From assembly GCA_027314645.1 (NCBI GenBank), contig DAHVAL010000013.1, positions 1 to 50,678 on the forward strand: a DNA stretch of 50,678 bases. The letters are read 5' to 3'. The position numbers were made by a program, and so were the translations under genes. The first letter of the stretch is position 1. Each line of letters starts with the position of its first letter. The DNA is from Nitrospirota bacterium. Its GTDB lineage: Bacteria; Nitrospirota; Leptospirillia; Leptospirillales; Leptospirillaceae. The notes under the pieces were generated by a model. That model searched no databases and was not told where the DNA came from. It saw nothing but the letters and a program-made list of their open reading frames with translations. This document shows, in pieces, positions 1 through 50,678 of the stretch.

Positions 1-645
1 GAAAAGGATCGACGCATAGGCAAGAACCCCGATCTCCTCTTCCTGCAAAATCCGGTCGATGGCGCGAAGGGTGGAGCCAGTGGCGATGAGATCATCGACG
101 AGGACAAGGCCGTCGGTGGGCAGATCCGGTCTCCCCTTCCTCACCCGCCGGAAGGGAGGTGCGAGGATGGCCGATTTTCTCTCCAAACGGTTGAGTCCTT
201 TTTGGGGGGTGTCCTTTGTCCGGACAAGGCCCGAAAAGGTCACGGGAATTCCCGTGGTGCGGGAGAGCGCCGTTGCAAATATATCGGGGATTGAAAGGCC
301 GCGGCGAATCAGGCGCCCCTTCGAAGGCGGAACGGGGACAAGAATGCGGGACCCGGGAGGGAGGACGGTCGACAGGGGCCTTCTTTCCAAAAGAATGTCC
401 AGGGCCCGTCGATTTCCCCGATTTTTTGCGACCCGAAACAGTGTTCCGGCAGGGCCGGAATCCGTGAAAAGGGACCGGACCGTCCGGCCGGCCACCTGAA
501 TATCCTGGCCGGGTTCCTTCCATACCGGGTGATTTTCGCATTGTTGGCACAAGGCTCCCATTCCGGAGCGATCCCCGCACACAAGGCATATTCGGCTCAA
601 GAGCCCCGTGAGGAGAAAAATGTTTTGGAAGGAAGAAACGTTCAA
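1..645 (-). CDS. comF: ComF family phosphoribosyltransferase-like protein (partial, C-terminus outside window)
   Basis: The reading frame on the minus strand is open from about 645 to the first base of the window, so the 3' end is missing. Near the N-terminus is a zinc-knuckle pattern CLVCG...CQQC. About 150 residues later comes VLVDDLIATGSTLRA, the PRPP-binding loop of type I phosphoribosyltransferases. This order is that of ComF/GntX proteins, which are linked to DNA uptake in competent bacteria; a wider role is unproven. The likely start is a TTG whose bases overlap the TGA of the upstream lapAB-like gene (TTGA), which implies translational coupling. It gives a short hydrophobic lead (NIFLLTGLLSRIC) before the first cysteine pair, as is usual in the family. 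A later TTG at 600 is possible. It is the last visible gene of the rplU operon. Confidence 0.8.
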   Translation of the reverse strand, partial: MNVSSFQNIFLLTGLLSRICLVCGDRSGMGALCQQCENHPVWKEPGQDIQVAGRTVRSLFTDSGPAGTLFRVAKNRGNRRALDILLERRPLSTVLPPGSRILVPVPPSKGRLIRRGLSIPDIFATALSRTTGIPVTFSGLVRTKDTPQKGLNRLERKSAILAPPFRRVRKGRPDLPTDGLVLVDDLIATGSTLRAIDRILQEEEIGVLAYASILF

Positions 646-2051
646 GAAGAGGAGGGGCCGGAAAAATATTCCTGGTAGGCTTCCCGAATCACCGGTTCTT
701 TGGGAAAAGCCAAGGGAAGATGGTCTTTTGCGGCTCCCTCAGGACACAGCAAAAGTCCATCGGTCCGGATCACCGAATTCCATTTTTGGCACGAAGGACA
801 CCGCCCGGACCAGATGTCAAAAAAGGTCCGGCAGCTTTTACACGCATAAGGTTGATCCCCGGGAGGATCCAAGGACAGAATCCGCTTGAACGAATCGAGC
901 GCCTGCTCGACTTGTCTGCGACGTTCATAGATTTCCCCGGTCAGGCGGTAGAATTCTCCCCCCCAAGCGGCATCGCCCTCCATCGTCTCCAGCATGGAGA
1001 GCGCCTCCGCTTCCATACCCAAAAGATTGTGGATTCGTGCTTGATGAAAGCGGAGTCCCGAATTTCCGGGGTGCTTTCCCAGGGCTTTTTCATAAAGGGC
1101 CAAGACCGCGTCAGGGTTTCCCTTCTCAAGGTAAAACTCCTCGAGCCGGACCAGATGGAGGGTCAGACCTGTCTTCTCCCATCCTTCCCAAAGATTCTCG
1201 ATGCCTTCCTTCTCGCGCCCTTCTTCCATCTGTGCTTCCGCAAGACCAATTCGGGCAGGCGTAAAGGTGGGATCGATCTTGAGGGCTCCCCGGAAGGCCC
1301 TCCTCGCCTTTTCGGTCTGTCCCTGGCGGTGGAAGAGCAGGCCCACTTCAAAGCGTATCCCGACGAGGGCCGAAACTTCCCGCTCCCTTCGGTCGCCCTT
1401 CTCGAAGGAGCGGGCAAGAACCGTCTGAACGGAAAGGGCCTCTTCCCAGCGCTCGTTTTTGACAAGAAGCCTCCGAAACGATTCGAGCACTTCCCTGTTC
1501 CGCCCTTCCTTCTTAAAGTATTCCCGAAGGAGCGCCATCGCATCCTCCACCCGGCCCGCGCATTCGTAATCATTTTCCAGCGCCATGATCAGGCGGACGT
1601 CTTCTTCATCGAAAACGCGGGCCCGGCGATGGATTCGAATGGCCGCCGCCAAATCCCCCGACGAACGCTTGAGATCCCCGTAGAGAAGAAGGGCTTCCCG
1701 GTGATCCGGAAAAAGGGTGACGAGCCGCTCGAGGATGGAGACCGCCTGGGGAAGGTGGGACCGATTGATTTCGGTCCAGGCCCGTTTCCATAGCGCCAGG
1801 GCTTTTTCGGAACGTTTTTCTTCCCGAGACTCCCGAAGATTCTTCACCCAATCGACGAGGTCAGAGAGCCCATGGATCAGAAACACCAATCCCGCGCCAA
1901 GGGAAAAGGCCAGCACCAGAAGGGTGATTTGGGGGACCTGGAGAACCTGATGGGGAAGGAGTTGAAAGCTCACCTTCTGGTCGTTCCATTCGGCCAGCTT
2001 GACGAGAATCACTGCCAAAAGGAGCATGACCAGGAGAAGGATGCGAGTCAT
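642..2051 (-). CDS. lapB: LapA-LapB fusion: membrane-anchored TPR protein with C-terminal rubredoxin-type zinc motif
   Basis: The N-terminal ~65 residues hold two hydrophobic segments joined by a short loop with the pattern WNDQKVSFQLLP...ITLLVLAFSLGAG, which resembles LapA (DUF1049). From about residue 70 to 395 there are repeated TPR-like helical pairs. The C-terminus has CKSC...CPSC, the rubredoxin-like metal knuckle of LapB/YciM. In Enterobacteria LapA and LapB are separate neighbouring proteins that control LPS synthesis through FtsH-dependent turnover of LpxC; here they appear fused. The chosen ATG forms an ATGA overlap with the rsfS stop; a GTG four codons upstream (2063) is also in frame. 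Length is 469 aa, against about 390 for LapB alone. An LPS-control role is inferred from domain content. Confidence 0.8.
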   Translation of the reverse strand: MTRILLLVMLLLAVILVKLAEWNDQKVSFQLLPHQVLQVPQITLLVLAFSLGAGLVFLIHGLSDLVDWVKNLRESREEKRSEKALALWKRAWTEINRSHLPQAVSILERLVTLFPDHREALLLYGDLKRSSGDLAAAIRIHRRARVFDEEDVRLIMALENDYECAGRVEDAMALLREYFKKEGRNREVLESFRRLLVKNERWEEALSVQTVLARSFEKGDRREREVSALVGIRFEVGLLFHRQGQTEKARRAFRGALKIDPTFTPARIGLAEAQMEEGREKEGIENLWEGWEKTGLTLHLVRLEEFYLEKGNPDAVLALYEKALGKHPGNSGLRFHQARIHNLLGMEAEALSMLETMEGDAAWGGEFYRLTGEIYERRRQVEQALDSFKRILSLDPPGDQPYACKSCRTFFDIWSGRCPSCQKWNSVIRTDGLLLCPEGAAKDHLPLAFPKEPVIREAYQEYFSGPSSS

Positions 2052-2524
2052 GGAGCGCGCCACTCCGTTACAGGGAATTCTCCCGTTCGTCTTGCAGCGG
2101 GATAGAGGGACAACCTCTCCTCCGGCAAAACCCGCCTCTCCCGTCCCGTTTCATCAAAAACGTAGATTGGGGCATCGGCATAGAGGTCCTCCAGCCGATA
2201 GATCCCCCTGATCCCGGGAAGAAACAGGTCGACGACGATATCCCCGACATCGAGAAGAGTCCATCGTTCCCCCCGTTCCGGAGAGAGTCCGAACCCGGGA
2301 CGGGACAATGCCATATCCAGTCCGTCCAGCGCGGCCTGCATATGACGTTCGTTTTCCGCATCTCCGAGGATCAAGCAGTCGGCATATCCACACCTGCCGG
2401 CGACGTCCACAACCCACACATCATGGATCTTTTTATCCACAAGGACCCGGGCAAGCTGCCGAGCCTTTTCAAAGACACTGGCTTCATCAATATTTCTGAC
2501 TGTCTGGTCGTTCGTTGGCCTCAC
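2048..2524 (-). CDS. rsfS: Ribosomal silencing factor RsfS (Iojap family)
   Basis: RsfS binds ribosomal protein L14 and blocks 30S-50S joining when nutrients are scarce. The protein shows the family core: a helix followed by KKIHDVWVVDVAG, then the CGYADCLILGDA segment and a WTLLDVGDIVVDLF strand (family WxxxDxxxxVvHiF). At 158 aa it is longer than the usual 105-120, with a C-terminal tail of about 40 residues (RERRVLPEERLSLYPAARR). The GTG start was chosen because AAGGAG lies 5-6 bases before it; the open frame continues to a TTG at 2539. It sits between nadD and lapAB; nadD-rsfS adjacency is common in bacteria. Confidence 0.9.
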   Translation of the reverse strand: MRPTNDQTVRNIDEASVFEKARQLARVLVDKKIHDVWVVDVAGRCGYADCLILGDAENERHMQAALDGLDMALSRPGFGLSPERGERWTLLDVGDIVVDLFLPGIRGIYRLEDLYADAPIYVFDETGRERRVLPEERLSLYPAARRTGEFPVTEWRAP

Positions 2525-2627
2525 ACACACTCCTTGCAAGAGTCAGGACGAAAGGCGAAGAAATTCCATTGGAATCAAGATTTGGCGGGACGGTTGCACC
2601 CGACGGGCAACGGCCGGTAAGGAAGGA

Positions 2628-3383
2628 TCAAGGGAACCGGTCGTCGCTCTTTGGACGCGCCAGATAAATCCCCTTTTCCACAATATAGGATTTCACCGCG
2701 TCAGGCAAGAGTTCCAACCAATGGTCCCTCTCTTTCCCGGCCAGACCGTTCCTGAGTTCGGTCGAGGAGACGGAAAGGGCCTCGATCCGAAGGTAGCGGA
2801 GGGTCGTCCCGAAATGAGGGAGGGACCAGACCACCTCTCGCACGTGGCCCTCCAGGACCCCATCGATCCCTCTGCGCGTCATTTTGGGATCGAAGGGGCC
2901 GGAGGCCCTCAACACCGTCATGAACCCTTCCCGGACGCCGGGCGCGGTCGACCCCGGTCGTGTCACGACGACCACATGCGCCCCTCTCAAGATCACCTCC
3001 GGCTCGCCCCATTCCCAAAAATCCACGAAGGCGTCGTCGCCCATGATGAAGAAAGGAAGAGGCGTGATCGCGAGCGTGGAAATGGTTCGCGCCGTGTAGG
3101 AGGGACCGGCCATGCGGCACTCCACATCCGAGCTCCGCCACCCTGGAGTGGCCCCAATCGCGAGGTCGAGCATCTTTTGCCGTTCTTCGCAGGACACTTC
3201 AGGGAGGTCCTTGTGGGGAGGATGGCCTGTCGGAATGAAAAGAATTCCCTCCACATCCAACTTCGCCTGCACCTCTTTGGCCAACACGAGATGCCCGCGA
3301 TGGACCGGATTGAAGGCTCCTCCCAGAAGGGCCAGTCTGGGACGCAAGAGGCAATCAGCCCCTTCGGAGATGTCCATGGCCAT
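2628..3383 (-). CDS. nadD: Nicotinate-nucleotide adenylyltransferase NadD
   Basis: NadD adenylates nicotinate mononucleotide in NAD synthesis. Motifs seen are LLGGAFNPVHRGHL near the N-terminus (nucleotidyltransferase GxFxPxHxGH), IPTGHPPHK (substrate loop) and SVSSTELR near the C-terminus (the ISSTxxR motif). At 251 aa it is slightly longer than typical NadD (about 210), partly through an insert around residues 155-180. It overlaps the end of proA by 29 bases if the ATG at 3383 is used. A TTG at 3347, just before LRPRLALLGGAF, lies after the proA stop and has GAAGGGG upstream, so the true start may be there. Confidence 0.93.
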   Translation of the reverse strand: MAMDISEGADCLLRPRLALLGGAFNPVHRGHLVLAKEVQAKLDVEGILFIPTGHPPHKDLPEVSCEERQKMLDLAIGATPGWRSSDVECRMAGPSYTARTISTLAITPLPFFIMGDDAFVDFWEWGEPEVILRGAHVVVVTRPGSTAPGVREGFMTVLRASGPFDPKMTRRGIDGVLEGHVREVVWSLPHFGTTLRYLRIEALSVSSTELRNGLAGKERDHWLELLPDAVKSYIVEKGIYLARPKSDDRFP

Positions 3384-4614
3384 GAACCATGTATTTCGTG
3401 GTGGTCAGCTCGGTCAGCCCCATCGTTCCACGCGCATGGATCCGGGTCGTGCTGATTCCCACTTCAGCGCCCAGGCCGAACACCCCACCATCGTGAAGCC
3501 GCGTGGAGGCATTGACCATGACGCAGGACGCATCCACCTCCCGAAGAAAGCGGTCCGCCTCGAAGATGTCGGTTGTCACGATCGATTCGGTGTGACCGGA
3601 TCCGTAGAGGGTGATATGTTCAAGCGCTTCCTCCAAGCTCCGGACGATGCGAAGGTTCATCGAAAGCGCCAGGAATTCGGTCGAATAGGTCTCATGGGTC
3701 GCGGGGGCAAGGGTCGGGTCGATCTGCCGGGTCCGTGGACAGGCGAACACGACGACCTCCTTCTCCTTCAAGATATTGAGGAATGGATGGACGAAGGTAT
3801 CCGCCAATTGTTCATGAACAAGCAGGGTCTCCATCGCGTTGCAGGTCGATGGACGGTTGACCTTGGCATTTAACGCGATATCCCGCGCCATGGTAAAGGG
3901 CGCCGACTCGGCAATGAACACATGGCAGATTCCCTGGTCGTGGCGCAACACCGGAACGCGCGCATGGGACACGACGGCCTCCATGAGGGACGCCCCTCCC
4001 CTGGGAATCACCACATCAAGCAGGGTGTTGGAAACCAGGTCCTGCACCACCTTTCGGTCCGTCCACGGGAGAAAGGCCACGCCGTCCGGGTCGATATTGG
4101 CTTCGGCCAGTCCTTCCCAGATCGCCCTGGAAAGAATCGAATTGCTTCGTACCGACTCGGATCCTCCTTTGAGAATCACCCCATTGCCGGATTTGAGGCA
4201 GAGGGACGCGACTTCCACGGTGACATTGGGGCGGGACTCGTAGACGACCCCCACCAGTCCGATCGGGACCCGAACCTTTTCAATCACCAGGCCGTCGGGA
4301 TTTTCCCAACGGGACACGGCCGTGCCGACCGGATCGGGAAGGGCGGACACCTCTCTCACACCGGAGACCATCCCGTCGAAGCGGGACTCGGTCAGAAGAA
4401 GCCGGTCGCACATCGCCGGCGAGACCCCTTTCGACAATGCCTCTTCATAATCCTCCCGATTCGCCTTCAGGATCTCGGGGCGAAAGGACTCAAGCTGGCG
4501 AGCGATTTTGTCCAGGGCCTCGTTCTTTTTCCCCGAGGTCAGGATCGCGTAGGAACGGGAAGCGGACTTCGTCTTCTTTAGAAGGGGATCAAGTTCCGAG
4601 CCGGTATATGTCAT
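3355..4614 (-). CDS. proA: Gamma-glutamyl phosphate reductase ProA
   Basis: This is the second enzyme of proline synthesis, reducing gamma-glutamyl phosphate to glutamate semialdehyde with NADPH. The protein is 419 aa, a standard length. It has the glycine-rich LKGGSES loop, the catalytic cysteine in RPSTCNAMETLLVH and a C-terminal VMVNASTRLHDGG...GLGAEVGIST, all typical of the family. The start at 4614 is supported by AGGAGGA seven bases upstream; the open frame extends further but without a ribosome site. It follows proB after 19 bases and overlaps nadD, so proB and proA are cotranscribed inside the ribosomal-protein operon. Confidence 0.96.
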   Translation of the reverse strand: MTYTGSELDPLLKKTKSASRSYAILTSGKKNEALDKIARQLESFRPEILKANREDYEEALSKGVSPAMCDRLLLTESRFDGMVSGVREVSALPDPVGTAVSRWENPDGLVIEKVRVPIGLVGVVYESRPNVTVEVASLCLKSGNGVILKGGSESVRSNSILSRAIWEGLAEANIDPDGVAFLPWTDRKVVQDLVSNTLLDVVIPRGGASLMEAVVSHARVPVLRHDQGICHVFIAESAPFTMARDIALNAKVNRPSTCNAMETLLVHEQLADTFVHPFLNILKEKEVVVFACPRTRQIDPTLAPATHETYSTEFLALSMNLRIVRSLEEALEHITLYGSGHTESIVTTDIFEADRFLREVDASCVMVNASTRLHDGGVFGLGAEVGISTTRIHARGTMGLTELTTTKYMVHGHGHLRRG

Positions 4615-4633
4615 CAGTCTTCCTCCTGAGTCC

Positions 4634-5746
4634 TCATTTGGGAAAATGGCCGGACACGACCAGGTCATTGCGATGAACGAGAACGCCCTTGATCCCGGGT
4701 GTCCAATCCGCCGACCCGATTCGGGAGATCCCCTTCGCAATTTCACGTCCCTCGGGATCCCGAAGGGAGACCGGATCCCGTGGAGCGAACTGTCCCTCGA
4801 CTCCGACCACCCCCGCACCCAACAAGCTTGTCTTTCCGGTGGAAAGGGCCATCGACGCTCCCCGATCCAGGCGGAATCCTCCCCTAGGACGGGAAAAATG
4901 GCTGATCCAGATCTTTCTGTTCGAGAAAAGGGCCGAGGGTGTTCCGAAGAGGGTCCCTGTTGTTCCCTCGAAAAATTTAAGGATCCCGGAGGGGAGATCC
5001 CCCTTCAAGACTCCGACGGGAAGCCCCCATCCGTTGGCCCACAACGCGGTTCCGACCTTCGATGCCATCCCTCCGGTCCCTAATCCGCTCCGGGACATTC
5101 CGGCCATCCGTTCGATCCGCGCGTCGATTTCATGGACGCAGGAAATTTTCTGGGCTTTAGGATCGGTCCGCGGATCGGAGGTAAAAAGATGCGACACATC
5201 GGAAAGGAAGAGGAGGCATTCGGCCCGCACAAGACCCGCCACGTAGGCGGACAATCGGTCATTGTCTCCAAACCGGATCTCGAAGGTGGCCACGGCATCG
5301 TTTTCATTCACCACCGGGACGATCCCCAGGGAAAGGAGGGTTTCGATGGTCCGCTCCAGGTTTGTGAAACGCTCCCGGTCCTCAATGTCTGCGGGAGTCA
5401 GCAGAATCTGGGCGGAATGAATCCCATAACGGCCCAACGCACGTTCCCAATGCCGCATGAGGGGACTCTGTCCACACGAGGCGGCCGCCTGTTTGAGCGC
5501 CAGCGAAAGCGGCTTTCTTCCAAGCCGGATTTTTTCACGGCCGGCGGCGATCGCCCCGGAAGAAACGAGGACGAGTCGAATCCCTTCCTTCCGGAGAAGG
5601 GACACCTGACGGGCGATTCTCCCAAAAGATCGGGGGGAAAGGGCTCCGGAGTCGTCAGTGAGAATCTGGCTCCCGATCTTGAGAACCAGCACACGAAGGC
5701 GTTTTCGGATCCGAAGCCGTTCTTCCCGGCACTCAGAGTCGATCAA
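4634..5746 (-). CDS. proB: Glutamate 5-kinase ProB (amino-acid kinase plus PUA domain)
   Basis: ProB phosphorylates glutamate, the committed and usually proline-inhibited step of proline synthesis. The kinase domain shows VLVLKIGSQILTDD, VLVSSGAIAAGREKI, PVVNENDAVATFEIRFGDND and GLGTGGMASKV (the GTGGMxTK loop). The C-terminal ~85 residues, with GFRLDRGASMAL...SLLGAGVVGVEG, form the PUA domain found in most bacterial ProB. The start is uncertain because the frame is open far into obgE. The TTG at 5746 gives 370 aa, matching the family (about 367-375), and overlaps the obgE end by 14 bases; an ATG at 5791 would add 15 residues. Confidence 0.93.
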   Translation of the reverse strand: MIDSECREERLRIRKRLRVLVLKIGSQILTDDSGALSPRSFGRIARQVSLLRKEGIRLVLVSSGAIAAGREKIRLGRKPLSLALKQAAASCGQSPLMRHWERALGRYGIHSAQILLTPADIEDRERFTNLERTIETLLSLGIVPVVNENDAVATFEIRFGDNDRLSAYVAGLVRAECLLFLSDVSHLFTSDPRTDPKAQKISCVHEIDARIERMAGMSRSGLGTGGMASKVGTALWANGWGLPVGVLKGDLPSGILKFFEGTTGTLFGTPSALFSNRKIWISHFSRPRGGFRLDRGASMALSTGKTSLLGAGVVGVEGQFAPRDPVSLRDPEGREIAKGISRIGSADWTPGIKGVLVHRNDLVVSGHFPK

Positions 5747-6791
5747 GTGTCGGGTCCCTGACTTGGGAGGAAACCGTATGGGGCTCTCCATCGAGAAGGC
5801 GGTCGAGGGCTGTGAGAAGTTCCGGGATGCCTTCGCCGCTCTGAGAGGATAGGACGTAGGGAGTCCGGCCGATTTTCCTGCAGAATGCGTTAAATTCCTC
5901 GATCCGTTTGGGGTCCGCCGCATCGGCCTTGGTCGCGGCCACCTCTTCCGGCTTGTCGAGGAGCGCGGGATCGTAAAGTTCCAATTCTTTTCGAATCACC
6001 CGATAGGCCTCCTCGGGATCTTCGGGCCCTTCGTAACTGACATCGATAAAATGAAGAAGAATTTCCGTTCGCTCCACATGACGAAGGAAGCGGTCTCCCA
6101 ATCCCCGACCCTCATGGGCTCCTTCAATCAGACCCGGCAGGTCGGCGATCACATATTCCCGATGGTTGGGGGGCGATCCCCGGGAGACGACGCCGAGATG
6201 AGGGTATAAGGTGGTGAACGGGTAAGAGCCGATCCGGGGGTGAGCCCGGGTGACACGGGAGAGAAACGTGGATTTCCCCGCATTGGGAAACCCGAGAAGG
6301 CCCACTTTTGCCATCACCTTGAGTTCCAACCGCAGAAAAACATCCTGCCCCGGCTTGCCCGGTTCAAAAAAATCCGGAGATTGCCGGGTCGCGGTGGCAA
6401 AATGAACGTTTCCCCGGCCTCCACGCCCACCCTGTGCGGCGATGTAAACCTGGCCTTCTGACACGAGGTCGACGAGGATTTCGCCTGATTCGGCATTGAG
6501 AACCTGGGTTCCCAACGGAAGGAAAAGGGAAAGGTCTTCCCCGTTTTTTCCATGCTGTTTTTTGCCGCGGCCGTTTTCTCCGTCCGTGGCGGCGATGTGG
6601 GGACGATGCTTGAAATCGAGAAGGGTCGATTTTGAGGAGGTTCCCACAAGGAGGATGGACCCTCCCTTGCCACCGTCCCCTCCGTCAGGACCGCCCTTTG
6701 GAACGAACTTTTCGCGCCGGAATGAGGCCGAGCCGTCTCCTCCCTTTCCCGAGGAAACCCAGAGCGTAACCTCGTCGACAAACTGAGACAT
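5733..6791 (-). CDS. obgE: GTPase Obg/CgtA
   Basis: An essential ribosome-associated GTPase involved in 50S assembly and stress control. The N-terminal glycine-rich Obg fold (GKGGDGSASFRREKFVPKGG, then GGRGGRGN) spans about residues 1-158. The G domain follows with Walker A GFPNAGKST (G1), the DLPGLIEGAHEGRGLG G3 region and a SSQSG G5-like element. The G4 element reads ATKAD rather than the usual NKxD, a mild deviation. Length is 352 aa and there is no long C-terminal extension. It lies after rplU-rpmA, the classic order, and its last codons overlap the likely proB start. Confidence 0.96.
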   Translation of the reverse strand: MSQFVDEVTLWVSSGKGGDGSASFRREKFVPKGGPDGGDGGKGGSILLVGTSSKSTLLDFKHRPHIAATDGENGRGKKQHGKNGEDLSLFLPLGTQVLNAESGEILVDLVSEGQVYIAAQGGRGGRGNVHFATATRQSPDFFEPGKPGQDVFLRLELKVMAKVGLLGFPNAGKSTFLSRVTRAHPRIGSYPFTTLYPHLGVVSRGSPPNHREYVIADLPGLIEGAHEGRGLGDRFLRHVERTEILLHFIDVSYEGPEDPEEAYRVIRKELELYDPALLDKPEEVAATKADAADPKRIEEFNAFCRKIGRTPYVLSSQSGEGIPELLTALDRLLDGEPHTVSSQVRDPTLDRL

Positions 6792-6827
6792 GCTTCCTCC
6801 GGCTTCGGGTTTATCTCCCGCGGATGA

Positions 6828-7112
6828 TCAGCCCTTTGCCGGCTCAGCCGACCCTATGGCCTCCGGAACAATGCTGATCTTTTTGGCATCCCGGCCATAC
6901 GAGGAAAAGCGCACGGTTCCGGTCTGCATGGCAAAAAGGGTATGATCCCTGCCCATTCCAACGTTGTCCCCGGGATAGAATTTGGTTCCTCTCTGCCGGA
7001 CAAGAATGTTTCCCGCCAGGACAAACTGGCCGTCGTGACGCTTGACGCCAAGGCGCTTCGACTCGGAATCACGTCCATTTCGGGTCGATCCGACCCCTTT
7101 CTTATGAGCCAT
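6828..7112 (-). CDS. rpmA: 50S ribosomal protein L27
   Basis: The 94-aa protein begins [20 protein letters not shown] and continues [10 protein letters not shown] and [10 protein letters not shown], the L27 signature. There is no extra N-terminal peptide of the Firmicutes type that must be cleaved, so the MAHKKG tail that reaches the peptidyl-transferase centre is made directly. It lies 14 bases after rplU and 36 bases before obgE. Confidence 0.98.
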
Positions 7113-7126
7113 GAGATAGTCCTCTT

Positions 7127-7450
7127 CTACGCAGTCTTGATGATCGACTCGATCTTCACTCGGGACACGAGCTGACGGTGCCCTTTCTTGCGGCGATAGT
7201 TCTTCCGGCGTTTTTTCTTGAACACGATCACCTTCGGGTCTTTCTCCTGGCGAAGAATCCGGCCGTGCACCTCGACGGCAAGAGGCTTCTCCTCCGTCGC
7301 ATAGGTGTAGACCCCATCCTCGGCCACCATCAACACCTCACCGAAGATGACCGCCCCATCCTCCTCAAGACGTTCAACGACGAGAATCTGTCCAGGGGTG
7401 ACGCGATACATCTTTCCCCCTGTCCGAATCACGGCAAAGTTCCCTGCCAT
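7127..7450 (-). CDS. rplU: 50S ribosomal protein L21
   Basis: The 107-aa protein has the L21 pattern: [13 protein letters not shown] at the N-terminus, [10 protein letters not shown] in the middle and the basic C-terminal [17 protein letters not shown]. The ATG at 7450 is preceded by GAGGGGG. The frame stays open upstream for another 600 bases, but that stretch has no L21 homology, low-complexity codon use and a promoter inside it, so I do not treat it as coding. It is the first gene of the nine-gene minus-strand operon. Confidence 0.98.
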
Positions 7451-7525
7451 GAAGTCCCCCTCTTTTCTGATAAAACCGATATTCTGATTCGACGGCATAC
7501 ACGAACCGCAGCGCCGATAGTCTAT

Positions 7526-7542
7526 GGAGCTAAACCGGCTCC
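7526..7542 (-). promoter_or_regulatory. Hairpin in the rplU leader
   Basis: On the transcribed (minus) strand GGAGC and GCTCC are separated by seven bases, within the ~110-base leader between the promoter and rplU. L21 operons in several phyla carry autoregulatory leaders, but I cannot match this one to a known leader family from the sequence alone. Confidence 0.3.
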
Positions 7543-7562
7543 GCCCAAAATCGCAAAGTTGA

Positions 7563-7592
7563 ACTATAGCACAAGAAGAGAATCGGTTGCAA
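7563..7592 (-). promoter_or_regulatory. Sigma70-like promoter of the rplU operon
   Basis: Read on the minus strand, TTGCAA (-35) is followed after 18 bases by TATAGT (-10). It lies about 110 bases upstream of the rplU start, in the only AT-richer patch of this stretch. Confidence 0.6.
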
Positions 7593-7974
7593 AGATTGCG
7601 CGCTGTCCGACCCCCCTTGAAAGAGGGCCTCGTTTTTAAAAATCCTCGCCCCCTGGGACACTTTGGCCTCATTTTCTCAGGGCCGTTCAGAGTTCCCCAG
7701 AGGATGAAAGGACGGAACTGGCCACTGTTGAGGAACACTGAGCATGGCGATGTCTGTCTTGGCGGGGGAAAAGCGTCGTGATTTTCCAGGGAGGGGGAAC
7801 GTTCTGGACACGTGCATGGAGGGTCCCGGTGAAAGAGGTTTTTCCCATTCCGAGGGACTCTCGATGTGAACAGATATCCGGCCTCAAGGCGGAAGAGCGG
7901 TCTTCCCGGCTTCGATGATGGTCCGCCTGGCGTTCTCCTGATCACACACCGCCTCTTGGGACCGGCAGTATGGA
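7593..7974. other. Intergenic stretch without a recognisable gene
   Basis: This region lies between the rplU promoter and the promoter of the Fur-family gene. Open frames exist on both strands but carry no recognisable motif, ribosome site or consistent codon use. I see no tRNA or RNA gene in it. Confidence 0.5.
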
Positions 7975-8003
7975 TTGAAACAGTTTTCAAACTGTGAGAA
8001 TAT
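7975..8003 (+). promoter_or_regulatory. Promoter with palindromic spacer upstream of the Fur-family gene
   Basis: TTGAAA (-35, 7975-7980) and GAATAT (-10, 7998-8003) are separated by exactly 17 bases. Positions 7980-7995 form a perfect inverted repeat, ACAGTTT-TC-AAACTGT, filling almost the whole spacer. A repressor dimer bound there would block RNA polymerase. It does not match the Fur or PerR box consensus. Confidence 0.55.
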
Positions 8004-8131
8004 TTCAGAACGAGCGGATAAAAATGGATCGATCCCGAAAGAGGGGGTTCCCACTTGGACCGTCCGGTGGCCACTGACGGTGCTGCCATCCCTATGGTCG
8101 GCCTTTCGGAGATCTGTTTGGAGAAGGAACG

Positions 8132-8641
8132 ATGCCTGATTCTACCGCCCCCACGGCCAAAAGAACTCGTTCAGGATCCTCCCGGAATATTCCCGCCGCC
8201 AGCGGGGAGGATCTTTCCGAACATCTCCGCTCCCACGGAATCCATCCGACCCAGCAGCGGCTCAGGGTTCTCAAAGTGCTGGTCGAATCAAAGGCCCACC
8301 TGAGCGCCGAAGAGATCCACAGTCTCGTCCGGGCTCAGACGCCCCGGATCGGCTTAGCGACGATCTATCGAACCCTCCATGCCCTCAAGGAAAAAGGACT
8401 GGTCGAAGAGCATCGGTTTAACGACGAGTTCAGCCGGTATGAAGCCATGCCCTCCTCCCATCATGACCATCTCATCTGCCTGGAATGCGGCAAAGTGGTC
8501 GAATTTGATCAGCCCCTGATCGAAAAGCTTCAGGTCGCCGCCGCCAAGGAAAACCATTTCTCGATCGTCTCCCATCGTCTCGAAATTTACGGAATTTGCG
8601 GGACCTGCGCCAAAAAACATCCCGTCAATCCTGAGCGTTAG
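8132..8641 (+). CDS. fur: Fur-family metal-responsive transcriptional regulator
   Basis: The 169-aa protein has an unconserved N-terminal tail of about 30 residues. A winged-helix domain follows (HPTQQRLRVLKVLV, then SAEEIHSLV, then IGLATIYRTLHALKEKGLV). The C-terminal dimerisation and metal domain has SSHHDHLICLECGKVVEF and a second pair in CGTC. The HHDH and CxxC...CxxC residues are the metal-binding set of Fur/Zur/PerR proteins. The subclass cannot be settled by eye, although a good Fur box at 35517-35535 shows that Fur-type regulation is plausible here. The ATG is preceded by GGAGAAGGA. Its last four bases overlap the stop of the convergent permease gene. Confidence 0.9.
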   Translation: MPDSTAPTAKRTRSGSSRNIPAASGEDLSEHLRSHGIHPTQQRLRVLKVLVESKAHLSAEEIHSLVRAQTPRIGLATIYRTLHALKEKGLVEEHRFNDEFSRYEAMPSSHHDHLICLECGKVVEFDQPLIEKLQVAAAKENHFSIVSHRLEIYGICGTCAKKHPVNPER

Positions 8642-10605
8642 GCTGGGGCCGGCTCCTCGCCCTGTGGCGGAGTCCGCTCGTTCGGCACGGTGGAGATAAT
8701 CGGCTCCTCCCCCGACAGCTTGGCCTTGGGAGTTCTTGAAAGACCCGCCCCCGAATAGATCTGGAATGTCCATATCATGACGGTATTGGACGATCGGTGG
8801 ATGGCTCCCAGCACTGATGCGGCCAGAGAGCTTCCCGTGTCGTTCAAAACGACGGTGTCCGCCCCAAGCCGCCGGATCTGCATGTTGAGAACCGGCCCGA
8901 TGGCCCGGCCTCGGGCCAGAATGGTATCCACCAACACATCCTCTTCCATCCCGATGGCCTGGCACAGATTGAGCGTGTGGCGCGCCACATTTTCCTCTTC
9001 GATCAAAGACGCATTGAGGGGAAGGGCCAGGGGAATCTCAAGAACGGTGATGATCGTGACCTTTGCTTCATCGGCCTTGGCCACCTTCAGCACGTCCCGC
9101 AGCATGGGGGAGGGCCTGGTGGGCGAAGTCGCCACCAGGATGTGCTTGTGGGGCTTGGCCTTGGGATAATCGTCCTTGATCTCCGTGATCTGAACTCTTT
9201 CCATGACCGGAAGGGATTCCCTTCTCCGAAACCACAAATAATAGAAAATCCCTCCCGCCATCCAGACCGTCCCGAACACCCGCCCATATTTATGGAACAG
9301 GAGCACCATGATAAAGACGCCGAAAGTCCCCATGAACCCGATCATCGTCGGAATCGGGATTTCCCACCCTGCCACCCTGAGCGTCAAGGGTACCCGGAAG
9401 GGTCTCTTTAAGGCGGGTTCCTTTTTGCGAAGCTTGACCAGGGCGAGATGGGTCATGGAAAACGACAGCATGGCTCCGTAATTGTAGAGATCCGCCAGGA
9501 TCTCGAGGTAGGGAAAGAACGCCACGATCAGGGCGGCGATGGTTCCAAAAATTCCGATGGAGACGATGGGGGTCTTGTATCGGACACTTGTCCGGTGGAA
9601 GACCGGGGAAATCAGAAGATTGTTGGACATCGAATACGCCAGGCGGGACACTCCGATCAGTCCCGCGTTGGCGGAGACCGTCAGGATCGTGGCCCCCAGA
9701 ATGGACACCCATGGAGCAAAAATGGCTCCAAAATGGGGCATCGCATGGGCAATGCCCGCGATGGGATCGTTGATCCATGTGGTCGAAAGAATTTCCGGCT
9801 TCATCGCCGACAAGGCCACCAGTGAAATCCCCGAATACAAGAGGATGGTCGTTCCCATCGTCAGAAACATCGCCCGCGGAACAGTCTTTTCTGCATTTCG
9901 GGCTTCCCCGGCCATCTGGCTGATGGCTTCGATTCCGGTATAGGCCACCATGGCGATCGAGATCCCATAGAGAAAATTGTGCCAAGTGGGCGCTGTCCCC
10001 AGCGTGAACTGGTGCCAGATGGTATTGAAGTTGAAGAGGAGGAAGCCCCCCATGACCATCAGGGAGATCTGGGTGATGATGTCGAACCCCGCCAGCATCA
10101 GGCTAAACCACGAAGACTCCTTCAATCCGACGATATTGAGCAGGACGAGGACAAGAATCAACAGTCCCGTGAAGGTGACATTGACCTGTGGATTGGTTTT
10201 GAAGATGGGAAAGAAATACCCCAGATATGGGCCGACGGAGAACGCCCCGATCGCAAGGGTGAGAATATAGTCGAGAAGGAGAGCCCACCCTGTAAAGAAC
10301 GCCCACCCGTCTCCAAAGGCTCGCTGGGCGAAGAGTGAAGATCCCCCTCCCTCGGGTATGGCGCTGGACAGCTCCGCGTAGCTTAAGACTGTGCAGATAA
10401 AGAACAGGCCCGCGGTTCCGATCGCGAGAAAGGAAGCCCCTCCTGCGTACACCGTCGTAATTCCCAGGGCGTAATAGATCGAGGAGCCGACGTCTCCGTA
10501 TCCGGTCGAATAGAGGGCGCCAAGGCCGACGACCTTACGAAGGACCGTCGTATTGAAGCGGGCAATTCCGGTTCTGGTGTGATGATAGATTTTAAAAAGG
10601 GCCAT
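8638..10605 (-). CDS. APC-superfamily amino-acid permease with C-terminal universal-stress-like domain
   Basis: This 655-aa protein has an N-terminal transport domain of about 12 hydrophobic segments (residues ~25-450). It includes GDVGSSIYYALG near TM1 and SYAELSSAIPEGGGSSLFAQRAFG after TM2, both typical of the amino acid-polyamine-organocation family. After the last membrane segment, residues ~470-620 look like a cytoplasmic universal-stress/UspA-type alpha/beta domain (HKHILVATSPTRP..., then VHVxx-like strands and GADTVVLND). This layout is known for some APC permeases. The substrate cannot be told. It ends four bases into the convergent fur gene and is preceded by the YCF48-like gene after 37 bases, so it is probably cotranscribed with it. 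GGGAGA precedes the ATG. Confidence 0.85.
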   Translation of the reverse strand: MALFKIYHHTRTGIARFNTTVLRKVVGLGALYSTGYGDVGSSIYYALGITTVYAGGASFLAIGTAGLFFICTVLSYAELSSAIPEGGGSSLFAQRAFGDGWAFFTGWALLLDYILTLAIGAFSVGPYLGYFFPIFKTNPQVNVTFTGLLILVLVLLNIVGLKESSWFSLMLAGFDIITQISLMVMGGFLLFNFNTIWHQFTLGTAPTWHNFLYGISIAMVAYTGIEAISQMAGEARNAEKTVPRAMFLTMGTTILLYSGISLVALSAMKPEILSTTWINDPIAGIAHAMPHFGAIFAPWVSILGATILTVSANAGLIGVSRLAYSMSNNLLISPVFHRTSVRYKTPIVSIGIFGTIAALIVAFFPYLEILADLYNYGAMLSFSMTHLALVKLRKKEPALKRPFRVPLTLRVAGWEIPIPTMIGFMGTFGVFIMVLLFHKYGRVFGTVWMAGGIFYYLWFRRRESLPVMERVQITEIKDDYPKAKPHKHILVATSPTRPSPMLRDVLKVAKADEAKVTIITVLEIPLALPLNASLIEEENVARHTLNLCQAIGMEEDVLVDTILARGRAIGPVLNMQIRRLGADTVVLNDTGSSLAASVLGAIHRSSNTVMIWTFQIYSGAGLSRTPKAKLSGEEPIISTVPNERTPPQGEEPAPA

Positions 10606-10642
10606 CAGTCTCCCATCTCTCGGAAATCCTCCCGGGACCCGA

Positions 10643-11716
10643 TTACTTCATGGTGGATAGCGGGAGCAGAACAGAATTTTTCGTTCCTGCGACGCGAACA
10701 TGGCGTTCTCCGCACGCGAGACCCAAGAGGTCGGACCGATGAAAGCGTCCGAGCGGTTGGTGGGAGTTCCATCCGGCCTTTCCGTTCGATTCAAGAAGAA
10801 TCAGGGCCCCTTGCTCCCCTGCCGCAGCGATGGTTCCTGCCCCGGTTCGGCAGACTCCATAAAGATCGCTGAGGCTTCCTGTCGGAATCTGCACAAAGGA
10901 GCGGCCCCCATCGGTCGAGGAAAAAAGGAGCCCGTGGTCCCCGGCAAGAAGGATCCGGCCCCCATCCGTCCAAAGGCTGTTGAAGGAGGGTTTTTGCCGG
11001 GTCACCTTTTGCATCGGGATCTCGAGGGGGGCAAATTTTTTCCCTCCGTCGGAGGTCTTGAGCAGGGTCTTGTGCCATCCCGCGAAAAACCCATGCCTTT
11101 CATCCGTGAAAACCACCGCATAGAGGTTCTGTTCCGTCGGAGAGTGGAGCTTGCTCCAGTGTTCTCCTCCATCAATGGTCTTGAGCATGATCCCCCTCTC
11201 TCCAACCGCAAACCCGACCTTATCGGAGGGAAAGCTCACGGCGTTCAGAAAAAGGGGCGCAACCCCGGTGACAATCGGCGACCATGTCTTTCCTTGATCG
11301 GAAGAGCGGAGCAACACCCCTTTGTCTCCCGCGACCCAGAGGATCCCCGAGGGCGATTTCCCGATCCCGTAGAAATCCGAATCGACCGGGACCGGCATGC
11401 GGTCCCAAGTCTTTGCCCCCCCGGCATTTCTGAGAATCGTCCCCTGATACCCGATGACAACGAGACTCCCTCCGGAATCCGCAATCCCCGACAGAACCCC
11501 GATATAGGGAGGTCCGGGTTTGGAGGAAGGGGGAGGGGCCGGTGGAGGAGGCTGGACGAGAACAAACCCCGTCCCCGGCGGAAGAACGGCGGCGGGAAGC
11601 GGTTTGGCGTGTTCCTTTTGGCAAGCGGAAAGAACCATGGGAACCAGCGCCGTCAGGAGGAAAGCCTGTCGGCGGAAAGAATTTCCATTGAAAGAAATGT
11701 GATTTCGGACAATCAT
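10643..11716 (-). CDS. YCF48/BNR-repeat-like lipoprotein
   Basis: The 357-aa protein starts with a basic N-terminus and hydrophobic stretch ending in LSAC, a lipobox, so it is probably a lipoprotein. A proline-rich linker (about residues 55-68) is followed by repeated beta-propeller blades, each with a pattern like GxxGxxLRSSDQGKTW, MLKTIDGGEHW, LLKTSDGGKKF and LFSSTDGGRSF. These are the Asp-box/YCF48 repeats also found in photosystem II assembly factor HCF136. Outside phototrophs the function is unknown; a scaffold role in assembling or stabilising envelope complexes is only an inference. It follows the beta-barrel gene by 56 bases. Confidence 0.8.
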   Translation of the reverse strand: MIVRNHISFNGNSFRRQAFLLTALVPMVLSACQKEHAKPLPAAVLPPGTGFVLVQPPPPAPPPSSKPGPPYIGVLSGIADSGGSLVVIGYQGTILRNAGGAKTWDRMPVPVDSDFYGIGKSPSGILWVAGDKGVLLRSSDQGKTWSPIVTGVAPLFLNAVSFPSDKVGFAVGERGIMLKTIDGGEHWSKLHSPTEQNLYAVVFTDERHGFFAGWHKTLLKTSDGGKKFAPLEIPMQKVTRQKPSFNSLWTDGGRILLAGDHGLLFSSTDGGRSFVQIPTGSLSDLYGVCRTGAGTIAAAGEQGALILLESNGKAGWNSHQPLGRFHRSDLLGLACGERHVRVAGTKNSVLLPLSTMK

Positions 11717-11772
11717 GGGGTCAGGATAACCGATCCGAACGTTGGCCGCAAGAGAAACGGAAGACCGGGCCT

Positions 11773-12678
11773 CTAGTGGATGTTCTGTTCCTCCTTGTAT
11801 CTCTCGCTCTCCTTTTGCTCGAAGTTGAAGGGCTTGAAGTGGTACTCGAAGATGGTCTTGATCGCAAAGGGGGCGCTCACGGGAGTCAGGCCCGTCCCGA
11901 TTCCCACGTTCCAGTCGATATGTTCCCCGATAGCGAAGTTCCAGCTCTGGAAGATGAACTGCTGCTGCATTTCCGCATAAAGGGGGGAGGCCCCTCCCAG
12001 GGGACCCATATTATTGATGGTCCCTGTATCCCCGAAGGCCTCGATCCCCGCATTGACGTTTTCGGCAAGGATATAATAGACCCCGGCCGAATAGGCGAAC
12101 TCAGGGGGGAAGTTGGGCTCGGAGCCGTCCGTGGCGAAAAAGAAGGAGGGGTTGAGATCAATGATGAAGCGTCCGATCTTCTTTTCCGCGATCAAGATGA
12201 TGTTGAGGAAGGATTGCATTCCGGTTCCCCCTCCCGGAGCCCAGTACTCGATCTGGACGGCGGGATCGATGAAGTCGGGAATTCTCGGAAACCGCATTCG
12301 GGTGGTGATGGCCCGCGTCTGGAGGTACGAATAGGGTTGGGCCCCCCCCGCGAGGAAGTCGACGTAGGCTCCCAGCGTCCACCAGTCGGTCACCCCGAAC
12401 TCAAACACATAGGTTGAAAACAGGAGGTTTGAGTTCCGGAGGTTTTGGCCATAGAGCGACTCCGTCACCTTGTTCGGAAGAAGGAGGGTCTGCCAGGTCC
12501 CGACGCTGATCTCCCCTTGCTCAGGCGTTTCGTAGGGGTAAAGGATAAAATCCCGGAAGGGATCGGCATGGGCGATGGAAGGAGATACGAGCGGAAGGGC
12601 GATCATGACCAAACAACCTAAGGAATAAAGAACGGCGCGCAGGGATTGTTGAAGGCGCCCGAATGATGATCTTCTCAA
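11773..12678 (-). CDS. Predicted outer-membrane beta-barrel protein
   Basis: A signal peptide (basic RRSSFGR start, hydrophobic LYSLGCLVMIALPLV, cleavage after SIAHA) precedes a ~265-aa mature chain with alternating aromatic/hydrophobic beta strands (for example FSTYVFEFGVTDWWTLGAYVDF and FNFAIGEHIDWNVGIGTG-like segments). No enzymatic motif is seen. The TTG start at 12678 is chosen because GGGAGAAAGGA lies just upstream and it gives a normal signal peptide; the open frame reaches an ATG at 12774. It resembles in general style the barrel-like proteins at 17529 and 35621, but I do not see strict homology by eye. It heads the operon with the YCF48-like gene and permease. Confidence 0.7.
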   Translation of the reverse strand: MRRSSFGRLQQSLRAVLYSLGCLVMIALPLVSPSIAHADPFRDFILYPYETPEQGEISVGTWQTLLLPNKVTESLYGQNLRNSNLLFSTYVFEFGVTDWWTLGAYVDFLAGGAQPYSYLQTRAITTRMRFPRIPDFIDPAVQIEYWAPGGGTGMQSFLNIILIAEKKIGRFIIDLNPSFFFATDGSEPNFPPEFAYSAGVYYILAENVNAGIEAFGDTGTINNMGPLGGASPLYAEMQQQFIFQSWNFAIGEHIDWNVGIGTGLTPVSAPFAIKTIFEYHFKPFNFEQKESERYKEEQNIH

Positions 12679-12700
12679 GACAGTCCTTTCTCCCTTTTGG

Positions 12701-12717
12701 GCAGGGATTTTCCCTGC
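12701..12717 (-). promoter_or_regulatory. Perfect inverted repeat in the leader of the beta-barrel gene
   Basis: GCAGGGA-TTT-TCCCTGC, seven-base arms with a three-base loop, ends 22 bases before the TTG start and just before its ribosome site. It could be an RNA hairpin affecting translation or mRNA stability, or a protein operator. Confidence 0.45.
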
Positions 12718-12870
12718 ATTCCGTAGTCTGCTCCTTAGGTCAGAAATGAGGATGCTGGCTGGAACCGGCGTCAAAAAACGACAGGAAACGTCCTAGAGGG
12801 AAAGTTCACCGAGGCTTCAGGATTCCTTCCGCCACTTCTGGTTCCGGTCTTTCTTGCAGCCGAAAAATTT

Positions 12871-12898
12871 TTGATGGAAACTGGACTATTTATATAGA
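12871..12898 (+). promoter_or_regulatory. Likely promoter of the thrS-infC-rpmI-rplT cluster
   Basis: TTGATG is followed after 16 bases by TATAGA in an AT-rich patch. It would leave a leader of about 180 bases before thrS. Confidence 0.5.
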
Positions 12899-13008
12899 CT
12901 CCGGAAGAAAATGTAAAGCCTCCGGAACCCATGGCTGTTATTTGTCGGGAACGCCCTCCCCCCGGACCCTTCATCTCCTCTCATACGGACCATTGTTTTG
13001 GGGACCTT

Positions 13009-13026
13009 TCTCCATTAATATGGAGA
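13009..13026 (+). promoter_or_regulatory. Hairpin in the thrS leader
   Basis: TCTCCAT-TAAT-ATGGAGA forms a seven-base-pair stem with a four-base loop, 55 bases before the thrS start. In Escherichia coli ThrRS represses its own mRNA through tRNA-like leader hairpins; whether this one works that way is an inference only. Confidence 0.35.
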
Positions 13027-13081
13027 GAAATATTTAGGTGTTAATCTTCGGTCCGGTTTACAGTAACGCGGAAAGGACAAG

Positions 13082-14857
13082 TTGAATCAAGCAACCCGTG
13101 AGCCGGGAATCGCCCTCAAGGCACTCCGGCATAGCGCCGCCCATGTGCTGGCCCAGGCGGTAAAGCGTCTTTTTCCCTCGGCCCAAGTGGGAATCGGACC
13201 CGCCACCGATGAAGGCTTCTATTACGACTTTCATTTTGACCGTCCCTTTACGCAAGAAGATCTCGAGAAGATCGAAGCCGAAATGAAGTCCATCATCGCC
13301 ACCCATGCCCCCATTGTCCGGCGGGCTCTCTCTCGCGAGGAGGCCGGGAGCCTTTTCTCCTCCATGGGCGAGGGCTTCAAACTCGAGATCCTTCATGGCA
13401 TTCCCGAAGAGGCCGAGATCACCGTCTATGATCAAGGCGATTTCACGGATCTTTGCCGGGGACCCCACCTTTCAGACACAGGGCAAATCGGGGCCGTCAA
13501 GCTTCTCTCCTCCTCCGGGGCCTATTGGAAAGGCGTCGAGACCAACCCATCCCTGCAGCGGATTTATGGGACCGCGTTTCCGACGCAAAAGGAACTCGAC
13601 GACTATCTGGTGCGGCTTGAAGAGATCCGCCAACGCGACCATCGGAAGCTAGGGAAGGAGTTGGGCTTTTTCCGGACTCTCGACGAAAAAGGGGCCGGGA
13701 TGGTCCTATGGCTCCCACGTGGGTCCCGGATTCGCCGCGTGATCGAGGATATTTGGAAAATCCGCCACGACCGGCACAAATACCAGTATGTCTATACGCC
13801 GCACGTGGCCCGACTCGACCTCTGGAAACAGTCCGGTCACTGGGACTTTTACCGGGAAAGCATGTTCTCCCCCATGGAACTCGAGGGGTCGGAATTCGAG
13901 CTCAAACCGATGAACTGTCCCTTCCACATTCTGATATTTAAAGAAACGATCCAAAGCTATCGCGATCTTCCGGTCAGATTCGCCGAACTCGGGACCGTCT
14001 ACCGGTACGAACGCTCCGGAACCCTTCAAGGGCTCCTTCGCGTTCGAGGATTCACCCAAGACGATGCGCACATCTTCTGCAGGCCTGAAGACATTGCGTC
14101 GGAGATCGGAAAAGTTCTGAAGTTGGTGGACGAAATGCTTGGTCCGTTCGGCTTCACAAACCCCTCGGTCTATCTTTCAACAAGACCAGAGGGGTCCGTG
14201 GGATCCGACGAACACTGGGAGCTTGCAACCCGGGCCCTGGAAGAAGCGCTCAATGCCGCCGGCATCCCCTATGAAATCGATCCGGGGGAGGGTGTCTTTT
14301 ATGGCCCAAAGATCGACATGAAGTTTCATGATGTCCTGGGTCGCTCCTGGCAGCTCTCAACCATTCAGGTCGACTTCAATCTCCCCGAAAAATTCGACCT
14401 GACCTATCGGGATGCCTCAGGCAAGGATGTTCGTCCGATCATGATCCACCGGGCCCTCCTAGGGTCGGTGGAGCGATTCTTTGGAATCCTGATCGAACAT
14501 TTCAAAGGGGCCTTTCCCTTGTGGCTCGCTCCGGAGCAGATCATTCTCCTGTCGATCGCCGACCGGCACATCCCCTACGCACAACGCGTTGCCGACGAAT
14601 TGACGGCCGCAGGCCTCCGGGTGGCGACCGATTTCAGAAACGAAAAAATCGGCCTTAAGATTCGCGAGGCCCAGCTCCTCAAAGTTCCCCAAATGTGGGT
14701 CGTCGGAGACAAGGAAATACAGGAGGACACCGTCTCGATCAGACACCGGGACGGGCGATCGGAGGGCGCCGTCCTGTGGAGGTCGGCATTGAAGGATGTC
14801 GTAGAAGAAAACAGCGCGGGTCTGGCGCTTGCGGATCTGACGCGACCAAAGGACTGA
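13082..14857 (+). CDS. thrS: Threonyl-tRNA synthetase lacking the N-terminal TGS domain
   Basis: Charges tRNA-Thr. The chain begins almost directly with the editing domain (HSAAHVLAQAVKRLFP, about residue 17), with its DLCRGPHL segment near residue 123. The class II catalytic core follows, including LKPMNCPFHILIFK (zinc-binding Cys and motif region), RYERSGTLQGLLRVRGFTQDDAHIFC (motif 2) and PIMIHRALLGSVERF (motif 3). An anticodon-binding domain from LAPEQIILLSIADRH ends the protein. At 591 aa it is about 50 residues shorter than E. coli ThrRS because the TGS domain is absent. The TTG start has AAGGA upstream and no coding potential lies before it. It is followed by infC after 25 bases. Confidence 0.95.
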   Translation: MNQATREPGIALKALRHSAAHVLAQAVKRLFPSAQVGIGPATDEGFYYDFHFDRPFTQEDLEKIEAEMKSIIATHAPIVRRALSREEAGSLFSSMGEGFKLEILHGIPEEAEITVYDQGDFTDLCRGPHLSDTGQIGAVKLLSSSGAYWKGVETNPSLQRIYGTAFPTQKELDDYLVRLEEIRQRDHRKLGKELGFFRTLDEKGAGMVLWLPRGSRIRRVIEDIWKIRHDRHKYQYVYTPHVARLDLWKQSGHWDFYRESMFSPMELEGSEFELKPMNCPFHILIFKETIQSYRDLPVRFAELGTVYRYERSGTLQGLLRVRGFTQDDAHIFCRPEDIASEIGKVLKLVDEMLGPFGFTNPSVYLSTRPEGSVGSDEHWELATRALEEALNAAGIPYEIDPGEGVFYGPKIDMKFHDVLGRSWQLSTIQVDFNLPEKFDLTYRDASGKDVRPIMIHRALLGSVERFFGILIEHFKGAFPLWLAPEQIILLSIADRHIPYAQRVADELTAAGLRVATDFRNEKIGLKIREAQLLKVPQMWVVGDKEIQEDTVSIRHRDGRSEGAVLWRSALKDVVEENSAGLALADLTRPKD

Positions 14858-14882
14858 ACAACAATCGAAAAGGGGGTTCCTG

Positions 14883-15452
14883 ATTAATTCCAAAACACGC
14901 ATCAATTATGAGATTAAAACCAAAGAAGTTCGGTTGATCGGAGCCGATGGAGAACAGCTGGGCATCGTCCCGACGCTGATCGCAGTCCGGAAAGCCGAAG
15001 AGGCCGGGTACGACCTGGTCGAAGTCTCTCCCAACGCCAAGCCTCCAGTGTGCAAGCTCATGGATTTTGGGAAGTTCCAGTACGAACAGAGCAAAAAAGT
15101 TCACTCCATGAAGCAGCACCAACGGACAGGCCAGATCAAGGAACTCAAATTCCGGCCCCACATCAACGAGCACGATCTCGAAATCAAGATCCACTACGTG
15201 GAAAGGTTCCTCGAGGAAGGGAACAAGGCCAAAGTGGCCCTCGTATTTCGCGGCCGTGAAATGATCCGGGCCGATATCGGAACCGAACTGATGCAAAGGA
15301 TCATCAATGCGTTGGGTGTCAAGGCGCTCATTGAATCCCCTCCAAAGTTTGAGGGATCCAGCATGACGATGGTTCTGGCCCCCGCCCCTTCGGGAAAAAC
15401 CGTGAGAGAGGCCAAGGAGGCAGACACAGAGAGCCCACCCCCCGAGGATTGA
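14883..15452 (+). CDS. infC: Translation initiation factor IF-3 with an AUU start codon
   Basis: IF-3 prevents 30S-50S association and checks start-codon choice. The frame reads NSKTRINYEIKTKEVRLIGADGEQ from an ATT at 14883, matching the normal IF-3 N-terminus. The domain junction has CKLMDFGKFQYEQSKK, and the C-terminal domain has KELKFRPHINEHDLEIK and VALVFRGREM. No ATG/GTG fits the conserved N-terminus; the first TTG, at 14934, would remove 17 conserved residues. The ATT is preceded by AAGGGGG eight bases away. An AUU start in infC is known in E. coli, where IF-3 discriminates against it and so controls its own level. Length is 189 aa including a short acidic tail. Confidence 0.95.
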   Translation: MNSKTRINYEIKTKEVRLIGADGEQLGIVPTLIAVRKAEEAGYDLVEVSPNAKPPVCKLMDFGKFQYEQSKKVHSMKQHQRTGQIKELKFRPHINEHDLEIKIHYVERFLEEGNKAKVALVFRGREMIRADIGTELMQRIINALGVKALIESPPKFEGSSMTMVLAPAPSGKTVREAKEADTESPPPED

Positions 15453-15478
15453 TCCATTTTGTGGACTTGTGCTAGACT
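15449..15478 (+). promoter_or_regulatory. Possible internal promoter before rpmI
   Basis: TTGATC, overlapping the infC stop, and TAGACT are separated by 18 bases in the 76-base gap before rpmI. This could let rpmI-rplT be made in excess of infC. Confidence 0.3.
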
Positions 15479-15528
15479 GTTGAACTTGTGATTTTACAGA
15501 GAATCAAATTGATGAAAGGACCCTGAAC

Positions 15529-15729
15529 GTGGCCACAGGACGTGTTCTTAAAACCAAGCGCGCCGCAAAAAAGCGATTTTCCCTGACCGGAACGGGAAAG
15601 GTCAAGTTCCATAAATCAGGGAAACGCCATTTACTGACTGGAAAGTCTTCCAAGAGAACCCGGTCCTTGTCGACCGGCATTCTTGAAAAAGGTCAGGCGA
15701 AGAAGGTTCTGTCAAACCTGAATCTCTGA
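15529..15729 (+). CDS. rpmI: 50S ribosomal protein L35
   Basis: A 66-aa, very basic protein with the L35 pattern: KTKRAAKKRFSLTGTGKVKF near the N-terminus, then SGKRHLLTGKSSKRTRSL. The start is GTG, preceded by GAAAGGA. It lies between infC and rplT as in most bacteria. Confidence 0.97.
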   Translation: MATGRVLKTKRAAKKRFSLTGTGKVKFHKSGKRHLLTGKSSKRTRSLSTGILEKGQAKKVLSNLNL

Positions 15730-15809
15730 CCGAAGTCTTTCCGACGCCGTCGAATCTTTCCCCTCGATTTTAACGAGGGTGTTATTTTGTCTGTTTGAGG
15801 AGGAAATCC

Positions 15810-16163
15810 ATGCCACGCGTAAAGGGCGGCCCCCAAACCCGGGCACGCCGAAAAAAAATTCTCAACATGGCCAAGGGGTACTGGGGAGGACGTTCCCGTC
15901 TGTACCGGTCGGCCCGACACACGGTTGAAAAAGGCCTCACCTATGCGTACCGGGACCGGAAGGCGAAAAAAAGGGACTTCAGAAGTCTTTGGATTCAACG
16001 CATCAACTCAGCCTGTCGCCCGCAAGGGGTCAGCTATAGCCGGTTTATCTCGGGACTCAAAAAACTGGGGATCGCTCTCGACCGGAAAATTTTGGCCGAC
16101 TTGGCCTTGAATCAGCCCGAAGCATTTTCCGATCTTCTCAATAAGGTCAAGGCTGCCGGCTGA
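15810..16163 (+). CDS. rplT: 50S ribosomal protein L20
   Basis: The 117-aa protein has the L20 signature ([33 protein letters not shown]... then [21 protein letters not shown]). The ATG at 15810 is chosen because AGGAGG precedes it and L20 always starts MPRVK/MARVK. In several bacteria L20 represses rpmI-rplT translation; the 80-base gap to rpmI could hold such a site, but I see no clear structure. Confidence 0.98.
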
Positions 16164-16189
16164 CCTTCCCTCTCCGGGCAACACTCTCT

Positions 16190-16218
16190 CACGGGCGCCA
16201 AAAAACGCCCGTGTTTCC
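16190..16218 (+). terminator. Rho-independent terminator after rplT
   Basis: CACGGGCG and CGCCCGTG form an eight-pair stem around an A-rich eight-base loop, followed by TTTCCTTTCCC. It closes the thrS-rplT transcript. Confidence 0.8.
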
Positions 16219-16310
16219 TTTCCCTTCCACCCCAAGGAAACGCCGTCCCCGACAAGTTTTTTCCACCTTGCCCCGACAATGGAGAAAAATAACGGATATT
16301 TGGATTTCAT

Positions 16311-16338
16311 GAGTGATTTTGGATTTTCAAAATCACTC
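16311..16338. repeat. Perfect 11-base inverted repeat with 6-base loop
   Basis: GAGTGATTTTG and its exact complement CAAAATCACTC are separated by GATTTT. It lies in an AT-rich stretch between the rplT terminator and the ORF6N gene. There is no T-run after it, so it is not a standard terminator. It may be an operator or a remnant end of a small mobile element. Confidence 0.6.
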
Positions 16339-16364
16339 CGATATTCAATCCTGATTTCTATTTT

Positions 16365-16395
16365 TTGATTGACCTTCCGGAATCGGCTCTATAAT
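16365..16395 (+). promoter_or_regulatory. Possible promoter of the ORF6N gene
   Basis: A consensus TATAAT at 16390-16395 lies 52 bases before the ATG. The -35 is less clear: TTGATT with a 19-base spacer or TTGACC (16369) with 15. Confidence 0.45.
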
Positions 16396-16447
16396 CTTGA
16401 TTCGGAATGTATGATCGATTGTCTTTCCCTCCTTTCCAGAGGAGCCG

Positions 16448-16993
16448 ATGCCCGAATCCCTTCCTCCCATTCCGATCGAATCCATCGTTTCCCGAATTTT
16501 TCTCATCCGTGGTCAAAAGGTCATGCTCGATTCCGACCTGGTCGCATTATACGGGGTTGAAACGAGGGTTCTCCTCCAGGCGGTCCGGCGAAATCCGGAC
16601 CGGTTTCCCTCTGACTTCTCCGTTCAAATTGACGAAGATGAATGGAATTCTTTGAGATCACAAAGTGTGACCTCAAAGGGAAGGGGTGGCCGACGCTATC
16701 TCCCATTTGTATTTACGGAACACGGAGCCATCATGGCCGCAACGGTTCTCAATTCGCCATTGGCGGTCGAAATGAGTGTCTTTGTGGTCAGAGCCTTCGT
16801 GAAACTCCGGGAAATGCTCTCCACGCACAAAGAACTGGCCCACAAGATTGAGGAGCTTGAGAGAAAATTGGGGGTTCACGACGAGGCCATCATCGGGTTA
16901 TTCGAGGCGATCAAGCAACTGATGGACCCACCGGCAGAGAAACGAAACCAGATCGGATTCATATCCGCCAAGGAGGGGAAAGGGGCCTCCTGA
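16448..16993 (+). CDS. ORF6N domain-containing DNA-binding protein
   Basis: The N-terminal ~90 residues match the ORF6N pattern: IFLIRGQKVMLDSDLVALYGVETRVLLQAVRRN, then RFPSDFSVQ, then RYLPFVFTEHGAIMAATVLNSP. This fold occurs in phage antirepressors and in many chromosomal proteins next to mobile elements. The C-terminal half (about residues 115-165) is a charged heptad-like helix (LAHKIEELERKL), probably a coiled coil. The 181-aa protein is apparently complete. The ATG is preceded by AGAGGAG. Its stop codon abuts the start of an ISL3 transposase remnant, and with the nearby inverted repeat it marks an accessory island. Confidence 0.85.
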   Translation: MPESLPPIPIESIVSRIFLIRGQKVMLDSDLVALYGVETRVLLQAVRRNPDRFPSDFSVQIDEDEWNSLRSQSVTSKGRGGRRYLPFVFTEHGAIMAATVLNSPLAVEMSVFVVRAFVKLREMLSTHKELAHKIEELERKLGVHDEAIIGLFEAIKQLMDPPAEKRNQIGFISAKEGKGAS

Positions 16994-17505
16994 ACCTTCC
17001 CCTCGACCGCATTCTTCAGACCGCGGACACCGACAGGGACTATCGCATCAGAATCGATCCCGTCTCCCCTCCGGAACGCTGCGTCCATTGCGGGTCCGAA
17101 GCCTCCCGACGATACAGGGAATGGGGCGATTGACTCGCCCCGGGAATCCGGACGGCCTCTGGATCCCTCATGACGGCTTTCCAGACTTGGGAGGGGCCGA
17201 TCCCCGCTTATTTCAACCACCGGGCCACGAATGCCTGTACGGAATCGGCGAACACTCTGATTCAGGCGGATCAACGGATGGGGAGGAGGGACAGCTTCAA
17301 CGTGCCCCGCACCCGGATCCTGTTCGCCCGACATGGCGCCCACCGGATGAAGCCATTTCGGAAACCAGGTCTTATGAGACGCCCAACTCGTGCGGAGGCG
17401 GAACTTGGAGATGGCGTGCCATCGACAGACATTGAGCCGGAGGAAATCAGTCAGGGAGTGGAGACATCAACACTTCCGGAACTGATCGAGAATGGAGAGG
17501 TCTGA
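16990..17505 (+). pseudogene. Decayed ISL3-family transposase
   Basis: The N-terminal part reads LNLPLDRILQTADTDRDYRI...ERCVHCGSEASRRYREWGD, like the N-terminal zinc-finger region of ISL3 transposases, then hits an in-frame TGA at 17131. After it, still in the same frame, the sequence jumps to a C-terminal ISL3-like block (AYFNHRATNACTESANTLIQ, then RMGRRDSF and RILFARH). The catalytic middle of about 250 residues is missing. So this is an internal-deletion remnant. The N-terminal start codon is lost (CTG in place of ATG). I could not find clear terminal inverted repeats around it. Confidence 0.75.
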
Positions 17506-17528
17506 TTTTCAATCGATCGCGGAATGTA

Positions 17529-18314
17529 TTGGCCCATCTTATTTTTCTTTTCAGTCCGACCAGTATTTGCTTTCTTTCCGGTCTCGCGCTTTTTCTTCAC
17601 CCTCAGGGTTCCCGAGCACAAGACGATCCCAGCTCCATTTTTGAACTGTCGGGAGGAGAAATGGTCTTTTCGCAAAAGGCCCAGTTCTATTACGGCCAGA
17701 TTGGCGACCTTGTCCCACTTTCTTCGCTCTCGTCCCTCTCGTCAGACGGAAAGATCCCGTACCTTCATGTTTTCGTCGCCGGAAACGTCATTTCGTTTGC
17801 CCAGCCGGCGGTCGATCCTTCGGAAGCGGTCAACGGAATCACCTACCAATCCTACGAAGGCGTCATTCCCGCAGTCGGAATCCAGATCCCGACCTCCTGG
17901 GGGTTTTGGGAAGGAGACCTGGGAGGGGCGTTTTTCCTGGTGGACCAGACCAATACGCCCGTTCAGTCCATCGAAGGACTCTACGCACAAACGGAGGTGC
18001 ATCTCGATTCTGTGGGAAAGGGGGGACTGGATCTCATCGGCAGCTATATCGGAGAGATCAACTATCTTTTTGGTATGGGGCGGTATCTGGTCCCGGTCGG
18101 CTCTGTCGGACACGGGACCGTTTCGTTTCTTGCCGGTCCGGAGGGCATCGCCCAAGGGAACAATATCTATTTCGCCTTGCAGGGGGGCGGGATTCTGTCG
18201 GCCTATATCCGACCGATCCACACCATTTTGACCCTAGAGGGCGGAGTTCTGAATTCCTCCGCATGGCCAGGGATCGGCGAATATGAAGGATTTTCCTTCT
18301 ACTTCTCTTACTGA
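17529..18314 (+). CDS. Predicted secreted or outer-membrane beta-rich protein
   Basis: The first ~30 residues form a signal peptide with a hydrophobic LIFLFSPTSICFLSGLALFL core and a likely cleavage near SRAQD. The 230-residue remainder is rich in Gly, Ser and aromatic residues with alternating strands (for example AQFYYGQIGDLVPL, WGFWEGDLGGAFFLVDQ and FSFYFSY at the very C-terminus). An aromatic final residue is typical of outer-membrane barrels. The start is a TTG at 17529 with weak ribosome-site support; another frame opens at 17524 but lacks these features. It follows the transposase remnant directly. The family is not recognised. Confidence 0.6.
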   Translation: MAHLIFLFSPTSICFLSGLALFLHPQGSRAQDDPSSIFELSGGEMVFSQKAQFYYGQIGDLVPLSSLSSLSSDGKIPYLHVFVAGNVISFAQPAVDPSEAVNGITYQSYEGVIPAVGIQIPTSWGFWEGDLGGAFFLVDQTNTPVQSIEGLYAQTEVHLDSVGKGGLDLIGSYIGEINYLFGMGRYLVPVGSVGHGTVSFLAGPEGIAQGNNIYFALQGGGILSAYIRPIHTILTLEGGVLNSSAWPGIGEYEGFSFYFSY

Positions 18315-18329
18315 AAGAAGATCAAAAAA

Positions 18330-18359
18330 GGCGGCCACCGGAAGGCGCCGCCCGAAAAA
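18330..18359 (-). terminator. Terminator between the two convergent genes
   Basis: On the minus strand GGCGGC, an 11-base loop and GCCGCC are followed by TTTTTTGATC, so it ends the small secreted-protein gene. On the plus strand the same stem lies 16 bases after the barrel gene but lacks a good T-run. Confidence 0.7.
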
Positions 18360-18381
18360 GCGAATTCGTTCATACCCGGCT

Positions 18382-18741
18382 TCAAGGGGTCGAAGTGGAA
18401 TTGCCCGGCGAAGGAGCACCGGGATTCGCTGTTCCCGTCGCCGTATCCGACACCGAATCGCCGTGCTGTCTTGCAACATTCGACAAGGTTTGCCCGGTCA
18501 TTCCGGACTGCGCGTCCTTCGAGATCGTCTTTCCCTGGGTGTCCGCAACGGCCGCGACTCCCGTTCCGAAATTCGCCGCCGGCGGGCTCATGTGCACCAT
18601 TCCCATATTTGCCGCACCGACGGGATGGACGGGAGGAGGAGCCCCACCAGGATGGGCCTGGGAAATGCCCATCGATAGGCCCATCATCGCGAAAAAACCC
18701 ACTACCATCCCTGCCCTCTTTGTTCCGATCGAAATGGTCAT
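18382..18741 (-). CDS. Small secreted protein of unknown function
   Basis: The 119-aa protein starts MTISIGTKRAGMVVGFFAMMG...SQAHPGG, a clear signal peptide with cleavage after SQA. The mature N-terminus is rich in His, Met and Pro (HPGGAPPPVHPVGAANMGMVHM), which could bind metal; this is only a suggestion. The rest is Ser/Thr/Gly/Ala-rich and looks disordered. The ATG at 18741 is preceded by GAGGAGG; an upstream ATG in frame at 18765 lacks this. It is transcribed alone from a promoter at 18787-18815. Confidence 0.65.
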   Translation of the reverse strand: MTISIGTKRAGMVVGFFAMMGLSMGISQAHPGGAPPPVHPVGAANMGMVHMSPPAANFGTGVAAVADTQGKTISKDAQSGMTGQTLSNVARQHGDSVSDTATGTANPGAPSPGNSTSTP

Positions 18742-18786
18742 GACCGCCTCCTCTCCATTTTTCATGAAGAAAACTTATTCTTGCTC

Positions 18787-18815
18787 AAGGTAATGAAATA
18801 TCGATTTTAAGTCAA
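18787..18815 (-). promoter_or_regulatory. Promoter of the small secreted-protein gene
   Basis: On the minus strand TTGACT is followed after 17 bases by TACCTT, about 45 bases before the start codon. Confidence 0.45.
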
Positions 18816-19003
18816 CATACTGAAGCGGGAAATCATGATCAACCTCGCGTGGAATGCTGCCATCAATAGAAGTTGTCTCGGATGAAATCCGCGAGAAACG
18901 GGATCAATCACCATTTCTGACGCTGAACAGAAAAGTCGGAGTTTACATCAAAGTCAATCACGGAATCTAAATACCCAAAATAACTTTGACTTCTTCCCTG
19001 TGA

Positions 19004-19036
19004 ATGATGAAAATAGATTAAAATGATAAAAATAGA
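19004..19036 (+). repeat. Two 14-base direct repeats, 19-base period
   Basis: ATGATGAAAATAGA (19004-19017) and ATGATAAAAATAGA (19023-19036) differ at one base and are 19 bases apart, about two helical turns. They lie 60-100 bases before the diguanylate cyclase gene and could be a regulator-binding pair. Confidence 0.5.
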
Positions 19037-19061
19037 CCTGAGGGAAGCCATGCATTTTTTT

Positions 19062-19091
19062 CTCATAAGATTATAAGATCGTTATTATGAG
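19062..19091 (+). promoter_or_regulatory. Hairpin overlapping the ribosome site of the diguanylate cyclase
   Basis: CTCATAA (19062-19068) is the exact complement of TTATGAG (19085-19091), and the second arm contains the GAG of the Shine-Dalgarno GAGGTGA. Folding would hide the ribosome site. Confidence 0.45.
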
Positions 19092-19099
19092 GTGATATG

Positions 19100-20149
19100 A
19101 TGGACGTCCGGTATGCTGAAAGCATGGAAGAAAGTGCGGAAATTTTAAGGCTTGTGCTCCAGAAAATGTCTGAGTGGCGACTTTCCTTTACGCCTGTTCA
19201 ATACACGGTCGTTTACGAGTATGTCACCAATATCAATTCGAGTCTCAAAAAATCGGTCGACGACCTGCTCACCGCGGGATCCCTTACGGATAAAACGATC
19301 GAAGAAGCCTATTACAGTTGCATCATCCCAGAGCAAACATTGCCGGTCCTGGAACAACGGGGCCTGCTCACGCAGGAAACCCTGGACGTCTTGAACCGCA
19401 TGTCGGAATCGGCCAAAGCCACCATGCAAACGACCCAGAAAGCCCGCTTCGGAATCCTCTCCCAGCATAAAGCGCTCAAATCAGCAGAAATCGTCGATGC
19501 CTCCCTCCTCCAGTCGGTGATTGCCCAACTTGCGGGCGAAACCAAAAAACTGCTTGATTCGAGCGAAGCCCTCGAAAACAACCTCCGGGACAGCCGCCAG
19601 GAGATCGAAAATCTCCGCAGCGAACTTCAGGCTGTCGCCCAAGCCTCAACCATTGATCCATTGACTGGAATCGCCAACCGGCGCGGGTTCGAAAAACTGC
19701 TCGGCGAGCGTCTCTTGGTCCAGGAAACGAAATTGGGAAACAGCTCCTTTTTGTTCCTCGATATCGACCATTTCAAGAAAATTAACGACGACTTTGGCCA
19801 CATCGTGGGAGACCGGGTGCTTCAGGCCGTTGCCAAGTTGCTCAAAGCCAAGACCCGTGGGGAGGATATCATCGCTCGGTTCGGAGGAGAGGAATTTGTC
19901 GTGGTTCTTCCGGGAACTCCGATCGACAAGGCCCATATTGTCGCCGAGAGCATCCGGCAGAATATTGAACGCATTACTCTCTTGAACGAGAAGGCCAAAA
20001 AGACGATCGGGTCGATCACCGTCTCCATCGGAATCGACAGCCACAAGGCTGGCCAGGATTGGCATGAAACGATCCAACATGCCGATAAGGCCATGTACCA
20101 ATCCAAACAGAGCGGACGAAACCGCATCACCACCTATTTCAAGAGCTGA
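19100..20149 (+). CDS. Diguanylate cyclase (GGDEF protein), probably cytosolic
   Basis: Makes cyclic-di-GMP from two GTP. The C-terminal domain (about residues 185-345) begins DPLTGIANRRGF and carries RFGGEEF, an active GGEEF site, preceded by RGED, the RxxD product-inhibition site at the correct five-residue distance. The N-terminal ~180 residues have no membrane segment and are mainly helical, ending in a coiled coil (EALENNLRDSRQEIENLRSEL) that should drive dimerisation. The N-terminal region resembles the helical partner seen in DgcP-like cytosolic cyclases; this is tentative. The second of two adjacent ATGs is chosen for spacing to GAGGTGA. It converges on the giant c-di-GMP gene with a 17-base gap. 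Confidence 0.93.
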   Translation: MDVRYAESMEESAEILRLVLQKMSEWRLSFTPVQYTVVYEYVTNINSSLKKSVDDLLTAGSLTDKTIEEAYYSCIIPEQTLPVLEQRGLLTQETLDVLNRMSESAKATMQTTQKARFGILSQHKALKSAEIVDASLLQSVIAQLAGETKKLLDSSEALENNLRDSRQEIENLRSELQAVAQASTIDPLTGIANRRGFEKLLGERLLVQETKLGNSSFLFLDIDHFKKINDDFGHIVGDRVLQAVAKLLKAKTRGEDIIARFGGEEFVVVLPGTPIDKAHIVAESIRQNIERITLLNEKAKKTIGSITVSIGIDSHKAGQDWHETIQHADKAMYQSKQSGRNRITTYFKS

Positions 20150-20166
20150 GGGTTCTCAGGCCCCTT

Positions 20167-23100
20167 TCACACGGTTTTTCTCCGTTTCGCCCGCGATCCC
20201 TTCCGAAGGGTCTCTTCCCGGAGAATGGCTTCGGCAAACTCTTCCATCAGTCGGTCCGCGCCGGCAAGGTCGGACTCCACAATGGCGCGATCCTTCGGGA
20301 TATTTTGTATGAGGCGCCCCAGTTCTTCATGATAGCGGGCATGGATCCGCACAATCTCGCTCCCGTCAGAAATTTCCAAGGTGCTCATCCCTGGTCGCAG
20401 AGGGCACCTCCTCTCGTCAGCCAGCATTTCCGGATCAAACACATACGGGCTATTTAAAAGAACGTTCCGCGTCAGTCCATGAAGGCGCATCATGGCGGCG
20501 TAAAGGCCGAAAAGGGTGGAGGGGGTGTCCTTTCTCTCAGGCAAATGGCTCCGGAGGAACTTCTTCAAGGAGGCAAGGGGAAGGGGACGGGAGATCGCAT
20601 ACCCCTGAAGTTCATCGACCCCCAAGAGTCGGATGGCGTCGGCGATTTCGAGGGACTCGACCTCTTCCACCGCAAGGCGAAGCCCCATGCGATGCGACAG
20701 TTCCAGCACCGCCTCGACAAAATGCAAGTCCTTCGGCCGCTTGTCGAGGGTTCGGATAAATCCCTGGCCGAGCTTGACCTTGTCCACAGGGATTTCCTTG
20801 AGCCGCAGGAGTGAGGAATAGGCGCTTCCAATGTCGTCCAAGGCGAGGTGCACTCCCATCTTCTTGATCTGCTGCAGGTATTCGATGGCCAGCACCGTCT
20901 CCCCGAACTCGTGGCCTTCCAGAATCTCAAGGACCAGGTGGGACGGGTGGATTCCGGACTCCTTCATCATGGCTTTACAGGAATCGAGACATTTTTTCGA
21001 GACCGACCGGGGATCGATATTGACCGACACCCACAAGCCGGGGACAAGTTCCTGAAGGGACGGGAGGACAGACAGGCATTGTGCGAGGACCTGCCGGGAA
21101 AGCTCGAAAAGATCCTTTTCGCTCAAATCGGGCAGGAACGCGTCCGGAAGCAGGATCCCCCCAGAAGGTTCCCGAAGACGGGCCAGGGCTTCCACCCCCG
21201 AGATTCGGCCGGAGTGATTGTCCAGAACGGGCTGGAAATAGACCTCCACCATCCCGTCGGCCAGAAGTTTTTGGGGGCGGGAGAGGATCAGCGGAAGGGG
21301 CTCTCCCTGGATGATCCATGAACGGGACCGATCCTCCTTGTGCCCCTTGGAGAGATAAAGGGCCTGATCGGCACGCCTTAACAGAAGATCCGGGTTCTCC
21401 TGGCTCTCTTGGGGATCGTAAAGAGCCACCCCCATGGAAACCCCCACCGACACCGACTCCCCTTCCGCAAGTTCGATGGGATTCCTGAGCCCCTGATCGA
21501 TCCGCGCAAGAAGGTCTTCAAGCTCGGGGGGACCGTTGAAGTTCTCAATGACCAGGACGAACTCGTCTCCTCCGAGACGGGCGATAAAGTCCGTCTTGCG
21601 CAGGAACCTGTTAATGCGGTCTCCCAGGAGGCGCAGGACCCGGTCCCCCGCCTCATGCCCGAACCGATCATTCACCGGCTTGAACGCATCGAGATCGAGA
21701 ATGACCACAGCCAGAGACCAATGATACCGGGCCGAGCGCGCGATCGCCTTGAGAAGCTCACGATCGAGTGCCCGCCGGTTGGGAAGACCGGTCAAGCGGT
21801 CGTGGCGGGATTCGTATTCGAGCTGACGCGTCAGATTGACCATTGCCGTGATGTCACGTTGATTGCCCACGAATTCGACAATTTTCCCGGAGAGGTCCCT
21901 CACGGGACTGATCGACAGAAGGTTCCAGAACTCGGACCCATCCTTCCGGTAATTGAGGACCTGTCCCTGGAACGAGCGCCCTTCCCGGACCGCTCCCCGA
22001 ATGGCCTCCACCGTGGTCGGGTCGGTTTCGGGCCCCTGGAGCAGGCGGCAGTTCTTTCCCAAAATTTCCTCTTCCGGATACCCGGTGACGGAGGTAAAGC
22101 CTCCGTTCACGAACACGACCTTGCCGTCGGGATCGGTGATCACCACCCCTTCGCCTACCGCCTCCACCGCTTTCGAGAGGAGGATCTGATGGCTGACGAG
22201 GTCCATCCGGTCCAGGCCGTCTGAGAGACTCCGAACCAGTTCGACAAGGAACCCTTCCAACACGGGATTGTCGAATCCGTCTCCTTTTTTGCTTCCAAGA
22301 TCAAGGATGGCCCAGATCTTCCCGTTCCTGGCGATCGGGAGATACGCCCCAGAACGGATCCCGTAACGCCGTGCATTCTTCGCCAAGGCATCGTCTTCCG
22401 AGGAAAGGTCGCGCACCTTGACCAGGGAAAGGTCCCGAACCAGCCTGTCCGAGACCGACTGGCCGGCCACTTCAGGGGCTTCCAGCGGAACCCCGTGGAA
22501 AAACCCGACCTCTCCCGAGGCCCCCAACATCAGAACCTCTCCCTCGTTTCCTGGCCGCCTGACAGCCGCGGCCGCCATCCCGCCAAATTGAATGATGGCG
22601 TCGCAAATCGATTGAAAAAGGGCCGCCTCGTCGGACCCCGACGACAACAGTTCGCTCACTCGGGCCAGAAGGGTGTTATAGGAGGACAGGAGCCAGAGTT
22701 TTTCGACCTGGGCATGGCGTTCGGTCACATCGTATAGCGTCGCGACCACCCAGTCCGAATCAGGGAATCGGGTGATGGAAAGATCGACCATCACAGAACT
22801 CCCGTCCTTTTTGACCATGGAGACATCGGGAATGCTCACGATGTCTTTGGAGGACAGGAGGCTGTAAGCAAACCCGACCCGCTCGTACTCTTCCGAATCG
22901 GGATACAAGACCCGCGTGGACTGGCCGACAAGGTCTTCCGCACGGTCATATCCGAACATCTGAAGGAGCCGATCATTGGCATAGCGGATCTGACGGTGCT
23001 CAAGCAAAAAGATTCCCGCAAGGGTGCTTCGCAGAAGGACCTTCTGGAAGGCCGCATTTTCTCGCTCGTTCCGGAGGAATTCCAGCCGGTCGAGACCCCG

Positions 23101-25773
23101 CGACACATCTCTCGCAATCTCGACAAGGACCTCCTGGAGAGGGACGTCAAAGGTCCCCGGCTTTCCGAGATAGAGCGTGAGGAAGCCCCAGGTCCTTCCC
23201 TTCCGAACCACCGGAAGCGCTGCCTCGTTCATGAGGGCGTGTTCTTTCGCCCGGTCGGCCTCCGGGGTCCCAGCCAGGGAGGAGAGGAGATCATAGTTGA
23301 AAATGGGACGGCCGCTCCGCCACACTTCTCCGACCGCTCCTCGGCTGGGGGAATGGGGCGGGTCAAGCGAAATTTCAAGGCCGTCGAGAAAGGCGGTGGC
23401 CCCCGATTTGGCGACCACCTTCACATGGAGGTCCTCCTCCGGTATCCCGATCCAGGCCAACCCGAACTTTCCGTACTGCACCGCAAGGTCGCAGATCGCC
23501 TGCATCAGTCCCGGTTCATCCCGGGCTTCGGCGATCGCCTGATTGACCTGGGCGAGGAGTGCGTTGAAGTCGGAGAGACGGATGATGTCCTGGGAGAGGC
23601 GATGGCGTTCCGTCACATCGACGAGTGTCCAGACCACCGTCTTCTCTCCTTCGGACACCAAATGCCCTTCAATGTCCACATACCTTTCCTGTCCGTCGGA
23701 CGTGATCATGCGAAAGTCACGAAGAAGGGTCCGACCCTCCCTCAGGACCCGTTCCACGGCCTTCTTGGACAGATCGACATTCTCCTCCCCCCAGGAAAAG
23801 AACGATTGAACGGGCCTGCCCACAACCGACTCCGACTGGTCCACCCCCAGGATCTTGAGAAACCCCCGGTTCGCTTCCTCAATAATCCTTTCGGGATAGC
23901 GGACCAGGGAGATTCCCGCGGTCGTATTGGAAAGAAGGCTCTCTTTGAGGGAGGTGGCCCGCCGCTCAGCTTCGGCAAGGTCGATCCGGTCAAGCGCCAG
24001 GGAAAGGCTCTTCGCGATCGATTCGAGCAGGAGACCAAGGGCGGGATCGAACGGCTCCTCATGATCGAGATAGACGGTGAAAACGCCCCAGCCCCGTCCG
24101 TTTCGGCTCACAGGGAGGGTGGCACATGCGGCGAGGCCGAACATCCGGGCGCGGGCACGCCACGGCTTCATGGTCTCGGAGGTCTCAAATGAGGAGATGT
24201 AGATCGGGCCGCCCTCGCGCCAGCATTTGCCCCCCGGCCCCTGTCCCTCCAGAATATCAGCCCTCACTGAAATGGAAATCCCTTCAAGATAGGCGGTCTC
24301 GCCGGCGATCCCCATCATTTGGAAGATTCCCTTTTCGTCCGGCCGACCCACCCACACCAGGCGGATTCCTGGGACCTCCATGGCCAACCCACAAAATTTC
24401 TTCATGATTCCTTCGTCGTCCGTCGCGTCCGACACCGCTTCGGCGACATTCGCCCGGAGGAGGTCGAAGGTCATGAGGCGCTCAAGATAGAGGTTTTTTT
24501 CTTGGAGACTCCGTTCCAAGGCCCGGCGTTCCGTCACATCGAATCCCCAGGTGACGAGATAGAGGGGGAGGCCGCCCCGATCCCGAATGAGGGTCCCGGT
24601 CCAGTCAAAGATGCGTTGCTCCCGTCCCGGGAGGATGAGAGGACACTCGAAACGGAGCGGAACGGGGAGCTCTTTCTGCCCTTCGAACACCCCGTGGATC
24701 GACCTTGAAATGTCCGGAGGAAGGAACCGCTCCCAGATAAAAGGCGTTTCCCGGACCTCGGAGAGGGACACCCCCAGGATCTCTTGCCCCGTCCGGGTGA
24801 GACGAAGGATGGTCCCCGAGCGATCAATGACAAATCCCACGGCTCCGGAAGAATCATAAAAACTCTCGTTGAGGCTTGAAAGTTCGAAGATTTCCTTCCC
24901 CTGGATGTCCTGTCGCCGGACAAGGGCGCGGATTCCCCATCCCATGAGCAGGAGGAAGAAGACCCCTCCCTCTTCAAGCCCCCATCGGCCTTTGCTTTTT
25001 TTTATCCATCGCTCAAACAGGGAGGACGGGTGCCAACCGACCCTGATGGCAAAAGGAGTCTTTGGGACGGGGACCTGGACGAAGCGTCGGGACCCGGAAC
25101 GTCCTTCCGTGGGGGGAAGATTGTCAGGTGAGACCGCGAGGGCGTCTCCCGTCCTCAAATCCCACAGGGCATAGCTCCATCTGTCCAGAGGAAGGCCCTT
25201 CAACAAATCCTGGACATTGAGATCGATCTGAAATCCGACCCGTTCCTCTTTGGGCGCGGGAAGATAGCTGATCTGGAGGAGCGTTGTCCCGAGGCGCCGT
25301 GAGAAGCGGCTTTTCCCGACGAGAAAATGGGGATTTGAAAACAGGGTCGAAATGGGAAGGGTCCCGGATCTTACAAAGGTCGGCGTGAGGACCGTGCGGC
25401 GTCCCACCGACCAAAGACGTTTTCCGTTGAGGGGATCGAAGATCTCGAGATACGTCAGGCCAGGATGAATGGACAGAAAGATGCGGATGGTTCTTTGGGT
25501 GGCGGTGTCCGGGGAGGTAAAGGGCCGCTCTCCCCCAGGGAAGAGCGAGACGATCGTTCCCAGATCGAGCAATCCGGAGGAGAGGCGATTTGAAATCACC
25601 GACGCGCGCAAAAGGGCTGCCCGCATCGCCACGTTTTTCATCTTTTCCTGAAAAGCGTGGAAATTCTCCTTTTCGAAAATCCCGACCCCGAAAACGGCCA
25701 ACAAAATGGGGCCAAGCACGAGAAGATCGATGCCCCGCCCGATGAAAAAAGGCTTTTTAACCATGCGATCCAT
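20167..25773 (-). CDS. Giant membrane sensor: PAS/GAF array-LOV-GGDEF-EAL-CZB cyclic-di-GMP protein
   Basis: The protein has 1868 residues. Order: TM helix 16-33; periplasmic sensor ~34-267; TM helix ~268-285; PAS ~300-415; GAF ~430-600; PAS ~605-720; GAF ~730-895; PAS ~905-1018; GAF ~1025-1190; LOV-type PAS 1198-1309; GGDEF ~1320-1480; EAL ~1495-1740; C-terminal CZB-like domain ~1750-1850. The LOV domain has GKNCRLLQG with Cys1242 plus Asn1274, Asn1284 and Gln1305, the full flavin-binding set. GGDEF is intact (RLGGDEF), with an RKTD inhibition site. EAL keeps Glu1528, Asn1585, Glu1616, Asp1646/1647, Lys1667 and Gln1723, but KID reads KLG. The CZB-like domain has His1765, Cys1790 and His1811/His1815. 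The ATG has GGGGAGGAGG upstream. It follows pheT by 37 bases. Confidence 0.92.
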   Translation of the reverse strand: MDRMVKKPFFIGRGIDLLVLGPILLAVFGVGIFEKENFHAFQEKMKNVAMRAALLRASVISNRLSSGLLDLGTIVSLFPGGERPFTSPDTATQRTIRIFLSIHPGLTYLEIFDPLNGKRLWSVGRRTVLTPTFVRSGTLPISTLFSNPHFLVGKSRFSRRLGTTLLQISYLPAPKEERVGFQIDLNVQDLLKGLPLDRWSYALWDLRTGDALAVSPDNLPPTEGRSGSRRFVQVPVPKTPFAIRVGWHPSSLFERWIKKSKGRWGLEEGGVFFLLLMGWGIRALVRRQDIQGKEIFELSSLNESFYDSSGAVGFVIDRSGTILRLTRTGQEILGVSLSEVRETPFIWERFLPPDISRSIHGVFEGQKELPVPLRFECPLILPGREQRIFDWTGTLIRDRGGLPLYLVTWGFDVTERRALERSLQEKNLYLERLMTFDLLRANVAEAVSDATDDEGIMKKFCGLAMEVPGIRLVWVGRPDEKGIFQMMGIAGETAYLEGISISVRADILEGQGPGGKCWREGGPIYISSFETSETMKPWRARARMFGLAACATLPVSRNGRGWGVFTVYLDHEEPFDPALGLLLESIAKSLSLALDRIDLAEAERRATSLKESLLSNTTAGISLVRYPERIIEEANRGFLKILGVDQSESVVGRPVQSFFSWGEENVDLSKKAVERVLREGRTLLRDFRMITSDGQERYVDIEGHLVSEGEKTVVWTLVDVTERHRLSQDIIRLSDFNALLAQVNQAIAEARDEPGLMQAICDLAVQYGKFGLAWIGIPEEDLHVKVVAKSGATAFLDGLEISLDPPHSPSRGAVGEVWRSGRPIFNYDLLSSLAGTPEADRAKEHALMNEAALPVVRKGRTWGFLTLYLGKPGTFDVPLQEVLVEIARDVSRGLDRLEFLRNERENAAFQKVLLRSTLAGIFLLEHRQIRYANDRLLQMFGYDRAEDLVGQSTRVLYPDSEEYERVGFAYSLLSSKDIVSIPDVSMVKKDGSSVMVDLSITRFPDSDWVVATLYDVTERHAQVEKLWLLSSYNTLLARVSELLSSGSDEAALFQSICDAIIQFGGMAAAAVRRPGNEGEVLMLGASGEVGFFHGVPLEAPEVAGQSVSDRLVRDLSLVKVRDLSSEDDALAKNARRYGIRSGAYLPIARNGKIWAILDLGSKKGDGFDNPVLEGFLVELVRSLSDGLDRMDLVSHQILLSKAVEAVGEGVVITDPDGKVVFVNGGFTSVTGYPEEEILGKNCRLLQGPETDPTTVEAIRGAVREGRSFQGQVLNYRKDGSEFWNLLSISPVRDLSGKIVEFVGNQRDITAMVNLTRQLEYESRHDRLTGLPNRRALDRELLKAIARSARYHWSLAVVILDLDAFKPVNDRFGHEAGDRVLRLLGDRINRFLRKTDFIARLGGDEFVLVIENFNGPPELEDLLARIDQGLRNPIELAEGESVSVGVSMGVALYDPQESQENPDLLLRRADQALYLSKGHKEDRSRSWIIQGEPLPLILSRPQKLLADGMVEVYFQPVLDNHSGRISGVEALARLREPSGGILLPDAFLPDLSEKDLFELSRQVLAQCLSVLPSLQELVPGLWVSVNIDPRSVSKKCLDSCKAMMKESGIHPSHLVLEILEGHEFGETVLAIEYLQQIKKMGVHLALDDIGSAYSSLLRLKEIPVDKVKLGQGFIRTLDKRPKDLHFVEAVLELSHRMGLRLAVEEVESLEIADAIRLLGVDELQGYAISRPLPLASLKKFLRSHLPERKDTPSTLFGLYAAMMRLHGLTRNVLLNSPYVFDPEMLADERRCPLRPGMSTLEISDGSEIVRIHARYHEELGRLIQNIPKDRAIVESDLAGADRLMEEFAEAILREETLRKGSRAKRRKTV

Positions 25774-25810
25774 AACGGTCGACCTCCTCCCCTGACGAAG
25801 GAATCACCGA

Positions 25811-27526
25811 TCAGGACAAAAGCAGACCCTCGAGATCCACCTCAAAACAGACGGTGGGCATCCGGATTCCCCAGAGATCGAGGGTGGCCGGATGGACTTC
25901 GCCCACCGTTCCCACCGTCTCCCCTTTTCCATTTTCATACACGCCGCATCGCCCCGGAAGATAGGGAGGAAGGTCGGCGGAACGAAGGGAGAGGGTCCGG
26001 TCCATCCTCTCCAACACCATTTCGAGAATTCCCAGAAGTTCGGACACGCTTGCCTGTGGGTGAGAGAGCATCCCGGACAGAAGCCAAAGATCCTGAACCG
26101 GGCGTTCCCCACCGGACAAGGAAGGGCCGAGGCGCATCGCTTCCCCGATTTCGAAGATCTTATGGGGATAGGGAAAGCGGCTCGATCGGGCTTCGGAGGC
26201 CAAGAGCCCCGACAGGAGTGTCGGACGCACGACGGCAAACTGGAGACTTGCCGGATTGTCGATCCGTACGAGATCGTTCCTTTCCCGGCCGAGCCGTTCG
26301 GTGACGAGAGGCTCACCCGTCAAGATGTTCGACAGGAGCTCCTGGAAGCCCATCGCCAGGAGGGCGGTTCTGAGACGGAATTCGGCCTTCTGGCGGGGGG
26401 AAGGACGGCCACGTGTGAAGTCCTTGGGAAGGGCCGGCTCGAAGGTGTCGTACCCCTTCGCCACAAGGTAATCCTCAACGACATCCACCGCCCCGAGAAG
26501 ATCGTCCCGGTAAAACGGCGAAAGGACCTCCCATCCGGCCTCGCCGTTTTCCTCCCTGCGGAGGAACTGGGGATATCCGAAGCTTGACAGGGTCTCCACA
26601 AAGTCGGCCGGATCGCGTTCAGATCCGAGCACACGGGAGGGGAGACCCTCGGGCACGAACACCGTGATCTCGGGAAAGGCAGGGGCGACCATCCGGAAGT
26701 TGTCGCCCTCGGACAGGAGCGGTTCGATCACAAAGCCGCGGTCGGCAAGGTTGGCGGCCAAAATGTTCAGGACCAGCAGAAGCCTTGCAGCATCAAAGCC
26801 GGTGGCTTCAACAAACAGCTCTTCGTCCTGCGGCGTCACCTCTCCCAGGGCGCGGGCGTTGATGACCGGGGGAAAAGACAGCACCTCCCCCCGCCCATCG
26901 ACCAGGATCGGCCAAAAAGCATGGGGGGTGACCAGATCCCCATAGGCCTGTCCCTTTGGGTGGGTCGACACGATGTCCCGAAGCGTCAGGCTCTCCTCCG
27001 CCCCCAAGGGGATGAATCGGGTTCCTTCAGGATCGGCCGTTCGATAGGTTAGGGGAAAGGCAAGCCGGGCAAGGGGATACACCCCGATCGCCACATCCGC
27101 CCTCTTGCGGCCGAACAGCTCGGAGAGGCGTTCTTGGGTCCCGATCAGCTGGGTCAGCCCCTCGTCCCCAAGATGGCTCCCGCGGGCGCAAAACCCGCCG
27201 AGAAACGGACGGACCGACGCAACGGACGGGTCGATCCGGATGTCGGGCGCTCCCCCCTTCCGGTCACGGGCGGACGCCTTCTCGAGAAAATCGTAGGGCT
27301 TCTGGTGAAGGGCGGACCCGCCCCGCAGCTGGCGGGCGATTCCCTCAACGCTCCAGAGGTCGGGACGGTTGGTGTCGTTGAGCTCGACCTTGAATCGCCG
27401 GGACCCCGGATCGTAACTCTTCCATTCCCCTTTCACCCGATCAAGGGTCCGATCCATTTCCTGGGGAGTCACCTTCTGGTGGAGAAGTCCCAGGAGGTCG
27501 TCAAAGTGTCCTTCCAGTGTCGGCAC
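25811..27526 (-). CDS. pheT: Phenylalanyl-tRNA synthetase beta chain, archaeal/eukaryotic type
   Basis: The beta subunit of the (alpha-beta)2 enzyme charging tRNA-Phe. It is 571 aa, the short form; typical bacterial PheT is about 800 aa with an N-terminal EMAP-like tRNA-binding domain and a C-terminal ferredoxin-fold anticodon domain, both absent here. It shows VELNDTNRPDLWSVEGIARQLRG, the B1-domain pattern of archaeal PheT, the B3/B4 editing region and a catalytic-like C-terminal module (PSPRQKAEFRLRTALLAMGFQELLSNIL). The start is GTG with GAGG upstream, 16 bases after pheS. Confidence 0.92.
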   Translation of the reverse strand: MPTLEGHFDDLLGLLHQKVTPQEMDRTLDRVKGEWKSYDPGSRRFKVELNDTNRPDLWSVEGIARQLRGGSALHQKPYDFLEKASARDRKGGAPDIRIDPSVASVRPFLGGFCARGSHLGDEGLTQLIGTQERLSELFGRKRADVAIGVYPLARLAFPLTYRTADPEGTRFIPLGAEESLTLRDIVSTHPKGQAYGDLVTPHAFWPILVDGRGEVLSFPPVINARALGEVTPQDEELFVEATGFDAARLLLVLNILAANLADRGFVIEPLLSEGDNFRMVAPAFPEITVFVPEGLPSRVLGSERDPADFVETLSSFGYPQFLRREENGEAGWEVLSPFYRDDLLGAVDVVEDYLVAKGYDTFEPALPKDFTRGRPSPRQKAEFRLRTALLAMGFQELLSNILTGEPLVTERLGRERNDLVRIDNPASLQFAVVRPTLLSGLLASEARSSRFPYPHKIFEIGEAMRLGPSLSGGERPVQDLWLLSGMLSHPQASVSELLGILEMVLERMDRTLSLRSADLPPYLPGRCGVYENGKGETVGTVGEVHPATLDLWGIRMPTVCFEVDLEGLLLS

Positions 27527-27542
27527 ATCATCCTCACGTCAA

Positions 27543-29138
27543 TTAGGGGGATTCTTCCATCGCAACCTTCATGCCGGACTTCCAGGCCCGGGAGCGTTCT
27601 TCCGAGCGTGTCATTTGGGCAAGCGTCGACAAATCCCCGGTGAAAAGATCCCGAATATCCGACAGTCCGAGCCGGAACATGGCCATTCGGTCGATGCCCA
27701 TTCCCCAGGCGATCACCGGAACATCGACTCCCAGAGGATGGGTCACCTCGGGACGAAAAAGGCCCGCTCCGCCCAGCTCCATCCACCCAAGGACGGGATG
27801 GTGGGCGTGAAGTTCGACCGACGGCTCGGTGAAGGGAAAATACGCGGGCTTGTAGTGGACCTTGTCGACCCCCGCGATTTCCCGGGCCAGGAGGGCAAGA
27901 AGCCCGAGAAGGGTCCTGAAGCTGGCGGTCTCTTCAAGCACGATTCCCTCCGCCTGGAAAAAGTCCACGGCATGGGTGGCGTCGACCTGATCATGCCGAA
28001 AACATCGGGCGATGGCAAAGTACTTCCCGGGAACCTCGGGGTTTTCCGCCATGGTCCTTGCGGACAGGGCGGTCCCTTGGCTTCGCATGAGGAGGCGCCG
28101 CGACTGGCCCGGGTCGAACCCTTGACGCCAGCCCCTCGTGGAGGTCGGTGGTTCGCGGCCTTCATGGGTCCGGGCCACCGCCTCGAGGGGCCATTCGGCG
28201 GTGTCGGAGGCGGTGCGGGGTTCGGAGAGCAGATAGATGTCATGAATGTTCCGTGCGGGATGGGTCTGGGGAATGAAGAGCGCATCCATATTCCAAAATT
28301 CGGGTTCGACCAGGCTTCCCGTCATTTCGGCAAATCCGAGGCGCACCAGATGGCTGCGGACCTCTTCGAGAAACTCCCGGTACGGGTGAAGATGGCCGGT
28401 CGACGGGCGGGGCGGGGGCGTCTCCAGCGAATAGGCCCGGAAGGATTTTCCTGCCCAGCTTTTGTTCATGAGCATTTCGGGAGTGACGGCCCCCAGGAGG
28501 GACTCCGTCGCCTCAAGCTCTTTGATGTCGAGGGAACAGTCGGGCGACAGGCAACAGGACTTCGTGGCCCGTTCGTCAAACCGCAAAAGTCCTTTTCCCT
28601 TGCCTCTGCGACGCTGGTATTGTTCAAGGAGTCCCTGGTCTTCGGGGGAGAGCCCCTCAAGGGTGACCGGGAGGGAGGATTCGGCGATGGTCCCGAGAAG
28701 GGTCCGAAGGCGCTTGATCCCCTCCGGGAGTTCCCCGTTCCGGTACACCAGGCCGCCTTCCCCGATGCGGATGGTGCCGCTTTCCTTGAGGGCCCCCACC
28801 GCCTTGGAGGCAATGGTGGAATCCGGGAAGAGCTCCCGGATTTCCTTCATCTCCCGGGGACCCCCCGACAATGCGTCCATGATGCGCTCCTCCGGAAGTC
28901 CCGCCGTGAGAGCTTCTTCTCCTCCCTCGGTGACGGTGAGGACCGTCTCCAGCCGATCGACCTTCTCCGACAAAAAGGATTTGGCCTTGAGCCATTCCAC
29001 CCCCATCTGGACCTGCGCCGGATCAAGGCCGGACCGTCGTGCGATTTCCGGGAGGGGGAGATGGGTCTCCCGATCGGGGAGGGCAAGAAAGGCGCGGAGG
29101 ATCGCTCGTTCAAGAGGGTGAAGGGAAGAAGAGGACAT
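27543..29138 (-). CDS. pheS: Phenylalanyl-tRNA synthetase alpha chain, archaeal/eukaryotic type
   Basis: The catalytic subunit, 531 aa against about 330 for typical bacterial PheS. The N-terminal ~200 residues are repeated winged-helix-like segments (LPEIARRSGLDPAQVQMGVEWL, then EERIMDALSGGPREMKEI), as in archaeal and eukaryotic FRS-alpha. The class II catalytic domain follows: motif 2 with FAIARCFRHDQVDATHAVDFFQAEGIVLE, TEPSVELHAHHPVLGWMELGGAGLFRPEV, and motif 3 with VIAWGMGIDRMAMFRLG. These are clear matches to the archaeal type. The ATG lies one base after the oppF stop. Confidence 0.93.
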   Translation of the reverse strand: MSSSSLHPLERAILRAFLALPDRETHLPLPEIARRSGLDPAQVQMGVEWLKAKSFLSEKVDRLETVLTVTEGGEEALTAGLPEERIMDALSGGPREMKEIRELFPDSTIASKAVGALKESGTIRIGEGGLVYRNGELPEGIKRLRTLLGTIAESSLPVTLEGLSPEDQGLLEQYQRRRGKGKGLLRFDERATKSCCLSPDCSLDIKELEATESLLGAVTPEMLMNKSWAGKSFRAYSLETPPPRPSTGHLHPYREFLEEVRSHLVRLGFAEMTGSLVEPEFWNMDALFIPQTHPARNIHDIYLLSEPRTASDTAEWPLEAVARTHEGREPPTSTRGWRQGFDPGQSRRLLMRSQGTALSARTMAENPEVPGKYFAIARCFRHDQVDATHAVDFFQAEGIVLEETASFRTLLGLLALLAREIAGVDKVHYKPAYFPFTEPSVELHAHHPVLGWMELGGAGLFRPEVTHPLGVDVPVIAWGMGIDRMAMFRLGLSDIRDLFTGDLSTLAQMTRSEERSRAWKSGMKVAMEESP

Positions 29139-29139
29139 G

Positions 29140-30150
29140 TCAGGCGATTCCTTGTCTGGAAGGTGAAGGAGCGGAGGTTTTCCAGGTGGATCCCTCCATC
29201 ACCAGGTGGCAGAACACCTGGCGGCCAGATTCGTGTTCCTCAAATCGTTCCGGCATCCTCTCGCGACAGGCCGGCCGGGCTTCCGGACATCGGGCAAGAA
29301 AAGGACAAAGCTCAAAGGACCGATCCTGTCCGTCGGAGGTCTCGCCCGCGTCCATGGGAGCGTCCCGTCCCATGAGGAGACGGGTATACGGATGGACCGG
29401 GTCATCGAGAACCTCCCGGGTGGGTCCCACCTCCACCACCCGGCCCCGGTAGAGGACCGCCACCCTATCGGAAATATACCGGACGACGGAGAGGTCATGG
29501 GAAATGAACAGCACGCTCATTCCTTCCTTCTCGTTGAGAGAAGAAAAAAGATTGATGATCTGAGCCCCGATGGAGAGGTCGAGAGAGGCGATCGGTTCAT
29601 CGGCCACAAGGAGGTCGGGAGCGCATGCGATCGCCCGGGCGATCCCGACCCTTTGTCGGCCTCCCCCCGAAAACTCCCGGGGGAACCGTTCGAGGTCGTG
29701 GCGGGAGAGGCCCACCCGCTCCAAGAGCCCTGAGACCCTCTCCCTCCGCGACGTCTTGTCGGGAACCAGGTCATGAATGATCAGCGGTTCCTCCACAATC
29801 TCCCCGACCCGCATGCGGGGATTCAAGGAGGCATAAGGGTCCTGGAACACCATTTGGAACCGCCGTCGGTGCCGGCGAAGTCCCCGTCCCGACAGGGCCG
29901 TCAGATCGGTCCCGTCAAAAAAGACCTTTCCCCGCGTGGGATCGAGGAGCCTCATGACCAGGCGCCCGAGAGTGGTTTTTCCCGAGCCCGACTCTCCCAC
30001 CAAGCCCAGGATTTCTCCTTTGGCGATGGAAAAGGATACGTCCGACACCGCAGTCAGGACCTGGCGTGGTCCGAAGAGGCGTTTTCCGGGAAGGTCGAAC
30101 TCCCGGACAAGCCCTCGGGCCTCGAGAAGGAGAGGCGATTCAGGCGACAT
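29140..30150 (-). CDS. oppF: Oligopeptide/dipeptide ABC transporter ATP-binding protein (OppF/DppF type)
   Basis: 336 aa. ATPase motifs: Walker [15 protein letters not shown], signature REFSGGGRQRVGIARA (LSGGQ reads FSGGG), Walker B LLVADEPIASLD, and switch His in LFISHDLS. The C-terminal ~75 residues with CPFLARCPEARPACRERMPERF...FCHL are the oligopeptide-transporter C-terminal domain that binds a 4Fe-4S cluster in some members. The Glu after Walker B is present, so it should hydrolyse ATP. It overlaps the oppD stop by 11 bases. No matching permease or binding-protein gene lies in the window. Confidence 0.88.
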   Translation of the reverse strand: MSPESPLLLEARGLVREFDLPGKRLFGPRQVLTAVSDVSFSIAKGEILGLVGESGSGKTTLGRLVMRLLDPTRGKVFFDGTDLTALSGRGLRRHRRRFQMVFQDPYASLNPRMRVGEIVEEPLIIHDLVPDKTSRRERVSGLLERVGLSRHDLERFPREFSGGGRQRVGIARAIACAPDLLVADEPIASLDLSIGAQIINLFSSLNEKEGMSVLFISHDLSVVRYISDRVAVLYRGRVVEVGPTREVLDDPVHPYTRLLMGRDAPMDAGETSDGQDRSFELCPFLARCPEARPACRERMPERFEEHESGRQVFCHLVMEGSTWKTSAPSPSRQGIA

Positions 30151-31159
30151 GGACCGAGACTCCCAAGGGGGTTGTGTCGGGGTAAAAGCAGAGGGCCTGG
30201 GAGTTTCCCTCCCGAATCCAGGGAGGCTCCGAGGTCCGGCAGCGGTCGTCCGCCCGGGGGCATCTCGGGGCAAAGGCGCAGCCAGCCGGAAGATCCCACA
30301 AGGGAGGAACCTGCCCGGGGATGGCTGGGAGAGGGGAATCCCGACGTGTGCCCCCCGCTCCGGAAGGACGGGAGGACAGAAGGGCTCGGCTGTAAGGATG
30401 GACCGGACCGGTTCCGAAAAATTTGGGGGACGGAGATTCTTCGACAATTCGGCCGGCGTACATCACCAAGACACGGTCCGACACCCTGCGGACATCCGAC
30501 AGGTCATGGGAGATGAACAGAAGCCCCTTGGTCCGGGATTCGCGGATCGCCGCCAGAAGATCGAGGATCTGAAGGGCGACGGTCGGATCGAGGGCCGTGG
30601 TCGGCTCGTCGGCGATCACCACGAGAGGGTCGAGGGCGATCGCCATGGCGATCATCACGCGCTGCCGCATTCCTCCCGACAGCTGGTGAGGATAGGAGCG
30701 GGCCACGCGCTCAGGGTCGGGAAGTCCCGAAGAGCGCAAGCGTTCGAGCAGGAGTTCGGCCACCCGGGAAGGGGGAAGGTCGGTATGGCTCCTGAAGAGC
30801 TCCCGGATCTGGGTCCCGATCGTCAGGACAGGGTTCAAGGCACTTTGAGGCTCCTGAAAAATCATCGCGATCCGATGCCCCCTGATCTTTCGGAGAGCGG
30901 TGGGGTCCAAGGCCAGAAGATCCTGCCCGTCGAACCGGATCTGGCCCGAGAGGACGGCGGAGCCGGGAGGAAACAGCCCGAGAAGGGACAGCCCCGTCAG
31001 GGTCTTTCCCGAACCGGATTCCCCGACAAGGCCCACCGCCTCCCCGCGCGCGATGGAAAAGGAGACCTTGGAGACCGGACGGATCTCTCCTTCACGGGTC
31101 CCGATCGCGACGGAGAGGTCCTGAACGTCGAGAAGAGGGTCACCGGAGACGGACATCAT
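30140..31159 (-). CDS. oppD: Oligopeptide/dipeptide ABC transporter ATP-binding protein (OppD/DppD type)
   Basis: 339 aa. Motifs: Walker [16 protein letters not shown]-loop [14 protein letters not shown], signature [17 protein letters not shown], Walker [13 protein letters not shown] and switch LLFISHDLS. The C-terminal oligopeptide domain has [14 protein letters not shown]...CFYPD. It forms the usual pair with oppF, and its start overlaps the queD stop by four bases (ATGA). Placement inside a queD-pheST operon without permease genes is unusual. Confidence 0.88.
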
Positions 31160-31539
31160 CCCTCCTCATAGGTTGCGCGGTAGCCCTCCATCTCCCACAC
31201 CGAGACCTTCCGGAGAACCAGATTTCCCTCCGTTTCAGGGCTTAAGGCCTTTTGAAGTCCACGGAAGAAAAACAAGGCGAGGTTCTCCGCGGTGGTGGTC
31301 CGCTCCGCGAAAAAGGGATGGTCATTGAGATGGGTATGGTCCACTTCGGCAAGAAGCGGATCCATCCACCGTTCGATCTCGTGAAAATCCACCGCCATCC
31401 CCAGACCGTTGAGGGTGCCGGTCCCAAACACCGCTTCCACCACCCAGTTGTGCCCATGGAGCCGGGCGCACAATCCGGGATAGCCCTCAATCCTGTGGGA
31501 GGCGGCGAACGTCCGCTTGACGGAGACGGAAAAACCCAT
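31156..31539 (-). CDS. queD: 6-carboxy-tetrahydropterin synthase QueD
   Basis: Second step of preQ0/queuosine synthesis, converting dihydroneopterin triphosphate to 6-carboxytetrahydropterin. The protein (127 aa) carries FAASHRIEGYPGLCARLHGHNW: His for zinc, the catalytic Cys and the HGH pair. DHTHLND supplies the other catalytic residues, and the C-terminal VSVWEMEG has the substrate-binding Glu. The ATG at 31539 is favoured because AAAGG sits six bases before it; an ATG two codons earlier directly abuts that site. It is first in the operon with oppDF-pheST, which links a tRNA-modification gene to tRNA charging. Confidence 0.9.
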   Translation of the reverse strand: MGFSVSVKRTFAASHRIEGYPGLCARLHGHNWVVEAVFGTGTLNGLGMAVDFHEIERWMDPLLAEVDHTHLNDHPFFAERTTTAENLALFFFRGLQKALSPETEGNLVLRKVSVWEMEGYRATYEEG

Positions 31540-31610
31540 GAACATCCTTTCTGGTGAACACCCTTCCTCTGACGGGTTTGGAGATGCCGGGATCCCGTCC
31601 CGAAAGATCT

Positions 31611-31619
31611 ATTATAGCA
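31611..31619 (-). promoter_or_regulatory. Extended -10 promoter of the queD-oppDF-pheST operon
   Basis: On the minus strand the sequence is TGCTATAAT, a consensus extended -10, about 75 bases upstream of queD. No good -35 is visible, as expected for extended -10 promoters. Confidence 0.6.
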
Positions 31620-31701
31620 GAAGAGGGGGACCGGTGAGGAAGGGCGCCCCTCCATTTCAGGCCGGACCTCGCCTCGGGAGGGGATCAGGCAGTCGGGGGA
31701 C

Positions 31702-32535
31702 TCAGGGTTCCTGGGATCGCACGCCTGAGGCCACCGCCGCTCGAAGCCTCTCCGGATCCAGAATCGCCCGCACGGGTCCGCCGATCCCGGAAAGAAGCCG
31801 CTGGTAGAGGGACAGGGCTTCCGCCACGAGGGGCTCCAACACGCCATCGTGGCGCATCAGGAACAGGGCTGCCAGAAGGCTTGACAAGGTACAGCCGCCT
31901 CCGTGGATTCCTTGAGGGATGGATCGCGAGGGATGGGTGTAGTAGCGTTCCTCCAGAGGCGTCCAGAACAGGTCGATCTTGGGGCCTTTTCCTCCGAAAT
32001 GCCCCCCCTTCAGAAGAATGGCCGGGGCACCGTACTGCTCGTGAATTCTTCGGGCCATGAGGGAAAGATCGTCCGGATACCGTTCGAGGGACCAGCCGGA
32101 AAGTTCCTGCGCTTCGGGAAGATTGGGGGTGAGGAGGGTGGTTCGGGAAAAGAGGAGGCGGCCAAGGAGCCGGTATTCTTCCGGGCTGGTCATTCCTCCC
32201 CCCGCCCCGAATCGATAGACGGGGTCGAGGACGACCGGAGTCCCCATCGGAAGCGATGCGAGGAAATCCTCAAGGACCTCGGCGAGAGAGAGGGGAAGAA
32301 GCCCGATTTTTACGGCGCCGGGCAACGATTCCGCGGCAAGAGCTTCCAGCATCGACGCAAAGACCCTCTCCCCCACCGGCTCCACCCCCCGGACACTCTG
32401 GAGGTTCTGGATGGTGAGGCAGGTCGGAAGCCCCTTCCCCCTAAACCCCAGGCTCTGGAAGACCCGGAGATCCTGGAAAAGGCCGGCCCCTCCGGAAGGA
32501 TCGACTCCGGCGACCGCCCATGGATCACCGGTCAC
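31702..32535 (-). CDS. thiD: Hydroxymethylpyrimidine (phosphate) kinase ThiD
   Basis: Phosphorylates HMP and HMP-P in thiamine synthesis. The 277-aa protein shows AVAGVDPSGGAGLFQDLRVFQSLG at the N-terminus, VVLDPVYRFGAGGG, LTPNLPEAQELSG and LLKGGHFGG, all ribokinase-fold ThiD motifs. The phosphate-loop motif near residue 210 reads HGGGCTLSS where most ThiD have HGTGCTLSS; the catalytic Cys region is otherwise kept. Its ATG overlaps the stop of the M23 peptidase gene by four bases (ATGA). It is last in the thiG-thiE-M23-thiD operon. Confidence 0.92.
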   Translation of the reverse strand: MTGDPWAVAGVDPSGGAGLFQDLRVFQSLGFRGKGLPTCLTIQNLQSVRGVEPVGERVFASMLEALAAESLPGAVKIGLLPLSLAEVLEDFLASLPMGTPVVLDPVYRFGAGGGMTSPEEYRLLGRLLFSRTTLLTPNLPEAQELSGWSLERYPDDLSLMARRIHEQYGAPAILLKGGHFGGKGPKIDLFWTPLEERYYTHPSRSIPQGIHGGGCTLSSLLAALFLMRHDGVLEPLVAEALSLYQRLLSGIGGPVRAILDPERLRAAVASGVRSQEP

Positions 32536-33443
32536 GGAGAGGTTCCGGGCAGGGAGACGGCCGACCCAAGGAGTCCTGTCAGCAGCATGGGATTGACGTG
32601 CGCTCCGTGGAGAACGGCCCCGTAATGAAGAACGGGTCCGGTCACCCGGCCGGTGTGTCCGACATGGCCGATCACCTCGCCCCGGAGAACCTGTTGTCCC
32701 GGCCGGACCGACATGTCCGACATGTGGAGATATTCGGTCAGCAACCCCCCTCCATGGTCGATGATCACCATGTTTCCATCGTAATAGAAGGACCCGGCGA
32801 GACGGACCACGCCATCGTTGGCCGCGTGAACGGGCGTTCCCAGGGACACGTCGATGTCTTCGCCGGAGTGGCGGGCCATCGGGCGGCCGTTCAGGTAGCG
32901 GTAGGCCCCGAAGTCATGGGTGATCCGGCCATCGAGGGGAAGAATGAAGGGGCGGCGAAATCGGAGCGGCCCATCCGGCGGGGCGAGCGCATTGAGGATG
33001 ACCGATCGCTCCCTTTTGATCCGGAGAAGGAGAGAGGCCGGGGGCGTGACAAAGGAGCGGGCGACGTGAAGCCGCGACACCTGAAAAGAGCGCGGCGTCA
33101 CATCAAGAAGAACCCGCTCGGTCCCTTGAGGGGCGTGAAGGGAGAGAGGAATGGACCCCGGGGACCTGGCAAAATCGACTCCCACGAGGGCGGCCTTGAC
33201 GGCGTTCGAAGAGCCGGTCCCGGAAGGTCCGGCCCACTGGAAAAGACGGACGCGGTGGCCTTCAAGCCCGATCCAGCGGATCGGGGACGATGGCGGAAGG
33301 AGCAGAAGAAGAATCCCTCCCTGCGGAAGAGCCAATTCCTCTTTTTGAGGAGCCGCCGCACCCGGACTCCCTCCCCCATAGAGGAGAAAGAGCGGGGCCA
33401 GGAGGAGCCAAATGACCCGGCGCACCCCGCGCGCCTTAACCAC
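32532..33443 (-). CDS. Secreted M23 (LytM-type) peptidase-like protein with an altered catalytic motif
   Basis: The 303-aa protein has a signal peptide or anchor (RRVIWLLLAPLFLLYG), an N-terminal region of about 150 residues with no known motif and a C-terminal LytM domain. The zinc ligands of HSGEDID are present, as is IIDHGGGLLTEYLH with its catalytic His. The usual HxH motif (TGPHLHW) reads TGPVLHY, so the first, catalytic His is replaced by Val. It could be a degenerate, activator-type LytM protein like EnvC/NlpD rather than a peptidase, but some active relatives may vary here. The GTG start overlaps the thiE stop. Its place inside a thiamine operon is unexpected. Confidence 0.85.
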   Translation of the reverse strand: MVKARGVRRVIWLLLAPLFLLYGGGSPGAAAPQKEELALPQGGILLLLLPPSSPIRWIGLEGHRVRLFQWAGPSGTGSSNAVKAALVGVDFARSPGSIPLSLHAPQGTERVLLDVTPRSFQVSRLHVARSFVTPPASLLLRIKRERSVILNALAPPDGPLRFRRPFILPLDGRITHDFGAYRYLNGRPMARHSGEDIDVSLGTPVHAANDGVVRLAGSFYYDGNMVIIDHGGGLLTEYLHMSDMSVRPGQQVLRGEVIGHVGHTGRVTGPVLHYGAVLHGAHVNPMLLTGLLGSAVSLPGTSP

Positions 33444-34074
33444 GGTTCCACGCCCGACGGAGGCTGAAGGCGGCCGCCACCGGATCGGAAGTCATGGAAA
33501 GAGCCCCCATCACGGCCATCCCGAAAGCGCCCGCCCCCCGGACAAGCGGGGCTTCCGATTCCCCGATCCCGCCGATGGCCCAGACCGGCACCGGGACCTC
33601 CCGCACGATCGTCCGGAGCGCTTCCAGACCAAGAGGGGGGCCGAACGACCGTTTTGAGGGAGTGTCGAACACGGGGCCGACGATCAGGTAGTCCGCCCCC
33701 TCCTCCGCCGCCTCGACCGCCGACCGGAAAGAATGGACGGAAGATCCGATCAAAAGCGGCCGCGTGGCGTGGCGCCGGATCGACGCGATCGGCGGATGGG
33801 CTTCAGGAAGATGGAGGCCGGTGGCCCTTCCAGCCAGGGCATAGTCGAGCCGCTGGTTCACAAGCCAGGGAAGGCCGGCGGGAACGTTGTCGCGGAAGAG
33901 GCGGACGAGTTCGGAAAACTCCCATCCTGACGCCGCCTTGCGCCGGAGTTGAATGGAGGTGATCCCTCCACGGACCCCTTCGATCGCCCGGATGACCAGA
34001 TCCTTCAAGGGAAATTCCTCCGGAGTCACGTAGAGGAGCGGCCCAAGAACCTTTGCAGGGCCAGATTCGCCCAT
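33436..34074 (-). CDS. thiE: Thiamine-phosphate synthase ThiE
   Basis: Couples HMP-PP with the thiazole phosphate to give thiamine phosphate. The 212-aa protein has LGPLLYVTPEEFP, TSIQLRRKA, WLVNQRLDYALAGRATGLHLPEA and LLIGSSVHS, then ADYLIVGPVFDTPSKRS and PVWAIGGIGESEAPLVRGAGAFGMAVMGAL, the standard ThiE series. The IGSSVHS element replaces the more usual IGxSxHS. The ATG shares its A with the last base of the thiG stop (TGATG), so translation is coupled. The open frame continues antisense-like inside thiG but has no matching motif. Confidence 0.93.
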   Translation of the reverse strand: MGESGPAKVLGPLLYVTPEEFPLKDLVIRAIEGVRGGITSIQLRRKAASGWEFSELVRLFRDNVPAGLPWLVNQRLDYALAGRATGLHLPEAHPPIASIRRHATRPLLIGSSVHSFRSAVEAAEEGADYLIVGPVFDTPSKRSFGPPLGLEALRTIVREVPVPVWAIGGIGESEAPLVRGAGAFGMAVMGALSMTSDPVAAAFSLRRAWNRG

Positions 34075-34892
34075 CAGGCCCCCAGCATCCCGGTGATCGG
34101 ACTCGAGGCGGTCGCATAGAGCCGGCGCGGCATGCGTCCGGCCCGAAACGAATCCCTGCCCGCCAGGATCGCGTTTTTCATGGCCCGGGCCATCAGAACG
34201 GGATCCTTCGCTTCGGCGACGGCCGTGTTCATGAGGACGCCGTCCACACCCATCTCCATGGCGATCGCGGCGTCGGACGCGCATCCGACACCCGCATCGA
34301 CAATGATGGGAAGGGCCACGGTCTCCTGGATGATCCGCAGGTTGTAGGGATTCCGGATCCCGAGTCCGGACCCGATCGGCGCCGCCAGCGGCATGACCGC
34401 GGCGCATCCGGCGTCCTCAAGCTTCTTGGCGATGATCGGATCGTCGTTCGTGTACGGGAAGACGATCGATCCCTCCTTCACCAGAATCCTCGCGGCCTCG
34501 ACGAGACCGACGACATCGGGGAACAGCGTCTTGGGATCCCCGATCACCTCAAGCTTGACCAGGGGAGAGATTCCCGCTTCCCGGGCGAGGCGGGCATACC
34601 GGAGGGCCTCCTCGACGGTATAGCATCCGGCGGTATTGGGCAGGATCTGGAATTCCGACGGCGGCAAATAGTCGAGAAGATTCGGCTCGTCCTTTTTCAG
34701 GATGTTGACGCGCCGGACAGCCACCGTCACCACATCGGCCCCCGATTCGAGGATGACCGTCCGTGTCTCCTCGAATGAGCGGTATTTTCCTGTTCCGATC
34801 CAAAGCCGGGACCGGAAGGTCCTTCCTCCGATGATCAACGGATCGTCCGGCAACACGTGTCCCTCTTTTTCTGTCATGGCGGTCGTGGTCAT
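34074..34892 (-). CDS. thiG: Thiazole synthase ThiG
   Basis: Makes the thiazole phosphate of thiamine from DXP and ThiS-thiocarboxylate. The protein (272 aa) has [57 protein letters not shown] with the Schiff-base lysine, [21 protein letters not shown] and [27 protein letters not shown]. ThiS and ThiF are not in the window. The ATG at 34892 was chosen because CAGGGGG lies just before it; an in-frame ATG eight codons earlier is possible. Confidence 0.95.
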
Positions 34893-34936
34893 GGGTCCCC
34901 CTGCGTTTCTGGTCATGGATGACTGTTTATATTCTC

Positions 34937-34965
34937 ATTCTAGGACGGTCGGAACGGGGGGGCAA
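34937..34965 (-). promoter_or_regulatory. Likely promoter of the thi operon
   Basis: On the minus strand TTGCCC is followed after 17 bases by TAGAAT, about 45 bases before thiG. There is no room for a THI-box (TPP) riboswitch between promoter and gene, so this operon does not seem to be riboswitch-controlled. Confidence 0.5.
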
Positions 34966-34985
34966 CCTCCGCGGCCGAAGTGATT

Positions 34986-35351
34986 TCAGCCGGACTCCTT
35001 GAACTCCCTCGTCGTTTCCCGGTGGCGGTGGATCGTATCCTCCATCACGCGCATATCTTTGCGCATCAGGACAAAATCGGCCGATCCCTTCACGATGATG
35101 AGGATGGCGACGCAGAAAGCTCCGATTCCGATCCCGGCGTAAAGATCATTGGGATGTGTGCTGAAAAATCGGAACATGGCCAATCCTACCACCGTCAGGT
35201 TGAGTCCCGCGGTCACATGGAGAAGGAAGTTCCGCTCGACGGCCAGAATAAATTGATCAAACGCGATCTGGTCCGAAAACGAGAGGGGCTCCGTAATCTG
35301 GAAGCGCGGAACTCCCCTCCTTCCATGTGGCTCTTTCTTCACAGCATGCAC
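34986..35351 (-). CDS. DUF202-type small inner-membrane protein
   Basis: The 121-aa protein has FDQFILAVERNFLLHVTAGLNLTVVGLAMFRFF, which resembles the DUF202 signature (an ER-rich start of the first helix), and two hydrophobic segments (about residues 44-64 and 75-93) with a basic C-terminal tail (MRKDMRVMEDTIHRHRETTREF). No function is known for the family. The GTG at 35351 is chosen because GGAGG precedes it by seven bases; the frame is open further but is GC-biased chance. It runs divergently from the Fur-box-controlled barrel gene. Confidence 0.65.
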   Translation of the reverse strand: MHAVKKEPHGRRGVPRFQITEPLSFSDQIAFDQFILAVERNFLLHVTAGLNLTVVGLAMFRFFSTHPNDLYAGIGIGAFCVAILIIVKGSADFVLMRKDMRVMEDTIHRHRETTREFKESG

Positions 35352-35516
35352 AAGGAGTCCTCCTTTTCTAAAGGGTGTCGTGTCGAAGACGCATTCTCTT
35401 AGGGTGTCATCAAATTCCCCGGGGATCAAGAGCCCTCTCGCTCCTGTCCGCTGGCGCGATCGTCCCACGGGTTCGCCGGAAGCGGAATTGACTCTCCACG
35501 CCGCATTTCCTAAAAT

Positions 35517-35535
35517 GATAATAATTCTCATTTTC
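35517..35535 (+). promoter_or_regulatory. Fur box
   Basis: GATAATAATTCTCATTTTC matches the 19-base Fur consensus GATAATGATAATCATTATC at 15 of 19 positions by my count. It lies just upstream of the -35 of the next promoter and 86 bases before the barrel gene, and could also affect the divergent DUF202 gene. Confidence 0.65.
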
Positions 35536-35541
35536 ATAATA

Positions 35542-35571
35542 TTGACTGTTGGGGGGTCTTTTATCTATGAT
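35542..35571 (+). promoter_or_regulatory. Promoter of the barrel-TPR lipoprotein pair
   Basis: TTGACT and TATGAT are separated by 18 bases, 50 bases upstream of the barrel start codon and directly next to the Fur box. Confidence 0.6.
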
Positions 35572-35620
35572 ACACTCAATCAGTTGATATTTAGTATCAA
35601 TTTATTCCGCGGCGGCAGGA

Positions 35621-36715
35621 ATGACCCCTCTCCAGAACATGAAATCCACAATGATTCGCTCTTGCCTCCTTGCCCTCCTTCTTTTCCTCGCCGGGGCCTT
35701 TGCCGATGATTCCGGCCGCGTTCTGCCCGCGAACGCGGCAGAGGCGCAGAATCAGCCGGAGGACGTCAACGGTGACCTCGTTCCGGACCTCATGGAAATG
35801 GCCCCCCACTATCTTTCCTGGGGTCCCAACACCAGCGGTCCCTTCTTCACCGGAACCGCCGAAGTCGAACCGGTTGGATCGTTCTTTTACGAACCCTACT
35901 GGTTCGATTTCCTCCAGCCGGGCATCGGATTCTCCTCCCTGTCGATGCCCCAGCGCATTTCCATCGGGTTGATCAAGAACTGGGAATTTGACTTCCTCAT
36001 TCCTTTCGTCGCCAACCAGGGGGTCTCTCCGACCACGCCGCAAGGGACGACGGCCAATGCCTTCGGAATGGGGGATTCGATCGTCTGGATCAAGCAGCAG
36101 CTCACCAACGACGCCGACGCCTACCATTTCTGGGCCCGGCCGGCGCTGACCCTCTCGTACCAGTTCACCCTTCCCACGGGGCATTTTTTAAACCTCTCCC
36201 CCCAGAAGTATACCGTCGACCAAACCGGCGACGGAACCTTCAACGAAGGGCTCTATGTGATCCTGCGGAAACATTTCAAGCCATTCATGCTCTACCTGCA
36301 GGCGGGAGACATCATTGAAAACCCCACCCAGGTGGAGGCCGGCTTCACCTTTAACAACGGGCTCGTCACCACCTCCCGGGCCCAGTCGGTCGTCAACGGC
36401 AACCTCCTCTGGTTTGCGGGCGCCTTCGAGCATGTCTTAAACGACGAATGGGGGGCCGGATATGTTCTGGAGTTCTTCGGTGAAAGCCAGACCGGCCAGA
36501 ATCTCCTTTTCGGACCGGCGAACGCCCCCGCGTGGAGCTTCCTCTGGGTCGACCCCGGGGTGGAGGTCACCTGGCCCAATTCCGGACGTGTGGAGGTCAC
36601 CTGGGGCGCCGGGGTGGCATTTCCCGTCTATCAGTCGAATTATCCGATCACCTATACGCCCATGGGGACGATCACCATGTACTATAACGGTCCATTCGGA
36701 TACCGGGGACAATGA
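35621..36715 (+). CDS. Predicted iron-regulated outer-membrane beta-barrel protein
   Basis: The 364-aa protein has an N-terminal hydrophobic stretch (CLLALLLFLAGAFA) with likely signal cleavage at PANAAEA. A long region of amphipathic, aromatic-rich strands follows (FFYEPYWFDFLQPGIG, then WEFDFLIPFVA and HFWARPALTLSYQFTLPTG), suggesting a barrel. A short VNGDLVPDLMEM segment resembles a calcium-binding dockerin-like turn, but only one copy is seen. It has no TonB box or plug, so it is not a siderophore receptor in the usual sense. The ATG at 35621 directly abuts AGGA; ATGs at 35639 or 35651 may be the real start. The next gene overlaps by four bases in frame terms, consistent with cotranscription. 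The family is unknown to me. Confidence 0.65.
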   Translation: MTPLQNMKSTMIRSCLLALLLFLAGAFADDSGRVLPANAAEAQNQPEDVNGDLVPDLMEMAPHYLSWGPNTSGPFFTGTAEVEPVGSFFYEPYWFDFLQPGIGFSSLSMPQRISIGLIKNWEFDFLIPFVANQGVSPTTPQGTTANAFGMGDSIVWIKQQLTNDADAYHFWARPALTLSYQFTLPTGHFLNLSPQKYTVDQTGDGTFNEGLYVILRKHFKPFMLYLQAGDIIENPTQVEAGFTFNNGLVTTSRAQSVVNGNLLWFAGAFEHVLNDEWGAGYVLEFFGESQTGQNLLFGPANAPAWSFLWVDPGVEVTWPNSGRVEVTWGAGVAFPVYQSNYPITYTPMGTITMYYNGPFGYRGQ

Positions 36716-36741
36716 CCGGTCTCGAGGGTAAGGAGCCATTC

Positions 36742-37401
36742 ATGAACGTGTATGTCGGGTCCCGCGCCGGAAAAACGATCGCGGGAATCATTCTGCTTCC
36801 GGCCCTCCTCTCAGCGTGCGCGAGTGCAGGGTCCCCCGCGGACGCACAGATGTCCCTTTTGCCAAGAAGTCACGAGCTCCTTGCCATGGGTCGACTCCCG
36901 GAGGCCTTGCGGCTGACCGGGCGCGCCATCTCCCTTGACGGGCCCACCCCCTTCCTTTTAAATCAGATGGCGCTCATCCGTGTACGGGAAGGCCATCCCA
37001 AGATGGCCCTCCGGGTCCTCACTCACGCGACCCGCCTCTATCCGCACTCCACCATACTCACCCTCAATCTCGCCACCGAGCAGCTCGTCTCTCGGCAACC
37101 GGCCCTCGCGCGAGCCACGCTCCGTCCGATTCTCGCCAGAGGAACTTGGCCCAACGGCTTCCGGACTCTCATGGGGCGGATCGACCTCGACACGGGACAC
37201 CTCGCCGAATCCGGCCTGTTCCTTCATGAGGCCCTGGACCGCCACCCCGGGAATCCGCTCCTCCTTGCCACCATGGGTCTCCTGCATCAGCGCATGGGAC
37301 AGGAGCACGAGGCCCGGGAGGATTTCAGGAAGGCCCTGGTCCATGCTCCTCCCGGCCCACTCAGAACCCGCCTTTACGCGCTTCTGGAGCCCCATGAATG
37401 A
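36742..37401 (+). CDS. TPR-repeat lipoprotein
   Basis: The 219-aa protein starts with a signal sequence ending LLSAC, a lipobox, and then has about five TPR-like units (for example ELLAMGRLPEALRLTGRAI, PLLLATMGLLHQRMGQEHEAREDFRKAL). TPR lipoproteins often serve as scaffolds for envelope or secretion complexes, but the partner here is unknown. The ATG at 36742 is preceded by AAGGAG; an earlier in-frame ATG (36712) overlaps the previous gene by four bases. It is the second gene after the Fur-box promoter. Confidence 0.8.
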   Translation: MNVYVGSRAGKTIAGIILLPALLSACASAGSPADAQMSLLPRSHELLAMGRLPEALRLTGRAISLDGPTPFLLNQMALIRVREGHPKMALRVLTHATRLYPHSTILTLNLATEQLVSRQPALARATLRPILARGTWPNGFRTLMGRIDLDTGHLAESGLFLHEALDRHPGNPLLLATMGLLHQRMGQEHEAREDFRKALVHAPPGPLRTRLYALLEPHE

Positions 37402-37422
37402 GATGCGGAGGGGGCGCCGCGC

Positions 37423-37451
37423 TTTTCAATTCCCCGATCCCGGACTATAAT
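37423..37451 (+). promoter_or_regulatory. Promoter of acs
   Basis: TTTTCA is followed after 17 bases by a consensus TATAAT, 70 bases before the acs start. Confidence 0.6.
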
Positions 37452-37520
37452 CGGAGATCTGGATTGCTCACCCGTCCGGACGCGCTCGCATTCCCCATTC
37501 CACCCCCATAGGAGAAAGCG

Positions 37521-39404
37521 ATGAGTTCTCCCGAGAAATCCGCTTTTTTCATACCCGACCCCGCCATCATCCGGAAGAGCCGGGTTCCGGACTACGATCG
37601 CCTGTATGCCGCCTCGGTGGCCGATCCCTCCGCCTTCTGGGAAAACCTCTCCAAAGAGCTTCTCTTTCATACCCCCCCGAAAAAGATCCTGGACTGGTCT
37701 CCCCGGTCCTTCGAAGGACGGTGGCTGGTGGGAGCCATGGGCAATATCTGCGAAAACGCGCTCGACCGTCATGTCCACGACGGATTTGCCAACAAGGCGG
37801 CCCTCATCTGGGTGGGAGACCGGGGGGAAGAGGACATTTACACCTATGGACGCCTTCTCGACCAGACCTCCCGTTTTGCCCACATCCTCAAGGAGCTCGG
37901 CGTCGGCAAGGGGGACCGGGTTACGATCTATCTTCCCCCCACCCCCTTCCAGGTCATCGCGATGCTGGCCTGCGCCCGGCTCGGGGCCGTCCACTCCGTG
38001 GTGTTCTCCGGATTTTCCGCGATGGCTCTCAAGAGCCGGCTCGAGGACTTCGAGCCCAAGGTCCTCGTGACGGCGGACTGCGGGTTCCGTCGCGGAAAAA
38101 GGATCCCCCTGCTCGAGACCGCCCGGGCGGCCCGAAGGGGAATCGCTTCGCTCACGTGCACCGTCGTGGTTCCGAGGGAGGCTTCCCCGCTTCTCCTCGA
38201 GCCGGGGGAACGGTCGCTTCCGGATCTCATGTCCGAGGTGCGCTTTTCGGGACCGCTGACCCCCGTCCCCGTCTCCTGCGACGATCCCCTGTTCGTCCTC
38301 TACACCTCCGGGACCACCGGAAAGCCCAAGGGCGTGGTTCATGTGCAGCTGGGATACATGCTGGGGACCTACGCCACCGCCCGCTACATCTTCGATCTTC
38401 AGGACTCCGACGTCTATTTCTGCGTCGCGGACCCGGGCTGGATCACCGGACACAGCTACATCGTCTACGGTCCCCTGTTAAACCGGGCCACCGTCCTTCT
38501 CTGCGAAGGGACTCCGGACTATCCCGATGCCGGCCGCCACTGGTCCCTGATCGAACGCCACCGTGTGTCCATCTACTACTCCACCCCCACGACGATCCGC
38601 CTCCAGATGCGCCTCGGGGATTCCTGGCCGGCGGGGTACGACCTGTCCTCCCTCCGGATTCTGGGTTCCGTCGGGGAACCTCTGAACCCGGAGGCGTGGC
38701 ACTGGATCCACCGGGTCACGGGAGGAAAGCTCCCTCTCATGGACACATGGTGGCAGACCGAAACCGGAATGATCATGATCACCCCCCTCCCATCCACGCC
38801 GCTAAAGCCCGGATCGGCGGGACGGCCCTTTCCCGGCGTCGAAGCCGACGTCGTCGATCATTCCGGACATCCCGTCCGGCCGGGGGAGACGGGAATGGTG
38901 GTCATTCGCACCCCCTGGCCCTCCATGTTTCGGACGGTGTACGGGGACCCCGAAAGATACCGCAAATACTGGACGGAGATCCCCGGTCTCTATTTTTCCG
39001 GCGATTCGGCGAGAAAGGACGACGACGGCTCCTTCTTCCTCCTCGGCCGGGTGGACGACGTGATCAAGGTGGCGGGACACCGCCTGGGGACCGCCGAAAT
39101 CGAAAGCGCGCTGATCACGCACCCCAAGATCGCCGAAGCGGCGGCGATCGGAAAGCCCGACGAGTTGCGGGGAGAAATCATCAAAGTCTTCATCGTCCTT
39201 CGCCCTCACGCCCTTTCGGAGCCTCCCCATCGCGACGAAATAAAACAGCATGTCCGGCTGGAGCTGGGAGGGATCGCGGAACCCCACGAGATCGACATCG
39301 TCCTCTCCCTGCCCAAGACCCGGAGCGGAAAAATCATGCGCCGGGTTCTGAAGGCCCGGGAGATGGGACTTCCGGAAGGCGATCTTTCCACCATGGAGGA
39401 TTAG
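37521..39404 (+). CDS. acs: Acetyl-CoA synthetase (AMP-forming)
   Basis: Converts acetate, ATP and CoA to acetyl-CoA via acetyl-AMP. The 627-aa protein has the ANL-superfamily motifs: YTSGTTGKPKGVVH (A3), WWQTETGMIMITP (A5; the Trp fits the small acyl pocket of acetate enzymes), GDSARKDDDGSFFLLGRVDDVIKVAGHRLGT (A7-A8) and a C-terminal KTRSGKIMRR with the lysine often silenced by acetylation. The N-terminal region (AFWENLSKELL) fits the ACS-specific cap. It is slightly shorter than the 650-aa norm. A VOC gene starts immediately after the stop codon. Confidence 0.95.
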   Translation: MSSPEKSAFFIPDPAIIRKSRVPDYDRLYAASVADPSAFWENLSKELLFHTPPKKILDWSPRSFEGRWLVGAMGNICENALDRHVHDGFANKAALIWVGDRGEEDIYTYGRLLDQTSRFAHILKELGVGKGDRVTIYLPPTPFQVIAMLACARLGAVHSVVFSGFSAMALKSRLEDFEPKVLVTADCGFRRGKRIPLLETARAARRGIASLTCTVVVPREASPLLLEPGERSLPDLMSEVRFSGPLTPVPVSCDDPLFVLYTSGTTGKPKGVVHVQLGYMLGTYATARYIFDLQDSDVYFCVADPGWITGHSYIVYGPLLNRATVLLCEGTPDYPDAGRHWSLIERHRVSIYYSTPTTIRLQMRLGDSWPAGYDLSSLRILGSVGEPLNPEAWHWIHRVTGGKLPLMDTWWQTETGMIMITPLPSTPLKPGSAGRPFPGVEADVVDHSGHPVRPGETGMVVIRTPWPSMFRTVYGDPERYRKYWTEIPGLYFSGDSARKDDDGSFFLLGRVDDVIKVAGHRLGTAEIESALITHPKIAEAAAIGKPDELRGEIIKVFIVLRPHALSEPPHRDEIKQHVRLELGGIAEPHEIDIVLSLPKTRSGKIMRRVLKAREMGLPEGDLSTMED

Positions 39405-39806
39405 ATGTCGGGATCCGGTCCGCTCGTTTCAACCCTCCTTCACGTTCGCATGCGCGTCAACGACCTCGACAGGACGGTCGCCTTCTACCGCACTGTGCTT
39501 GGGCTTTCCGAAGTCCGAAGAAGCCTCTCGCCCCGAGGGTCAAAAATCGCCTATCTGCATGTCCCCGGATCGGACACCGAACTCGAGATCACGGAATTTG
39601 CGGCCTCGGGCCCCGTCACCGTTCCTCCGGATCTTGTGCATCTGGCATTCCGCGTGGACAACATGGAAAAGACTCTTGAACGCCTCCGCTCCTTGGACAT
39701 TCCCATCACCGATGGTCCCACCGAGACCGCCTACAGCGTCTTCGCCTTCATCGACGCCCCGGAAGGGTACGAAATCGAGCTGATCGCCCCCCGCTCCTCT
39801 TCTTGA
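39405..39806 (+). CDS. VOC (glyoxalase/bleomycin-resistance) superfamily protein
   Basis: A 133-aa single-domain protein with the two beta-alpha-beta-beta-beta modules of VOC proteins: HVRMRVNDLDRTVAFYRTVLGLSEV, IAYLHVP, HLAFRVDNMEKTLERL and a C-terminal FIDAPEGYEIELIAP. Candidate metal ligands are His in LLHVRMRV, Glu in LEITEF, His in LVHLAFRV and Glu in YEIELI, in positions used by glyoxalase I (GloA). So lactoylglutathione-lyase-like activity is plausible. Its ATG directly follows the acs stop. Confidence 0.8.
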   Translation: MSGSGPLVSTLLHVRMRVNDLDRTVAFYRTVLGLSEVRRSLSPRGSKIAYLHVPGSDTELEITEFAASGPVTVPPDLVHLAFRVDNMEKTLERLRSLDIPITDGPTETAYSVFAFIDAPEGYEIELIAPRSSS

Positions 39807-39938
39807 GGAGCACGAAGCCCCCTCAAGTCACGCCTCCGAAGATGATCTGGATCATAAAAAGCCCCGCGGAAAATCCCGATAATGGGGGGAAAGGGGATCC
39901 CTCGGTCCCTCAACCCGTCCGATCAAAAAGGAGGCGAA

Positions 39939-40346
39939 ATGTTTATTTGGAGCAAAAAAAAGGAAGTCCCCGATTCCGGGCTCAAGGTCAAACGCCCTCT
40001 GTCGGAAGAGGAGTTGGTGAAGGCGGGGTACCGGATCGGGAAGTTTTCTCCATCGAATTGCGAATGCCCCCCGGCTCCAGATATCATTCCAATCTGGGTC
40101 GCAAACAACGTCGAGGCCTTCGACCTTCCCGTAGACCGGCTCCTTTCGGAGGTCGACATCCCGAACGAGTTCTTGCCGAAGTTTTTCCTGGCCATTTTCG
40201 AAGGATTCCGCGACCTCATCCATTCCTGTCCGAACGCGGGGAATTCTCCCTTCGCCCTGGGCCGTGGGGATGTCATCGAAATCTCAAAGGGGATTTTCAT
40301 CCAACTGGCCCAGAAAAAGGGCGTCGCCCTCGACATTCCCTCCTGA
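39939..40346 (+). CDS. Protein of unknown function
   Basis: The 135-aa protein starts MFIWSKKKEVPDSG with an excellent ribosome site (AAGGAGG, six bases). It has no signal peptide or membrane segment. The middle holds a possible Cys pair (NCECPPAPDIIP) and a hydrophobic helix (LPKFFLAIFEGFRDLIHSC). I recognise no family. It lies alone between the VOC gene and the convergent POR operon. Confidence 0.6.
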   Translation: MFIWSKKKEVPDSGLKVKRPLSEEELVKAGYRIGKFSPSNCECPPAPDIIPIWVANNVEAFDLPVDRLLSEVDIPNEFLPKFFLAIFEGFRDLIHSCPNAGNSPFALGRGDVIEISKGIFIQLAQKKGVALDIPS

Positions 40347-40508
40347 TTTCCCCCCGATGGGGGAGGGGCGAGGGGACCGTGACGCGACCGCCGGGAAGGT
40401 CCCCCTACCCGGGTCCTCGTCCCAAAGAGGGCCCGGTGGCCGGGGCCCACGGTCTCAATGAGCCCTGACGTCCAAAAGGGTTCCCGTGACCTCGCCTTCG
40501 CGAAGGAA

Positions 40509-40524
40509 CGCCCCTTTAGGGGCG
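40509..40524 (-). terminator. Possible terminator of the POR operon
   Basis: CGCCCCT-TT-AGGGGCG is a perfect seven-pair hairpin, 56 bases after the last POR stop codon. On the minus strand it is followed by TTCCTTCGCG, a poor T-run. A second perfect palindrome, CCTTCGCGAAGG, sits at 40496-40507. Confidence 0.35.
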
Positions 40525-40579
40525 CATCCTCCACGCCAGGTCCTAAATTTTGCCCAGTCTTTCGAAAGTACGAGCGTCC

Positions 40580-42292
40580 TCACTCTTCCGGCACCATCCG
40601 GATGTGCCCCGACGGACATTCCCTGGCGCACAGGCCGCATCCCTTGCAATACTCGTAATCGAAGAGATAGGGGACCGGAAGGTTCCCGAACCCCGCCGTT
40701 TTCAGCACCGCACCATCCGGACACAACACCCAGCAGTTGTCGCATTCCAGGCAATGTCCGCAGGACAGGCACCGGTCGGCCTCCGCCCGGATCAGGTCGG
40801 AAGAGCCCGTGGTCTCGATTTCATCGAATCCGTTGCGCGCTCCGGGAGCACGCTCCATCGGCTCATAGGAGGAGCCGTGATCAAAATAGTGGAGGTTGAG
40901 GCCGGAATAGGGGAGCGGGACGAGGGCGGGAACGGCGGACGGACCCTCTCCCCGGAGAAGGGCCCCTATTTTCAGGGCGATTCGATGCCCGCTTCCGATC
41001 GCAGCGGAGACGAGGCCCCCTCCCGGAACGGCATCGCCTCCGGCAAAGATCCGTTCATTCCCTTCCACCCTTCCGTCATTCGAGACGGCCAGATGATCGC
41101 GACTTTTCAGCAGGCGTTCCAAGCCCTCGGAATCCAGGTCCTGGCCGACCGCCGGGATGACCTGGTCGGCTTCAAGAACGGTCTCGGTTCCGGGAAAAGC
41201 CCGGTGGACTGGCGATTTTGCCTCCAATTCCTTGAGGGCGTGAACCAGTTCGACTCCGACGACCCGGTCCTCCCGGAGAAGGAGCCGCCCGATGCTCCGG
41301 CCCGCGTGGATCCGGACCCCCTCCCCGATCGCCAGCCCCACCTCCCGGGCGATCGCCGGCATTGGCCACCCCTTCTGACTCTCCCGGTCGACGGGAATCT
41401 CTTCGTCGGTCACCACATGGACCTCTCCCGTTCCCGTTCTGAGAAGAGTCCTGGCGAGATCGATGGCGGTGTTCCCCCCGCCCACGATCACGACGCGGTC
41501 CCAGCGGGGAAGCGCGCCCACATTTTTCCATGTCCAGAGAAGATCGATGCCGTGATGGAGGTTGGCCGGAACGGAGTGGGCCACGGAAAACGCCCGGCTC
41601 CTCTGCCGTCCTGGGGAGAGAAAGACCGCGGCATAGTCGGCTTCCAGCTCCTCGAGGGAGACGTCCCTTCCCAGTTTCTTTCCGGGATAAAAGGTGATCC
41701 CGAGTCCCAGAATCCGCTCCGCCTCCCCTGAGAGGACCAGGGAGGGAAGCCGGTAGTCCGGGATGATCCGGCAGGTGCCCCCCGCCTCTGGAAACTGGTC
41801 GAACAGACTGACCCGGATCCCCTGCCGGCGAAGGTGATAGGCGCAGGAGAGGCCGGCCGGACCGGCTCCGACCACCGCCACCTTGTCTTCTCCGAGCGGG
41901 GGAATTGCCGGATAGGGCCACCCTTCCCGAAGGGCCGCATCTCCCAGAAAACGCTCCACCGAATGGATGGACACGGGGGCATCGAAGCGGCCCCGGTGAC
42001 AGTCGGTTTCGCACGGATGGGGGCACACCCGGCCCGTGACCGCAGGCATGGGGTTGTCCGACACCAGAACCTCCCACGCCCGGCGGGGCTCGTCCCTGGC
42101 CATCAGGGAGAGGTAGTCGGGAATGTTCTCCTGCGCCGGACAGACGGCGTGGCAGGGGGAAGGGGCGGTTTCGAAGAGAGGCCGCATGAGGCGCCAGCTT
42201 CCCGTGCGATTTTCAAGGGACGTTCCGGGAAAGGCGATTCCCCCCGGAGTCACCCGGTCGGCCCGATCCGGCCCTTTATTTTCTAGGCCCAT
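40580..42292 (-). CDS. GltD-like NAD(P)H oxidoreductase fused to a POR delta-type 2[4Fe-4S] ferredoxin domain
   Basis: This 570-aa protein has an N-terminal cysteine set (CHAVCP near residue 47, then CPHPCETDCHR near 90-99) as in glutamate synthase small subunit. An FAD fold follows (VAVVGAGPAGLSCAYHLRRQG, about 138-158) and an NAD(P) fold (VVIVGGGNTAIDLARTL). At the C-terminus (residues 508-570) ten cysteines build two 4Fe-4S clusters: CLSCGHCLECDNCWVLCP and CKGCGLCARECP. The latter part matches the PorD delta subunit. So it likely moves electrons between NAD(P)H and the POR iron-sulfur chain or ferredoxin. Its ATG overlaps the porB stop by ten bases and it is the last gene of the operon. 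Confidence 0.88.
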   Translation of the reverse strand: MGLENKGPDRADRVTPGGIAFPGTSLENRTGSWRLMRPLFETAPSPCHAVCPAQENIPDYLSLMARDEPRRAWEVLVSDNPMPAVTGRVCPHPCETDCHRGRFDAPVSIHSVERFLGDAALREGWPYPAIPPLGEDKVAVVGAGPAGLSCAYHLRRQGIRVSLFDQFPEAGGTCRIIPDYRLPSLVLSGEAERILGLGITFYPGKKLGRDVSLEELEADYAAVFLSPGRQRSRAFSVAHSVPANLHHGIDLLWTWKNVGALPRWDRVVIVGGGNTAIDLARTLLRTGTGEVHVVTDEEIPVDRESQKGWPMPAIAREVGLAIGEGVRIHAGRSIGRLLLREDRVVGVELVHALKELEAKSPVHRAFPGTETVLEADQVIPAVGQDLDSEGLERLLKSRDHLAVSNDGRVEGNERIFAGGDAVPGGGLVSAAIGSGHRIALKIGALLRGEGPSAVPALVPLPYSGLNLHYFDHGSSYEPMERAPGARNGFDEIETTGSSDLIRAEADRCLSCGHCLECDNCWVLCPDGAVLKTAGFGNLPVPYLFDYEYCKGCGLCARECPSGHIRMVPEE

Positions 42293-43284
42293 CGCGTCCC
42301 TCCCCGCCGGACGGTGTCGGCTCCTTCGGAGTCCCGCGGTTCGGGACCGGAGGCCAAGAGTCCGTACCGTTCGATGTTGGCATCGGCGATGGCCTGCAAA
42401 TGCTCGAGTCCTTCATGGGCCTCCGGAGAGTCGGCCAGAAGATGCCCAAATCGGCTCTGGAGCTCGGCATACTCGCGCACCGGACGGACCGTCCTGATCG
42501 CCATCCGGCCGATGACCTGCCCGCGCGCAAGCTCAAGGAGCGGGAAAAGGCCCGACTCCACCGCCAGACGGTCGACGGCGATCGTCAGAGAACTGTCGTG
42601 CCCCCATCCCAGGGGACAGGGCGAATGCAGAAGGAGAAAGGAGGGGCCTTCCGTTGAAAGAGCGCGCCGGACCTTGCTCCGAAGATCGGAGGGATAGGCG
42701 ACCGAGGCCGTCGCGGCGTAGGGAATCCCGTGGGCAGCGATGATGGTCAGAAGATCTTTCTTCAAATGGCGCTTGCCCTGCCGGGTCTTCCCTGCCGGCG
42801 AGGTGGTGGTCCAGGCGCCCAGGGGAGTCGATCCTGACCGCTGGATCCCGGTGTTCATGTAGGCCTCATTGTCAAAGCAGACAAACAGGACGTCGTGATT
42901 TCGCTCGAGCATCCCCGAGAGCGCCTGGAATCCGATGTCAAAGGTTCCCCCGTCTCCGGCAAAGGCCAACACCTTGGTGTTCCTTCCCTGGATCTTCAAG
43001 GCCGCCTCGATGCCGGACGCCACCGCGGCGACGTTTTCGAACAGGGAATGGATCCAGGCGACGTTCCAGGCCGACAGAGGCCAGGGGGTCGTGAAAATCT
43101 CGAGACAGCCGGTGGCGTTGGCAACGATGACGTCGGGACCGGCCGCTTCAAGCACGAGGCGGGCCGCAAGGGCTTGCCCGCATCCCTGGCAGGCCCCATG
43201 CCCGGACTCCAACCCCGAGAAACGGGGCTGGGCGGCCCGGAGTTCGGCAAGGTCGACAGGGCCGGGATCGGACGCGGAAGCCAT
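42283..43284 (-). CDS. porB: Pyruvate:ferredoxin oxidoreductase beta subunit (TPP-binding)
   Basis: The 333-aa protein has GHGACQGCGQALAAR and NATGCLEI, cysteines of the 4Fe-4S cluster near TPP, and the TPP motif FAGDGGTFDIGFQALSGMLERN followed by NEAYMNTGIQRSGSTPLGAWTTT. These are hallmarks of PorB. The lysine-rich KTRQGKRHLKKD segment follows. It sits three bases downstream of porA and overlaps the fused delta gene. Confidence 0.93.
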   Translation of the reverse strand: MASASDPGPVDLAELRAAQPRFSGLESGHGACQGCGQALAARLVLEAAGPDVIVANATGCLEIFTTPWPLSAWNVAWIHSLFENVAAVASGIEAALKIQGRNTKVLAFAGDGGTFDIGFQALSGMLERNHDVLFVCFDNEAYMNTGIQRSGSTPLGAWTTTSPAGKTRQGKRHLKKDLLTIIAAHGIPYAATASVAYPSDLRSKVRRALSTEGPSFLLLHSPCPLGWGHDSSLTIAVDRLAVESGLFPLLELARGQVIGRMAIRTVRPVREYAELQSRFGHLLADSPEAHEGLEHLQAIADANIERYGLLASGPEPRDSEGADTVRRGGTRWA

Positions 43285-43287
43285 GGG

Positions 43288-44520
43288 TCACTCCTTCTCG
43301 GGGAAAGGATTGGTCGATTTGGGCGCGGCATCGGCAAGGGATTCCGGCGCCGAATCCGCCTTGGGCAGCCGATCGGGATCGAGGTCGGCGAAACGGAGGT
43401 CCCATTCTCCGGCATGGTCCAGGCCCTCGAGCATCGTCCGAAAGGACTCTGCACGAAGATCCCGGCCTCCAAGACCTCCCGCGACGCTTAAGATCCGGGG
43501 AGCGGAAGGGAGACCATACAGCGCGGAGCGGACTTCATGGGACACGATTCCCCCCGATCCGGGGGAAAGGGATCGGTCCAGCACCACCAGCGCGGCCAGC
43601 CCTTCCGTCGCCTTTCTCAGGGCCTCCGTGGGAAAAGGCCGAAAGGAGCGGAGCCGGATCAGGCGGACCGGCCGGCCAAGATCGCCCGACCGATGGGCGT
43701 CGAGAAGGGTCCCGAAGACCGACCCCATCACAAGGATTCCGGTGGGCGCCTCCCGGTCCCCTTCCACCGCGATCAGGCCGCCGCAGGACCTTCCCGCAAT
43801 CCCGGACCAGTCCCGGTCGGCAGAGAGGATTTCGCGGGCGGCCTGTTCGAAGGCGGCATGCTGAAGATACCGCATCTCGGTGAAGAAGTCGGGAGAGACC
43901 AGCGTTCCGGCGCTGAATGGGTGTTCGGAGGAGAGCTTCCGGGTGAAGCGGAAGGGGGGCAGGAAGCGGTCGACCTGCGCCTGATCCGGAAGATCGATGG
44001 GCTCGAGCGTATGCGTCAGGGTGAATCCGTCCACGCACACCATGACCGGAAGCTCGACGCGCTCGGAGATCCGGAAGGCCTGGATCGTCGTATCCACCGC
44101 CTCCTGGTTGTCCGCGCAGTAAAGCTGGATCCAGCCCGAATCCCTGACCGCCATGGAATCCTGATGGTCGTTCCAGATGGACACGGGCGCAGACACGGCC
44201 CGGTTGGCGCAGGTGAGCACGACCGGGACCCGCATCCCGGAGATGTTGTAGAGGACCTCCCCCATCAGAAGAATGCCCTGGGAGGCGCTGGCCGTATAGG
44301 ACCGCGATCCCGCCGATGCGGCTCCGAGAACGACCGACGCGGCGGAGAACTCGCTCTCGACGCTCACCAGTTCCGCATCGAGGAGACCGTCCGCGATCAG
44401 GCGCGCCAACCCCTCCACGATATGGGTCTGGGGCGTGATGGGATAGGCCGCCACAACCTGGGGCCGGCACAAGGCGACGGCCCGGGCGATGGCCTCGGAT
44501 CCTTCGAGGATGTCACGCAT
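43288..44520 (-). CDS. porA: Pyruvate:ferredoxin oxidoreductase alpha subunit
   Basis: 410 aa. Motifs: EGSEAIARAVALCRPQVVAAYPITPQTHI (domain I with the YPITP loop), YTASASQGILLMGEVLYNISGMRVPVV and SAPVSIWNDHQDSMAVRDSGWIQLYC, which fits pyruvate rather than 2-oxoglutarate enzymes. The C-terminal domain II has TGILVMGSVFGT. The substrate is inferred from similarity to PorA and is not certain. It overlaps porG by eight bases. Confidence 0.9.
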   Translation of the reverse strand: MRDILEGSEAIARAVALCRPQVVAAYPITPQTHIVEGLARLIADGLLDAELVSVESEFSAASVVLGAASAGSRSYTASASQGILLMGEVLYNISGMRVPVVLTCANRAVSAPVSIWNDHQDSMAVRDSGWIQLYCADNQEAVDTTIQAFRISERVELPVMVCVDGFTLTHTLEPIDLPDQAQVDRFLPPFRFTRKLSSEHPFSAGTLVSPDFFTEMRYLQHAAFEQAAREILSADRDWSGIAGRSCGGLIAVEGDREAPTGILVMGSVFGTLLDAHRSGDLGRPVRLIRLRSFRPFPTEALRKATEGLAALVVLDRSLSPGSGGIVSHEVRSALYGLPSAPRILSVAGGLGGRDLRAESFRTMLEGLDHAGEWDLRFADLDPDRLPKADSAPESLADAAPKSTNPFPEKE

Positions 44521-45106
44521 GGACGGCCTTCCTCCATCGCCCTGACGCCACCTGGGCGGCTCCCTTCTCGACCAAGGCCTGGTTCTTTTTCAACAGGTCC
44601 CCCGAAAATCGGACCGACAGCGCCCGGAGGAGACTTTCCAGGGGAATCATCTCCGTCAGGGCCAGAAAAGCCGCGAGAAGCGGGGTGTTCGGAATCGGAC
44701 GTCCCAACACCTCGAGAGAGAGCCGTGTGGCGGGAAGCGTCATGAGGCCGATCAAGGGGGAAAGAGGACGCCCATCCTCTTCCAGCCTTCTCCGGAGCTC
44801 TTCCGGAGGGCAAGACGAGTTGACGAGAACGGCCCCGTCCTGGGAAAGGCCGGAAAGCGTTCCGGGAATGCGGAGGAGCCCGTCGTCCTGAAGAAGAAGG
44901 GCCTGGGGGGAGATCACCTGGGATCGGCGAAGAATCGGACGCTCATCGATACGCACAAAGGCGGTGATCGGGGCGCCCCTGCGTTCTGCACCGAAACTCG
45001 GGAAGGCCTGGGAAAACTTCCCGTCGTAAAAGGCGGCGGAGGCGAGAAGATAGGCCGCGATCACATTGCCCTGCCCTCCTCGGCCATGGATCCGGATTTC
45101 GACCAT
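44513..45106 (-). CDS. porG: Pyruvate:ferredoxin oxidoreductase gamma subunit
   Basis: The 197-aa protein opens MVEIRIHGRGGQGNVIAAYLLASAAF and continues SFGAERRGAPITAFVRI, the CoA-binding gamma-subunit signature. The ATG at 45106 has AGGGGGA upstream; an in-frame ATG 13 codons earlier lacks conservation. It heads the por operon and diverges from the hydrogenase operon. Confidence 0.92.
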   Translation of the reverse strand: MVEIRIHGRGGQGNVIAAYLLASAAFYDGKFSQAFPSFGAERRGAPITAFVRIDERPILRRSQVISPQALLLQDDGLLRIPGTLSGLSQDGAVLVNSSCPPEELRRRLEEDGRPLSPLIGLMTLPATRLSLEVLGRPIPNTPLLAAFLALTEMIPLESLLRALSVRFSGDLLKKNQALVEKGAAQVASGRWRKAVHA

Positions 45107-45203
45107 GCGTTCCCCCTGTCCCAGCAGGTTTCGTCCGAACATCACACGCTCCCGATCTGGACGCTCATTGTAACCATAGCACGCTGGTTTGAGGCTGGAA
45201 AGG

Positions 45204-45220
45204 TGGTATGCTAGCTACCA
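45204..45220. promoter_or_regulatory. Inverted repeat in the por/hydrogenase divergent region
   Basis: TGGTA-TGCTAGC-TACCA, with a GCTAGC palindrome inside, lies 33 bases before the hydrogenase start and 100 bases before porG. It includes a possible -10 (TATGCT) for the hydrogenase operon and could be a shared operator. Confidence 0.4.
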
Positions 45221-45252
45221 GAGATTGAACGTCCACCCAGGAGGAGGGCCCC

Positions 45253-46368
45253 ATGCCGGAGGGATCCCAGGGCTTCCTAAAAAGAGAGCGCCTTCAGGAT
45301 CTCTTCGACCTCCTCGTCCGCTTTGGATTCGAGCCCGTGGGTCCGAGGGTTCAGGACGGAATCATCGTGTATGCGCCCCTTTCCGGCCCGGAGGATCTTC
45401 CATGGGGCGTCCGGGATCTTCAGGACCCCGGGTCCTACCGGATCGAACCGGACCTGGGAGAGCGAAATTTCAGCTGGGCCAATGGCCCGCAGGCCCTGAA
45501 GCCTTTCCTGTTCGCTCCCCGTGACACCCTTTGGGAATCCCGACGCGACATCTCCGGGCCTCTTTCCTTTTCCCCCTTGTCCCCACCCAACCGGCGCCTG
45601 GCGGTCATCGGGGTCCGATCCTGCGACCTGGCCGCGCTTTCCCTCCAGGACAGGCATTTTCTGAAAGGGCCGTTTCCGGACCCGTTCTACAAAGCCCGCC
45701 GGCAGGATCTTCTTCTGATCGCGGTGGACTGTTCCCATCCTGCGCGAACCTGCTTTTGCGCCTCCACGGGAGACGGTCCGGAGGCCCGTTCCGGGTTCGA
45801 TCTCGCCTTGGGGGAACTCGACGAAGGATTCCTCGTGCGCCCCGGGTCCGACCTGGGACGGACCCTCCTTCGGGAGCTTTCCCTCGCCCCTCCCGCCCCG
45901 GGGATGGAGGAGCGGCTGACCGCCCAGACGGATCATGCGGCCTCCGTCCAGGAGCGCCACCTCCCCCCCGGAGAGTTCCGGCACGACCTCGTCTCCCGCC
46001 CGGATCATCCCCATTGGGCCCAGATCGCGGCCCGCTGCCTCTCCTGCGGAAACTGCACCGCGGTCTGTCCAACCTGTTTCTGCTTTTCGGAACGGGAAGA
46101 GCCCGCCTTAGACGGGCACCACAGCCTGCACGTACGGGAATGGGACTCCTGCTTCACCGCCGGGCACAGCTATCTCCACCCGGCTCCCCTTCGGGAGGAT
46201 ACCCGAGTCCGGTACCGGCAGTGGCTGACCCACAAGCTCGGCACCTGGCACGATCAATACGGACGCTCGGGGTGCGTGGGATGCGGACGCTGCCTGACCT
46301 GGTGCCCGGTGGGGATCGACTTCACGGACGATCTCCCCCGTCTTCTGGAGGACCCGGATGGAGGCTGA
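45253..46368 (+). CDS. hydB: NAD(P)-linked hydrogenase beta subunit (sulfhydrogenase HydB type)
   Basis: The 371-aa iron-sulfur subunit links the NiFe core to the diaphorase subunit. Cysteine motifs: CLSCGNCTAVCPTCFC (residues 262-277) and CVGCGRCLTWCP (341-351), two 4Fe-4S clusters of the HydB/AsrA family, plus a CDLAALSLQDRHFL block at 124-137 and CSHPARTCFC at 160-169. This matches group 3b hydrogenases and AsrA-like sulfite reductases. The four-gene order beta-gamma-small-large supports hydrogenase. AGGAGG precedes the ATG. Confidence 0.9.
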   Translation: MPEGSQGFLKRERLQDLFDLLVRFGFEPVGPRVQDGIIVYAPLSGPEDLPWGVRDLQDPGSYRIEPDLGERNFSWANGPQALKPFLFAPRDTLWESRRDISGPLSFSPLSPPNRRLAVIGVRSCDLAALSLQDRHFLKGPFPDPFYKARRQDLLLIAVDCSHPARTCFCASTGDGPEARSGFDLALGELDEGFLVRPGSDLGRTLLRELSLAPPAPGMEERLTAQTDHAASVQERHLPPGEFRHDLVSRPDHPHWAQIAARCLSCGNCTAVCPTCFCFSEREEPALDGHHSLHVREWDSCFTAGHSYLHPAPLREDTRVRYRQWLTHKLGTWHDQYGRSGCVGCGRCLTWCPVGIDFTDDLPRLLEDPDGG

Positions 46369-47188
46369 TCCGCATCTTCCCCGGTCCGCCGTCATCCGGG
46401 AACGCATCCAGGAATCGCCGACGGTCTTTACCCTGAGGGTGCAGATGGAAGAGGGCTCTCCCCGGCCCTTTCGTTTTTCCCCCGGCCAATTCAACATGAT
46501 CGGGGTCTTCGGAGTCGGGGAGATTCCCCTCTCCATCGTCTCCGACCCGCTGGATGTCGACTTTTTCGACCACACCGTCCGGGTCCTGGGACGGGTGACC
46601 CAGGCGATGTCCCGCCTCGTCCCGGGAGACCGCCTGAGCGTTCGGGGACCCTTTGGAAACGGGTGGCCGATGGACGAGAAGCGAGGCCGGGACATCGTCC
46701 TGATATCCGGGGGATTGGGGTGCGCCCCGCTGGTGTCGGTCGTCAATTATGTTCTGCGGCGACGCGGGGATTTCGGAACGCTGACCGTCCTCCACGGGGT
46801 CAAAAATCCCGGCGACCTCTTCTGGAAGGACCGATTCGACCGTTTGAACGAGGGCGAAGGAACCCGGGCGTTTCTCACGAGCGATACGGGAGGGCCGGGG
46901 TGGGAGGGATCGGTCGGTCCCGTCACCGACCTCATCCCTCATCTCCCTCTCACGCCCCGGACCTCGGCGAAAATCTGCGGACCCGAGCCCATGATGATCG
47001 CGACCATCAAGATGCTTGTCGAGCGGGGCATTCCGGAGGATGAACTCTGGATCAGCATGGAGCGGAACATGCAGTGCGCGACAGGATTCTGCGGCCACTG
47101 CCAGCTGGGGGAACTCTTCATCTGCCAAAGCGGTCCGGTGTTCCGGTATTCCGACATGAAAACACGCCTGGGGATCCGGGGTCTTTGA
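46358..47188 (+). CDS. hydG: NAD(P)-linked hydrogenase gamma subunit (FAD/NAD(P)-binding, HydG type)
   Basis: The 276-aa protein has a ferredoxin-reductase fold: RFSPGQFNMIGVFGVGEIPLSI (FAD), DIVLISGGLGCAPLVSVVN (NAD(P)), KICGPEPMMIATI, then a C-terminal CATGFCGHCQLGELFIC binding a 2Fe-2S cluster. It is the diaphorase part exchanging electrons with NAD(P)H. It overlaps hydB by 11 bases. Confidence 0.9.
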   Translation: MEADPHLPRSAVIRERIQESPTVFTLRVQMEEGSPRPFRFSPGQFNMIGVFGVGEIPLSIVSDPLDVDFFDHTVRVLGRVTQAMSRLVPGDRLSVRGPFGNGWPMDEKRGRDIVLISGGLGCAPLVSVVNYVLRRRGDFGTLTVLHGVKNPGDLFWKDRFDRLNEGEGTRAFLTSDTGGPGWEGSVGPVTDLIPHLPLTPRTSAKICGPEPMMIATIKMLVERGIPEDELWISMERNMQCATGFCGHCQLGELFICQSGPVFRYSDMKTRLGIRGL

Positions 47189-47216
47189 TCCCCCCTGGCT
47201 TTTGAAGGAGCCTTCG

Positions 47217-48008
47217 GTGACCACCTCCCGTAAACCTCGCATCGCCGTCGTAAAGCTTGCGTCCTGCGACGGCTGCCAGTTGGCATTTCTTGGACTTGGA
47301 GAGAAGCTCCTCGAGCTTGCCTCCCAGGTCGAGATCGTCCACTTTGCCGAAGCCGGGCCGCTGGGAGCCTTGACCGACCTTGACATCACCTTCATCGAGG
47401 GAAGCGTCTCCACCCGGGAGGACCAGGACACCGTCCACTCCGTGAGACGCCAAAGCCGATTTCTGGTGACCATCGGAGCCTGCGCCACCTCGGGAGGCAT
47501 TCAGGCGCTTCGGAATCTTTCTGCGGGAAATCTTCTGTCTTCGGTGTACCCTTCTCCGGAATACGTGGACTTTCTCGCCCATTCGACGCCGGTCTCCTCC
47601 GAAGTCGGGGTGGACCTTGAACTGTGGGGATGCCCCGTCAATGGAACCCAGATTCTCACCGCGATCGCCTCCCTTCTGTTCGGGGCCGCCCCCGCCGCCG
47701 AACGGGACAAAGTCTGCCTTGAATGCAAGCGGCGCCAGATCCCCTGCGTCATGGTCGCGAAAGGAATTCCCTGCCTGGGTCCGGTGACATTGACGGGATG
47801 CGGGGCATTGTGCCCCTCCTTCGATCGGGGATGCTACGGGTGCTACGGACCTTCTGAAAATCCCGAAACGCCCTCCCTTGCCAGAAGATTCGCGGGACTC
47901 GGCCTTCTTCCGGACGACATTGCCCGCCGCTTTCTCTTCGTCAACAGCCAGGCTCCGGCATTCCTGGCGGAGGGACGCCGCTGGACGAAGGAGGACCGTC
48001 ATGAATGA
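47217..48008 (+). CDS. hyhS: NiFe hydrogenase small subunit (group 3b type)
   Basis: The 263-aa protein holds the proximal cluster motif CDGCQLAFLGL near the N-terminus, GACATSGG, GCPVNG, CLECKRRQIPC and CLGPVTLTGCGALCPSFDRGCYGCYG, enough cysteines for three 4Fe-4S clusters. There is no Tat signal, so it is cytoplasmic. GTG at 47217 is preferred because AAGGAG lies seven bases before it; a TTG at 47202 is in frame. It overlaps the large subunit by eight bases. Confidence 0.92.
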   Translation: MTTSRKPRIAVVKLASCDGCQLAFLGLGEKLLELASQVEIVHFAEAGPLGALTDLDITFIEGSVSTREDQDTVHSVRRQSRFLVTIGACATSGGIQALRNLSAGNLLSSVYPSPEYVDFLAHSTPVSSEVGVDLELWGCPVNGTQILTAIASLLFGAAPAAERDKVCLECKRRQIPCVMVAKGIPCLGPVTLTGCGALCPSFDRGCYGCYGPSENPETPSLARRFAGLGLLPDDIARRFLFVNSQAPAFLAEGRRWTKEDRHE

Positions 48009-49299
48009 GCGCCGCGAAATCCATGTGCCGATCCTGGCGCGGGTGGAAGGGAAAGGGGCGTTGGATCTCACGATTCGCAAGGATCGCCTCTCCGAGGTCC
48101 GTCTCCGGATCTTCGAGTCCCCCCGTCTCTTCGAAAAGATCCTCGAAGGACGGGAATTCCGGGAAGTTCCGGACATCGTGGCCCGGATCTGCGGCATCTG
48201 TCCGGCCGCCTACCAATTGACCTCGGTATCGGCAATCGAAGCCGGGTTCGGCCTCGATCCCGGTCCGGACATCCGGCGGTTTCGGAGAATTCTGGCATGC
48301 GGAGAATGGATTGCGAGCCACAGCCTCCACATCCATCTGTTGGCGGCTCCGGATTTTCTTGGATACGAAGATGTCATGGAGTGGGCCCGCCACGATCCCG
48401 GACCCGTCCGGAGGGGATTCCACCTCCATGGGCTCGGAAACGCCCTCTTGTCCCTTCTGGGAGGCCGCCCGGTCCATCCCGTGGGGGCCTGCGTGGGAGG
48501 ATTCCACCGCTTTCCGATGAGGCCGGAGATCGCGGCGCTCGCAGGACGGATTCGCGACGCTCTTCCCATGGCATCGGCCCTTGTCCGTTGGGCCGCCGGC
48601 CTCGATTATCCGGCCAGCGACCGGTCCTTCGTGTCGGTCGCGCTTCGGACCGAGGAGGCCTATCCGATGAACGAAGGCCGCATCGTGTCGACCCGGGGGC
48701 ACGATCTCACGCCTTCCGATTTCGAGGGGCGAATCCGGGAATTCCAGGTCCCCCATTCCACGGCGCTCCATAGCCTTCTTGAGGGAGATCCCTATCTGGT
48801 GGGCCCACTGGCGCGCATAAACCTCAATTGGGACCGGCTCCCTCCCGAAATCATGGAGGATCTTCGCCCCTTCGGCCTCCGATTTCCGAGCGCCAACATG
48901 CACCACAGTCTGCTTGCCCGGGCCATCGAAATCCGTTACGCCCTTGCCGAGGCGCTCTCCCTTCTGGAAGCTCCCGTTCCCGAGTCCCCCTCCTTCCATT
49001 CCGTCACCCCTCGGGAAAGCACCGGGATCGCCGCCACGGAGGCCCCCCGGGGAATCCTGTGGCACCGATACGACATTGGAGAGGACGGACGGATCCGCCG
49101 GGCCCGCATCATTCCCCCGACCAGCCAGAACCAGGCCATGATGGAGTCGGATCTCAGGGTTACCTTGGAACGGGAGGGATTCGACCGTCCCGACGACTCC
49201 CTCCGGCGGCTCTCCGAGCGAATCGTCCGGAACTACGATCCGTGCATCTCCTGCGCCACGCATTTTCTGGATCTGACCGTCCACAGAGAGAAGGGATGA
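48001..49299 (+). CDS. hyhL: NiFe hydrogenase large subunit (group 3b type)
   Basis: The catalytic subunit, 432 aa. L1 motif RICGICPAAYQ has Cys64 and Cys67, and the C-terminal L2 motif DPCISCATH has Cys415, Cys418 and His421, the complete set of NiFe ligands. EAPRGILWHRYDI has the conserved Arg region near the active site. A short 11-residue tail follows the His. The ATG at 48001 overlaps the small-subunit stop; upstream in-frame sequence is not conserved. Maturation (hyp) genes are not in this window. Confidence 0.93.
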   Translation: MNERREIHVPILARVEGKGALDLTIRKDRLSEVRLRIFESPRLFEKILEGREFREVPDIVARICGICPAAYQLTSVSAIEAGFGLDPGPDIRRFRRILACGEWIASHSLHIHLLAAPDFLGYEDVMEWARHDPGPVRRGFHLHGLGNALLSLLGGRPVHPVGACVGGFHRFPMRPEIAALAGRIRDALPMASALVRWAAGLDYPASDRSFVSVALRTEEAYPMNEGRIVSTRGHDLTPSDFEGRIREFQVPHSTALHSLLEGDPYLVGPLARINLNWDRLPPEIMEDLRPFGLRFPSANMHHSLLARAIEIRYALAEALSLLEAPVPESPSFHSVTPRESTGIAATEAPRGILWHRYDIGEDGRIRRARIIPPTSQNQAMMESDLRVTLEREGFDRPDDSLRRLSERIVRNYDPCISCATHFLDLTVHREKG

Positions 49300-49445
49300 C
49301 CTCTCCCGTTGCCCTCATGGGATCGGCTCCCCCCCTTATTTGACGGGCACGTGAATTCCGCTTGGACCATCACTGAAAGGGGGGTTCATCGCCCGAATCG
49401 GGGTCGATCTCACCCTGGCTGGGAGGTCAGGGGCTTTTTCAACCG

Positions 49446-50025
49446 TTAAGCGTCCTCAGTGGCGGGACCCGCGAGCGCGCGGATGACCCGGGCGGGGACC
49501 CCGGCGACCAGGGGGGTTCGGGGGAACGTCCTTCGTGACCACCGCCCCGGCTCCAACCACGGAATTTCTGCCCACCGTGACGCCCCCGATGATGGTGGCC
49601 CCCGCCGCGATCCAGACGTTTCTTTCGAGGACGATCGGCTTGGCCTCGATATAGGCGCGTCTTTGGGTGGGGTCCACCGAGTGGCCGGAAGTGAGGATTG
49701 TGACGTTGGGCCCAATCATGACGAGGTCTCCGATGGTGAGGCCTCCCATGTCGTAGAGCGTGCAGCACTGGTTGATGAAAACCCGGTGCCCGACCCGAAG
49801 ATCCAGGCCGTAGGCGGAATAAAAGGGAGGAATGAGGGTGAAGGTGTCGTCCACTTGTTTCCCGGTCAATTCGCTGAAGAGCTCCCTGATTTTCGCCCCA
49901 TCGTCAAAAGTCAACCTGTTGATCTTTGCCGTCAGCCGCATGGCCCGCTTGACGGCGGCCATATTCTCCCACTCGGGGCCGCGCGTCGGAACGCGGTTTG
50001 AGTCAAACGGCCTTTCGACATCCAT
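49446..50025 (-). pseudogene. Hexapeptide-repeat sugar O-acetyltransferase, frameshifted near the C-terminus
   Basis: The frame from 50025 reads an N-terminal maltose-acetyltransferase domain (ENMAAVKRAMRLTAKINRLTFDD) and a left-handed beta-helix (FINQCCTLYDMGGLTIGD, then VWIAAGATIIGGVTVGRNSVVGAGAVVTKDVPPN). At a run of six G (49511-49516 on the plus strand) the frame is lost. Removing one base restores LVAGVPARVIRAL, the expected family ending, with a stop at 49446. So there is a +1 frameshift in the homopolymer: real decay, phase variation or a sequencing error. The active-site His in TSGHS is present. If unshifted it would be about 192 aa, the family norm. Confidence 0.75.
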
Positions 50026-50110
50026 CGACGTTTTCTCCCGGTCCGCAATACAAGATTCGCGGGATCCGATGGCGACTCTCTCGCATCAACCCCCGCTCCC
50101 GACACTTCTG

Positions 50111-50140
50111 ATACAATTGGGACATATCCGTAATGTCCAA
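50111..50140 (-). promoter_or_regulatory. Possible promoter with inverted repeat upstream of the acetyltransferase
   Basis: On the minus strand TTGGAC and TTGTAT are 18 bases apart. GGACAT and ATGTCC (50120-50138) form an inverted repeat inside it. It lies about 90 bases before the gene. Confidence 0.3.
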
Positions 50141-50222
50141 GTGGCGGAAGAACAAGAGGAGGGAGATGACACCCCGTCCCGCTTCCCCCGAAGGTGTTTC
50201 CGGAGGGAGACCCAGCATGGCT

Positions 50223-50678
50223 CTAAGAGCCTTCGGCTGATCCGAATAAGGAAATGTATTTCCCATAACGGAACTTGCGATTGCGGACATTTCCCGTCAT
50301 TTCGCTAAGGATATCCGTTTCCACGAAGCGGCTCATCAATTTGTTGGCGGCGGTAAAACTCACTCCCGTATGTTTTTGGATATCGGAAACGCTCATGATC
50401 GGGGAGGAATAAAGTTTTTCAAGAACCCTGATTCCCTTGGCGGCAGCGCGACCGAACCTGTGAGTGATGGTTTGCCTGTGAGATTCACGCAATGCAACAA
50501 TTTTTCTTGCTGTTTCGGTTGCCTCTTGGGACACTTCCAGAACTGCGGCAAGAAAAAACTTCAACCAGCTTTCCCAATCGCCATCGTTTCTCACCGATTG
50601 AAGCAGGCTGTAGTATTGCTCCCGATAACGCCTAAAGTAATGGGACAAATAGAGAACCGGCCACTGCAAAATTTTTTG
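50223..50678 (-). CDS. C-terminal part of a Fic-family protein (partial at window end)
   Basis: The frame is open to the right edge of the window. The visible 151 residues begin QWPVLYLSHYFRRYREQYYSLLQ and DGDWESWLKFFLAAV, the typical region after the Fic motif, followed by a winged-helix domain (IMSVSDIQKHTGVSFTAANKLMSRFVETDIL). The catalytic HPFxxGNGR motif would lie beyond 50678, so activity (AMPylation or similar) cannot be judged. It is separated from the acetyltransferase by about 200 bases. Confidence 0.8.
   Translation of the reverse strand, partial: QKILQWPVLYLSHYFRRYREQYYSLLQSVRNDGDWESWLKFFLAAVLEVSQEATETARKIVALRESHRQTITHRFGRAAAKGIRVLEKLYSSPIMSVSDIQKHTGVSFTAANKLMSRFVETDILSEMTGNVRNRKFRYGKYISLFGSAEGS

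Follow-up and report, generated by a model that had tools for sequence, protein, structure and literature searches.

Proteins in which a LOV domain stands ahead of GGDEF and EAL domains are already well known, also from non-phototrophs. In the Synechococcus elongatus protein SL2, blue light activates c-di-GMP hydrolysis (PMC8846402), and a LOV-GGDEF fragment of the M. loti LOV-GGDEF-EAL protein WP_140774521.1 is a cyclase repressed by blue light (PMC9098866). RmcA from Pseudomonas aeruginosa, a membrane-anchored GGDEF-EAL protein with several PAS domains, is a redox-tuned phosphodiesterase in which the LOV-like fourth PAS domain (PASd) lacks the adduct-forming Cys and is reported to be an FAD redox switch (PMC8846402, PMC12540587). 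LOV photoreceptors have been proposed to have arisen from redox flavoproteins (PMC4682037). The window, a 50,678-nt stretch of DNA from a Nitrospirota bacterium, encodes a protein of this type that, taken alone, is an ordinary further member of the group. More unusual is the finding that four related species carry this gene at the same place with Leu instead of the Cys and the rest of the flavin pocket kept.

The protein is encoded by a giant ORF of 1868 aa (20167..25773, minus strand) that lacks internal stop codons and has a plausible ribosome-binding site upstream. Pfam identified three PAS-GAF pairs, a fourth PAS domain (aa 1200-1310), a GGDEF domain (aa 1323-1481) and an EAL domain (aa 1502-1730) which, with the reading frame, give the order N-terminal region, three PAS-GAF modules, LOV, GGDEF, EAL and C-terminal helical domain. 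The N-terminal region has two likely transmembrane helices with an intervening stretch, as judged by eye from hydrophobicity. The PAS-GAF modules, recognized as several stretches that match PAS and GAF families, occupy aa ~300-1185 (22219..24876, minus strand; approximate boundaries).

The initial annotation had proposed an intact LOV signature at 21847-22182, within the fourth PAS-type domain and directly before GGDEF-EAL, and all of its particulars hold. Residues 1198-1309 map exactly to 22182..21847 on the minus strand, Pfam places the GGDEF and EAL domains directly after this fourth PAS-fold domain, and Cys1242, Asn1274, Asn1284 and Gln1305 are all at the positions given, with the N-x-R-x-L-Q frame present. 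The GKNCRLLQG signature (aa 1239-1247) is encoded at 22033..22059, with the codon for the adduct-forming Cys1242 at 22048-22050, and is followed on the same strand by the codons for Asn1274 (21952..21954) and Asn1284 (21922..21924), flavin ring contacts by homology, and for Gln1305 (21859..21861), by homology the signalling glutamine. There is one small departure in the motif, with the usual Phe of NCRFLQ being Leu in the window protein (NCRLLQ) and Ile in the Cys-bearing orthologs. When a LOV-only profile, constructed from 26 Cys-bearing LOV domains of unrelated organisms (Pseudomonas, haloarchaea, rhizobia, a cyanobacterium and others), was applied, aa 1198-1309 scored 136 bits, compared to 21 and 9 bits for PAS3 and PAS2, respectively, and no match for PAS1. 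The NCBIfam YtvA family aligned to the LOV stretch alone, with 142 bits, and its whole-protein cut-off was not reached.

Structural comparisons gave the same result. In a phmmer search of the PDB, the best match had an E value of 9.6e-35, and LOV proteins (phototropin, aureochrome, YtvA and the Chloroflexus and Meiothermus LOV domains) made up nearly all of the 60 best matches. The first clear non-LOV entry among these 60, 28 bits lower, is 3ewk, which we take to be the FAD-PAS domain of MmoS. The AlphaFold model of the domain, generated flavin-free, has a pLDDT of 93.2 and a pTM of 0.82; all 50 PDB matches listed in the fold search with this model are LOV domains, with E values down to 1e-14, and it superimposes on CagFbFP, a flavin-binding LOV domain, with an rmsd of ~0.6 Å and a TM score of 0.90. 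A chance occurrence of the motif, or an ordinary PAS domain, is ruled out by the contrast in LOV-profile scores and the PDB ranking. Judged by its sequence, aa 1198-1309 constitute a complete, canonical LOV domain, with the reactive Cys, on a c-di-GMP protein. Sequence, profile, fold and conservation among the orthologs all strongly support the idea that a LOV domain of the flavin-binding type feeds into GGDEF-EAL. No second LOV domain was found in the genome, which is 95% complete; three further matches, with 29-32% identity, are PAS domains that do not have the motif.

The output domains are also complete. The GGDEF domain (21331..21807, minus strand) has an intact GGDEF motif and an RxxD I-site (RKTD-FIARL-GGDEF), and E1528, N1585, E1616, D1646, D1647, K1667, E1703 and Q1723, the canonical catalytic set of EAL domains, are all present in the EAL domain (20584..21270, minus strand). 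Two EAL residues, both encoded within 20659-20769 (minus strand) and both near catalytic residues, are peculiar to the window protein. At aa 1669, Gly replaces an Asp that is invariant in the orthologs (KLD to KLG) and, at aa 1704, Glu replaces their Gly (EGVE to EEVE); these changes may weaken the phosphodiesterase activity. The C-terminal helical domain (aa ~1748-1868; 20170..20532, minus strand) is predicted with a pLDDT of 87 and found no family or fold match in Pfam, PDB-profile and fold searches. A zinc-binding CZB identity was considered and not adopted as, with no match in these searches, the only hint is an invariant H/C/H/H pattern. The His, Cys-Pro and HxxYH-type residues (H..CP..HxxYH), invariant across the orthologs, may form a metal site.

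Directly upstream of the LOV gene, across a 37-bp gap, is pheT (25811..27526, minus strand), which encodes the Phe-tRNA ligase beta subunit and was named from its sequence and the pheS-pheT order. On the other side, a 350-aa GGDEF protein, a diguanylate cyclase, is encoded convergently (19097..20149, plus strand). Within the limits of their contigs, 13 genomes of the genus share this organization, with pheST on one side and the convergent cyclase and rplT on the other; it is complete at loci L104, L106-L109, L111, L113-L115 and L117, and contig-limited parts are present at L105 and L110. Across the rplT-pheST neighbourhood (15795-29138 in the window), the LOV gene and convergent cyclase are found together in every ortholog with a contig that reaches there. 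An ORF6N-domain protein is encoded between rplT and the cyclase in the window (16448-16993, plus strand); such proteins are often phage-linked.

The Cys is kept in nine positional orthologs, the window protein included, and is replaced by Leu in four (L113, L114, L115 and L117). In the eight other Cys orthologs, the Cys is invariant, as are the two flavin-contact Asn residues and the signalling Gln, and the LOV domain is 66-72% identical to that of the window protein; the Leu versions are 64% identical to the window LOV domain and 77% identical among themselves. Among the sensory domains, LOV is conserved best: the window protein and six Cys orthologs share 71% identity in it, as compared to 37-60% in the PAS and GAF domains; the value for GGDEF is 69%. 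The third PAS-GAF module is missing from L107, L113, L114, L115 and L117, and LOV-GGDEF-EAL is retained despite this variation in module number.

The protein is probably an enzyme of c-di-GMP turnover, anchored in the membrane and fed by several input domains, the last of them a working LOV photosensor. As the LOV domain is the most conserved sensory part, the GGDEF motif, I-site and canonical EAL residues are present, and SL2 and the M. loti protein provide precedents, LOV-gated, light-regulated turnover of c-di-GMP is the best explanation. As expected for the LOV family, the domain would bind FMN (or FAD), and blue light would then generate an adduct between Cys1242 and flavin C4a. Protonation of flavin N5 would shift Gln1305 and the beta-sheet, a signal that the connecting helix between LOV and GGDEF (aa ~1310-1320) would relay to alter the GGDEF/EAL dimer. 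Cellular c-di-GMP levels, and hence attachment or motility, would thus track light along with the signals sensed by the remaining PAS and GAF domains and by the N-terminal ones. By analogy with SL2, a first guess is that the output is a light-tuned phosphodiesterase. That the host is apparently a non-phototroph, possibly living in the dark, may speak against a photosensor and, as one clade of positional orthologs has no Cys, the gene does not depend on the adduct for its role in every species.

The Leu codons are CTT, CTC or CTG, at least two base changes away from the TGC or TGT used for Cys. All four Leu orthologs keep 8 of the 8 other pocket residues tested, a retention with a hypergeometric p value of 0.027 when they are considered alone and 0.005 with the window protein included, values that ignore relatedness and are indicative only. 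When all Leu versions, the window protein and the outgroup LOV domains are combined, 7 of the 8 residues are kept (p 2e-5, again ignoring relatedness and indicative only). In a tree of the effector part, constructed without the LOV columns, the window protein and positional orthologs group together (92/99) and the four Leu versions form one clade (99/98) located beside the Cys-bearing L107 (100/100). The LOV-domain tree has the same Leu clade (96/93). Change counts cannot strictly distinguish gain of the Cys from its loss, but loss is the simpler reading since the outgroups carry Cys. Gain of the Cys from a Leu ancestor is less likely, with Cys present in the outgroup LOV domains and most lineages, and three changes needed in the outgroup-rooted LOV tree. 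Compared as a measure of relaxed constraint on the LOV domain in the Leu clade, the ratios of LOV to effector divergence, 1.11-1.51 in this clade and 0.31-1.60 in the Cys orthologs, overlap.

The sister species encode LOV-like domains in abundance. The LOV core motif is present in 23 of 296 genomes sampled from the phylum, 16 from the family of the window and 7 from one other family. The exchange of Cys for Leu with the rest kept also occurs in paralogs L125 and L126, and in L127 and L135 from another genus. In L120, L123, L124, L128 and L129, the Asn that precedes the Cys is replaced by Asp or Ser, and L124 also lacks the Gln. Paralogs L131-L134 have a degenerate LOV pocket, and L136, L138, L139 and L142 are PAS domains without LOV residues; all of these are still positioned ahead of GGDEF. 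The genomes that have the Leu version of the fixed-place gene also encode other Cys-bearing LOV-like domains (L119, L121 and L130, with L120 in the Asp form), so that LOV light sensing need not vanish from the cell. Together, the orthologs and paralogs in the genus form a natural series that leads from a photoreceptor towards a possible redox flavosensor.

The assembly (2.04 Mb in 69 contigs) is 95% complete and the window has a GC content of 59%; two loci from one other member of the family have 50.6 and 54.6% GC. Leptospirillum group I and group III have GC contents of 50.1 and 57.5%, respectively (PMC7231039). The host, probably a member of the Leptospirillaceae, is perhaps close to Leptospirillum group III and is likely an acidophilic iron oxidiser. 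The window encodes proteins of the pyruvate:ferredoxin oxidoreductase type, which would suit reductive-TCA autotrophy. The suggestion in the initial annotation that a blue-light or flavin-redox input to c-di-GMP would be unexpected if the host is a chemolithoautotroph of dark habitats is upheld in part: an iron oxidiser is likely, but LOV-GGDEF-EAL proteins are common in non-phototrophs (Pseudomonas and others). A flavokinase gene, which favours the photosensor reading, is present in the genome. Against that reading, no photolyase of the PF03441 family was found in this 95%-complete genome; such photolyases are present in 11 of 21 genomes from the family and, across these genomes, themselves incomplete, there is no visible link between photolyase presence and the state of the Cys. 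A search of an open-access library, with most subscription journals outside its scope, found no literature that pairs Leptospirillum with a LOV domain.

Other functions can be envisaged for the domain. The flavin might be bound with redox state or oxygen as the physiological input, as is the case for RmcA PASd, NifL and Aer; the Cys would then be ancestral or tune the flavin, and any light response would be incidental. Light and redox inputs are inseparable by sequence, but the Cys-to-Leu orthologs add weight to this alternative, as their LOV domains remain constrained and keep the tested pocket residues. The likeness to RmcA points the same way, as does the persistence of signalling via flavin reduction in LOV proteins without the Cys (PMC4682037). 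Sensing redox state would also make sense for an iron oxidiser. A redox role alone, however, gives no reason for the Cys to be invariant, as it is, in all nine Cys orthologs, the window protein among them, and both the sequence and fold matches in the PDB are to LOV domains rather than to the FAD-PAS group, so that we regard this reading, although a serious rival, as unlikely for the window protein. It is very improbable that the domain is a structural relic, a LOV fold without flavin in a protein driven by its other domains. Pocket decay does occur in the genus, in the degenerate and PAS-type paralogs listed above, but the window protein and its orthologs keep the residues that those paralogs have lost, and none of their sensory domains is better conserved than LOV.

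With a LOV photosensor as the preferred reading for the window protein, a tentative extension is that the fixed-place gene comes in two forms, one a photoreceptor with a Cys-LOV domain, the other a sensor of redox state (or photoreduction) in which Leu has replaced the Cys and the pocket is kept. If true, acidophiles would offer a natural case of a blue-light receptor turned fairly recently into a flavin redox sensor, with L107 still present as its Cys-bearing sister. The ortholog series makes this step, in which the Cys is lost and the pocket kept, the reverse of the proposed origin of LOV photoreceptors from redox flavoproteins, testable on close relatives with the same output domains. It would also bear on the control of c-di-GMP, and so possibly of attachment, among relatives of bioleaching bacteria.

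In comparison with the systems described so far, the window protein is similar to SL2 in having a canonical LOV domain directly before GGDEF and EAL, but is extended by a membrane region at the N terminus, three PAS-GAF modules and a helical domain at the C terminus, and comes from an apparently non-phototrophic host. The M. loti protein WP_140774521.1 shares the order LOV-GGDEF-EAL but lacks the Gln, which is present along with the Cys in the window protein. The nearest solved structures, CagFbFP (the LOV domain of Chloroflexus aggregans Cagg_3753) and MrLOV (Meiothermus ruber), are 50-55% identical in the fold alignment with rmsds of 0.6-1.6 Å; both come from histidine kinases rather than from a c-di-GMP enzyme. 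In architecture, the window protein resembles RmcA, in that both are membrane-anchored and have several inputs, with a LOV or LOV-like fourth PAS domain followed by GGDEF-EAL. The window LOV domain differs from PASd in having the Cys, a point on which the Leu orthologs come nearer to RmcA. These orthologs also resemble the natural Cys-less LOV domains (LOV*), exemplified by halobacterial BAT, in which the pocket is kept and the Cys replaced (PMC4682037). The LOV* replacements named there include Ala, His and Pro; here the replacement is Leu, and it occurs within one genus, in positional orthologs of Cys-bearing genes.
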